A stretch of DNA of 64,000 bases from Branchiostoma floridae (Eukaryota; Chordata; Leptocardii; Amphioxiformes; Branchiostomatidae), in NCBI RefSeq assembly GCF_000003815.2, contig NC_049990.1, forward strand, positions 15,253,053 through 15,317,052. Reading direction: 5' to 3'. How positions within the stretch are numbered: the first letter of the stretch is position 1; every line of letters begins with the position of its first letter. The position numbers and the translations under genes are program-made. Of the stretch, positions 1 to 64,000 are shown in pieces. The notes beneath the pieces were generated by a model. That model did not search any database, was not told the DNA's origin, and saw only the letters and a list, made by a program, of their open reading frames with translations.

Positions 1-1270
1 TTTGATGTTTTTTAAATCATTTAACGTTAGAAATCTGATCATGTTTGGCTAACAGTAGTAAGGGGAAATAAAGTTTGCCTACAAGTACACTTAGTAAGGG
101 ATCAAATAACCTGGTATCCAGTCTATTGTATGCAGATTGGCCAGGCTTTCTTCAGGCAGATGAAACTTTTGCTCAGGACAATCTTTTGCACCCAGTAGGA
201 GTTTTACTGCTTAGTAGTTTAACTGGCCACCCACAGCCAAAACTTCTACCATACCAAACAACCCCGGGTGCATTAGATTACACAGAGCACCTCGCAAGAT
301 CGTCTGTCCCCAAGAAAGCTCAGCCAAAGATAGCCCAGCCAAACTACAGTAGACTGTATGCCAGGCTTACGTATCAAACTATTTTGATAATTCCTATACA
401 ATCATGTACATCTTTTTCTACTTTCTTGATTAGAGGCAAGTTTAAGAATAAGAGTTACAGTTGACACGAAAAATCAACCGTCCATAAGAGAATAATTCTA
501 ATCACAGCAAACTGGATGAGAATCTATATTAACTATTTTGATAGTAAGAGAATATTGTGGAGATGGTACGTTACTTGTTGCGAGGCTTGCGGAGAGGAAG
601 AAAATCACTTGTCATGATGCGGAACAAATATAGTTGGGGTGATCTTTTAACAGGTACGGAAGGGGGGTTGATCTGAGGGTATCAATTTATATGCTGCATG
701 AGCACTTAGTGCATGGTTGTCCATGTGTAAAAAATAACTTAGCTTAATAGATAAGTTGAATTGTCAGTGATTTTAACTTAAGCACACTGAAGTAGCCATT
801 TGGCGCTCAATTCTCTATTGGTTATGAGGTTAAGCAGCAAGAAGAAGGTTAATAAGGTGGTTTAACATGGTTTAAACTGCTCATGAGCAAGGTCAAAGGT
901 TAAGGCCCCTAACTTATAAACAGTTCTCCTGTAGACTATGTTTGATGTCATAATTAGAGATGTTTGTTTATGTCTCAGGGGCCTTCATCTTTGACATATC
1001 ACCCAAAATTGCATCATTCCAGGCATGCTCAGTTTAAACCATGAGCTAGCTTATTGGCTTTGTACAAGACTGGGGTATTACTGAATATGATTATTTTGTG
1101 GTTAGTAACATTTTGAAACTAATTATTACATAGGGTGCCAGTTGGGCATATCCACACAGAATACTTGGGTACATTCATTCTTTAAGGTCTAGACTGACTC
1201 TTATTCATGAAGTTTTGACCAAATGTACTGTTTTATTTTATTTTATAAATAAGATGGCCACATAACTTAC
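1..1270. other. Left-edge non-coding stretch (ACER3 intron)
   Basis: I found no exon here on either strand. The next ACER3 coding exon, expected to begin with a Val-Tyr-Leu-like segment after the exon ending at 1271, is not recognisable and probably lies beyond the left edge. The sequence is AT-rich with no long inverted or tandem repeat that I can see. The small open frame at 75-464 has no family resemblance. Confidence 0.5.
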
Positions 1271-4200
1271 AGCTGTGATGATGAAGCTGTAAAGCACCAG
1301 ACAGAGGATCATGGGAAGGTTCTGGTACTTGGGAGGGGTAAAGGAGTGGAATCTGTAATACAGAGTACAGAATATAAGACAATAAAAATTATCATAATCG
1401 AATGCAAACAGGAAAGACTCTCAAGCAATAGATTCTTGCACATTGTTTCCACTTACACCTAGAACTTAAACAAAGCTTTTGATACAACAGAGCAGTACAC
1501 ATCCTTTCAACAAACACAGAATGACATAATACACAAAATGCCCCTGAGGCATTGCCAAAAAAATTGATAAGTTACAAAATTGATGTCATATATACACCAT
1601 ATCTAACACTGTACAAGTTAAATGGCACATCAGTTGACAAACACAACAGCCATTAGTCTATTACGTAAATGCTTAATGTATGTGGTACAAAATTTGTCAC
1701 AATACTAAATGCCTCCACCCCTGAGGTGTCACCAAAAAATTCACAAGTACAAAGTTGAAAAAGTTGATTTTATCTCTTTTATTATCTAGTTGCAAACATT
1801 TCACAAGCCAAATGGCATATCAATTAACAAATCTAACATTGAATTCTGATACAAAAATGTTATAAAATTATTTGACTGCTACATAAAATGACATGAAAAT
1901 ATTGTTTTGATATCATACTTACAGGTCAAAAACAAAGATACAGGAGCCCCAGATCATGGGCAGCTCATCGAACAGCTGCATCTCGTAGAGCAGGGTCATG
2001 TGGAAGCACCAGGACCCGATTCCTACAACTGTACAAACACAACTCATTATTCCCTGGGGATTGTTCTATATGGGAAATTCATGTACATGTATCATATTCA
2101 TGGTCAAAAGTTCCAGAAGGACTCCGTCACGTAAGCATGGTAGGGCTCAAAATACCTTTTTCTGCATACTTGCACTGGTGCAGGTAACGTTGAAAATTGA
2201 TTTCTTTGTATTTCAAGCAGAAAAAAGTGGGTGTCTGACTTCCAAGTTGAGCACACCTCAGGTCGCAGCTCAATTGTTCAGATTTTTTCCTTCTCTCTTT
2301 CCTACAGTTACTGGGCATTGCTTCCAAAGCAATGATCACAATAATTTGAATTTTGCTACATATTCATAAGTGTACATTTTGTATACTTGACATCTCTGCT
2401 TCAAAATCTTCGAGTTTTGATCATCATTACTGGGTGATGCCGAGAACGTATTGATCTCCCCTCTTACATTTGAAATGTATGATGTTGTTCCTCCTTACCT
2501 AATATGGAGAAGAAGGACACCACGTATCTTGTCTCCAGTTTTTCCTGGTAGGCCTTGATGCCTGCCAGAATGGGAGGAATGATCATGGCCAGATTACTTA
2601 TGGTGTTCCCTGCAAAATATCAACAGGAAGTCAGTTATATAGCTGTAACCACTTATGAGTACGACACAATTATCATACCTCCTAGTAATATAATACTAAG
2701 TTGCATATATGATATGATCATTTCTACTTTTTACGAGGGGTGATCAATAAGTCCTCGGCCTCACCCAGAAATAACAAGCACAACTCAGATTTTGAGGCAC
2801 AACTTCATAGTATGAAGCCTTTTATCAATATCCTCCAAATTACATATCATTGGAGTCATTATTTTCCCGGCATTGGTTTTTCTAAATTAGAGGGTAAGTG
2901 GCGAGAAAAAGAAGGGTGAAGTGTGATCAGACAATTTGACCCGTACACCTCAGGTCGCAGCTCAATTGTCCACTTTTTTTTCGTTATCCCTTATCTAACG
3001 TTACTGGGTGTCGCCTGCAATGTAATGATCACAATAACTTGAATGTTGGTACATATTTATATAAGACTTTATACATGTATGTGGGATCATCAATAAGTCC
3101 TCGGATTAACCGAGAAATAATAAGCACAGCTCAGATTTCGAAGCATAGATGTCAAGTATAAGGTCTTACATAAATATGTACCAAAATCCAAATTATTGTG
3201 ATCATTACTTTGCAGGCGACACCGAGTAATGTTAGGTGAGGGAGAAGGAAAAAAACGTGGACAATTGACCTGACCTGACTGTGCGGGTCAAATTGCGCTG
3301 CTGGAAGTCAGACACCCAATTCTTTTTGCTTCAAATAGGAAGAGAATCATTATCAAACATTTTGACCATGTCTTTTGTTAATCTACGGCATGGGGAACTT
3401 GACCAACACGTGTCTGATCACAACTCACACCCCTTTTTTCTCGCCACTTACCTTCTGATTTGCAAAAAACGAATGCCTGTAAAGTAATGACTGCAAAGAT
3501 TTGAAATTTGGTGGGTATTGTTAAAAGGCTTCATACCATGATGTTGTGCCTCAAAATTTGAGTTGTGCTTATTATTTCTGGGTGAGGCCGAGAACATATT
3601 GATCACCCCTCGTAGATCAACCTCTACTATTAAGATCAACTGAAAAAGATAGGTTTTATTTGGGCTAATGCATGATAGTTTCATTGCTGTTCAATGGTTA
3701 CTTGAAAGATTATAAACCACATTCAAATCATTGATTCCATAACAAATGTTTTTGAAGGGGAGACACACCCACATCCCTGGACAGCATATGTAGCTATAGG
3801 GATCTTGGGTAGAGTCTCAGGGCTATTTGAATGTGAAACTGAACATAGGCCTTGCTGTGGCATGCATTTTTAATCATTAATCGACAAGTATAATATACAC
3901 TGGGTCATCACACTCTACACTTTTCTATAAGTGTGTTGGGTTCTTTTACTGAGCTCCCTCATACATGGGGCCACCATCCAAAAGGAAAACTGCAATCCCT
4001 TACAACACCTTTGAGTTGAGCTGTTACATGTCAGCAACAATAGGCCGATCCTGACTGTCCATCACAATTAGCAATTGAACCAATGACAGGATGGCAATTT
4101 GCTGTTCAGCCAATGAGATTGCAGCAGCGAGCTACATTACAACACTGACACAGAAAGCTCTTTCTCTAGCTTTACCGTTACATTTGCTAGTACCCTATAA

Positions 4201-7200
4201 GAGCAATTGACTCTTTTTTTCCCTTATCAATTGTACATCACTATAATTGACCTTGCAGTGGTTAGGTGAGTCGGTGACAGAGATGGCTGGAATAATCTAT
4301 ACCTATCTAATAACAGGCAATTACGAAAAACGATTTTCCAGGCTTTATCACAACAATTATCTCTATTTTATGTGACAGTTTACCATTAGCTTTTATGATG
4401 ATATGATTTTTGTAGTCTCGCGTCCTATCTTTGGAGGTTTTAGTACACTCAAAGGTCACTAAATTTTGAAGGAAAATGGATGATGGCCTTCTGGGCCAGA
4501 AAAAGTGACAATTTGGCCGATATCATGTCATATTGTCTGTCTCAATTCCACCAATACTGCAAGGCTGTCACCAGCTTTAAATTTTTGTCCATTCTCTTAT
4601 CGTTTGCGGGCATTTTCAGCAACAAAATTTGTCTATTTATGCTGTTAAAGCTGTTATGTTATGCTTATAAAAATCCTTTTTTTATCATTCATGTTATGAA
4701 GTTGAAATTCTTATTGCATGTACAGGATGAAACATTTTCTGTCCCAACAAGCAAATTTCCATCAAGGAATAGGTCCTGGAGACAGACATTCCATGTTGAT
4801 AAAATTTTTCCAGATAATTCCTGACAAGAATCTTTGTTCCACTTTACCATTATAGTAGTTTTTCATATCACATTTGAAGGTCACAAACAGGGGTCGTGTA
4901 GCTGTCCAATAAAGGGAGCCATTTCAAAAATCAGTAGTGAAATCTTGAAGCCACGTTCACCAGAAATATGAACATTCTCTCTATCTAGGCTTGAACAAAT
5001 CCCAAGCATTGATTTATCAGAACATTCAGCCACTGTCTGATATCATATTTCTTTTTTTCAACTGTTGTTAATTTTTTTATTTTTTTATTTACTGCTCTTC
5101 CTTGCACAGACTAATCCATAATTATGCAATGATACAGTGTCAGAATTGAAAATAAATGCACCTGATGAACTGTTATAGAAAGGCAAGTATTATTGCAATG
5201 TGGGCTGTACTGTTTTTCTTCATGAAAGAAAAACTCAATCATACCAATCTACGGAATGCCGTGTTGAACACTACATAATTTTATCCAAAAGAGATGCCAA
5301 CATATTCAGATGACACCTTGCTTGTACCGGGGCATGACACTAATGGATTTTCAAATAAAGTCTCAAAGTCACATAGCGACCTCTGCATGTAATGTACACA
5401 CTCAGGAGAAACCAGCTTGTTTAATCATAAAGATATCACAGTGGACTGGCCAAATGAACAGGCATATGCTAAGTCACCTTTCAAACATGGGCCTGGGATG
5501 AACGTGACAAATTCTCTGAGCTGGAAGGCTGTCACTCAAAACACTTCAAAATAAATTCAAGCACATGTAAGACATTTATCTTGCTGACTCAGTGATTCTT
5601 GACTAATGCTACTGTTTAAGTTAAGCTTAGGAAAAAAATGTTCAGTTTGAAATGTGCTTTTACAATGTTTATCTACTTTTTATTATTATACAATGATGCT
5701 AAGAGTACAAAGTATGTGCCTAAAGCATTGCTCAAGTAACTGTATTTGTTGGGTCACATATGAAGAAATCTAAAAAAAAAGAAGTTAGACAAAAAATACC
5801 TACCAACGTAACCCTACCATTTTGTTTCAGGACTGAAACAAGAAAAGGCCTAAGTATTTTGTCCATTTTTGAATTTGGTTTAATGTCGTTGTTGTTGTTG
5901 TATTGGTTTGGTTGACTTAGAAGAACACACCAGGTTTCTACTAGTACTGAACAGCAGAAGCTGCATATCCGGACAGATTTATTTGACCCACTCACTAGAA
6001 AGGACCTTTACTCTTTTCGATAAGAGGTGTTTTCTTAAACATGCTGGCACTTCTCAAACATGGGACCTACATTTAATGTCCCATCCGAGGAACGACCCTA
6101 ATAAAAGCTAGGTACTAAATGTTCACCTGAGTGAAGTGAGGAAATTAGGGTAAAGTGCCTTTCCTAAGGCCACAAGTTGGAAAAAGCACTTTGCCCCAAT
6201 TTCTTCACTTGGCGGCACAACATCGGACCATGGATTTGGAGTATGTTAAGGGATTCAAAGCCAGGACCTTGGGGTTCCGGGCCAAACACCCACACTACCA
6301 ATACACCATGTCACCTCTATATTTCAAATGTACTAATTAGTAGATATGCCAACACCAGACATTTAGACAGAATGTTTTGTCCACTGGCCATTGAGATCTA
6401 GTCACTAGATAGGCAATTATATATTGTATCAAACAGTGTTATCTAAATTCACCTAAAAGGCCTGACTGTGTGTTTTTCTCCTCTAATGCTTCTAATTGGC
6501 AAGGCTGTAATTAAGCCTTATCTTTGTCTCTAATTGCTAGAGGTCATCACTTGAGTGTCCATTTAAACCAATTTGTGTTTATTTGTCAATTAGGCCACAG
6601 TAATTTTATTTGCTGTTTTTTGGACTTGTCTGTCCATTTTTCTAAATTTTCAACAACAAAAATTAAGCCCATAGAAAAGAAAATACAGGTTTTACTATCA
6701 CAAACCTGTAAATACTACCATTCAGAGCCACATACACATAATTTCAGTTTTAAAACAATGCCTTTTATTCAGAACGTTAGTAACAAATCAAAGGATTTTA
6801 GGGATTCATTGTATCAAACGTGCAATTAAACTCCTCAGGTTTTGTTTTTTGCGTTATTTACATTTAAGCAGTATATCTTCACCCCAGAACTTTTGAAAAA
6901 ATTTATTTTCATTTTTTTTACCCTTGGTTCTGAAAAAAATCCAAGACGCAACAAATAAATTTGGTGTGACCTAAGGGTACAGATCCAAACTAGTAACAAT
7001 ATTTATAAAAAGATTTATAAGTGGCATTTGTATGTACAAATAATGTACATGTATATTCAATGATTTGGTCAAAAATGGTCACTTACTGGTTACATAATGC
7101 CAGGTTATTGCAAAATCAGTTGTTACATAATTTTGCTGGAAGCAACCCAAGCAAGTATTACCACGAGGACCCATTCATATCCCAAAACTGCTGACGCAAT

Positions 7201-10200
7201 TTATGGGCGTTCCGTGGTGACATTCCAATAGCAATTTATACATGACAGACTTTCATGTAGGTAGGATGATTATGAATCCACATCAAGCCCTTCTCGTTAA
7301 CCTATATTACATGTTATACCTGGCCCAGGATATTGTTCGATATAATATTTTAGGTGTTCTGAACCTACATGTATCTGTGTACACATATAACATTATTTCA
7401 TTGTACACGCTTCGAAGTTGTATAATGATTGCAGACTTCCATCAAATGAATCAAACATACTTCATCATTCATGTGAGCCACTGTAGAATACTGCATTCAG
7501 ACACAGTTACAATTTTTTGTTCCAGAACACCACATTTTTTTCCAACTTCTGGCAGATTTTGCATTGAAATGTGTTTTTTTTTTTTAATGGTTAAATTATA
7601 CATATTCTCACCTCACCTCACCGGTCCCATAGCCTCATCGGCCGTAATATTTATACATATTACATGAATGAAATACAACACGTGTTTTCCGTATCATACT
7701 TGGTCCCTATAGCTACCCAAGGGTGATACAGATATAGCCTTCAGGCTGGTACCTCGGGCAATATTGAATAAATGGAGTGGTATTCTCTATATCATTATTA
7801 GTATATACTTAGTACTATACACACCAAAAAGTAGTTACTCAAGCAACTGGATAATATGGTTTCGGATAGACTCCACTATCCTTTGTCAGTCACACTGAAG
7901 TGATCTGGAAGAAACAGGTCTTTTATACTATACAATTGTATTACCCAGGTATGACTGTAATGAGTAGAAGTTCCCTATGCTGAGATTTGGATCACCTACT
8001 CTGTGTTTTGGATCCCCTACATTGTAATTTGGTCCATTATCATTGGTCTATTATGCTGTGATTTGGGCCCCTACTTTGTGTTCCAACATGCAACATGGAC
8101 TTTTTGGTTGTTTTCAGTAAATGTGGCCCTCAAAATTCAGCAAATAGTGTTTCTGAAGGTTATAGATTAAAAGATTTTCACAGGGGTTTCCCTAGACCCC
8201 CTTCAATGCTTTTAGGCCTCATGCCTGCATCGCTTGCAACACAAGTTTTCTGCACTAATATATAAGATGCCCCAGTATGCTGTGAAAATATTCTGGTGAA
8301 AACATGGGGGGATGCCATCTCATGCCATGTCACATAAAACATGCATGTACATACATTACTACCCAGGAGATGCATCCTTGATCCCTATTGTTCTGAATAA
8401 ATTATTGGACAGCTGACACATTTTTCTGCAGTCTATTCATTAAGACCTTCAGTCTCGAGACAAAAAAAGGTCACAAAATTATGGAAGCTCTGAAAAAAAT
8501 TGTAATATTAATGAATTTGACACTGAATACAGCATTTCAAAGCTTGAAAAAGGAGCTTTTGGTTCTGTAATTTTTGAGACAATGCAGAACCTTGTGAAAC
8601 CAGCTGTTCAGTACTTCAGGCATCCTAGCTGCAGGGGATACACCTGTGTATGCAACCACTTGGAAAATGTCTCTTTTGTGCCACTGATGCAATGTTTGAT
8701 AGGTGCCCTTACAATGTATGTTCAGGCCTCCATTCAACTAGATGGTAACTGTGATGGGACCTACATTGGATTTTTGTAACGCTTCATAAATGACATATCA
8801 TGAAAAATAAAAAAATGTAAACTGAAAAGACAACAAAACATACATAGTGTAATAAGATTTCTGTTTTCTATTTATGAAATTTGTCTAACACTCAAGTTGC
8901 TTGTCCTTAAGTGGAATGGGGGTATTGCTACTTATTTGCAATCAGAATATTGTAGTCTTGGTTTTTCTATTCAAGTGAGCACACTTTAGATATTGGATCT
9001 ATCTCATTAACACATCGTCATAAACTCACTTCCCTTGTCTGACGAATACATGTAGCTGTTACTAAGTGTTACATAAAGGCATCTGGGAAAAATCAAACTT
9101 CTTATAATATAGAGGAAGGAAAAATTCTTCAGCAAATAAAAATAGGTGAGTCTTGACTTGAGTAACAAGTAAAAACAACCGATGACATTTTAAGTACTTG
9201 ATTGATTAGCAGGAAAACATTCTTTACATTCACCGTGACAGTCCAGTAGGCAGAATATAGTTCACCTTAGCCCCAGTGACATCACAAGCGTCCGCAAGGC
9301 CGAATACATTTCCCCCACTGAGGTTATATAAAGGTACAGTAATAATGACACTCAGGCCATGTTGATTTGATTGTATGGATGACATCCATGAGTGCATCAA
9401 TTTTCGGCTGTTTTGTTGTTTCCAAATGAGAAAAGTTTTCAGCCATACTGTAAGTCGTACAAAGCAGCAGCAATATAAGCAAATATGTGCCATAGATTAC
9501 AGAACAAAATATTGGAAAACGCATGCTGAAGTCAGAGAAGATTAGAATGCCAATGCCTATTCCAAGGATCAAAAAGATGTTCAAGAGCAAAATTGAAGAA
9601 TGTATTGTTTGTTATTCCAAGGAGGTTAAAAAATCTGATCCATACTATGCGTGTTCAGTCATTTCTTCAACCTTCCTGGCCACTTACATCTCAAAACGAA
9701 GGCAACATTTTTTGGGGTCACACTTTTTCTATGCTCGCATCAGTTTTGTGGTTCCAAGATGATGTCATCCATATAATTGGATCAATATGGCCTTACCATT
9801 ATGGAATAGTACCAGCTGTGATTTTCTATTCTCAGAAATCTGACTTTAATCCTATCACAGTATAGTATCAGAAATCTAGCTTTAAATAATGTCTCTTTGT
9901 CAAATGTTAGTGGAGAATTGTAGCTTTAACCTTTAGCCTACAAAGGTAGATGTTGGGCACAAAATCTGAATTCCTTATGGGGTTAAGCAGCATGAAGAAG
10001 GTTAAATAAAGTGCATAGCAACACCATGGCAACCAGCTGTCACATTCCTTGGATTCATATTTTTCTTTGTCAACAAGCCTATATATTAAATCAAATAAAA
10101 TGCCTTTATGGGGTAACATGGCCACAAAACTATAACACAGCGTACAGACATTGGCAAGACTCTACCATAGTTTAAGCTAGATAGGTATCAGGGTAAAGGG

Positions 10201-11098
10201 GATATTTTTAGAGTACAGTTCAGACTGTAGGCACAAAGCGATGAGAAAGAAAGTTCTAGAAGAAGTATGGGTTCAATTTATGCAGCTGTTCAATAGCTAA
10301 TCCCAGCTTCTGAAATTTGATTGCAAAGCACGGTGGTCCTTTTGAGACATCTGAACTTGAAAGTTGCACCACAGCAAGAGACCGATCATGGCCTTGAACT
10401 CCAGTAACCCGACCAAGGACGTTGACCCGACCGACCGTAGGGGGGCATTGTTGCGGCGGCATCGGCATTCAGCCGTCGTTCAAATATTTCAAGCAATAAA
10501 TTTGATTCAAAACTTTACAAAAAGCTGAGTTTACAGATTTATCCAGTCTAGCTAAAAAAAGTCACTCAACCAGATAGTATTGTCATTGTTTAAATCTCCG
10601 GAAGACGTGTCCTTTGTTATGCAGCAGTCCCTAAATGTAGTTGTCTTGCCCTCGGCGCAAAGTACACATCGCCCCGCCCACTCAGTGACAGAGACCCGGT
10701 ATACACAGAGGCCCAAACTGTCCCATATGTTACATCTACTATTAATATACATACTAGTTTGAGGATTTGGGAAGAATATCTGTGAGTGTGAGTTTCTTCA
10801 CGTTATGCAAGAAATTGCAGGCCGTGCGGCTTAGAAGCTAGAAGAAACGCGGGTCGCTAAAAAAAAAATATTGCCCCGGCCGGGGCACCTAGCTACCGGA
10901 GCTCCCGCGCTGGCAACCCGCCAACATTGGCGACCACAGCCGCCTACGTGAGCGGATTTGCACGCCAACTTTACCGTAGGTACAAGGTGACTTACAGAAC
11001 TCGGCGACGTATTCCGTGACCACGTAATTCTCCTCGCACCAGTCGATAGTGGCGGTTGCCTTCCCCCAGACACCGGGATAGTCTGCGACGGGCGCCAT
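1271..11098 (-). CDS. ACER3: Alkaline ceramidase 3 (5' four coding exons; gene continues past left edge)
   Basis: Multi-pass membrane hydrolase that cleaves ceramides or phytoceramides to sphingoid base and fatty acid in ER/Golgi membranes. Coding exons on the minus strand: 10996-11098, 2499-2609, 1923-2028, 1271-1352. All have GT/AG borders and the phases close (1, 1, 0 and so on). I start at the ATG at 11098 rather than an in-frame ATG four codons upstream, because vertebrate ACER3 begins with the same Met-Ala-Pro. Residue numbering matches human ACER3 exactly. The Ca-site residues D19, W20, E22, N24 and E33 are in exon 1, and the zinc/catalytic S77, H81 (SWCFH) and D92 (FDELPM) span exons 2-3. 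The two distal catalytic histidines would be on exons outside the window. Intron 1 is 8.4 kb. It lies head-to-head with FBXO45, with about 700 bp between start codons. Identification is by motif and position, and the confidence is high. Confidence 0.92.
2223..2475. repeat. Fragment related to the 2732-3614 foldback element
   Basis: The segment shares the CACCTCAGGTCGCAGCTCAA stretch, the TTACTGGG...AATGATCACAATAA block and a degraded terminal repeat (GAGAACGTATTGATC near 2445-2470) with the larger foldback element just downstream. It lies in the ACER3 intron between exons 2 and 3. It looks like a half copy without the left terminus. Confidence 0.55.
2732..3614. mobile_element. Near-palindromic foldback transposon with mariner-like TA ends
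   Basis: The ends are inverted repeats. TACGAGGGGTGATCAATA at 2732 faces its reverse complement ending at 3614, and both are bounded by TA, as in Tc1/mariner insertions. The similarity runs inward for hundreds of bases: 2732-3080 pairs with roughly 3150-3614, so the whole 883 bp could fold into one long hairpin. No transposase frame remains. Related pieces lie at 2223-2475, about 35500-35580 and 37365-37560. The superfamily call rests on TA ends only. The element sits in ACER3 intron 1. Confidence 0.65.
3615..10995. other. ACER3 intron 1, remaining sequence
   Basis: No exon with recognisable protein similarity and paired splice sites was found. The open frames here (for example 4480-4824, 7242-7667, 9230-9865 and 10256-10468) are short and AT-rich. 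They lack codon bias and match no family I know. The only identifiable element is the minus-strand SINE near 5985-6315. The last 150 bases before exon 1 become CpG-rich. Confidence 0.5.
5985..6315 (-). mobile_element. tRNA-derived SINE (minus orientation)
   Basis: Read on the minus strand from about 6313, the element starts with a tRNA-like promoter: an A-box-like GGTGTATTGGTAGTGTG and a B-box-like GGCTTTGAATCCC about 50 bases later. The body contains the GGAAAGGCACTTTACCCTAA phrase that recurs in the other SINEs of this window. It lies inside ACER3 intron 1. Confidence 0.55.
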
Positions 11099-11798
11099 CT
11101 TCCTCTTCAAACTGTAGGTCAGAGGTCACCTAGATGCTAACCTGATTATCATCATATTAACACAGCATGAAAGACTGTCTAGTATGATAGGCTGGAACAA
11201 GAATGATTCAAAGCATTAAGCCCGCAAAGCACGATACTGTATTCTGAAACTCCCTGGCACAATAATTTTGGTCCAAAAATAAGAAATGTGGCTAATATTA
11301 GAAATTCTAGCACCCACCATATTTTTCATACCACATATAAAGCAGTCTGTATACGCAAAGGACTGTGATGTGATGATACCTATATAACGCTAACATATAA
11401 CGTTAACGTTAGATTTAAAAACCTTGCATAAAATCTACTGGGTAGCGATTCAGAAACCTCATATTTCTCTATAAACCACCCTATACTATGTCACAGTGGC
11501 AAGGTATGTATACTAGGCGTTTATTGAATAATCAATATTACATAAAAAACGATGAAAGATATTCTTCTTATCAAGGACGTCCTTGTTCATACTGACGTAT
11601 TAAAATATTACAATTATTTGATTTAGCGAAATATTGCTGGATAATTCTACTACTTAGTGATGTAACTTAAATGCATTGTACTGTATTAGATGTAACGTTA
11701 CTAGTAGTTGAGATCATCATGTACAGCTGTAGCGACGTAGGTGGTCTTTGTCTCAAGGGATTGTTTACATGGGTCATACGGGGTCTTGCCATTTAAAG
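11099..11798. promoter_or_regulatory. Bidirectional promoter region between ACER3 and FBXO45
   Basis: The start codons of ACER3 (11098, minus) and FBXO45 (11799, plus) are 700 bp apart and face away from each other. CpG-rich sequence covers ACER3 exon 1 (about 10850-11110), while the middle is AT-rich with GTTAACGTTA-like repeats near 11390-11410. I see no clear TATA box for either gene. A shared promoter is inferred from geometry only. Confidence 0.5.
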
Positions 11799-14700
11799 AT
11801 GGCTGCCGCAAAGCTACCATGCCGGGTCTTGGACGTGATTTTCGGTTATTTAGACCTGCCAGACCTTGCAAACTGCGCTCTGGTCTGCCAGCACTGGTGT
11901 CAATACCTCAGTGATGAAAACAGCGACGTTTGGAGGCTCCAGTGCGTGCAGAAAGTGGCAGACGAGGCGTTGAAATCCGATATTTTGTGCAATGTTACCT
12001 CATACAAAGCCAAGGCAATGGCGTTCTGTCATGCTTGGAACCCTCAGGATTGTTCCCGGAACATTTACATTAAACCGAACGGTTTTACGTTACATCGGAA
12101 CCCCGTGGCGCAGTCTACGGACGGGGTCCGCGGCAAGATCGGCTTCAACAGCGGACGGCATGCCTGGGAAGTGTGGTGGGATGGGCCTCTCGGGACGGTA
12201 GCAGTGGTGGGGATAGCCACGAAACATGCACCTATGCAGGTCTGGAAAATATATCCTGTGACATTGAATATGTCATCTACCATTGTGTGCTAACATTGCG
12301 GTTGTTGTTTGCATTACCTTTAAATGCAATCGTTTCTCTTTTTTTTTTGTATTTTGAAAATTCGTCGAATATTGTGTCCATACCTCTACTTAAGGGGGTT
12401 TATGCAAGGAGGTTACATTTAACCTCCTTGGTTTATGACACCAAAATTATTGTAGAGTGACAACTCTGTGTCATGTCCTCAACATGTGCCCAGTAGCCCT
12501 TTAAGACAGGTACACCTGGCGACATAACAGTGTCCTTAGGGAACTGGTCACCACCCTCAAGGTGTGGCACGCCAAAGCAAACCCACAGACCATAATCAGG
12601 TGCGATCTGAGCCAGGACTACATCGAGGGGGGAACGCACACTACAGTCCCTCCAGACATCCTGCCGACTTCACTGGTACCAGACATCACCATTCAGGATC
12701 CTGTACAACAAACACTGAACTTGGTTGAACTTACCGTCCCATTTGAGCAGAATGCACAGCACGCCGAGGACAGAAAAATGGCCAAATACGAATGTCTGAT
12801 CAATGAAATAAACTCGCACAGTAGTTACAGGGCTAGCCTTGTTACAGTTGAAGTAGGGAGCAGAGGTTGGATTAACGACGAGAACACTGCAAGGATGAAG
12901 TCACTCTGTCCGGTCAGCTACAAAGACCGTGAAGTGAGACATCTTAAAAGTAGACTGGGAAAGTGCGCACTCTGTGCATCCTATGCTATCTACTGTGCCC
13001 GAAACACACCTACTTGGGACTGTACTTCAGGACTGTTTATCTACAGAAACTAGTAGATCTGGGTCTAAGTTTTATGATGTATCTGGGTCTAATTTTTATG
13101 AAATGTGACGTTAATGGTTTTTAAACAATTTTTATCTGTCATTGTACTTCTTTTAATACCTTGCGCCCTCCCGGAGAACAGACAAAGGGCTGTCCTAGGT
13201 CTTAGCCTGTAATATATACATGTATGTATTCATCTTGTGTGTAATAAAGATGATTTTTAGCACAGTAGAAGCCGCTTCATTGCACACCCCATTTGCCAGT
13301 GCATTTCATGCAATTACCCGGTTGGTGCAACAAATCAAACTTATTAAACTTGACCGCATCGCCATGGGATGTGGGGTTTTATGCAATTAACAGAAGTGTG
13401 TAATTACAATGTATTTGTTGTGCAATTAACTGGTTTCTACTGTACAACATTTTCTTTGTAGTTATTTAAGTTATTATCTCAAGGAGCTATCTTCTATCTG
13501 TACTGAAAATACCATCATTCAAATGGAACAAACTACTAAGCATTTAAACCAAATACACACCCTTCTGATGTTATTGGAGATGAGAAAATCATTCTTCATA
13601 CTCATGACAGAGTTTTTTTCAAGGCAATCCAATTATGACAGTCAATGTGCTAATTTCCTTCCATGACCTCAGTGAAAATGATGCAATTGTTTTTGGTCTG
13701 TCACCGTGTGTTTGTTCATTTGTCTTGTGTATGTCCATACTTATTTGAATATTGTAGAGTGACAGGATGTGTAGATGAAGATGGTGTAACTGGAGCCAGG
13801 CAGGATTTCAAGTAATATTGGCTTGGCCCTGATCCAAAGTTGAACCTTTGATATTCTTATAGCCTGGCAGGATGGGAAGGTTGGATTGGCCTGGGTCCAA
13901 AGTTAGTCCCACAGGCTATTAAGATAAATTATTCATAGACAGAATAAGTGGAAATACACAATGATGACTCAAACAAAAAATTGCAAATTTCACGGAGGTA
14001 TGACATCATTCATTTATTGTTGACTTTGTTGTTGTTGTTGACTTTGTTGTTGTTTTTGTTAGTGTCATGGCTACGTGGCTCTCCTGGGGAGTGATGACCA
14101 GTCCTGGGGGTGGAACCTTGTGGACAACCACCTGCTGCACAACGGGGACAGCCAGGGCAATTTCCCACAGTGCAATAATGCACCAAAGTATCAGGTAACA
14201 GCAGTCGTGCAGAATTGCATATGAAAATGTTATCCTCCAAGCAAAAGTTTCAGTCACGGGGATAGGCTAGGATTTCTTATGGCTGCCTCCCTTCCTGAAG
14301 TACCACTGCTATCCCCACAAACATATTTGAAGGGAGGCAGCTGTAAGAAATCATGGCTACTTGTCACTATCCCCAGACCAAAGCCTTTGCCTAGAGAATA
14401 TGTATATAGCTACAGATACAGATAATGACTTACTTTCATAATGGTAACAACTAATAAAAAGAATATGCATTGACATAAGATACTGTTCAAATTCACAAAA
14501 GTTTCTGTACCATGTAACATTAGCTCAGTCATACACACTCAGATATATGTAACATTTATCCTTACAAAATAACTTGTATGATGGGCAAAAGTCAGGAGCT
14601 TTTCTTTCATTCAAGTGTGTATGAAGAGCTAACAAGTGGGTTTCTCGTTTATGTATTCTCTAGGTAGGAGAAAGGATCCGGGTAATTCTGGACATGGATG

Positions 14701-14849
14701 ACAACACGTTGTCCTTTGAGCGGGGGTATGAGTTCCTGGGTGTGGCGTTCCGAGGACTGCCGTCAGTAAAACTGTTCCCTGCTGTGTCTGCTGTGTACGG
14801 TAACACTGAGGTGTGTATGGTGTATCTGGGTCCACCCCTGGATGGCTAG
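11799..14849 (+). CDS. FBXO45: F-box/SPRY domain protein 1 (FBXO45)
   Basis: Substrate receptor of an atypical ubiquitin ligase, which in animals works with the PHR/MYCBP2 (Highwire) RING protein at synapses. Three coding exons: 11799-12239, 14063-14194 and 14664-14849. All junctions are phase 0 with GT/AG, giving 252 residues; human is 286 with a longer Gly/Ala N-terminus. The F-box lies at about residues 5-45 ([23 protein letters not shown]). The B30.2/SPRY domain fills the rest, with hallmark [61 protein letters not shown] and the terminal YLGPPLDG. I prefer the ATG at 11799 over the in-frame one at 11748, because only the later Met joins the conserved Ala-rich start. Intron 1 contains a decayed retroelement and a pogo-like MITE. 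The last 58 bp are duplicated downstream. Confidence 0.95.
12405..12430. repeat. Perfect hairpin, 11-bp stem, 4-nt loop
   Basis: CAAGGAGGTTA, loop CATT, then TAACCTCCTTG. The stem geometry and AACCTCC core are the same as in the hairpin at 34021-34046. It lies 50 bp upstream of the retroelement remnant in FBXO45 intron 1. Confidence 0.6.
12478..13053 (+). pseudogene. Decayed retroelement protein fragment (C-terminal, reverse-transcriptase associated)
   Basis: A plus-strand frame (ATG at 12562, stop after 13053) encodes segments such as [18 protein letters not shown] and TVEVGSRGW. These are typical of the C-terminal region of reverse-transcriptase polyproteins abundant in lancelet, cnidarian and fish genomes. 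The similarity extends upstream of the ATG through [14 protein letters not shown] (about 12513-12554), where the frame is broken by TAA at 12502, so this is a 5'-truncated, inactive copy. It sits in FBXO45 intron 1 in the host gene's orientation and has no splice borders of its own. The family call is by remembered resemblance. Confidence 0.6.
13263..13442. mobile_element. pogo/Tigger-like MITE, single copy
   Basis: The 180-bp element has terminal inverted repeats CAGTAGAAGCC...TTGCAC at the left and GTGCAATTAACTGGTTTCTACTG at the right end, the latter followed by TA. The interior alternates TGCAATTA motifs. It is the same family as the tandem pair at 51576-51917. CAGT-type ends resemble pogo elements. 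No coding capacity. Confidence 0.6.
14235..14400. mobile_element. Short inverted-repeat element (CTCCAAG family), copy 1
   Basis: Left end CTCCAAGCAAAAGTTTCAGT followed by a GGGGATAG core. The right end is the imperfect reverse complement (CTATCCCC...CCTAGAGAATA). The internal arms GGCTGCCTCCCTTC and GAAGGGAGGCAGC also pair. It starts about 40 bp after FBXO45 exon 2. Confidence 0.5.
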
Positions 14850-14914
14850 TGGACTGGGTAACACTGAGGTGTGCATGGTGTACCTGGGTCCACCCCTGGA
14901 TGGCTAGTGGACAG
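14799..14914 (+). repeat. 58-bp tandem duplication spanning the FBXO45 stop codon
   Basis: Bases 14799-14856 and 14857-14914 are near-identical. The unit covers the last 16 codons, the TAG and 7 further bases. Within the coding part the second copy differs at two positions, both synonymous (TGT to TGC and TAT to TAC). The second copy lies after the stop and out of frame. Confidence 0.85.
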
Positions 14915-14982
14915 GTAATAAATAATGAGTATAGGTACTGGTTGCGACAAGAAGGTTAAAGTGAGACTTTAACCACCTTGTG

Positions 14983-15493
14983 TTCTCCAAGTAGAGGTTT
15001 TGGTCATGGGGATAGGGCCAAAGAAAAAAATGTTGTGTTTCCTGTTTCAGTCCTGAAAAGAATTAGGGTCGGTAGGTAGGGATTATCTTTTCTATTTCTT
15101 GTAATTTTCTTTAGTCTGGCCACTCTAGTGATACTCGTAAGTATTGCAATACAGTTGAGCAAAGTAAACTGAAATGGACACTTGACTAGTCTTTCAATGT
15201 CAAAGTTTAATTTTGATTTGATAGATACATTTATCCTTCATTAGATAGGACAAGCAGTGTTTTTACTTCAATAGGTTTACTTCAGTTTACTTCAATTCAG
15301 GCTGAATAAGAATTCTAAGTGGAAGCTATGTGACTCCACTGCCTACTCCCCAAAAAAGGCTAGGGTCGGCAGGTTTTTCTAGGAAAATAGGAAGTACATG
15401 TACAACATTTTTTTCTAAATAAAGTAAAGGGAGACAGAAGTATGAAATTCCAGTCACTACTATTCCCAAAACCAAAACCTCTGCTTGGAGAAT
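14983..15493. mobile_element. Inverted-repeat element (CTCCAAG family), copy 2
   Basis: The left end near 14985 (TTCTCCAAGTAGAGGTTTTG) and the right end near 15470-15493 (AAAACCTCTGCTTGGAGAA) are reverse complements. A second inner pair, TAGGGTCGGTAGG and TAGGGTCGGCAGG, is in direct orientation. The element is about 510 bp, non-coding, and lies just 3' of FBXO45. Confidence 0.5.
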
Positions 15494-17660
15494 AACTTGG
15501 TTGCAACTATTGGAGCAGTAGTAAACTACACAGAATTCATTGGAATATTCCACTGGGCCCCCTCCCCTCTCCATCCACCTTGACACAGCAACTTGGCCAG
15601 TTCAAATGTAAAGTAATGTACATGGAACTGTTGGATATGTGCAATAGAGTAGATAGGTTCTTGTGAATACAGGGAATAATAGTGTCTGATTAGAAATGTG
15701 TGTGATGAAACGAGGTACATAGTGATATAGACTAAGATAGGAACTGCACACAATAATGCATTGTTGAAGAAGTGTGAACATAAACAAAGAAATGTTGCAT
15801 GCATGTATTTATAGATGTGATGTTTTAGGAAATGTTTGATAGAAACAAATGATAACTATTGCATTGTTTAGGTCAAAATTTACCAAATGTATCATACTTT
15901 GTGATTTATAAGATGTTAAGTATAGTGTCTACCCATTATTCTGGCTATACAGTATACAATTGTCCAGGTATACTGTATAGGCTTATGTCACATTTCCAAA
16001 CAGAGGCCCTGCCGGGCTGTTGGTGGAAATGGAAAATAGAAATGTATACATACAAATAATTTTACCCAAATAACGCCTACTTACTTTCTATTTTCGTCTT
16101 GGGTAGTGTAGTGTCTTTTGTATCATACTTTCTGTTCCCGAAAGCTGCCCATCTGGGCCCCAGTTTGGAAATTTGACGTAGGCCATATAGCATTATAGGG
16201 ATCTTTCCAGTTTTGAGATCATCCCTATAATGTAGATAAACATATGGTATGGGTATAAGCCGTCTACAATATGTAAGTGGGGCAAGTGCATAAAAATCTA
16301 CTGACCCAAGCCAACTTTTCATTGGCTAAAAGTTGAAATAACACATCTCTGTGCAATTTTTCTTGCAGCAAAGAAATCCTTTTATTTTTCAGTAGAAAAA
16401 ATCTGGTGCCCACATCTACCTAATATGGAAAAGTTGCACTGGCCCTATTGGGCACTTTGACTTGCCCCAGTCAATTGTAACCCTGTATAATATCCTAAAT
16501 CACACATCTTTATGCCTATAAACATGGTGAGTAGGTAGATGTAGGGTGGACTTGGTCCGGGCAAGCAGCCTGCAATGATGATGATGATGAGATAGATGTA
16601 TTTGTGTACGTGTGATATGTTATCAAGGCCCTATTCACATTGTCAATACGTAAAGAATGGGTCATAAAACCTGATAGAGAAAATGTTGTCATGCATATTT
16701 TAAGTTATTTCTGTTAAAACAGTAAAATCTTACATTCATTTAGATAGATTCAATTGAAATGAAAGGAAACAAAGATTGATATTGATATTTTTGAAGAGTT
16801 GGAAAGTTAGAAACATTACAATGTGAGATCTTAGTAACTTTGTAATTTTCACATCTACAATCATTATGGCATAGCCACCATTGACATTGTCAGAGGATTT
16901 TTTCTTTAAATGTCATCAATTTGTTGAGTGAAGCTTATATGGATACATGTAGCATGAATAATAAGTTATACCAAATATAATGTGTCTCTCTCAGATGTTA
17001 TATGGCATTAACAACTGAAGACTATTCCATGAAGAATATCCAGAGGGGTGGTCAGGGATATGTTCAACCCCTTGTTTTCTATTGGTTGCTGTCACCACTG
17101 CCTTCATATGTTAAGAATATTCCACCCCATGCTAGACCTTTGGAATATGTTAACGTTGTTATCACTTTGAAATTTGAAATATAATAGTTGTTAAGCTATT
17201 GTATTTTGTTGTCAATGGTGCTATTTGATCATCAAGATGATTTTTCTTTGCAAGGTAGATAACTGCTTAAAGCAGTGCATTTTGTTGAATGTTTGTACAG
17301 AGTAATTGATTGTCAAGCCTCTTCATATACATATGTAGTTTTGATTACAATGTTGTTTCAACTACGTATTGTTGTTCTCCAGAAGAAGGACATTTATTAA
17401 TATGTCAGTTTAATGAAAATCTATTGTTTTGTTTTGTTAATGATCTGTTTTCTACATGTGTTTATTTCAGAGATTTTATTTTTGTACATTATATTACTGT
17501 TATCTTAAGAGAGATATGGAGAAATCAATGCTGGATTGTTAGTAGTCGCCTATCATGATTTTGACAATAGATATCTTCTTGCCATTGGAGCGGACACAGT
17601 AAAGTGAGAAAAGTAAGCTGTCATGATGTGCTGTTTTTGTTGTGTTTTCAAAGAAGATCG
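15494..17660. other. Intergenic, probably including FBXO45 3' UTR
   Basis: AT-rich sequence without recognisable exons. A possible FBXO45 polyadenylation hexamer (AATAAA) is at 14918, right after the duplicated terminus. A short ATG trinucleotide run is at about 16574-16590. Nothing else stands out. Confidence 0.4.
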
Positions 17661-17664
17661 TCCT

Positions 17665-18085
17665 GAACACTTCCCATATGCAGAATAGACCTGTCCGTGG
17701 TGCTGAACACTTTCCATATGCAGAACAGACATCTCCTTGGTACTTTCCATGTGCAGAAAGACCCCTCCTAGTTCCGAAGACTTTCTGCATGCTTAACAGA
17801 CCTGTCCTTGGTGCTGAACGCTTTCCCTATGCAACACTGACCTGTCCTTGGTGTTTTTCTTACAAATTTGTTAATCGTGTGGATAATAACTAAATTACCA
17901 ACTATTTCTTTTTTTCTCTTTTTTTACGTACTGAACTCTTTCCATATGCAGAACAGACATCTCATTGGAACTTTCTATGTGCAGAATAGACCCCCCCGGT
18001 GCCTAACAGTTTCCGTATGCTTAACAGACCTGTCCTTGGTGCTGAACGCTTTCCGTATGCAAAACTGACCTGTCCTTAATGTTTT
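17665..18085. repeat. Minisatellite of about 34-40 bp, with a larger duplicated block
   Basis: Variants of CTTTCCATATGCAGAACAGA with CCTGTCCTTGGTGCTGAA recur at about 34-40 bp spacing. The block 17670-17910 is then repeated, more degraded, at 17935-18125, including the following GTTAATCGTGTGGAT...AACTA tail. It is intergenic between FBXO45 and the lysine-rich gene. The small open frames across it arise from the repeat. Confidence 0.7.
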
Positions 18086-18897
18086 TCTGTTAATCGTGTG
18101 GATTATAACTAAACTACCAACTTTTACTTTTTTCTTACGAGTTCAATAGCCTTATTGTATGTTGATTTAGAGAACTATAGAAATTCTAGAACACCACAAC
18201 ATACTTCTGAAAAGATTCTATTTATTCCAATATTTCCTTCTAACATGTTGCGTAGAACTAATGCATAGCACGATGTAAGGTGGGATTGCTTTACACATAT
18301 TTTAGAGGCTTCATGCATTAAAATCACATAAGTTCATTATGTATAGAATAAGATTAGTCATTCTAAATCCGAAGAAATGTTTGGAATTTGCACCATATAA
18401 CACAAGTGTTTATTGTAAATGTCAACTTGCTTGACAAAATACTATTGGGTGGTATTTTCACAGATTGGCAATTTAGCGATGAAAAACATAATCATGCTCT
18501 ATAGCACGGTGAATGACCATGAAAAAATAATAGAAAAAATATTTACCTGTAGTAATACATGTCAATGTGATGTTAAATATATTTAAGTGTATATAGATGT
18601 ATGGTATGTAATCAATAAATAGGAAGTACCAGTGCAAATACTGTGTACTTCATTAATATCATATATACTTGTTGTCATATGATATTAAAGATAATGATGA
18701 TGAAATGAATGAAAATAAAAAAAACGCAGCAAATATGCAATATGAAATAGGATATGCTTAAAAACTCGAGAACGTTAACCATTCTAGGACAAGTCTGATA
18801 AAGTTTGTTATTTGTAAAGTGTCCACAGAAAAGCACAATGCTGGATGTGAGTTATTGCAACGTTATAAGTCGGTCTACCTTAAGTCTCATGAGCAGT

Positions 18898-21800
18898 TCA
18901 ACCAGGCTTCATCAGGGAAAGCAGTCCTGGCCTCAGTGCGCACAGTCCAGGTGTGACAACCGTGCCGATACGGAATGGCATGTCCTGGGACTGGATCTTG
19001 AACGCAACACCCTTCCCTTTCACATCTTCATGGCTCTTGGTTGCGGGACTCTTGTGGTTGCTCTTACCACGGGGGAGCTCTCCGTTCAGCTTCTCGCGGC
19101 TCTCTCCGTTAGAGGTCTTGGCACTTGCGACCTTGGCTTTGGCCAGCTTCTCATGACCATCTCCATGTGGGACTTTCGCGGTGGGGCCATCTCCATGTGG
19201 GTTATCAGCTTTGGCCAGCTTCTTGGGGCCATCTCCGTATGGGTTGTCAGCTTTGGCCAGCTTCTTGGGGCCATCTCCGTATGGGTTGTCAGTTTTGGCC
19301 AGCTTCTTGGCCAAATATCCGTATGAGTTGTTGTTAGCTTTGGCTAGCTTCTTGGCCAAACCTTCGAATGGGTTGTCAGCTTTGGTCAGCTTCTTGGCCA
19401 AATATCCGAATGAGTTGTTGTTAGCTTTGACCAGCTTCTTGGCCAAATCTCCGTATGGGTTGTCAGCTCTGGATAGCTTCTTCACGCTGGTCAGCTTCTG
19501 AAGGCCCTTCTCGTTACCGTCTCCACTGGGGACTTTGGCTTTGACAATCTTCTTGGGGACATCTCCATGTGGGACAACAACTTTGGCCAGCTTAATGCCA
19601 AACTTTCCAGGAGGGAGAATGGCTTTCTTGTTGACTTTGGTCACCTTCTGGTGGCTCTCCCCACTGGGGACGTTTGCTGTGGTCAGCTTGTCGTGGTTCC
19701 CTGCGCTGGGGATCTTGGCTATGGCCAGCTTCTTGGGGCCATCTCTGTATGGGTTATCGGCTTTGACCAGCTTCTTGGGGCCATCTCTGTATGGGTTGTA
19801 AGCGTTAACCATCTTCTTCGCCAAACCTCTGTATGGGTTGTAAGCTTTGACAAGCTTCTTGAGCAGATATCCGTATGAGTTGTTGTTAGCTTTGGCTAGC
19901 TTCTTGGCCAAACCTTCATATGGGTTGTCAGCTTTGGATAGCTTCTTAACGTTGGTCAGCTTCTGAAGGCCCTTCTCGTTGCCGTCTCCACTGGGGACTT
20001 TGGCTTTGACAAGATTCTTGGTGACATCTCCATGTGGTACAACAGCTTTGGTCAGCTTAATGCCAAACTTTCCAGGAGGGAGAATGGCTTTCTTGTTGAC
20101 TTTGGTCACCTTCTGGTGGCTCTCCCCACTGGGGACGTTTGCTGTGGTCAGCTTGTCGTGGTTCCCTGCGCTGGGGATCTTGGCTATGGCCAGCTTCTTG
20201 GGGCCATCTCTGTATGGGTTATCGGCTTTGACCAGCTTCTTGGGGCCATCTCTGTATGGGTTGTAAGCGTTAACCATCTTCTTCGCCAAACCTCTGTATG
20301 GGTTGTAAGCTTTGACAAGCTTCTTGAGCAGATATCCGTATGAGTTGTTGTTAGCTTTGGCTAGCTTCTTGGCCAAACCTTCATATGGGTTGTCAGCTTT
20401 GGATAGCTTCTTAACGTTGGTCAGCTTCTGAAGGCCCTTTTCGTTGCCGTGTCCACTGGGGACTTTGGCTTTGACAAGATTCTTGGTGACATCTCCATGT
20501 GGTACAACAGCTTTGGTCAGCTTAATGCCAAACTTTCCAGGAGGGAGAATGGCTTTCTTGTTGACTTTGGTCACCTTCTGGTGGCTCACTCTGCTGGGAA
20601 CCTTTGCTGTGGTCAGCTTGTCGTGGTTCCATTCGCTGGAGACCTTTGCTGTGGTCATCTTGTCGTGGTTCCCTTCGCTGGGGACCTTTGCTGTGGTCAT
20701 CTTGTCGTGGTTCCCTTCGCTGGGGACCTTTGCTGTGGTCAGCTTGTCGTGGTTCCCTTCGCTGGGGACCTTTGCTGTGGTCAGCTTGTCCTGGTTCCCT
20801 TCGCTGGGGACCTTTGTTGTGGTCAGCTTGTCGTGGTTCACTTCGCTGGGGACCATTGCTGTGGTCATCTTGTCCTGGTTCCCTTCGCTGGGGACCTTTG
20901 CTGTGGTCATCTTCTCCTGGTTCCCTCCGCTGGAGACCTTAGCTGTGGTCACTCCACGGGGATCATTGGTCAGCTTCTGGTGGCCTTCTCGTCTGGAGAC
21001 CGTGGCCTTGGTCAGCTTATCGTGGGCATTACCTCTGGGGACTTTTGCTGCGGCCAGCTTCTCGCTGTCGTCTTCAGTGGGGACTTTGGCTTTGACCAGC
21101 TTCTTGGGGACATCTCTATGTGGGACAACAACTTTGGTCAGCTTAATGCCAAACTTTCCAGGAGGAAGAATGGCTTTCTTGGTGGCTTTGGTCACCTTCT
21201 GGTGGCTCCCCCCGCTGGGGACCTTTGCTGTGGTCAGCTTGTCGTGGTTCCCTTCGCTGAGGACCATTGCTGTGGTCAGCTTGTCGTGGTTCCCTCCGCT
21301 GGGACCTCTGCTGTGGTCAGCTTCTCGTGGTTCCCTCCGCTGGGGACCTCTGCTGTGGTCAGCTTGTTGTGGTTCCCTTCGCTGGGGACCTTTGCTGTGG
21401 TCAGCTTGTCATAGTTCCCTTCGCTGGGGACCTTTGCTGTGGTCAGCTTGTCGTGGTTCCCTTCGCTGGGGACCTTTGCTGTGGTCAGCTTGTCGTGGTT
21501 CCCTCCGCTGGGGACCTTTGCTGTGGTCAGCTTGTCGTGGTTCCCCTCGCTTGGGACCTTTGCTGTGGTCAGCTTGTCATAGTTCCCTTCGCTGGGGACC
21601 TTTGCTGTGGTCAGCTCGTCGTGGTTCCCTCCGCTAGGGACCTTGGCTTTGGCCAGCTTCTCTTGGCCGGCTTCACAACGGGCATTGGCTTTGGTCGACT
21701 TCTCGGCGTCGCCCACTCCACGGGGATCATTGGTCAGCTTCTGGGGGCCTTCTCGTGTGGAGACCGTGGCCTTGGTCAGCTTATCGTGAGCATTACCTCT

Positions 21801-22742
21801 GGGGACTTTTGCTGCGGCCAGCTTCTCGCTGTCGTCTTCAATGGGGAATTTGGCTTTGACCAGCTTCTCGGGGACATCTCCATGTGGGACAACAGCTTTG
21901 GTCAGCTTCATGCCGAACTTTCCAGGAGGAAGAATGACTTTCTTCGTGGCTTTGGTCACCTTCTGGTGGCTCCCCCCGCTGGTAACCTTTGCTGTGGTCA
22001 GCTTGTCGTGGTTCTGGAAGCTGGGGACCTTGGCTTTGACCAGCTTCTTGGGGACATCTCCATGTGGGACAACAACTTTGGTCAGCTTAATGCCGAACAT
22101 TCCGGGAGGAAGAATGACTTTCTTGGTGGCTTTGGTCACCTTCTGGTGGCTCGCCCCGCTGGGGACCTTTGCTGTGGTCAGGCTGTTGTGGTTCCCTCCG
22201 CTAGGGACCTTGGCTTTGGCCAGCTTCTCTTGGCCACAGGGGGCATTGGCCTTAGTCGATTTCTCGGCGTCACCCACTCTACGGGGATCATTGGTCAGCT
22301 TCTGGGGGCCTTCTCGTCGGTGGACCGTGTCTTTGGTCAGCTTATTATGAGAACCTCCACTGAGGATCTTCTTGTTGCCGTCTTCACTGGGGACGTTTGC
22401 TTTGAAAAGCTTCTTGTGGCCATCTCCATTTGGGCTAACAACTTTGGCCAGCTTCTTGCCAAACTTGCCAGGAGAGAGAATGCTATTTATCAGCTTCTCG
22501 TCGATTTCTTTACGGAGAATCGTGACTTTGGTCACCTTCTCGTGGCTCTCTTTACTGGAGACATCGGATTTGTCCATCGATTTGTGGCTCTGACCATACG
22601 GGTCATTGGCTTTGGTCAGATTTACATGGCTCTCTCGACTGGAGACCCAGGCGATCGTCAACTTTTCAAGGCTCTCCTTACCCTGACTACAGATCTTGAC
22701 GACGAGGCTACTCATTACCTTCGGCGCTGTGGAGAGAAACAT
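18898..22742 (-). CDS. Lysine-rich tandem-repeat protein of unknown function (interrupted by one frameshift)
   Basis: Two overlapping minus-strand frames, 21276-22742 (488 aa) and 18898-21267 (789 aa), become one of about 1,280 residues if one base missing near 21300 is restored. At that spot a 42-bp repeat unit reads CTGGGACC instead of CTGGGGACC. The protein is extremely basic, has few Cys and aromatics, and has no recognisable domain. Repeats: about 17-20 copies of SEGNHDKLTTAKVP (14 aa), blocks around PPGKFGIKLTKVVVPHGD, KKLVKADNPYRDGP-type units towards the C-terminus, and a 155-aa higher-order duplication. The upstream ATG at 22742 follows an in-frame stop. A good acceptor (TTTCTCTCCACAG) lies inside the first codons, so this may be a terminal exon starting at 22726 with 5' exons elsewhere. 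Whether the protein is made is uncertain, but the G/C-ending codons favour it. Confidence 0.5.
19503..20600. repeat. 465-bp higher-order repeat inside the lysine-rich frame
   Basis: Blocks beginning with GGCCCTTCTCGTT near 19503, GGCCCTTCTCGTTGCC near 19968 and GGCCCTTTTCGTTGCC near 20433 are spaced exactly 465 bp (155 codons). The second and third blocks are almost identical over their shared length, so the duplication is recent. The period is a multiple of three, which keeps the coding frame. Confidence 0.85.
20590..21640. repeat. 42-bp minisatellite (14 codons) inside the lysine-rich frame
   Basis: The unit GTCGTGGTTCCCTTCGCTGG plus GGACCTTTGCTGTGGTCAGCTT recurs head-to-tail about eight times from 20595-20940 and about nine times from 21190-21640, with a diverged block between. 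Because 42 is a multiple of three, several frames stay open on both strands. Confidence 0.85.
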
Positions 22743-24520
22743 GAGTCATTTTAGAAATAATCGACCCTTACTACATCCTTTACGTCGTGTTTGGTAATTG
22801 TACAAGGCTGTGAAACTCTCACTAAGGCCACAGCAAGTAAATTGTATGGGTGACATCCTCTTCAGACAGGGCGAAGAAACAAGATGGGTACGAAAAGACA
22901 AGATGTCCACATTTTCGAAATAGACACCATAAACGTTATAAACTTTGACTTTGACTTTGACTTTATTCAGATCCACTTTTAGCTAATAGGAAAAAAGAAA
23001 TAATGGGACAAAACATGGTATCGTGACCAACAAGGCATTCATTCTTTATTCAAAACGTGCAGTGGGGTGGTAAAAGTGACACTAGTGTGGTATTCTGGTA
23101 TCACTGACAAAGTTGGTAACTACACTCATGGCTTCCTTATTGGTGCCACTTTTATAACTATCAAACTGGTTTCACATCTACAACTAAATTCATTGCTAAT
23201 CTCGCTAGTGTCACAAATACAATCATTAGGCTACAACACAGCATATTTGCTCATTTTGGTAATTTTTCGTGATGTTGACCATCTCCAAAGAAGAAAAATA
23301 TCTTTTTCGTTTTTTCTGAAATCTGGCGAAAATTAATGAGCGGGATGTCATCCATAAAGTTTACTTGCTGTGGGCTAAGTCACAATAACTGCATACACTA
23401 CAGGAGGCTGAATCTTTCAAGAGGCATTCCACTCCAGAAATAAGTGTTATCTTCTGATAGATGATATTTTTGGGGGATACGAATGCACCCAAATTTTCAC
23501 GAAATTATCTCATCTGTCTTTTCGACCATAATCCTTTTCTAAATCCAAGTACCGCCATAGAGACCTACTTATAATGTACTGCGCCGCATGTTTTTGCTTG
23601 CATAGCCTAGTTCCGTCACTTTCTCAGAAATGGTAGTCTGAGTAAGCTTTACAAAGCAGTCAAGTCAACACATTTACTATAGAGAGATAAAACGAAAGTT
23701 AACTTTTGACTATCTCATCTCGGGATGCAGATATTTTGATATTTTAGCATTAGGACATTGCGTGTAGGTCAACGTAAAATGGCGACACGTACACCAAAAG
23801 GTCTCATCGATGAGTTTTTTCTTCCCATAGACTTCTATGTTGTACGTGTTTAACATAATGACGCTACGGTAAATTTGAGCATAATATTCATTCTATGTTG
23901 AGCCCTATATCGTGAGGAAAACATTGCCAGCGATACGTTCTTTGTTTACAGCAGTTACAATCTACAATTAATCAATTCCCTCAAGAGGTACTTTTCGCTG
24001 TTAGTGTACAACCGCACCACTTAGAACCTAGGACTATGTACTTCTGACATAGCGCGGCTGCGAAACTTAACCTGCTGACAAACAAAAAACTTTCACCAAT
24101 CTAAATTTTGAGATCAGTTCGGCTGGCTAAACGGGAATTTCTCGTCGCTAAAAACACGCGTCCATGCAGCCGTTAATTTTTTCTAGCTCGGATCTCTTTT
24201 AGGCTCACTCGGAGTAATGCACCAATGACATTGCCAATGAGACCAAAACTACTTGTATGACGGATGCTTGCAATTACTAGTACTAGCGGCACGGTCGCTA
24301 AGTTAACGACATCAAAGTCAAGTGACTATCAGATATTTGGAATGGTACACAGAAAGTTTAAAGACTAGCAACCCTTAGGATACCGAGATTTTGAATGAGT
24401 CACACAAAGAATGACGCACAAATAATAATTGAAACTCGTTGGCTTGCAAACTGATATCGTTTGCGCATACGCACACTTAGTCTACTGAAGACGTAACGTT
24501 AATCCTAAACATTCTAGATT
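22743..24520. other. Intergenic stretch
   Basis: No recognised gene. A GACTTT hexamer run is at about 22946-22970. An ATG in good context at 23778 opens only a 24-codon frame. Otherwise featureless to my reading. Confidence 0.4.
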
Positions 24521-24524
24521 CTGT

Positions 24525-24976
24525 ACAAACAACTACAACAGGGATGCTAGTGCTACCAAAATAAAAACAGATTTGCAGTGGATGTCACTTGAAGACAAGG
24601 AAAATCTAAAATTTGCATGATGTACAAAATGACCAATAAACTGGTGGACGAACCAACTGATAAGTATCTAATACTAGCTCAAAAAAGAACAAGAAACAGT
24701 CATGCCTTCAAATACCAGAGTTTAAATACCTAGGATTGATGTTTTCAAAAATGTGTACTTTCCCAGAACTATCGTAGAGTGGAATTTGTTATCACCAATT
24801 ACAGCAGGGGTATCTTATCTGGGTAGTTTTGAAGAACGCTTGCAGATAGATATACAAAAGTTAGGTGTGACGGATCGTTCGGTGTAATGTAACCAGCTGC
24901 TGCCGCGCCGCGTGCCTGCGAAGCTGGTGTGTTACGCCGAACGGCGGTTATACCGGCTATATAGATACAGATACAA
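24525..24976 (+). mobile_element. 5'-truncated non-LTR retrotransposon, 3' end (CR1/L2-like)
   Basis: Three-frame reading recovers the conserved C-terminus of a CR1/L2-type reverse transcriptase. It includes LQWMSLEDKENLK, then MMYKMTNKLVDEP in another frame, then YFPRTIVEWNLLSP and SFEERLQ ending at the TAA near 24886. A GC-rich 3' tail and a short GATACA repeat follow (24955-24976). Frameshifts and stops make it inactive. It lies between the lysine-rich gene and MSL2. Confidence 0.7.
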
Positions 24977-25016
24977 AAATATCATAGTATTGTGATTTAT
25001 ACCAGTACCAACCGGT

Positions 25017-25168
25017 ACATGTTTCTCCTTGTCGGACACATCTTCCCCCATCAGTGCACAATTTGAAGGGTCCTCGGGGGAATTCAAGAACTCGTCCACT
25101 ACAATATTCGCCCTGCGTTTAGGCTTCAACTCATGGTTAATTTCACAAATCAAACTTGATTCAAGCAT
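25017..25168 (-). CDS. Possible coding exon, unknown gene
   Basis: An open minus-strand segment starting at ATG 25168 encodes a charged stretch (ELKPKRRANIVVDEFLNSPE, then GEDVSDKEKHVP). It looks more like real coding sequence than its surroundings. It could splice in phase 1 from a GGTACTG or GGTATAA donor near 24995-25010 to the acceptor at 22727 before the lysine-rich frame, but the donors are weak. It may instead belong to an unrelated gene or be chance. Confidence 0.25.
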
Positions 25169-25582
25169 AACTATTTATTCTCCGAGGAATTACAATACCC
25201 ACTTCTAGGGTGGAATGCCCCTTTAAGCCCAGATTAGGGTTTTGTAACGGTGAAGCATTACTTTCATGGCAAAATCTTTACTTATACTTAAGGCATGATT
25301 TAAGAATGGAGTTAACGTTATCATATAGTCTCAATTCGTCGTGTCATAGACTACATCTAACGTTAGGTATTTTGTAGACTCTATCTGTATAAACACCAGT
25401 TAAAATAGACATATGTCTCGAGCAATACGTTGAACATAAGGGCCCTAGTCACAACAATCCCTTCTCGAACTTATAACTACTACCTTAATGTCTCTTCCCT
25501 TAGCGCAAACGTGTCAAAAACCGTATAATTTGTCCAAAATCATTAAAAAAACCTACCAGAAATTATCGATCGTCTGTTTACG

Positions 25583-25647
25583 ATGAGGAAAATCATCATC
25601 CACAGAAAGAACTGGGCAGCTTCTATCATAAGCTGGCGCTCCATGAC
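25583..25647 (-). CDS. Possible first exon encoding a hydrophobic N-terminus
   Basis: On the minus strand an ATG at about 25643 opens MERQLMIEAAQFFLWMMIFL, a signal-anchor-like hydrophobic stretch. It is followed at once by a possible donor (ATC, then GTAAAC). No partner exon could be proven. It would be divergent from MSL2 and might be the first exon of a minus-strand gene in this region. Weakly supported. Confidence 0.2.
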
Positions 25648-25899
25648 TGAGACAGTTGTCGACACTACCATGCAGTCTCTGGAAGTGTTTAGAACTGTTT
25701 CTGTTTACACTGTGACTTGTTTATACAGCAACGGCGCAGAACAACCGCCTTTGTTGCAAGTATTCCAGAACAGAAATCACCACCTAAAAAGATACCGAGG
25801 TTCTAGAACATTGAAGTAACGTTATATACATGTACGTTATATTCATGATAACGTTATCATAGCTCATGCGGAAAAAAACTAAATTATATTGTAGTACCA

Positions 25900-26092
25900 T
25901 ATCCGGCTACTCTTTCAGAAAGCTAAAAAAGTTAAACTTTCTCGTTGGTGGTTTTCCGTCCAGCGAATTACATATCGCTTTTACGTGGAGAATCAGGAGT
26001 AGAAACTTTGACCTCTAGGGTACAGAGTTCACCTAGGGTCACCGGTATTTTCAGCTACGCTTCACTTCCGGAAAACGATGCTGGCAGGTAAT
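25900..26092 (+). promoter_or_regulatory. Candidate MSL2 promoter and 5' UTR exon
   Basis: An ETS-type palindrome, ACTTCCGGAAA, lies at 26066-26076, typical of TATA-less metazoan promoters. The GATGCTGGCAG that follows ends at a possible donor, GTAATG (26088). MSL2 coding exon 1 begins 1.3 kb downstream and is preceded by TTGCTAGGAAACTGAGTGCAG, so a spliced 5' UTR is plausible but unproven. Confidence 0.35.
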
Positions 26093-26505
26093 GTTTTAGC
26101 TGAAATTTGCTTCTGTCGTTACGATCTACTTTGCTTTCAAACCCATGCATCGACTAAGAGTTGTTTAAAAGTACAAACTGCCTTGTAAAGGGTGATTTTA
26201 GGGTTCCCTTTTCGGAAAACGGTGGAAAAGTCTTGCTTTTGGAGGGTGGGGGGCGGTGCTTTTGTTGTTGTACGCAGGTAACGTTATAACGTTACTGTGG
26301 TATAATGCTTTGGCTAGGTGAGTTCACCATTCCCAGATTTTTTTTACAATTGTAACAGGTTAGAATTATAGCCTTGATCGATTAGAAAGCTAGAAATGTT
26401 GTGTTCATTGTATACATTTTAGGATCCGTCGTTTGAATTTTAGTAATTTTATGGGCAACGCCCCAAACCATGATTCTGAACGTAACCTTTCCTAATATAT
26501 ACACA

Positions 26506-26755
26506 ATGGGGTCGTGTGGCTTACTTTGTATTTGTGTGGTGCTGATACTGTGCCCAGATGCCAGAGATCCTGGGTTCAAATCCTGTCATGTGGTACCAAT
26601 TGTTTTGCTCTTGGGAATAAGAAACTTAACATGACTTTCCTCACTTCACCTAGGTGTATAAAAATGGGTACCTTCAGTTAGGGAGTTAAAAGGTGGTGGG
26701 AGAAGAGAAATGGGCTCCAACTTAGTCCAATAAGCCCTCTCACAACGACATACCG
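26506..26755 (+). mobile_element. tRNA-derived SINE
   Basis: The head carries a B-box-like GGGTTCAAATCCTG, and the body TCACTTCACCTAGGTGTA, AAAATGGGTACC and AAGGTGGTGGGAG. A matching tail (ACAACCCACTACCCC) appears about 200 bp later at 26975-26995, so the copy may be split by an insertion. It is the same family as 40040-40300 and 62500-62805. Confidence 0.6.
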
Positions 26756-27016
26756 TAGATCAGAACACATGTGCGGCGACAGGAATTCTTAAGTATATGT
26801 GTCAAAGAAAAATGAAAACAAAACCTGTTTGGACATTAACAAATCAAAACAATTTGGTAGAGACTTTTTTGTTTTGTTTTGTTTAATGGACTTTACCTTT
26901 GACATATCCTGTTGCCTCACATGCATGCTGATCTATGCGAGAGGACTAAGATACAGTTTCCTAGATATACTTGGATGACAACCCACTACCCCAAAGGTGT
27001 CAATAAAATAGGCTAT

Positions 27017-27318
27017 GCAGGGCTCAAAATACTTTTTTCTGCATTGGACCTGCACCAGACAAATGTCACCTGCACCTCTTAAAATTTAGGAAGCATGCAT
27101 CATACTAAAAACTATTCAGAAACCATTGCTATTAATACTTTTATACTTCGTAGGTGGTACCTGGTGTCAATGAAGCTAGTAAAAATCCACATACACCTAC
27201 ATCCTATTACATGTATGTATACTAAAAAGCCAGTACGTAGACCGGCACAAATACCCGCAGAGCTCCAATTTTACCTGCACCAACCTGCATATGCAGGTGA
27301 TATTTCGAACCCTGCTAT
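27017..27318. mobile_element. hAT-like MITE with CAGGGCTC ends
   Basis: The left end CAGGGCTCAAAATACTTTTT and the right end TGATATTTCGAACCCTG form an inverted pair typical of hAT elements. A fragment with the same left end lies at about 2145-2195. A clear 8-bp target duplication is not visible. It ends about 95 bp before the MSL2 start codon. Confidence 0.5.
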
Positions 27319-27412
27319 GGGACTACCATTACCTTTACCTCTAACAATACCTTTTGCCTTCCCAATACAGGGTAGCTCTATATAGCATTTTTGCTAGGAA
27401 ACTGAGTGCAGG

Positions 27413-30400
27413 ATGACCATGGCTCTGACTGGTACGTATACAGACCCCACGTCTCTGTACGTGTCCGTGTGCCGGTATGTACTGTCGGACAACGGGCTGG
27501 AAGACCTGTACCGCATGCTGCCGTACCTCAAACAGGTTTGTTTGTTAGCTTGTAAAATGTAAATTGTGTATTATAACCTATTTTAAAAAAGCCACCTCAA
27601 GGTGTAATGCAAACTTAAAATGATTGGGAGACATCACGCTATCATTCTATGATAGTGGACTAATTATGTACAGGGTGGGCTGCAAAACCACATTTCTAGG
27701 CCTCTTCTGAGAATCTCCTTCTGGACTACAACAGGTCTATCAAGCTGCATATATCTTGATGCATGCAGATGTAGATGTTCAGTTCAGTTCATCCTCGGAG
27801 AGGTGACACCATCGTCTCCACATGTTCCTATCAAGCATGTAGATGTAGATGCTAGTATCCTGACAGATTTATTTTTGGTCCACTGAACACTGTTCAAGAT
27901 GGACAGATCTCCAAGCAGAGGTTGATGGGAAAAATTGTGAACTTTTTCTTGTATGTATGTTGTCTTTTTCTGTCAGCTGAACCCACCAATCTCTACTCCC
28001 AAATGGGGTACGGGTAGCTCTTTGAGAAATGGCCATGGGGTACAGACACTACAGGGTCGGGTTAGCTGACAGAAAAAGATGGCATATAAGGGATGGACCC
28101 CTACTCATTTTTGATATGTGTGGTGTGTTCTTTTGGTTCAATGTTCTCACTGTGTCTCTTCTCAAAACATATGACCTCCATAAAATTTTATTTAAGATCC
28201 TATCCAAGGCTGTATATTGTATCTGTATACCCAAACATTGAGTGTTGTTTCCTTACAGGCTCTGTCCTGCTGTGTATGTGAGAATCTCCTGCAGGACCCC
28301 TATGGACCCCACGGCTCCCCCTGTCATCACTATGTCTGCAGGTGGGTTCATGAGGATATTATCTTTACATGATGGTGTTCCAGACCTGTTATCTGTTGTA
28401 CAAGTAAGATAATGTAATGGTAATATGTAAGAACTTCAGAGAGAGAGGGGAGATGAGAGAGAGAGGAAGAGGAAGGGGGAGGGAGAGTGACGAAGTTGAG
28501 AGGGGGAGAGGGAGAGAGAGAAAGAGAGAGGGAGGGAGAAAGAACTAAGGAGAGAAAGACAAGGAAGAGGGGGAGAGAGAGAGAGAGAGAGAAAGAAGAA
28601 GAGAGAAATGGAAATGATTTAAGGTTGGCAAAAAAAAAAGTAAATAAAATGGTACAGGACCAACCAAATACTCTGTTCTCTCACCTTGGTGTTACATTTT
28701 TGGGGCATGGTTGAATTGTACTGTATTATCTTATTACCTTTGCCAAGAAGGTCATGTTTTTGGTAGCATTCATATTATGTGTATGTGTCATGTTAATGAA
28801 CAGCATAACTTAAGATGGCCTAGATGTGTGATTGAACTGATATTTGGTGTGTGATTAGGTCTTCATTAAACATAGAAGTGATATTATAAAAGCGTTTGGT
28901 CCCCACACAGCTTCTAATGGTACTGCAGTGGAACTTCGATTTTCATGTCTTATTTACTCTAACAGGAACTGCCTGGGAGGGAGGAAGGTGTTGCGGCCCC
29001 CCTGTGGTTGGTGTGCCGAGTACCGTGACTTCGTGCCCTGCAGACAACAGCACATCCTCCTCAACTGTTACAAGAAGCTGTGCGAATACGTGGCCTGCAC
29101 TAACAGTGGGCGGTCTCTCCTCAGGTGAGATTAACAGTGTGCTGTTCTTTCTTAATCTCTTTGAACGAGGCCCTAGTAGTATCAAGATGAGGTGGCTATC
29201 ATTGTACATTGGTTAAGGAGGTTGTTATGGTGTATATACAGTGCCAGTATTTTGCCAAGGTGGTGTGATATGGTGTAACACATGATTGTACAGTGCCAGT
29301 ATTTTGCTCATATTTTGCTCTTGGGCAGAATGCTTGAGAATAGTCGACATTTATGGGTTGTCCCTGTGGCTCAATTGGTAGCAGCCTCACTTGTTCTATT
29401 AGTTGGTAACTGGGGGACTCCAGTTGAAGTCCCAGGTTTAGGGCATCTCAGTATGAGGTGCACCAGCTTTTGATAGGGACACAAAATGTGGGTCTCAAGG
29501 AGGTGCCTTGTGCATGTTAAATGGGAAGGGTTAGCAACCCCTCCCTTTAAAAACATACCCTGCTACAAACACAGCAAGAAAACTTGCTGACCTATGTGCC
29601 ACTAGGCACCACAAGATGACTACCATGGGAGAAACACTACTTGTAAGTTGTTACACTATTAAGTATTAGGTAGTGCTGCATATACGTGAAACATAAAATT
29701 CTATGAATCACAGGTACATATAACATTATTATTCTAAAAAACAAATGTCTTCTACCATCCCACCCACCCCAACTCCACAGTGCTAACGGAGCATCAAGCA
29801 GCGTCCTGACGTCCCTCCAGGAAGGTCTGATGTTACCGTGTGACTCCCCTCTCCCTGACAGGGAGGTGACTCTACTGACAGGCAGAGGGCCCACTTCAGC
29901 TCCTCCTGTACACACTACACAAAGATCAGTCAGAGGTGAGATATGCTGAGATAAGTTCCCAAAAATCCTGAATTGACAGGATAGATTTCTTGTTTATTTA
30001 TAACAGAAAATTGTCAAGTAATTTGTAGTTGGTCAGTGATTATGCAAGGGTCTTTCAAAAAGTAATGCATTTTATAAATGAACTCAGTCACTCATGAAAA
30101 TCTGAACAAATTGATATAACGCTACTTCACCTTTATCCGCGGGGTAACCTATATCCGTTGTTTTTAAAAACATGTTTTTAGGGATATCAAGTCGACAGAC
30201 TGTGGCAACAAATTGCAATACACAATTGTATTTTTTAAATATTGCAGTTTAAAACCACCGTCGTTGTACTTGAAAACAACGGATATAGGTTACCAAACAG
30301 ATAAAGGTAATCTAGCGTTACATATCAATCTCAAGAAGATATATCCTTTACCTTTCTGCCAAATTTCTTCTCATTTGATGAAAAAATAAAAGCAACATTG

Positions 30401-31262
30401 TATTCTGAGGCTGATAGGCTGATATTGCTTTATGTAATAGCTACTAGTACCTTCCTCCTAACATCACAGAACCCACATGTTATAGAAAAAGTGGGATACT
30501 TCGTCTCTCACTGTCTCAGGAAAAGAAGTCAAACCCGACAAGTTACCTACCTACCTTGACCTCCAGGTCTTTGGGGGGACAAGGTAGTCATGAAAATGGA
30601 GAGTTAGAGTAAGCTTTTAGACTAGAGTTAACAAATTCTATACTGATCTACACTATTTGTTTGTTTGTCCTTTTTATATTTGACAAATTTTTTTTAGACT
30701 TTTCACTACATCTAACTATTCTAAGCAATATTTTTCCTGTATCTTTGTCATACCACCAACATGCCAAACTGATCTTTTTGTCCGTTCAGGGCGCGGTTCC
30801 CATCGCGTACACAGGCGCTGGAGAAGAGGCGGGCGGGGACGGGGCAGTCGCGGCGGGCTCGGGCGCGGCGGCTTTCACCATCAGCGCCGGTCAATCATCT
30901 CCATCAAGCCCCACGGGAACCGTTGGCGACAACGCGGGGTCGCAAGCCGCGGTACCCGCCACCAGGTCATCAGTCGCGAGATCCGTAACCTAGCGGGGTG
31001 GGGCAGCTTCCACCAATTAGAACTCGACGACAAACAAGAAGAGACTGAGGTTGAAGACAACGTATCTGTCGCATCGAACCCTCCACCCGAGAAACGCTCG
31101 TGCAGATGTGGCACGTTCTGCGAACCGAGCGAGTTAACGTGCCACAGACAGCGCTGTCCGTGCTACTCGAACCAGCTGTCATGCGCCGGCTGTCGTTGTC
31201 GTGGCTGTAAAAATCCATACAAGGATGACAGCGTGAGGAAAGAGGAAAAAGGGGCAGAGTAG
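27413..31262 (+). CDS. MSL2: E3 ubiquitin ligase MSL2 (male-specific lethal 2 homologue)
   Basis: RING-type subunit of the MSL histone H4K16 acetyltransferase complex; in vertebrates it ubiquitinates histone H2B and p53. Five coding exons: 27413-27535, 28259-28341, 28966-29124, 29781-29935 and 30790-31262. All have GT/AG borders and the phases close, giving 330 residues. The RING finger spans exons 2-3: CCVC, then CHHYVC, then a CGWC pair, followed by LLNCYKKLCEY as in vertebrates. The last exon opens with an Arg/Gly-rich tract and then carries the MSL2-type CXC zinc domain (SCRCGTFC, then RQRCPCYSN, CAGCRCRGCKNPY). It is much shorter than human MSL2 (577 aa), because the long Ser/Thr-rich middle is reduced to exon 4. 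The first ATG is assumed; a second Met follows two codons later. Convergent with PPP2R3. Confidence 0.92.
28440..28612. repeat. GA-rich microsatellite
   Basis: About 170 bp of imperfect AGAG/GGGAGA sequence in MSL2 intron 2. It creates a spurious Arg/Glu-rich open frame on the plus strand. Confidence 0.85.
29352..29620 (+). mobile_element. tRNA-derived SINE, second family
   Basis: The head has an A-box-like TGGCTCAATTGGTAGCAGC and a B-box-like CAGTTGAAGTCCCAGG about 55 bp later, the spacing of a tRNA gene. It has no foldable full cloverleaf and a non-tRNA body follows. It lies in MSL2 intron 3. Confidence 0.55.
30118..30318. mobile_element. MITE, TAACGCTAGTTCACC family, copy 1
   Basis: The left terminus TTCACCTTTATCCGCGGGGT and the right terminus ending GATAAAGGTAATCTAGCGTTA are inverted repeats of about 40 bp, including AACAACGGATATAGGTTACC on the right arm. 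It lies in MSL2 intron 4. Other copies are at 35675-35886 and 52131-52333. Confidence 0.7.
30460..30665. repeat. Dispersed repeat, related to 44995-45170
   Basis: Shares TGTCTCAGGAAAAGAAGT, AGTAAGCTTTTAG-like text and ATCTACACTATTTG with the segment in PPP2R3 intron 4, in the same order and spacing. The class is unknown and it has no coding capacity. Confidence 0.5.
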
Positions 31263-31699
31263 AGTGACTGATCATGTTCTAAAGTGAACATAGAAGCTCC
31301 TTGAATTGGCTTATAGGAATTTAATTCTTGACATGGATCAAACTCACACGAACAATGAAGTAATGGGAAGTGGACAGGATTTTAGTCTGCTAAGGAAATT
31401 TTCATGGTTGTAGGATTTGAGTGTTGTTCCAACATAGAAGAAACATTCACCATGAATTTTCCCTACAACCTTCATCATATGTCTGATTCACCGTGCTGAC
31501 TTTTTGGAAACTGGGAGCATGATGACATCAGGAGTGAATCAAAGGTAGCAAAAAGACAGAATCTACCACCATCACAGCATCTTGGATTCGAGGCTTTAAA
31601 AATCTTTTATGGTCAAGTCTTATTGGATAGAAAATAGTTTCATCAGGTTGGTAGAATATAGGTTGAAGGAGAATTCTTATTACAAAACCAGACAGTAGG
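31263..31699. other. MSL2 3' UTR/intergenic
   Basis: No recognisable gene follows the MSL2 stop. A candidate AATAAA polyadenylation hexamer occurs at 32298. Sequence near 32545-32640 repeats part of MSL2 intron 4 (29955-30035). Confidence 0.4.
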
Positions 31700-31995
31700 T
31701 ACTTAGTAATACATTCCTTACGTTTCGATGTCTCTCAGACATCTTCGTTAGAGCTTCTAACTGGAGTTTCTGCTTCTCACCGCTATATGTAGCCAATGTA
31801 GGTGGCGCTCTGGATAAGATCAATCCCAGTGATGAACTGGGACGAGGGAGGATACAAGCTAAGCCACGTTTGAGACTGTTTTCTCACTGCAAAATTGCCA
31901 CCTACATCGGCTACATGTAGCAGTGAGAAGCAGAACTCCAGTTAGAAGCTCTGACGAAGGTGTCTGACAGACATCAAAACGTAAGCAATGTAGGT
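31700..31995. mobile_element. Foldback element with hammerhead-like cores
   Basis: Two arms of about 100 bp are reverse complements (31700-31810 and 31897-31995), separated by about 90 bp. Each arm contains a core resembling a hammerhead ribozyme. On the plus strand at 31951 it is CTGACGA, a small hairpin TGTCTGACAGACA, then AAAAC. On the minus strand at 31751-31722 it is CTAACGA, GATGTCTGAGAGACATC, then GAAAC. Each copy has one core base altered. A single arm recurs at 36300-36440. Confidence 0.6.
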
Positions 31996-34665
31996 ACCTA
32001 TGTGTAATAAAAATTCTCCTTCATCTTATTGAATAGTTTCCAATGCAGAATGTTGAATGTACCCTCTACACAATTAAGCTATTTGGACCTACTTGGTAGG
32101 ATAAGACTGTGAAAATAGTATTTATGAAATATTGGTGTTTACAGTGCCTGTATGTAGAGATAGCAGTGCGTGTTAATTTTTTGTGTGATTACAATTGTTT
32201 ATGCCTTTATGACTTAGGACTATTGTCTTGGATTCATCCAAACATGTATTCAGTTTAAGAAATTAAGAAAGTGAATTTCCAGTGACAAGTTAGTTCCAAT
32301 AAAGAAGTAAGTTTAGTGCATTTTGTGGGTAAGTTTGTATGTTTGTGCTTATGTGTGCTTGCTATAGTTGTAAACTGTAGTACTTTGTACTTAATGAAAA
32401 CAAAAAATACTTTGTCAGATTCATGGAGAAATGTAGGCTATAGAAAAAGATGGTGAAATGTAGTGTCCTTAGCAGACTCAAAGAGTCATTTAGACAATAA
32501 GAAACCAAGTCCAAATACAACTGATTATTCTGGAAACAAGCACAAGTTTCTAAAAATCCTGAATTGACAGGCTAAATTACCTGTAAGAAATTATTTACAA
32601 CAGGAAAGTATCAAGTGATGTATAGTTTGTGTAGAAATGTATATGCTTATGCTTGTGTGTACTTGTGATATAGAGTTCAGGGGTGCCAAAGTATTCGTTT
32701 TTTTACGGAATTCGTATGGGTTTGACAGATTTCATAGAATACATACAAATTGTACAGAATTCGTACAATTTACTACTGAGAAACATATCCAAAAAAATCG
32801 TATTAATGCCATAAAATTTGGCATATATTTCTTAGTTCTGGATCGTATGGATTCATAAACTTCATAATTTATCTATTTAACTTCATAATGTATCCTAGTA
32901 GTGAATTGTATGAATTCTGAAAAATTTCGATGTATTCTGCTGAATTTCTTGAAATCCCCGTATGAATGGCCAGCCTGGTAAGTATCTTCTGCCTGGTGGC
33001 TATTTGCTGTAGTATGTAATGATGGCATCCCAATATGTGAACAATGACAACTTGTATTTGGTGATGTTGCTATTTATTCCTAAGAGAGGAAGAGAGAGCC
33101 AAATAATGGATATATGAACTAGTACTGCCTTGAATTAATAATGTGATGGTGCTCCTCTCAAAAATCGACATTTATTACAATTTGCAAATCATTAACAGAA
33201 CATCGACCACATCAACTGTAAATCTATGTCTTTATTTCATGTACAGAAAATATCCCAATAAATATTGTCACCATAGAAAAAATGGTTAAAGTTATTCTCT
33301 TTACATTAGGCCAAATATGATTGATTTCATTGATAACATCTGCACACAAACAAGTTTTGGGCTTGAAACAATTACAAGTTACAACAGTTTTAATAATGTT
33401 CATCTTGCGTCACAACGTCTTGTTGCTTTTGAAATATATAGAGTTTTTGACGAGTACAATTTTATTGTAGGTCTAGAACATAGAGCACTCTGTTTTTACT
33501 CCTTTTCATCGCAATTACCTAGTATGGTGAGATCAATGAAACAAATGACAGTAAGATCAACTATAATTGTAACAGGACTTCATGAATTGAGGTTTGCCGG
33601 ACGATTCAAAGATTATTGATAAAGACAACAGTTCCTGACCACCCAACTTCTAAACGAACCTGAACGCTTTGTGCCATATCATCGTCTCGTTATATTGCCA
33701 TTACTTTACCGTTACGTTACATTACTTTTATTACCACCCTTAAAACCCATTCGTTGGTACATTTTCAGAGCAGGAGATATTCCAAGGTAATTATTGAACC
33801 GTCCAGATGAACCACATGATACAAAATCAAGCATGTTACAAGTTTATTGCAGACAACAGAAGGACCAGCGGTTTTCATACAGACATGTCCCTTCTTCTAG
33901 ATACGCTGTACATTGTGCTTTTTATTGCAACGCCTGTCCTCGAGTAGAAATGAAGTTCATTTTACGCCCTTAATACAAAATTAATATACTTCATCGTTAA
34001 CTTACGCCACCAGCAATTTTAACCTCCATGAAATGTCATGGAGGTTATATTTTTTTTTTATCTCATTCCTTTGGCTTTTACTATTGTGTGTAAACTTCCG
34101 TCTTTTCTTTTGATTTGCCAGTCCGTTTCTGTACTCGGGCCCTACAAAGACGTATGATTGCTGCCAATGCTGGTGCCTTGCGTTTATGTAAAGTTAACGT
34201 AAACGGTCGTTGCTATTTGAAACGGTCGTTTCCACATCGCTAACAGGTAGATGCCATATCCAAGCGTATCGGATTCTAAAACGTAAAAGTTCCATTAAAA
34301 ATAAGCGGGGAAGGAAAGTGCACCATCTTGGTTTCAAAACCATAAAGTGTACCATTATGCGATGTGCCAACGACCGTTTTAAATGGCATTGTGACCGTTC
34401 ACGAGATGGAAATTTGTGTTGGCGTCTTGTGCAGTCAGCAGTTCACTTTACTCCTTCCTGTTGATTGGTAGCTGCTAGTGATGACGTCACGCTCCTCCTG
34501 AAACAAACGTAACCACTTTTGTGATGATGTAGATGAAAATACAATTGTAAATATTTTGCCAAACAGGTTTACAAATCTGCTTTAAGAAGTGACGTTCTTA
34601 CAGCTGAATGAAACGTCCGATACACAAGTATACAAATCAAGTTCTTTTACTAAAAACGTTTCAAC
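31996..34665. other. Intergenic between MSL2 and PPP2R3
   Basis: AT-rich, with no supported gene. The frame at 33317-33619 and the one at 34210-34464 lack family resemblance. It contains the hairpin at 34021-34046 and paired AACGGTCGTT/AACGACCGTT motifs around 34203-34380, which suggest another degraded inverted-repeat element. Confidence 0.4.
34021..34046. repeat. Perfect hairpin, 11-bp stem, 4-nt loop
   Basis: AACCTCCATGA, loop AATG, then TCATGGAGGTT, followed by TATATTTTTTTTT. It has the same AACCTCC core and geometry as the hairpin at 12405-12430. It is probably the terminus of a dispersed repeat rather than a terminator. Confidence 0.6.
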
Positions 34666-35089
34666 TAGGGGTGGGTACCGGTACAGAAAATTCAGGCCCT
34701 GGTCAGGTTCAGGTCCAGAGGATCAGGTCCAGGTTTGGACCTGATTCAGTATGTGAGAACTTGTGAATGTACGATACTCAAACAATGGTTCATTTCGCAA
34801 CAAAAACATCTGTTTTGTGAAGTATTCGACTCCCACCGGCGTTTTAAAATCCTACAAAGCTACTTGCCTCTGTACCATTGACTGTAAAACTTGGTAAAAA
34901 TGACTATAGACTATACTCTTCTACGCTCTTGTTATTTTCCTCGACCGGTAAGCCCCGAAACGTGTAAATGCCTGATCATATATTAAATCTGTTCATTTTT
35001 CAATAATTTTTTCAGTTCCGTTTTTTTTGGACCGGTCCAATAAGAAAAAATGGTTTTGTACCGATACATCGTACCGGTACCCACCCCTA
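34666..35089. mobile_element. hAT-type MITE with 8-bp target-site duplication
   Basis: The terminal inverted repeats TAGGGGTGGGTACCGGTAC and GTACCGGTACCCACCCCTA bound 424 bp. Both sides carry the identical 8-mer GTTTCAAC (34658-34665 and 35090-35097). This is the target duplication length of hAT transposons, so the insertion boundaries are exact. No transposase frame. On the minus strand it lies directly after the PPP2R3 stop codon. Confidence 0.85.
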
Positions 35090-35108
35090 GTTTCAACTTT
35101 GATGGTCC

Positions 35109-38100
35109 TTACTGCGCAGTTATTGTGCTGACGTCACCTATACCTGTGTAATCGTAATCAGCCTCTTCCATGTCTGCTCTGGTCACTCGTCTTACCTCCG
35201 CACTTTCTAACGCGTCATCATCAAACCTATTGACATAAATACATTACAATAGGTTTTTACGATAATCGACACCTATCCTACTGAAATGTATTTTTTTTGA
35301 CATACTGAATAACGTACTTTGCTTACCGAAGAAAACAAAGTAATAAGTATGCCAACCTAAACGTATACATGATTTTTTAGATATGGTTACTGGCAACCTA
35401 AAATTGAAATACATGTGTACAATTCTAGCGGCTTCGTTACTTATGGTTGGCGATTCCTACCCTCATATACATGTATACCATTTTTTTTCAACAGGGCGTT
35501 GCCTGCAAAGTACACAAAGTACACCATATACGTAATGACCACAATGATTTCAGTTTCATGGATGTTCATAAAAGGCTGCATGTTATATATATATATATGT
35601 TCATGCTCTGAAACTTTTGATCTGCGCCCGTTGCGCAAGAGACGAGAACTTCTTGAACACCCTTCGTACATATGTAACGTTAGTTCACCTTTATCCGCAG
35701 GGTTACCTATATTTGTTGCATATAAAAATAGGGTACTAGTATTTGGGGATCGTTAAGTCGATGGAAGGTAGTTTTACATGTTGACATTTGAAACCCACGT
35801 TGTTGACCGGAAATCTCTAAATACCCAGGTTTTTTTTAAAACAACGAATATAGGTTACCCAACGGATTAAGGTGAACTAGCGTTACAGTACAACTCACAC
35901 ATCGTCCTGTCCCGGCATGGTCTCGTCTGCCACCAGCATCTCGTACTCCTCAGCGGCGTACCGCTCCCAGTCAGACATCCCCTCCATATCCTCAGCCTCC
36001 TATCATACACAAGTAACACAAATTCCCTCAGGTTTACAGAAATCTAGTTTCCGTTGCAAACCCCACTGGAAGAATTTGACCATGGGCAGTTTTTCTGATA
36101 GGCAGTTTTCATCAGGTCGGTTAAGAGATCTTGACAAGCAGTCAGAACAAATATCTATCAGAAACCCGCTCGGAGTTGTTCGCAAAACTTCCGGTAGTAC
36201 TCTGCAAAAGACATCTTAGGATATTGGAGTTTTTTATATTTCTTTTTCAGTTAAGTCTCTCCTGCTTAAGTTTCGATGCATATCGGGCATCTTTCTCAGA
36301 GTTTTCACTCCAGCGCTGCATCACGCAAAAGTGCCACCTACATCGGCAACATATGGCAGCCAGAAGCAGCTAGAACTCCAGCCAGAAGCTCTGAGGAAGA
36401 TCTCTGGTAAGCATCAGAACGTAAGCAGGTGAGAAGTAAGTCAGACTGATCCTATGATCTACCGAAATGATGACATTACTTACGGAAGTAGGTTCTTTCC
36501 TAGTAAGTTTAAGTCACCTCCTATGTAGTCAGATATGCCAACGTAAAACCCAGAAATATCAGTGTGTTAACTTTAAATGATTCATTGAACGCTTTGCAGA
36601 AGGAAAATGACTGATATGTTGGCGTAGTTCGTGCAAAAAAATGATTTTCGAACCTTTGCCGCAGCGAATGGATCTCTCTGCTCGTGGTCCAGGTATTTTT
36701 CCAGGTTGAAGAAAGTGTCGAAGAACAACGGCGTCATTCTGCTCTGTTTTAGGTCACGAAGAGATATTTTGCCTGGAGCAAGATGGTTACATGACAACAT
36801 GAGTAAAAGAACCAAGTAAATGAGAATATTGATTGTAGAAACGAAGCTGACATACAAGGGTACGTGTCATGTGGGGACAGGGACATCAGTGACAATGATG
36901 GAAATGCATTAATCAGCACCAAGGACAGGGTCGTCTTGTTGGTGGTGTCGTTCAGGGACAGGAGCACCAGTGACAGTGTAGTTGATGTATCATTCAGCAT
37001 CAAGGACAGGGGTGCCAGTCTTGTTCACGTGTCATGTGGGGACAGTGACATCAGTGACATTGTTGTTAATGTGTCATTCAGCACCAAGGACAGAGGCACC
37101 GGTCTTGTTGGTGTGTTATTCAGGGACACGAGCACCAGTGACAGTGTAGTTGATGTGTCATTCAGCATTAAGGACGGGGGTGCCATTTTTGTTTGTGTGC
37201 CATGTTAGGACATGGCCACCAGTCTTGTTGGTCTATTATATAGGGATAGGGGCACCGTTCTAAGTGATGTACTTGTCAGCACCTGGGACAGAGGCAACAA
37301 TCTTACTTACATGGGTCCGACAGAAAAGCAATCTTAACAATAAATAAGTTATGCAACACAGATTTCGGAGCATAGACACCAGTATAAAGCCTTTTGTAAA
37401 AGTATACCCAACGTGGTAACTCGCCACTTACCAAATGAGTTTCAAAGCGACTTCGCCTGCACATTAATGACTACAATGATGTGAAATTTGGAGGGACTAT
37501 TCATAAAAAAATTCATGCTGAAATATGTCTAGTCTATCTTATTTCTTGGTACAGCTCAGAAGTTATTCATCACCAATAGTAGGTTATTCTATACACATTG
37601 GTACATCGACCGAGATGTTTGATATAGAGTGATGAGAAAAAAATAATTATATGCTGCACCTGGTATTGCTGGATTGATCATGTCCAACATCTGACACAGA
37701 CAGTCTTCGAACGGCATGGGTTCGATCCCCAGGGACACCATCTTATTGTACTGTTCTTCATAGAAGTACTCCAGTTCGTACATGGACAGTAGGCCGTCTC
37801 CGTCCAGGTCCATACACCGGAACCAATACTCTATCCTGAAAAAGACAGATACTGGTAGTTCAGCAGCGCCTCCTAGTGATTGTTTACTGCACCTATTGCA
37901 GTTCAACCCGCATTTGATTTCAAATTCAAATGCTAACTTTTATAAACTCAATGTAGTAAAATTTATACTGTAGAAGGAATTCAGCCCTTTTATGGACTTG
38001 CCTTTGTGCCTCATCAAATCCAGAACCATTGAGTAATAATGAAAAGGTAAATCTGTAATAAGTAAATCTTCAAGTCGCTACATTTTATTACTGTAACAGT

Positions 38101-41100
38101 ATTTTTCCATTGGCGGTAATAGCTGAGAAGACAGACGCAATGCATTACAGTATTTACATGTTCATTTTATTGGGGGCATTTCCCTGACATATTTCGACGA
38201 GCACAAGGAGCTAATGACTGCAACCCTTCCCAGTAGCGTACATGTCGGGTGAGCGAAAACAGCCTGGATTTGAACTTCCAACCTCTTGTTCCATGCAGAT
38301 GCATGCTACGCATGCGCAGGAGCATGCGCGGGTGCCATGGCAAAAGAACAGGAAGAATGTCAGACATACGCTGTTGGGTGTTTCTTGTCTTCTTCCGCCA
38401 GCAGAAACCAGACAAACTCCGTGTAGCTCATCTTGCCTTCGCGAGAAACAGTGCTTCCTCTGGGGAAAACAAACAAACAAACAAATAAACAAACAAACAC
38501 ACATGATTCTTCGATGAAGGTCAATCATCCAGGTTTTCATATACACAAGAAATAGAACAGTTGTCTAAGCAACTCGATATGATTTTGGAAACAGACGTTT
38601 TAGGCAGTATCCAATGAAAAAATACAAATTTGTACAACTTGAACTACAATGCTCCGAAACTGAGTCTGTATTAGATGGTACACGGAAGCTCTGACCCTTT
38701 TCAAAATTTATCCAGTAGAGTAACATCAATCTTGCGTAAACAAACAAAAAGTTCGAATTGTTTTAATCGTATGGAATGATATTATGACATGAACTTCGTT
38801 CATTCAGCTCAAATGAGAAACCAGAACTGCAGCTGTATCGATCGATTGACCTGTCAATCAATTGATCAATCAGCCAATCAAGTGACGTACCTTGTCACCG
38901 CTCCAGAGAATATTCTTTCCGCCATCCGAGACGATATTGCTGTGGTCGTCAACAAACGAAATGAAGATTAGTTAATATTCTAACTTCACATTTTTAGCCT
39001 ACATCATTGTCTTTTTATGGTCGCTGGATATCATAGTTCTGGATGACTAACTTTGTCTGCTCCACTCACACGAGGATGAACGATGATGATGATGATGATG
39101 GATATCCGAAATCTATGATAGAAAACAATATACATGTACACATTGCATGCGAATGTTGAGAGAGATGTTATGTATGTACTGATAGCAGTATAAAACACAG
39201 TTTAATATTTGCAATAGAATATTGTGACTGATAAATGCTAACGTCAACCAAATAATTTATGATGATCAACTTTTCGCTGTTTTACTGTCAGTGGCACAAA
39301 CGTAGCTACTTTTGATATACCGTAGTATGGAAAATTATATTTCCTGTTCACATACTTTGAATTGTCTGCCTGTTTGTTTATTTTTGTTTGTTTGTTTGTT
39401 TACTCACCACCATCGTTATGTCTAGCCAGGTCCTGCTGGCTGATAAACAAGTCGTGGTCCGTGTCCAGCTCCCAGAATTTGCAGTAGATGACGTAGAAAT
39501 GCTCGTACGAGAAGAAGTCTGTGATCTGGTTGATGTCGTCTTCCTCTTCTAAAGACGAAATTACCTACAGCGGTGATCATCCGTGAATTGAAATTTAGAT
39601 ATGTTGCAGCATTATAATTGTAAAATCATTGTCTTTGTATGTATTGCTTTCGTCAGTATCTAGTAAGACTACAAAATAATGTATACATTTCATTATGTGT
39701 GCGTTGTACACATCTTACATCCTTATAAATAGGAAGGCCCTAATAGCAATAAACCAATGACGTCATAGCTTTCTTGCCAATCAGAGCGAGCCAAGTTTAC
39801 ACAGGAAACAAGCCTGATTTACAATCACATATAAAGAAGTTAATTTGTAAGCTGACCTGTAATAGGTTGGACCTGCGGAGTTCCGGGATGCTAATTTGTC
39901 CAGACCAGGACCTGTTGACAGTGTAGAATATCCGGGCGATGACCTGAGAGGATGGAGGGAACGTAGAACAAAAAGTGAGTGTAGGAGATGAGCACGCATA
40001 TAGATGTAGACGTTTTTTCTGGAGGTGCACACTTTGTATATGCAGTTATCCGACTGGTGTGGGGTAGTGTGACGTGTTCGGCTCTAGGTTTGAATCCTGT
40101 CATGCTACTGATCCTGTGCCCTTAGAAAAGGCACTTTATTTACGACTTTCCACACAGGTGTAAACATAGGTTAAAAAGTGGTGGCAGGAGAGGGATTGGC
40201 TCCACCTTCTAATATCGTAACCTAGACACAGTGGATAACAACCCACTACCACTACGATCTCAGAAAAAGCTATGAGGCTCCCTTTACCTTTGTGTACATG
40301 TACTTTTACCCGACTGTCCAGAATAACTTACTAATAGGCAAATTCTAGTACGCAAAAAACATGCAAGACTGTTACATCTCCTTGGAGATATGAGTTAGAA
40401 ATGGAAGGACTGGTGGAGACGGCGATGGCAACAGTCATTCGATATGCTATTTTTTTTCCATTTGTTGAGTAAAATATACAATGTACCAAAAAGCTCAGAT
40501 AGCAATATACAATAATACATGGCTAGATTAAAGCTACAGTCAGGTTTCCACACCGATACCCCTTCGCCGCGGGTAGTTTATGGGCAAAAGTAAGAAAAAG
40601 CAGGTTAACTATCCGATCCATCATCAGTTTGGAAATGTGAATGTAGCAAGACTGTGAAGGCGTTTGTATTGGTTGTTCTGTACACATGAGTCGAAAGGTG
40701 GCGTGTCTGACATGACTTACTGTATGAAGGTACCCGGAGTAAAATTCTGCACACATGAATGAAGGTGGCGTGTCTGACATGACTTACTGTGTGAAGGTAC
40801 CTGGAGTGGAATTCTGCACACACGAATGAAGGTGGCGTGTCTGACATGACTTACTGTGTGAAGGTACCTGGAGTGGAATTCTGCACACATGAATGAAGGT
40901 GGCGTGTCTGACATGACTTACTGTGTGAAGGTACCTGGAGTGGAATTCTGCACACATGAATCGAAAGGTGGCGTGTCTGACATAACTTACTGTATGAAGG
41001 TACCTGGAGTGGAATTCTGCACACATGAATGAAGGTGGCGTGTCTGACATGACTTACTGTATGAAGGTACCTGGAGTGGAATTCTGCACACATGAATCGA

Positions 41101-44100
41101 AAGGTGGCGTGTCTGACATGACTTACTGTATGAAGGTACCTGGAGTGGAATTCTGCACACATGAATCGAAAGGTGGCGTGTCTGACATGACTTACTGTAT
41201 GAAGGTACCTGGAGTGGAATTCTGCACACATGAATGAAGGTGGCGTGTCTGACATGACTTACTGTATGAAGGTACCTGGAGTGGAATTCTGCACACATGA
41301 ATCGAAAGGTGGCGTGTCTGACATGACTTACTGTATGAAGGTACCTGGAGTGGAATTCTGCACACATGAATCAAAAGGTGGCGTGTCTGACATGACTTAC
41401 TGTATGAAGGTACCTGGAGTGGAATTCTGCACACATGAATGAAGGTGGCGTGTCTGACATGACTTACTGTATGAAGGAAGAAGGAAGAAGGGAGAAGGAA
41501 GTATCCGAAGATTTTGAAGTTTGCACCTTTCTATTCCTTACTAAGGGAGCTTTCCAATGATACCACGTGTGCCAGGCCGGAACTTCAAGCCTAAGCTACA
41601 ATCGCGACATTAACTCATCACCCTACAGGGTGCCGTGACTGGCGGGGTCTCAAGAAAGGAGCTAGCGGTTGCGCCTAAACAGGGTCCGTATACTCATGAA
41701 TATCTCGAGAAGGAAGTACCCGAAGATTTGGCGGTTTGCACCTTTCTATTCCTTACTAAGTGAGCTTTCCAATGATACCAAGTCTGCCAGGCCGGAACTT
41801 CAAGCCTAAGCTACAATCGCGACATTAAGTCATCACCCTACAGGGTGCCGTGACTGGCGGGGTCTCAAGAAAGGAGCTAGCGGTTGGGCCTAAACAGCGG
41901 CCATAAGGTCGAAAATATCTCGAGAAGGAAGTATCCGAAGATTTTACGGTTTGCACCTGTCTATTCCTTAATAAGGGAGCTGTCCAATGATACCAAGTCT
42001 GCCAGGCCGGAACTTCAAGCCTAAGCTACAATCGCGACATTAATTCATCACCCTACCCGGTGCCGTGGCAGGCGGGGTCTCAAGAAAGAAGCTAACAGTG
42101 TCCGTATACTCAAGAATATCTCGAGAAGTAAGTATCCGAAGATTTTGCGGTTTGCACCTTTCTATTCCTTACTAAGGGAGCTTTCCAATGATACCAAGTC
42201 TGCCAGGCCGGAACTTCAAGCCTAAGCTACAATCGCGACATTAAGTCATCACCCTACAGGGTGCCGTGACTGGCGGGGTCTCAAGAAAGGAGCTAGCGGT
42301 TGCACCTAAACAGGGTCCGTATACTCAAGATTATCTCGAGAAGGAAGTATCCGAAGATTTCGCGGTTTGCACCTTTCTATTCCTACTAAGGGAGCTTTTC
42401 AATGATACCAAGTCTGCCAGGCCGGATCTTCAAGCCTAAGCTACAATCGCGACATTAAGTCATCACCCTACCCGGTGCCGTGACTGGCGGGGTCTCAAGA
42501 AAGGAGCTAGCGGTTGCGCCTAAACAGGGTCCGTATACTCAAGAATATCTCGAGAAGGAAGTATCCGAAGATTTGGCGGTTTGCACCTTTCTATTCCTTA
42601 CTAAGGTACCTTTCCAATGATACTAAGTGTGCCAGGCCGGAACTTTAAGCCTAAGCTACAATCGCGACATTAACTCATCACCCTACTGGGTGCCGTGACT
42701 GGCGGGGTCTCAAGAAAGGAGCTAGCGGTTGCGCCTAAACAGGGCCCATACGGTCGAGAATATCTCGAGAAGTAAGCATCCGAAGATTTTGCGGTTTGCA
42801 CCTTTCTATTCCTTACTAAGGGAGCTTTCCAATGATACCACGTGTGCCAGGCCGGAACTTCAAGCCTAAGCTACAATCGCGACATTAACTCATCACCCTA
42901 CCCGGTGCCGTGGCAGGCGACGTCTCAAGAAAGGAGCTAACGGTTGCTCCTTAACAGGGTCCGTATACTCAAGAATATCTCGAGAAGGAAGTATCCGAAG
43001 ATTTTACGGTTTGCACCTTTCTATTCCTTACTAAGGGAGCTTTCCAATGATACCAAGTCTGCCAGGCCGAAACATCAAGCCTAAGCTACAATCGCGACAT
43101 TAAGTCATCACCCTACCCGGTGCCATGACAGGCGGGGTCTCAAAAAAGGAGCTGGCGGTTGCGCCTAAACAGGGTCCGTATACTCAAGAATATCTCGAGA
43201 AGGAAGTATCCGAAGATTTTGCAGTTTGCACCTTTCTATTCCTTACTAAGGGAGCTTTCCAATGATACCACGTGTGCCAGGCCGGAACTTCAAGTCTTAC
43301 TTGGAATCGCGTTTTTAAGTCATCGCCCTACCCGGTGCCGTGACAGCTCGGCTCTCAAGAAAGTAGCTAGCGGTTGCGCCTAAACAGGGTCCGTATACTC
43401 CACAATATCTCGAGAAGGAAGTATACGAAGATTTTGCGGTTTGCACCTTTCTATTCCTTACTAAAGGGAGCTTTCGAATGAAACCAAGTGTGCCAGGCCG
43501 GAAGTTTAAGTCTAAGCTACAATTGCGACATTAAGTCATCACCCTACCCGGTGCCGTGGCAGGCGGGGTCTCAAGGAAGGAGCTAGCGGTTGCGCCTAAA
43601 CAGGGTCCGTATACTCAAGAATATCTCGAGAAGGTAGTATCCGAAGATTTTACGGTTTGCACCTTTCTATTCCTTACTAAGGGAGCTCTCCAATGATACC
43701 AAATTTGCCAGGCCGGAACTTCAAGCCTAAGTTGGAATCGCGTTCTTAAGTCAACACTCTAGCCGGTGCCGTGGCAGGCGGGGTCTCAAGAAAGGAGCTA
43801 GCTGATGCGCCTAAACAGGGTCCGAATACTCAAGAATATCTCGAGAAGGAAGTATCCGAAGATTTTGCGGTTTGCACCTTTCTATTCCTTAGTAGGGGAG
43901 CTTTTTAATGATACCAAGTCTGCCAGGACCGGAACTTCAAGCCTAAGCTACAATCGCGACATTAAGTCATTACCCTACCCGGTGCCGTGACAGGCCGGGT
44001 CTCAAGAAAGGAGCTAGCGGTTGCGCCTAAACAGTGTCCGTATACTGAAGAATATCTGGAGAAGGAAGTATCCGAAGATTTTGCGGTTTGCACCTTTCTA

Positions 44101-47100
44101 TTCCTTACTAAAGGAGCTCTCAATTGATACCAAGTCTGCCAGGCCGGAACTTCAAGCCTAAGCTACAATCGCGACATTAAGTCATCACCCTACCCGGTGC
44201 CGTGACACGCCGGGTCTCAAGAAAGGAGCTAGCGGTTGCGCCTAAACAGGGTCCGTATACTCAAGAATATCTCGAGAAGGAAGTATCCGAAGATTTTGCG
44301 GTTTGCACCTTTCTGTTCCTTACTAAGGTACCTTTCCAATGATACCACGTGTGCCAGGCCGGAACTTCAAGCCTAAGTTACAATCGCAACATTAAGTCAT
44401 CACCCTACCCGGTGCCGTGACAGGCGGGGTCTCAAGAAAGGAGCTAACGGTTGCGCCTGGAGTGGAATTCTGCACACATGAATGAAGGTGGTGTGTCTGA
44501 CATGACTTACTGTGTGAAGGTACCTGGAGTGGAATCCTGCACACATGAATGAAGGTGGCGTGTCTGACATGACTTACTGTGTGAAGGTACCTGGAGTGGA
44601 ATTCTGCACACATGAATGAAGGTGGCGTGTCTGACATGACTTACTGTGTGAAGGTACCTGGAGTGGAATTCTGCACACATGAATGAAGGTGGCGTGTCTG
44701 ACATGACTTACTGTGTGAAGGTACCTGGAGTGGAATTCTGCACACATGAATGAAGGTGGCGTGTCTGACATGACTTACTGTGTGAAGGTACCTGGAGTGG
44801 AATTCCTGAGCTTCCTGTAAGAATGTCAGTCCCGGGTGGGTGTCTATAACATCCTGGAATTAAAGAACACATCAAAAGATATCCTTATAAGCATAGACTA
44901 GCATACTCTATTTCAAACTGGTACCCTTCTCGAAAGAAAGGAGCTATTTAATGAGTTTGCTAAATTTTACCTTGATTTTTGTCAACGTTTACGACAAAAA
45001 GTATTATCCTTTACCATCACAAACCCACACTTTACAGGAAAGGTAGGATCGTTCCTCTTGTATTGTCTCAGGAAAAGAAGTTGATACCAATAAGTTAGAA
45101 TTCAGTGTTAGCTTTTAGTCTATAGAAGTCACTTGCTACATGTATATTGTTCTACACTATATGTCGCAAATAGCGTCAATTTGCAATAAACTTATCAGTA
45201 TTTAATTTACATTAAATGGTCGTTTCATCGTATACCAGGCTTTTCTTCTAGTCTAACTTACTTGTTCTCAGATTATGACTTCCAATTCACTGACTATGGT
45301 AACCATGAGTACAGGTACCTGTATAAGTGGCACGAAGTCGTCTGCTGTAAGGTAGCTTCCCTTCATCCGGGTCATGATAGCCATGAAGCGTGAGTAGTCG
45401 TCATGGTACTTCTGGATTATTCTGAATCAGGAGGACAAAATTTTTAATATGTACTGAGTGACGTGTGTACTGAATATGAAGTCATTTATTATAGTTGGAA
45501 TATAGGTTTCCCTCATTAGCTATGCAAATCAAATCCTAATATATATAATTTGCATTATTAAAATACCATCGCCTTGGTCTTCGTCAAAGTTGCCTACAAA
45601 ATCACGACATTTCATTCTTCCTTCCTTGACTTAACAAAGTATCAAAACAAAGTATCAAAACAATCTATGCAGGCATTCTCGATGTCTCGAGTGATAGACG
45701 AACAAAGGGACAGACACACATAAGAACGCTCCGGACGAAGGTACTACTAGCAACACTGGTTGCACCATGTTAAAGAAATAGTAGATGATACAGGCTATTC
45801 TTTCTTTTGGAACACCAACTACCCTACATTAGACAAGAATAATATATGGACATTGTTAAAGAGAAGACTTACTGATATGTATGCTCAAACGTTTTTTCTT
45901 CAACTGTACTTAAAGATTTTACAAAAGCGTTTGACATTCGACATTCACTCTGACCTTTTCCACAAGGGTTGGAAGGAAGCGGAAGTGACGCAGCCCAGCT
46001 TGTCTCCTCCTGCTGCCAGAAATAACGGTCCTTTCCAGTACAGGGGACAGTTACACACCTGCATACATTATCAGGTAAGCAGATTTAAACATGTTACACC
46101 ATGTAGCATTTCCATGTAGAAAACGGTTGAACTATATTGCTAATAGCTAACAATCTTATTAGTCCATGGCATCCCAAATTTCACATATCGGTACCCTCCG
46201 GGGTGGCAAATTCTCCTTGCTATTTTTGAATACTAAGTAGTAGAAGGCCTGTAATCATTTAGGTGTTGATAGGTTTGAAGGATGAAAGCCGGTAGAAAGC
46301 TACCATATCAGAATGATCCAGATTGGCTATCACATCAAATTACATGCCACAGGCCTTCTACTATTCAAAAATAACAAGGAGAATTTGCCATCCCGGAGGT
46401 ACCGATTTTTCCTATGGCCCACGGACTATAAAGGACTATAAATCTACTTGATGAATAACGGTGAAGAAAATTTAGCCATACATACTACTGACACTTTAGA
46501 ACATGGTGATACCGGTATGTTGCAGGTATATATTAAAACAGGGTAGGATAATACCATATTGACTAACTCTGTCTTTGTATGACGTAATTATGGTATCGTA
46601 TCGGTTTTATATAGAATAGACTGTAACATTACGTTTATCGGACAACTGTGAAGTGCAAGTCGTTTTCAATATCATTATGGCATGTCATCTACAGTATTTC
46701 ATTAGTCCATTGTAAAGATGAACCGTAAGAAATTAAAGTGAACTTTCAAAGAAAATACAGGGCATTTAAAAAAAAATCGTTGGCCTTAATTTTCGCGGCT
46801 TTAATTGTTATGTTGTACCTGATATGATTCGGCAAATAATTTCATCTCCTATCACTCAAGCCTAAGTTGTGAAATTCAAAACACAAATGTGTATTTTGAT
46901 TTTATTATCAAGCATTGCAAAATCTCTTGATACAATAATGAAGACGACACATTTTATCATTCCCTTGTATTTAATATTTACCAACCTTTGCTATTTCTCC
47001 AAAATCACTCTTGAACGCTTTCCCCTCCTTCAACGTCCCGAAGACCTCGGACACTTTCTTCAGCTCTTTGCCGTCCTCGGACACTGGCTGACCGAGGGGG

Positions 47101-49241
47101 AAGTAGAACCTCGGGATGGCTGAGCCCGAGGGCGCAGGGTTGGGCGGGTCCGACTTCGGGGACGGTGTGGCAGAGGTGGTTGGTTTGACCTCGGTCACCT
47201 CTTTAGGTTGGGGTGAGTGTTGGAGTTGGTCGGCTACCTTGGGTTGGGGTGAAAGCTGAGGCTGAAAAGGGGTATAAGAAAACCATTGAAAATCACAACT
47301 ACAGTCCAACCTGTATAAGTGTCCATTTCTACATAATTCCTCTTAGAATTATAGATAGGTAAATACATAAAATATTGCTTTGTAATCAGAAAAGATAGTG
47401 ATACTCACATTATATTTAAGCCTCACCTGATTGTATGGAGGTTTTCTTATTATCCTTGTTGAATTAGTAGTATTTGTTTATCCTATATTGTTGAATTAGT
47501 AGGATTTGTTTATCCTATATTGTTGAATTAGTAGGATTTGTTTATCCTATATTGTTGAATTAGTAGGATTTGTAAGACCTATTCTGTATTCTTTTTTTTT
47601 TTGTAGTTTATAGTTGACCATACGAAAGTCACTGAACTTTTGGTCGTGTCAATAAAGCTTGCTGTAACATAATTACCATCTGACTTTGTGGTCATTGTTT
47701 GATATTGTGGCCATTGTGGTTTATACTAAGTCAGTAAGTCAGAGAATTGTGTGTGGTCGTGTGGTGCACTGACAGTAGGGTGTTTGGCACATAGCCCAGA
47801 TGTAATGGGTTCGTTGATATGCCACGGATCGCGTGCCCTTGATTATCAGCCTGGTCTTCTTTTACAACTTTGATATTTGCAAAATTTCTAGGCACCACTG
47901 CGTTTGAATAAAAGTATGAGCGAGCAGAATTTTCTTTTTAAGTTGTCATCAGTTGCGTATAGCCGGGTTCACACTTGCGTATATATGCAAGTTCGTTTGA
48001 GGCCCGCATGGAGTCTCTACCGGGCTACCCAGGTCGCTTGCAAATAGCATAGAAATAGGCACATAACATGCCAGAGGAGGTAGCTGGTGGAGGCTAAGAC
48101 TTCCATACGGACATCATGCGGCCTACGTACTGAAAAAAGGCACTGACTCCACTTGACGACGATCGCGCTGAGACTACGCTGTGATCTAAACTGGATTTAT
48201 AGAATTCTTGATTTCACCGTGATGATTGGTATACATGTATCATGCAAAATGTAGAAGTGTGACTTAAAAGACAGCAAAACAAACGAAATGTAAAAAGATC
48301 CGTTTCTTATTATATATGAAATTCGTTGAGCGTTCTGTCAAATCGCTTGGTCGCAGTGAGGTCACCACGAGGTCCCTGCAATAGTTAAATTGGGAGTATA
48401 AACATCTCTGAAGCTAGAGTAAAGACAGCTCGATATTCGACGTCATCATTCATGAAGAATGGTGGACCCAGGGGAAGGTCGACTGATCCATTAGTCCTTG
48501 TTGTTGTTTCGCGGGGAGCTTTTGTTTATTTGGATAGATACTCAGTAAGCTCTAATGTAGGCTTTTGTACATGATGAATTAGGCGTGACCACATGTATCA
48601 CAGGTGTACAAGCAATTTTGATGTAACGTACACATGCGGTTATAGATCATCTTATACAGGAGGGTCTGATTTGACGTATTCTCGGTTTGAGACAAATAAA
48701 GATTAAGCCTCCCACGATTTGAGTTTGTGGACTCTACTGTTAACCTTACAGAATATACAACAACGTTTGCAAGTGTCCGTTAAGAATGAACTAGATGTAC
48801 AACAATGTCAAAGCAATGATACAATAATACTAGTCTATTCTAAAAGTTTTTTTTTTCATGACTACAGGAATATGGACGTAAATGGTGTATTGACAAACGT
48901 TTCAGTCTGTTATGATACATTTTCTCTTTTGTAAATCTTCTTGTATATGCGCTTATAAGTTTATCTATTGAGGTAAGTACGTAGATATGGAGTCAGAACA
49001 TGACATATTAGATTGGAATTATATTAAATGTCTGTGTTTGTCTTTGCCAAGGGTGTGCTAGATTTATATACATGTTTTTGTATATTCAATGACCTTTATC
49101 TACCTACAGTATAGGACGGACCGTCATCAGAAAATGATTTTTGAACATCTCCATCACCATGAAAAAAGCTTATACGACTGCAAGATACAAGATTGCAAGA
49201 TACACGATCTTAATGGTCTTAGCAGCAACCTTTCTCTCTAG

Positions 49242-49272
<31 letters not shown>

Positions 49273-50662
49273 TAGCTCTCGTATTCTCTGTCTAGCATAG
49301 ATTAGACGTCGACAATTTGAAATAGCAGCCATTGTTCCTGGAAACTTCGTGAAGTAGGGTAGGGCATATATATAGAACTTGTAGACAAAATAAGGACAAC
49401 TGCAATCACTACAACAGTAACTCATATTTTGTGTCTTGTCTTCTGTGGTCTGGACAAAAGCGTCATGAAGACGTAATATAACGAGAAAATGGAACAGCTT
49501 TGTAGATTACTTCCTTGTAGTACATAGTCATAAACAAAGCAGTGAAGTCAACGTTCGATTAAACGTAGAGAGGTCTTATGGATTGGAAAGAGATTTGCGT
49601 TTGAATGATGACGGTGGAGTGCCATTGGGTAGTGAGCTTTTAACTTGCTGTTGAAAATCGCCGGGCATTGCGACAATTAAACTCAATCATGGAAAGGCGG
49701 CGTTTTAAGCGTGTGCACCTGTCTACTAAAGGTAGAAAGGTCCAACCCCTAATCACACCCCATACCCCCACACCCCAAGAGCCTGACATTGACAGGTTCA
49801 CCATACGTAGGTTCAGCCTTCTATTCCTCATTTGCGCCCTTAATCCACAGCCCCGCATATCTGTACGGCGCGGTTTGTTTAGTTTGGGCCGGCCCGGCCG
49901 GTAGTGAGTTCACTGGAACAGCTAACCCAGGCCGTATGGGTAAACATTGCCGAAACAGGAGAGAGAAACGACGGGAGGATATGCATGGGGGTTAGGGAAA
50001 TCTAGAAGCGGGAAAATCAAACTAGGAACTTCGTTCTCAAAGCTACTGAACATCTGTATTCTGGAGGGGTACAAACGCAATGAACATCTTTATTTTAATG
50101 ATTTTTCTGTTCAGAATTTTACAAATTTCTTGGCTTGTTTTGTCATTTTGTTTGTATGTTACCTGTTTAATCGATCACGCGCCCCCATGGGTCAATAGTA
50201 AAAAACATCGCGTTACAAGTTACACGTGGTAAAATATGATTAGAGGCACATTTTTGTGTGTGAGAAATCATAATAAAAACATGTGATGACCAGTGTCCTC
50301 AGAAACCCCATGTATACCCACAAACCAGAACCCTCCCCCTAGAACCATGTGTGCATGTAGAACACGTTACATGTTTCCAACCCTACCTTAGCAGGCGGCG
50401 AATGTGGAGAAACCTTGGCCGTCGCTTTCTCCTCTCTTTTCTTGATAATCCTGGCCTTGGTTGGGGGAATGGCCACGGGTTGACACACGCCATAGTGGAT
50501 AGATTTACACACAATCGCAGCCCCCGACTCCAAGCGCTGTACGACGTTACAGACGTCGCAGTGGTGTATAGCACGGCTACAGCGCTGGTCCACAAGAACA
50601 CTGTGGTATATCGGAATCTTCAATCCGAGAAACTGGCAAGGCACCGCACACAGCGTCGTCAT
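35109..50662 (-). CDS. PPP2R3A: Protein phosphatase 2A regulatory subunit B'' (PPP2R3 family)
   Basis: Targets the PP2A A/C core in a Ca-dependent way. Thirteen coding exons, 5' to 3': 50387-50662, 46986-47261, 45955-46058, 45319-45421, 44779-44853, 39857-39943, 39408-39564, 38891-38939, 38370-38459, 37660-37835, 36654-36772, 35899-35999, 35109-35226. All phases close, giving 576 residues. Hallmarks: [61 protein letters not shown]-hand loops [12 protein letters not shown] and [39 protein letters not shown] and [12 protein letters not shown]. The N-terminal exon is Cys/His-rich with no vertebrate counterpart I recognise, so its start is least certain. The exon 11 donor (GTTCGA) is weak. Vertebrates have several paralogues; this looks like the single pre-duplication gene. 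Intron 5 carries the exon-derived arrays. Confidence 0.93.
35675..35886. mobile_element. MITE, TAACGCTAGTTCACC family, copy 2
   Basis: The ends TAACGTTAGTTCACCTTTAT and TAAGGTGAACTAGCGTTAC are inverted, with the conserved ACAACGAATATAGGTTACC right arm. It lies in PPP2R3 intron 12, 12 bp from the exon 12 donor. Confidence 0.7.
36300..36440 (+). repeat. Single arm of the hammerhead-like foldback element
   Basis: Shares GCCACCTACATCGGC, GAACTCCAG and AGAAGCTCTGA with the element at 31897-31995. The core reads CTGAGGA (36391-36397), then a degraded hairpin, then AGAACGTAAGC. It lies in PPP2R3 intron 11. Confidence 0.55.
36850..37300. repeat. 84-bp minisatellite in PPP2R3 intron 10
   Basis: Units containing GGGACAG...CATCAGTGACA and GTGTCATTCAGCACCAAGGA recur about every 84 bp, with alternating A/B versions giving a 168-bp super-unit. 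Since 84 is a multiple of three, a 114-codon plus-strand frame stays open (36864-37208), but it has no start context or family resemblance. Confidence 0.75.
37365..37560 (-). repeat. Degraded copy of the 2732-3614 foldback family
   Basis: Shares CACAGATTTCGGAGCATAGA, the CTCGCCACTTACC stretch and GACTACAATGATGTGAAATTTGG with the element in ACER3 intron 1. It lies in PPP2R3 intron 10. Confidence 0.5.
40040..40300 (+). mobile_element. tRNA-derived SINE
   Basis: The head has GTTTGAATCCTGTCATG as a B-box-like sequence. The body has GAAAAGGCACTTTATTTACGA, AAAAGTGGTGGCAGGAGAGG and ACAACCCACTACCACTA. The tail AGCTATGAGGCTCCCTTTAC matches the copy at 62770-62800. It lies in PPP2R3 intron 5. Confidence 0.6.
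40690..41478 (-). repeat. 67-bp exon-derived minisatellite, distal array (12 units)
   Basis: Twelve head-to-tail units of 67 bp, or 69 bp where GAATCGAAAGG replaces GAATGAAGG. Read on the minus strand each unit is AATTCCACTCCAGGTACC, then TTCA(C/T)ACA, then GTAAGTCATGTCAGACACG and a stretch ending in TGTGTGCAG. The first 26-27 nt are a copy of the 3' end of PPP2R3 exon 5 and the next bases copy its splice donor. Most units here have ACTGTATGAAGG where the exon has ACTGTGTGAAGG. Confidence 0.95.
41479..44453. repeat. 215-bp satellite, about 14 copies
   Basis: The phrase TATCTCGAGAAGGAAGTATC recurs near 41701, 41916, 42117, 42332, 42546, 42761, 42976, 43191, 43406, 43621, 43836, 44052 and 44267. 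The period is 215 bp apart from one 201-bp unit. Other constant blocks are GATACCAAGTCTGCCAGGCC and GGGTCTCAAGAAAGGAGC. It is unrelated to the flanking 67-bp unit and interrupts that array. No coding function is seen, since 215 is not a multiple of three. Confidence 0.95.
44454..44812 (-). repeat. 67-bp exon-derived minisatellite, exon-proximal array (5 units)
   Basis: Five very uniform 67-bp units run directly into PPP2R3 exon 5 (44779-44853), whose last 27 nt and donor form the founding unit. All carry ACTGTGTGAAGG, like the exon itself. The array resumes after the 215-bp satellite at the point where the distal array stops. Confidence 0.95.
44995..45170. repeat. Dispersed repeat, related to 30460-30665
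   Basis: Non-coding segment in PPP2R3 intron 4 matching part of MSL2 intron 4 (TTGTCTCAGGAAAAGAAGT, GTTAGCTTTTAGTCTA). The class is unknown. Confidence 0.5.
45755..45930 (+). pseudogene. Retrotransposon protein remnant
   Basis: A plus-strand frame encodes [17 protein letters not shown] and [14 protein letters not shown]. This resembles the conserved region just after the reverse transcriptase in some lancelet and fish retroelements. It is only about 55 codons, lies antisense in PPP2R3 intron 3 and ends at the exon 3 donor. Confidence 0.4.
46161..46428. mobile_element. MITE with inverted repeats of about 90 bp
   Basis: The left arm (AGTCCATGGC, GGTACCCTCCGGGGTGGCAA, ACTAAGTAGTAGAAGGCCTG) pairs with the right arm (CAGGCCTTCTACTATTCAAA, TGCCATCCCGGAGGTACCGA, GGCCCACGGACT). 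It is about 268 bp in all and lies in PPP2R3 intron 2. The family is unknown. Confidence 0.65.
47456..47575. repeat. 32-bp tandem repeat, 3.7 copies
   Basis: ATTGTTGAATTAGTAGGATT plus TGTTTATCCTAT is repeated head-to-tail in PPP2R3 intron 1 with almost no divergence. Confidence 0.85.
47576..50386. other. PPP2R3 intron 1 remainder
   Basis: A possible SINE head remnant is near 47755-47860 (GTGTGGTGCACTGACAG...GTAATGGGTTCGTTGAT). A CT microsatellite is at 49236-49272. The stretch 49640-49990 is more GC- and CpG-rich with paired open frames, but I cannot identify a gene in it. Otherwise nothing. Confidence 0.4.
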
Positions 50663-51260
50663 GTCAAGGAGTTGTTTTCTTCACATCTTCTTTCGCTCTT
50701 AAGGAAGTGTGGGAAAACGCACCGCTACTCGGAAGTCGACTCGGCTGGCGTCCTAAAAAGGGCGCTAACCTTAAGGTCCTTAAGCAGCAGCCAGGCGTTT
50801 ACGTCGTTAGCTATGACGTATGGTGAGGCTTTTCTCCTGCGCAGGACGTCCAATGCTTTTTGTAGATCCTAGAAACGTACAGACGACGTCATTTCCTACG
50901 TTTTCGTCAGAGAGGGGGATCACGAAGTATTCCTGAATCTTGGACAAAATTCCTGAGCACGTTTACGTAGTAGTAAGGTGGTGGCGTGGTCTTGCGGGTG
51001 GTCGGACGTTCAATATCGCACCGACATCACAGGGTTCCGAAATATCCGCGCACCAGCGAAAATATCCCGGGCACTAGAAGCTACGGCGGTGTAAAAATAT
51101 CCCCGCTCCCCAAACATGTAACGCCGGCAAGGGTTCGGCAGCTGGGACGGCGGCAGCCCAAACTTGTCCCATATATGGAGAAGGCACGCCGGTACTTAGA
51201 TAGCGTTACACTGGCAAAGGCAGCGACGGACGCGCAAGCATTGCAGTAAACGTATTACGT
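50663..51260. promoter_or_regulatory. CpG-rich region upstream of PPP2R3
   Basis: CpG dinucleotides are frequent from about 50400 to 51240, which contrasts with the AT-rich flanks. This fits a promoter for the minus-strand PPP2R3 gene. No individual binding site or TATA box is convincing. Confidence 0.4.
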
Positions 51261-51575
51261 CCTAAAGCACGATATATATACATGGCTCCATCACTATTAA
51301 CCAAGCAAAATAACAGCGAAACTTGCATTCGCTTTTATGTATAGCCAAATGCTTACATGATACTAGATTCACATATGTCACACTGAAATATGTTCCAGGT
51401 TCAAGGCGTTGTTTCCAAAACACCAGCCAGAAATTTTCTGGCATTCTGGAACGCAGAAGTCATTATGTGATAGCATAATCTAGATTGTTGTCAACATGTG
51501 TGTTTGTTATTGTTTCCATATGAGAACGCGCGTGGCTATATGGGGCAGAGGTCATGAGTGACTTTCGTAGTAGTA

Positions 51576-51917
51576 CAGTAAAAGTCGTTTAATTGCACTC
51601 ACCATTTGCCAGCACATTTTGTGCAATTATCCGGATGGTGCAACAAAGCGAAGTTATTCAGCTGGACCGCATTACTACGGGACTTCGTGCAATTAACAGA
51701 ACTGTGCATTTATCCGTTGTGCAACTAACTGGCTTCTACTGCACAGTAGAAGCCGTTTAATTGCAGTCGCCATTTGCCAGCACATTTTGTGCAATTATCC
51801 GGATGGTGCAACAAAGCGAAGGTATTCAGCTGGACTGCATCACTACGGGACTTTGGGATTTCGTGCAATCAACAGAAGCGTGCAGTTATCCGTTGTGCAA
51901 TTAACTGGCTTCTACTG
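51576..51917. mobile_element. Tandem pair of pogo-like MITEs
   Basis: Two copies of the 13263-13442 family (51576-51741 and 51744-51917) lie head-to-tail, separated by only two bases. Each starts CAGTARAAG and ends GGCTTCTACTG. The copies differ by an insertion (GACTTTGGGATTTCGT against GACTTCGT) and scattered substitutions. Confidence 0.75.
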
Positions 51918-52130
51918 TACTACTGTAACTGCATCTAAGTTCGCGGCGATTTGATTTTGCGATAGGAAGAAAATGGAGTGTTCACGCGTAGTTTTAGGTT
52001 CGCGGTTTGAAACAAAGAGGTGGGAGGGCGGAAGACAGAAAATCATTTTCGCGTTAGTTTTAAGTTCACAGTGAAGCGGTCACCGTGAAAACCACGTACA
52101 TAAAACCACCGCGAAAATTTCTACATTTGA

Positions 52131-52333
52131 CGCTAGTTCACCTTTGTCTGTGGGGTAACCTATGTCCGTTGTTCGAAAAAATCAGGCCATCGGGTATATA
52201 GGAATATCAAGTCGTCGGGCGGTGGTTTCAAACTTCAATATTGTGCAAACACTGTGATTTGAAACAACAGTCCGTCAACTTGATACCTTTAACAACGGAT
52301 ATAGGTTACCCAGCGGATAAAGGTAAACTAGCC
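52131..52333. mobile_element. MITE, TAACGCTAGTTCACC family, copy 3
   Basis: The left arm CGCTAGTTCACCTTTGTCTG and the right arm GGATAAAGGTAAACTAG are inverted. The inner AACAACGGATATAGGTTACC is conserved with copies at 30118 and 35675. It lies between PPP2R3 and the NCOA6-like gene. Confidence 0.7.
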
Positions 52334-54868
52334 ATATAAAGAAATCAATACTGGTTCCTACGGCGCTCCTGCCACATTTTTAGTCACGATAATTTTAAAA
52401 ATCTTGGTCATAAAAGATAGATCAACATTTTAGACTGAGCAAGTTAAAATTCAAAACATGTATAAAATTTATCGTCCCAACATGACTTTTACTGGAACGC
52501 ACGCAAAGACTTGGAGAGAGTTTGCGACTGTTTTGACGTTTTGCAGAGGAAGACTGGTGGTAGATTTGCGACAGTTTGGGTGCATGTTTTGCGGCATTAT
52601 CTCTGTAACAACATGGTCAGTCTTCAAACAACACTCAGTGATTTTCGCGTCTCTGGTATGGTCAATACTGTCCGTGTTTGTTTACACTGATACCAGATAC
52701 TGTCTTTAAGTAAATTCTGGACGAAAGGAACAGATAAAAAGATGACCACACAGATGTTTCTCTGGAATTTGTATGAAACACCTCTGATCTCAAACTATAA
52801 GAAATAGCAACAGTTAATAGTCTCTGAGACCAGTTTTCTACAATAAAAAAGAAGTACTAGTACTTTAATAGTGACGGGCTGATTTTTTTTTCACTATTGA
52901 CAAGATCATACTGTCAATACTGGTAAGATTCTGTTATTGACAGGATCATCCAATCGGTACAAATTTCCCACTGTCAACAGAATAAACTCCAGGTATTGAA
53001 AAATATGCCACTGAGCAATTGGAAAAATAAAATAGCTGGAAGAAATTTTTGCAGACAATATACTATTCCTAAAATTGCTAACTTTCTAACCCTCTTGAAA
53101 TATCATTATTTCAGGAAAATGATTAATATGAGGCTTATTATTATTAATTCCATTCATTGTCAGGCATATTGTATTGCAGAAAAGTAAACATAATCTATGC
53201 AAATCCAGCAAAATAAATAATCTGCAGTACTTTTCTATTCAGCCAGGTGGCGCACAAAGAACTGCAAAAAAACAGCCATTTTCCTTACGTGTTTTACTTG
53301 TGTAAACACCAAAGCAAGTCAGTGATATACATGTACATAAAATAAAGTAGCTGCTACAAAGACACAATTCTTATTTCACAATAGATGGAAAAATATAAGC
53401 AACAAAAGCTAGACTTTCAAGTAATGTACTTATTATTGCTAAAACTACACATACATACATACATACATACATATTGTACAGTTATGCGAGCTACAACATA
53501 CACAAACACTGTTATATGTTAACATTTGCACACATATAATGGTGATTTAATCATGTTAACATACACACACATATGTACATATAATATAAAACGGTGCCTC
53601 AGAACAAAATCAAGCTATAGTGAACTGGTACTTTTAACTGTTAGCATACTATGGGTAACTCTAACCCTTAAAATGGGTACCGAGTCACCAGTGATTTAGT
53701 ATGCCAGGGGTAACCGATTTTGCAGGCACTTTGTTACATCGTACCGTTACAAGAACAAGGCGAACATATCAGTGTTTAGAACACTACCACAACTGTGTGT
53801 CAATTTGAAGTGAGATTTAAACACAACAACCATCCAATAATCATTACTGGCAAACAGAAATTGGTTAGCAGTAGGTTATATTGCTGATGTAGACTTCATT
53901 TTTCAGTGTGTTTGTTCTAATTTTGCCAACTTTTAAAGGTATGTATTGTAGTATCTGAGTGATCAAAGCATAAAAACAATATCACTGTTTTTTGGTCATT
54001 TTTCTACATTATCAATTGAATCTACATTACACTGTGATATACAAAATGTATGAATGTGACTTTGTTCTGTCATGAAAATGAAATTTAAATATGCACCTAA
54101 ATTCTAACCACCACTTGAGTTGTGTACCATTTTGTTAAACTTTGTTCAACTTCCCAATGAACTAAGGAACACACTGAAATGCATTCAATGGTTCGTTCCA
54201 ATTATTACTGAAGTTTGTTGAAAGTCCATTTGAGGTAATTTTTACTGTAAAGCTTGATCCCTATTGGTTACAAATGTCAATATGAATAGAGATTCTAAAA
54301 TCCATAATATTTGCAGTTTCAGTGTCAAATTCTACAATACATGCCTTTAACAAGTTTCCATCGAACACCCTGAAAATTGTTTCATGACATCACAACTGAA
54401 AAATGTTTGTTACAGTTACAGCAAGTGCCTTATTAAGGTTTATTATTCATCATCCATATTTGGCAAGGTATTGTTATAACAACACAGTTTCAAAGTACAA
54501 AAAATCATATCGTCTGGTGTATGGATGTGATATCAAGTCTCAAGTTCATGTAGGAAGTTTTGTGTTGCTTTGGTCCTATCTACGTAAAGGTGATAGACTT
54601 TGTTGTATCGCAAACCAAGGCGATTTTTGTCCGCTATCCATTGCAAAACATGTATCAGGTATGATAACCTTACCTTTCATAGAAGAGCAAGGTATGAAAG
54701 TGTACCCTATTGTCAACTGTTAATCAACCAATTGTTACTTTTACGCCCAAAATGTGAGTGTTCTTCTTCAGCAGAATTCCGTGTGGAATTGTGATATAAA
54801 GATCACAAATGCGATTTTGTTCTGTGTAAAACGATGAGAAAACTGAAGTCCAGTCAGAAGAACTTCTG
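52334..54868. other. Intergenic and probable NCOA6-like 3' UTR
   Basis: AT-rich, with no supported gene. A CATA microsatellite lies at about 53448-53472. The short frames at 52458-52709 and 54403-54723 have no family resemblance. Sequence immediately left of 54869 is probably 3' UTR of the minus-strand gene. Confidence 0.4.
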
Positions 54869-57800
54869 CTACGACTTGCTCTGCTTGTGTGGAGAGGGGC
54901 CCTTCTCTTCTGCAAAATAAAATATATAAATTTGTTAGCACTGACCATGACGGCAGAAGAAAGTATGCAACATGTGGAAAAATCTCGCCAGATATCATGA
55001 AATCTTGAAATTTTTGCCATGGTTCTATTTTCATGGTGATCTTTCCACTGTGAATTCATGACACCACCATGACTACTGTGCTACAGAATTGGATTTACCC
55101 AAATTTTTGACTGTCAGACTCTAGTCTTAGTCAAGGAATGAGCAATCCACTACTTCTGTGATGTCATGTTCTGAACACTGAATCAGTGAGCAGTGGATTA
55201 GAAGTTGCAGAAAGCCTATGACACCCCATCTCTGTTGATGGACCATTGTAAAACCCTAATGTAGATAGCTTCTTTTATTCCTCTTGCAAAAAAGTTTGAT
55301 TCTTTGTCCAAGATTCCTTTTTTGTTCAGTGAGACAGAGTGTCCAAGTGACTGTATGTATGTGTGCTGTGAAAATTCGTTCAAATTTTGTTTGTTGAAAT
55401 CTAATAACTTACAATCCACTGCTCACTGAAGCAGTGAATTGTTCATTCCTTGACAAACTGGAGTTGGGCAGTCAAAGATTCGAGCAAGTCCAGTTTTATA
55501 TGTCAAAAATTATGGATTCATAAGGACCAACATAGATGAACTTTCACTTTAAGAACTGTAACAGAATTGTTCCAACCAAGATTTTAAAACTGTCAAAAAA
55601 CGTCTTTTCAATCGTGCCACTAAATAAAACTACCTAAAAAGGTAAATGAATTTACAGACTCACCTAGATCTTTAGGTAACTCCCGTTTCTTGGCCGTCGG
55701 CTCCTGAGATGGAGGTGGGACTTCTGGGGCTTTTTCTTCTTCTTTCTTTTCATCTACAGTAGAGGAAAATGAACACAGTTTTATAAATATTCCAAACAAC
55801 TCAACTACAGCGTTCTTGCTGGCATAGTTTGAGCATATATATATAGGCTACTCCTATGCTGTGATTGGGGTGCCTATGCTGTGATAGTGGGGTGCATTTC
55901 TCCCAAAAAACTAAGCTGAAAGCCTTGTGTATTTTTCAATAGATATGCCATTTGACTTAGCTTAACATGCCAGCAAACTTTGCCTCTCAAAATTTAGGAA
56001 ATAGCTTTTCATAGTATCAAGATTTCACTGCACTTGCAGTGCATGCCCCCAGAATCCGCCTTTGGTGCCATGCAGCCTTCAATGTTCCACATGCTGAAAA
56101 TTTAGACAGCTATATGTTTTACCCCTCCCGAAACAAAATTTGATGCTGCCATCTCTACAGATTTTTACAGACAGAGATGAACTTTCAAACAAAAGATACC
56201 AAGTTGTCTCTAACCTGCTCCAGGTGTACTGTCTGAGGCAGGTTGACCAGGGTTTTCGTTTGCAGTGCTAGAACTTTCAGCGCCACCTGGCTGATCCTTC
56301 TGTACTGCAGCTGTTGTTTCTGAGTCCTTCCCTGCCTGTTGTGTTGGTCCTGCAGTTCCTGTCTCACCTGCTGGGGGGAGATCTTTGTTACCAGTCTCTG
56401 CTGTTGGGGTTTTTTCCTCCACTTTCTGCTGAAAAGAAACAAAGAAGTAAAGTTTCCGAAGTTACTGCAAATCTTACATGGTTTTCAAAATTTTAATGCA
56501 AAACCTACACGGTTTTCAAAAGTTACAACAAAACTTAGTGGTTGTCAAAGGTTACTACAAATTTCACCTAGTTTTCAAAAGTTACTGAAAATCTCACATA
56601 ATTTTCACAAGTTACTGAAAATCTCACATAGTTTTCAAATGTTACTGAAAATCTCACCTAGTTTTCAAATGTTACTACCACATCTTACATGATGTTATTG
56701 CAAAACTTACAGGGTTTTTAACAGTTACTGAAAATGTTACATGGTTTTCAAAAGTTACTGCAATAATCTTACATGGTTGTCAAAAGTTACTGCAAATCTC
56801 ACCTAGTTTTCAAAAGTTATTGTGAATCTTACATATGGTTTTTAAAAGTTACTGCCAATCTTACATGGTTTTCAAAAGTTACTGCAAAACCTACATGGTT
56901 TTAAAAAGTTACTGCAAATCTTACATGGTTTTCAAAAGTTACTGCAAATCTTACATGGTTTTCAAAAGTTACTGCAAATCTTACTTGTGGTTTTCAAAAG
57001 TTACTGCAAATCTTACATGGTGTTTGTGCAATTGTTATACAATCACAAACCAAGAACAATCTTGTGATAGCTGTGCATGTGCCCTTCGAAATTCAGCTGT
57101 CTTATTACATACAGAAAAGGTTCTCTTAGATCCTTGTCAGGACAGGGGTTGGTTCTGTCACAGCCTGCTAACAGATTCGTTTGCATCAAAGTCGTAGAAC
57201 TACCTACAGCTGCTTTGACCATGCTGTTACCCTTTTAAAACCACATACCTTGACCTCTGTGCTTTGTTGAGAAGAAGCAACACTTTGTACAGGGCCATCC
57301 GTTGAACATGGGGTCTCTGTGGAGCTCACTGGGACAGACTCTACAATTATAGAGGATGACAAAATTTTGGTGAACATCTTTATTGTACTTTTGAAGCAAG
57401 ATTTAAAAAAAAAGATCAAATGAAGTGCACTGCCAACAACAACAAGTTACTGAGATTAGTAAAAATTAGTTTCTGCACCGCATCGCTACAACAGCCAAAA
57501 AAAGGTGTGGTTATACAAAAGCAAGCCAGTATCAAGTGCAATTCCCAGATTAGCATGACACACTGTAGTGCACAGCACACACACTAAAAGGTGCACAAAC
57601 TTACTGTGAGGCACAAAGTTAAATAATACTACAGTCCTATTTGCAAAAAGGGGCCCCTCCAGGTAGTCTACGGTCTATTTTTCTGCACTTTTGGAAGTGA
57701 CTTCTACCTGGCACTGTGGAACAGCCTGTGGCTTCAGGGCTATTTTTGGGCACGGCAACGCCCCTGGATTTTCTAACATTGGAGTTAAAATCAACCCGGG

Positions 57801-60800
57801 ACCAGGCAACAATTATATCCAGTGACCTAATCGTGAAAACACTGAGAGGTACTAACCTCCCCTAATATTGGACAGCGCTCCGGAACAAGGTTGTGGCTTT
57901 AGATAATCACACTGGATACTACTACTACTACTACTACTACTACTATTAGAGTCTGGACAGGGCTATACCTCCTATGGGCACCAGTGCAAAAGGGACAGTA
58001 GCACAACCAACAGTGCCTCACAACAAGATTGTGGACCTCTGTAGCCCTACATGTACTTTCCACACTTCATTTATTGAAGAAGAAAGCTCCCTACCTTTCT
58101 GCTCGCTAGACGGAGCTACCACTTCAGTTTCCATGGCAACAGTCTCTCCCTTTTCCCCACCTCCCCCCTCCTCCTCGCTTGGTTCCTTCCCCGACATCTC
58201 ACCACCACCGTCCTGGGGCGGGGCTGTCTCCATGGCAACTTCCTGTGCTCCACCCTTGCTCACCCCCTCCCCCATGCTTCCACCTTCCCCCTCTGCTTTA
58301 TCTTGACCAGTGCCAGTTCCATCAGGTTGAGGTTCCACCTGGGAGGCTGTACATGGGGTTTTACCATTACCTTGTACCTCTGGTGGTACTGATGGTGAAC
58401 TGCCTTGTTCCTCTGCGCCTGCTTTCTCTGTGGTTACCTCTGTGGGACCATACGGTAGCCTCAGTGTGTGTACAATCATTGGAAAAAAATAGGACCACAC
58501 AAAAGGAGGCAGCAAGACTACATTGCACCTCCATAAACATATCACAAGGGTAGCACGGGCTCAAATGTGGATTTCACACCACACCACCATTACTCTTTGA
58601 AATGCACATGGCAGAGATGATGATGGGATATCAAAAATTTACTTTAAGTTGACTTAAATTTAAAAATCTTTTAACACTGTAAAATCAAAAGTAGCAAGAC
58701 TCTTGAAAAAGAATTCTCTAGAGCTAGAAACTTGTAAAGAACATTGTCATGTCAAGCACAAAGCACAACGATATGTTCAGCATAAGCCCTGTTCAAACTA
58801 GATATTCTTATGCTGACATACATGTAGATGTGACTGACATACGTACCATGTGTAACCGGTTGCTGAGAAGCTGAACTGGGTTTTTCGGGTTCTGCCGCAG
58901 TCCTCGGCGCAGTTCCGTTTCCCCCTGGCAGCTCTGACGGGACCTGCGGCTGACCGTGTGATGTTTCTGCAGGTGTCTGCGCAGCTGGTGAGGCTGTGTT
59001 GTCACCTGCTGGCCCAGACTTTTCAGCCTGATCTGGCTGAGACTGGTTTTGGATGGATGGATCTGGTAGAGACTGGTTTTGTTGACTGGTATCTGTATGA
59101 TTGGAAACATGAAACTTGTTAGCCCATCTAAGACAAATATCCAGAAATGGAATATTCTAATCATGACAAGAAAAACTGGTACATAACCTGCAATAATATT
59201 TCATGTTGAAGAAAACATTATCAAGACAAGATTGTTTCATCCCATAACAGATAGCACTGTAAAAAGATGACCATTCAAACAATCGAACCACTGTTGTATA
59301 TTAATGGCTCTTGCAGGCTTGGTTACATCAGACATGTGCTAGTAGTTTAAAACATGAGCCAACATGACCAATTGTTTGCTTGTTGAAGCTCCAAGCAGAT
59401 GTGTCGGTGGCAAAGCAGTATCCAAGAGAAGCAGTATCCAACGGGACAGTTAGATACTGGTTAGCCCTTTGGATATTGTTTTGCCACTGATAGATCTGCT
59501 TGGAGATTATGTTTGTCTGATGTGTACCTGGGCCTGGTGTCTTCCCTGCAGTAGGGGAGGAACTCTGAGACATTGGTGCTGCCATCCTGGGGGAGAGGTT
59601 TGAGCCCCTGGGGGATGGTCCTCCTGCCCCAGGGGGTGGTGATGCTTCCCCAGGGGGTGGTGCTGCTGCCCCAGGGGGTGGTATAGGGAGTGGTGCTCCC
59701 ATCCTAGGAGGTGGTCCTCCTGCCCCTAGGGGTGGTGCTGCTGTCACAGGTGGTGGTGCTGTTGTCACATGTGGTGGTGCTCCTGATCCTGGGGGTGGTC
59801 CTCCTACCCCAGGGGTTGGTGCGGCTGCTGCCCCAGGGGGTGTTGCTCTTGCTGCCCCAAGGGGTGGTGCACCTGTCCCAGGGGATGGTGCAGTTGTTAC
59901 AGGGGGTGGCTGTGCAGACCCGTTCTGCCCCAGTGGTGGTCCCATAGGGGGATGCCCCAGGGGAAGGGGCGTTCCCTCCCCAGGGGGGGTTGTGGTATTG
60001 CTCGTAGGTGTCTCTGATAGTTTATCAGGCACTTTTGGTGTCCCGTTATTTGGTCCCATTGATCCGGTGGGAGGGGCACCTGGCCCCAGGGGAGGTTCCA
60101 TTGTAGGCTGGTGAGGGGAAGCTGACCCAGGGGCTTGCCCAGGTCCCCCGGGGTGGGGGAACATCATCCCATGTTGCGGTGCAGGCAGTCTAGGTGGAGT
60201 CGGAGCCCCCCTGGGTCCGAGTCCTGCCATCCCCGGGGACGAAGCGGCCCCTGGTGACGCCCTACGCCCCCCACGGGGAGGGGGCTGTCTCTGCTGACTC
60301 TGGACATAGCGCAGGAACGCTGACTGGAACTCCGCCTGGCCCTGGAGGAAACTGTGCGCCGACGTCGGGGGGTCAAAGGGCACATCCTTTACTCCACCTG
60401 GACAAACATCATAACAACAAAAAGTTTGGTTTAATGAGGATTTTATTACCTCTGCTTCTAGATGAAAATGATGATGCACGGACACTTCAGTCGAATTAGG
60501 ATGATTTCAAATGGAGCCTATGACAGGTCAACAGAAAAGTAAGCAATACCCTCATAGTTAACTTTCACATATTATGGATTTAGATACAAAGTTATATCAA
60601 CCCTTATTTGGTGACTTCATGTCACACTTTGATATTTGACACAGGGCCTCAAAGCAGTCACAGTAACACTCTGCAAAGAATGGGTAAAAATGACACAAAA
60701 TAAAACAAAAGTAAAATAAACTAAACTCACCAGGTGGCATGGCCTGCTGTTTGTTAGCACCTGGAGACCGCTGCTGCCCCATGCCAGGTGGCATCGGCGG

Positions 60801-63746
60801 CTGCGGCACCTGCCCCACCTGGTTACTGAGACTGGCCAGCGGGCTGGGCCCCTCGTTCATCCCCCTGGGGCCCCCTTCCCTCATGTTCAACATCTGCGGC
60901 GGAACGTTGGCGTTCGGCATGGCGGACATGGCCTTGGCTGCGGAGTTCTGCATCTGGTTGATGAATGCCGCCATGGAGGAGTTAGGAGTGGAGGAGTTAG
61001 GGAACGGGGACTGGAAGTTAGGCGAAGAGGACGGAGGGAATCTCTGCTGCTGTGACATGTTAGGGAACTGTGGCTGCTGCGAGGGGGAGGACGTCATGGG
61101 GAAGGGTGGTTGGGCAGAGTTAGGGTTGGGGAAACGTTGGTTAGGGAACGGGGACTGAGCGTTGGGAGGGAGGTTGGGAAACATTTGTGAGTGGTTGGAG
61201 AACTGCTGCATCCCGGGTTGAGGGGGCCGGTTAGGGAAGGGGGATTGGAAGTTTTGCGGGATGGGGGGTTGGGATTGAGATTGAGAGGTGCGAGGGAAGT
61301 TCTGCTGCATGGTGGGGGAGGGAGCGTTGGAGAAGGGAGTGTGCATGGGGGATGCGGATGAACCGCTCATGGCTTGTTGGTACGAAGGGGAGGGGTTGTT
61401 AGGGAAGTTTTGGGTCATGTTGCCGTGGCCGGGCATACCCGGGAAGCCTGGCTGTTGCATGGCAACCGAGGATGGGGGTTGGAAGTGAGGCCCGGCGCCG
61501 GACGAAGGAGGGAAGCCGGGAGGCATGCCGGACGCGGAGGTCGCGGGGAATCCCGGATGCATGGATTGGGTACTGGTAGGGAGCTGCATCGCAGGGGAGG
61601 AGCTGGGCGGAAACCCTTGCTGCATGGGGGAGGAGGAAGGTGGGAAGTTAGGTGGAACAGCCGGGGAGGAGGTAGCAGGGTAGTTAGGTGGAACAGCCGG
61701 AGAGGATGTCGTCGGGAAGTTGTTCTGGATGGCTGGGGATGAGTTTCTTGCGAACCCCTGGGGTAGGGATGGTGAGGACGTACTGGGGAATCCCTGCTGG
61801 AGGGAAGGGGACGGGGCGGTGGGGAAGTGTTGTGTACTGGGGGACGCCATCCCCCCTGCCCCTGCCCCTGCCATAGACGGGGAGGCGGAAAGGTTAGGGG
61901 AGGCCGACAGAGCCGGCGACCCGGCCGATAAGGCTGGCGACATGGCGGCCTGCGGGGATGGGAGGGGAGGAACATTATGGAGCCCCGCTTCTGCCTGCTG
62001 GTTGGACTTGTTTCGCTGTCGTGCCCGCGAACGGTCGCGGCGCTTAGCCGGCTTCTTAGGCGGAGGCTGCTGCTGTTGTTGTTGTTCTTGCTGCTGCTGT
62101 AACATCCCGGCCTGCTGCAGCATGTTCTGCAGGGCGCCAGGGGACGCCATGTTTCCCTGCGGCAGCAGTCCGCTCTGCTGCAGCATGGCCAGCTGCTGCT
62201 GCAGGTTCCCCTGCATACCTCCCTGCTGCAGGACAAAGAGTAGATTGATAAGTCTTATGTGATAAGAGCATGGCAATAGGAATATGTAAAATGTCAATGA
62301 CACTATGTCTCATAATCAATGCACATTCAAAGTCAAAATCCTATGTAGAATTCAGAAAGAGAAAAGCTGTCCTTCACTGGATGTTGATTTTGCATGCTTA
62401 CATCAGTTTTGGAGTTCCCAGAGGTCATCATCCATACATGTATATATCATTAGTCAAATCAACAGGATGTTAGTTTGTTACTGGTTGTATGAAACGAACA
62501 AACATGGAGCAGTGTAGTGTAATTGCAGGGTGTTTCTGCCAGAAACCAGTGGTCCTGGGTTCAAAGCCTGTCTTGCTATCGATCTTGTGCTCTGGGGAAC
62601 GGGCACTTTACATGACGTTCTTCACTCCACCGAGTTGTAAAAATGGGTACATAACGTCTGTTGAGGAGGTAAATGGTGGTGGAAAGAAAGGGTTTGGCTC
62701 TGCCTTCCATTTGTTTGTTTGTTTGTTTGTAACTGTGTCCTAGACAGTAACAACCCACTGTCCCTACAGCCTCAAAAAGGCTATGAGACTACCTTTACCT
62801 TTACAGAACATTTAGTTTTATCTAAACATCAAGTATGTTGTCTCCAGCTTACCTGCATGAGTGACTGTGTTGTACGAGATATTGCTAGTGAAATGTTGGG
62901 ATTCCCTGAGATGTCATTCTGCAGCAGGTTCACTAGTAGTGGGCTACTCTGGGTCACGTCTCTCCCCTGCAGGTTGGGGTCCCCCCCGCCGGCAGATTGG
63001 GCCAGCCCGGCATTGTGCAGGAGATGGTGTACTGGGAGCCGGGTCGCGCCACCTCGCACCTGCATGGAGGGAAGCATCTGTAGAGAAATGTTCAAAAGGG
63101 TCAGAATAAGGGTTGTCACAGAGGAGCAAATGTCACAAATCCATGCAGACGCATAGGGTTTATGTTGAGTCTACACAGTGCATTACATCTAGAATATCAT
63201 ACGTACAATTGTAATTTGTATCACCTGAGTACTAGTGGGAGGGCTGGGATCATAGGTGATTCGGAAAACACTATGTTGTATTTTATTTATGTCATACCCA
63301 CCCAATTTTAATGCAAAATGCATCAGAAGTTGAGAACATCATTGAAAAATTATGACTGTAGCATGTCAACAACACGAGATATAAAACGTCTACTGCTGTA
63401 CCATGGAAAGCTGCTAGGAGAGCCATAATCCAATCATTTATTTTTTTTCAACACCAACATACCAAATAATGATGATAATAAATGTCATAAAGATCCATCC
63501 ACAACTTCTTGAATATGCTGTTCACTAACAGCAAACAAACACGCACTCACAGAAACATATTATTCTTTACAAACTTTAAGGTAACAAAGCATAATTATTT
63601 CAATGTGCTCACCTGTCCTTGCATGGGGCCCGGTGGTCCCTGGTTACCAGGGAAACCGGAGCTACCATCTGGGTGAAAACCAGGGGGGAAACCTCTTGGA
63701 AAGTTTTGTGGGGTCGGAGGAAAACCACCCTGCTCTGGGGGCCCTC
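54869..63746 (-). CDS. NCOA6: Nuclear receptor coactivator 6-like (3' ten coding exons; 5' end beyond window)
   Basis: Scaffold coactivator of nuclear receptors and of the ASC-2/MLL3-MLL4 methyltransferase complexes. Exons 5' to 3': 63613-63746, 62853-63077, 60731-62225, 59528-60397, 58847-59092, 58095-58439, 57249-57340, 56215-56428, 55664-55753, 54869-54909 (stop). All junctions are GT/AG with closing phases, and about 1,250 residues are visible. The key match is SPLLVNLLQNDIS in the second exon, with the LVNLL receptor box, nearly the human NCOA6 LXXLL-1 context. It is followed as in human by a poly-Gln and basic PPKKPAKRRDRSRARQR segment. The rest is low-complexity: Pro/Ser/Phe repeats of the FPxSSSPAxPPN type, a Pro/Gly-rich exon with PPPGA repeats, then Gln/Glu-rich exons ending in a Lys-rich tail. 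The 5' end is off the right edge. Confidence 0.8.
56455..57030. repeat. 30-bp minisatellite in the NCOA6-like intron
   Basis: About 18 imperfect units of AAGTTACTGCAAATC plus TTACATGGTTTTCAA. On the minus (gene-sense) strand each unit contains CATGTAAGAT, a donor-like sequence, followed by TTTGCAG, an acceptor-like sequence. It lies between exons 57249-57340 and 56215-56428. Confidence 0.85.
57916..57947. repeat. CTA microsatellite
   Basis: About ten CTA trinucleotides in an NCOA6-like intron. Confidence 0.85.
62500..62805 (+). mobile_element. tRNA-derived SINE
   Basis: The head has GGGTTCAAAGCCTGTCTTGC as a B-box-like sequence. The body has GGGAACGGGCACTTTACATG, AAAAATGGGTACATAA and AAATGGTGGTGGAAAG. 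The tail is CAACCCACTGTCCCTAC, then GGCTATGAGACTACCTTTAC. It is antisense in an NCOA6-like intron. An internal TTTG microsatellite is at 62709-62731. Confidence 0.65.
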
Positions 63747-64000
63747 CTGGAGAAAACAGACAATTCACAACAAGTTTAGCAAACAAACAAATATGGCATC
63801 AACAACAACAGGAGTACATTTAATTGGGTGTATTTTAACGTCATTTTGAAGCCAAAGTTTAGCATGAGCTAGACTCTTATGATCAAGATAGGCTAAGTTA
63901 ATTGATAAAGAATATTTGAAACTACTTTTACTCTCAATGGTGAAAATATCTATCATGTAAACTTGTTTGTTAAAAAATTGAGTCTGTTTATATCTCTGTA
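63747..64000. other. Right-edge intron of the NCOA6-like gene
   Basis: Acceptor CTCCAG at 63747-63752 with an upstream pyrimidine tract. No further exon before the window ends. Confidence 0.6.

Follow-up and report, generated by a model that had tools for sequence, protein, structure and literature searches.

Among the closest described systems is a mirage in the Adh3 gene of amphioxus, which was reportedly described by Canestro et al. in 2002. Minisatellite-like duplications of exon-intron boundaries are described under the same name in the amphioxus globin genes BflGb6 and BflGb9, in a paper whose available text takes the term "mirage" from the 2002 Adh3 study, cites that study for somatic instability and refers to further loci with similar structures (PMC3087553). 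The mirage of PGBD5 is added, and that of troponin C cited, in the available part of a further paper (PMC3902484). According to the first of these sources, RT-PCR data for Adh3 and the globins suggest that regular splicing is undisturbed, with cryptic use of the copies being possible, and mirages are proposed as a route to new introns (PMC3087553); the statement on PGBD5 splicing is an inference, with no mRNA across the repeats reported in the available text (PMC3902484).

The window analyzed here, the whole stretch of 64,000 nt of the Branchiostoma floridae genome (NC_049990.1, positions 15,253,053 to 15,317,052), encodes on its minus strand PPP2R3, an EF-hand protein that serves as B'' subunit of PP2A. 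Intron 5 of this gene (4835 nt; Table 1) holds an array that is a real new amphioxus mirage, unusual for the satellite nested in it. The identity of the gene follows from the comparison of three joined exons with PP2A B'' alpha (PDB 4i5j, which we take to be PR72; E 3.2e-33) and from a match to Pfam EF-hand_13 (3.1e-34) that lies within the first 96 residues of the hand-spliced query. Across the junction of exons 5 and 6 (SRYLHT/VIARIF), the protein is gap-free and colinear with PDB 4i5j. Exon and intron numbers are those of the initial annotation; five open reading frames near the locus gave nothing at E 0.01 against Pfam.

Table 1. The array in PPP2R3 intron 5 and the exons that flank it (positions in the window, listed in the direction of transcription)
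Feature	Position	Strand	Description and basis
PPP2R3 exon 5	44853-44779	-	75 nt; last 27 nt = exonic part of the repeat unit; homology to PDB 4i5j
Proximal 67-bp array	44456..44805	-	TRF: x 5.2, 98% matches
Authentic intron 5 donor GTAAGT	44773..44778	-	Protein colinearity across the junction
215-bp satellite array	41492..44458	-	TRF: x 13.9; fills the 3-kb gap between the 67-bp blocks
CT-rich join of the satellite and the distal 67-bp array	41473..41501	-	GAAGGAA, period 7, on the + strand
Distal 67/69-bp array	40676..41477	-	TRF: 67-bp x 11.8, 96% matches; 12 donors (41467 to 40720)
Terminal acceptor-like TGTGTACAG	40686-40678	-	Follows the final copy and lacks exon sequence; marks where the array ends on the right
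PPP2R3 exon 6	39943-39857	-	Acceptor CATCCTCTCAG; colinear with PDB 4i5j

The repeat unit, 67 bp in length (69 bp in the long copies), joins the end of exon 5 and its GTAAGT donor to about 40 nt of intron sequence. The initial annotation had recognized such a tandem array in intron 5, with five copies abutting the exon and twelve about 3 kb further; the TRF arrays, both of which far exceed chance, and the identity of the unit with the exon bear this out, the five proximal donors including the authentic one. The proximal block comprises the authentic copy, four decoy units (donors 44711, 44644, 44577 and 44510) and, at its end near 44456, a donor-less half unit that breaks off at CCAGG. A higher-order period of 205 bp (67+69+69) is present in part of the distal block. 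The GTAAGT is retained by every copy (17/17), as had been stated; "about 17 decoy donors", however, overcounts by one, since the 17th is the authentic site. The claim that each copy forms a 26-nt micro-exon between an AG and a GT holds for 15 of the 16 decoys, the exception being the copy with donor 41467, in which a CT-rich stretch replaces the AG and most of the exon part; TGTGTGCAG followed by 26 nt precedes 15 of the 17 donors, and the authentic copy carries GCTCAG in its place. The sequence of the exon unit recurs without any change in five decoys, two of which lie past the satellite, and the most diverged copy, once the truncated 41467 is set aside, is the last one (40720). The locus thus combines what characterizes mirages, namely a tandem unit of minisatellite size that spans an exon-intron boundary, the authentic boundary as the edge copy, and AG/GT signals in many of the copies.

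Like the mirages of Adh3, the globins, troponin C and PGBD5 as described in the available texts, the PPP2R3 array repeats an exon-intron border in tandem with a unit of minisatellite size, AG and GT being present in many copies (PMC3087553; PMC3902484). It differs from them in several respects: there are 17 donors in a single intron, the unit repeats a donor border whereas that of Gb6 repeats an acceptor border, and the array is split by a block of 215-bp satellite, a feature absent from the available descriptions of the published mirages. Regular splicing is reported or inferred to be undisturbed in the published cases, and the same may apply to PPP2R3, the protein of which is colinear across the junction. 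The view of the initial annotation that such a minisatellite is unusual may hold for animals generally, but in amphioxus there are published precedents. Human internal tandem repeats at exon-intron borders are comparable minisatellites, able to alter splicing or to generate new introns; as far as their available description goes, these are variable repeats in genes within segmental duplications, whereas the PPP2R3 array appears to be confined to the intron (PMC2812944). In intron gain by tandem genomic duplication, the duplication is also proposed to carry splice signals (PMC4974935, available part); by contrast, the PPP2R3 array supplies potential sites only, and no new intron is shown. Among the papers listed by a literature search that ranks by the number of matching terms, there was no report of this PPP2R3 locus.

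In our assessment, with a probability of about 0.82, the array is a neutral amphioxus mirage minisatellite that has taken in a block of satellite and whose decoys are ignored by the spliceosome. The exon is the source of the unit, given that the solved B'' alpha chain shares the conserved EFHSRY, and the origin that the initial annotation proposed, from a founder unit across the exon-intron border, is right. A 403-bp query containing the exon end and the proximal array gave five matches in the 513-Mb genome, all within C12:15293728-15297912, in a search that passes over very common words; a dispersed 67-bp element was rejected on this result, with the same proviso on common words, and no second copy of the locus was found in this search of one assembly. 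At the join of the units, GAA is common to the exon edge ctcagGAAttcc and the intron edge tacaGAAcaacc, the joint being gtgcaGAAttcc, so that it might have served as a 3-bp microhomology, although so short a match is weak evidence. A segment of about 67 bp across the exon 5 donor would have been duplicated in tandem, perhaps at this microhomology, and the array would have grown by unequal exchange or slippage, followed by homogenization.

The 3-kb spacer between the two blocks, the nature of which the initial annotation overlooked, is a 215-bp tandem array. Its flanks resemble the two halves of one 67-bp unit, which stops at CCAGG on one side and resumes at CTTCATACAG after the CT-rich stretch on the other, from which we infer that the two 67-bp blocks were formerly continuous. 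The 215-bp sequence represents an abundant family of tandem satellites: the genome search (558 first-look candidates, 12 of them scored) yielded 155 matches, and those listed all fall either in this C12 intron or in islands on C5, near 6.08, 9.30-9.32, 10.05-10.06, 10.09-10.10 and 10.20-10.25 Mb. For 12 of the 13 units of the block, the nearest neighbor is a C5 unit, although the pools compared, 12 other block units versus 95 distinct C5 units, bias the outcome toward C5; the mean identity of the block units is 0.897 within the block and 0.906 to C5. This pattern suggests that the satellite was brought in as a multi-unit piece, the larger C5 pool being a caveat, and growth of the block in place from one unit is less likely given that its units are, on average, no closer to each other than to those on C5, with the same pool bias. 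Already diverged 215-bp units would then have arrived as a block between the CCAGG and the CTTCATACAG of a single 67-bp unit, splitting the array. A mobile element with fixed ends is not favored as the source. Among the 13 C5 stretches fetched, four had a usable edge, located with a precision limited by BLAST; the 5' edges lie at unit positions 205, 92 and 215 and the 3' edges at 167, 25 and 183 (215 and 183 in the window), so that the edges are not constant, yet two of each three are within 10-16 nt of one another. None of the papers listed by the literature search was titled on an amphioxus satellite.

Normal splicing would join the first donor, at 44778, to exon 6, and the decoys would most likely be passed over: exon definition needs more than 26 nt of exon, and the introns between adjacent copies would measure only 41 or 43 nt (108-112 nt between copies two apart). 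These lengths do not exceed 43 nt, the shortest of three sizes (43, 49 and 56 nt) for which splicing of human introns is reported (PMC4463651, available part). This silence of the decoys does not go unopposed: the local context of the authentic and decoy donors is nearly alike, the main difference being the upstream exon, of 75 versus 26 nt, and no local feature accounts for the first donor winning. Furthermore, if exon 5 were joined to the second decoy, the intron removed would have a spliceable length of 108 nt. Had a single micro-exon been included, the frame would be shifted, as the initial annotation maintained, with no stop within exon 6; two would lead to a stop in exon 6, but with three the frame is restored and stop-free. 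When the decoy donors are instead taken as ends of an extended exon, 14 of the 16 extensions run into an internal stop; extension to 44711 brings a stop in exon 6, whereas extension to 44644 meets no stop before exon 6 ends.

These stops give some substance to the idea that low-level use of the decoys, through isoforms subject to nonsense decay, sets PPP2R3 output, with copy number tuning expression, and so do the intactness of all the donors, the AG-26-GT form of nearly all decoys and the stop that two micro-exons produce. We consider this improbable, however. The six unvaried donor positions require no selection to explain them (P 0.37 with 9 variable columns, and 0.29-0.37 over other counts), so that selection keeping the donors intact was rejected as a candidate, the invariance of GTAAGT being not significant (P about 0.3-0.4). 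The short introns within the array also speak against decoy use, as do the Adh3 and globin data, which are said in the available text to suggest undisturbed splicing (PMC3087553). Still less credible, indeed next to negligible, is the idea that the array titrates U1 snRNP, a possibility raised by the initial annotation, or slows the removal of intron 5: many near-equal donors are indeed gathered within one 4.8-kb intron, but the unit forms only a modest duplex with U1 (-5.6 kcal/mol, compared with -8.0 for the donor of the preceding exon and -7.4 for that of the following one), and the abundance of U1 far exceeds 16 sites per transcript. Titration is thus unsupported, as is any regulatory role for the array. 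A special RNA fold was also rejected, 201 nt (three units) giving a z of -0.09, with 91 of 200 shuffles folding as well. In each 67-bp unit, the CACACA at the exon end is complementary to TGTGTG on the acceptor side (for example, at 44741-44784); these motifs could pair a donor with the next acceptor, while the overall fold is not significant.

It is very unlikely that an assembly artefact accounts for the repeat or for its copy number. Published mirages do vary by haplotype or assembly, with 2 versus 7 and 3 versus 6 copies in PGBD5 and 6 versus 3 in Gb6 according to the available texts (PMC3087553; PMC3902484), and the copy number given here depends on one assembly, but the copies carry ordered variants (C/T, short/long), their flanks are clean and 39600-46200 contains zero N. 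We would give somewhat more room, while still regarding it as doubtful, to concerted evolution of the intronic array and the coding end of the exon. Given the five decoys that equal the exon unit, variants of the array, such as CAC/CAT, which is silent for histidine, may reach the coding sequence by conversion. Were this true, the inclusion of three micro-exons, in frame and stop-free, would offer a ready route to a new exon. The best reading remains the fallback of the initial annotation, a silent repeat of real origin, and the PPP2R3 mirage would most likely be without effect on splicing.

When globin exon loci were run through the same pipeline, a mirage was recovered at one of nine. At L056 954-1601 (L056 lies on C18), a 158-bp x 4.2 array covers the exon's 5' edge and is consistent in unit length and position with the published BflGb6; no array like the 157-bp mirage published for BflGb9 was found among the nine loci, which may not include BflGb9. 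Short arrays lie near the globin exon match at L051, L052 and L054, beginning past a donor-like GTAAGT at the exon end in L052 and preceding the exon in L054. Arrays were counted over the window, L007, L041-L047 (arbitrary places rather than random draws) and the nine globin loci, L006 consisting of N, and the mirage rate of 1/9 is claimed for the globin loci only, L007 and L041-L047 being without exon annotation. The latter eight hold seven arrays with a unit of at least 20 bp in about 76 kb (mean unit 37 bp), and the mean unit over all counted loci, the window included, is 80 bp. If exon edges occur about once per 1.5 kb, some one to three thousand arrays would overlap an exon edge in 513 Mb through random placement, so that on this rough neutral estimate the genome could hold a thousand mirages or more; the sample being small and arbitrary, the figure is a guess to within an order of magnitude. 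Copies would survive where they fall on the intron side and the first donor stays in use, and the observed pattern agrees with this. In the kinase search, most matches among those listed fall in long open frames. Elsewhere in the window, TRF detected large nested tandem arrays of 42, 126, 180 and 465 bp at 19189-22229, which may be coding since the unit length of 42 bp is divisible by three; an 84/168-bp array at 36862-37193, in the PPP2R3 region, lies near but, judged by eye, apparently not over an exon edge.

Two unrelated tandem repeats are thus nested in one intron of PPP2R3. The locus provides a natural test of splice-site choice, with 17 near-alike donors among which only the one with the full exon should be used, and it adds a many-copy example to the amphioxus mirages, a proposed source of new introns according to the available text of PMC3087553.
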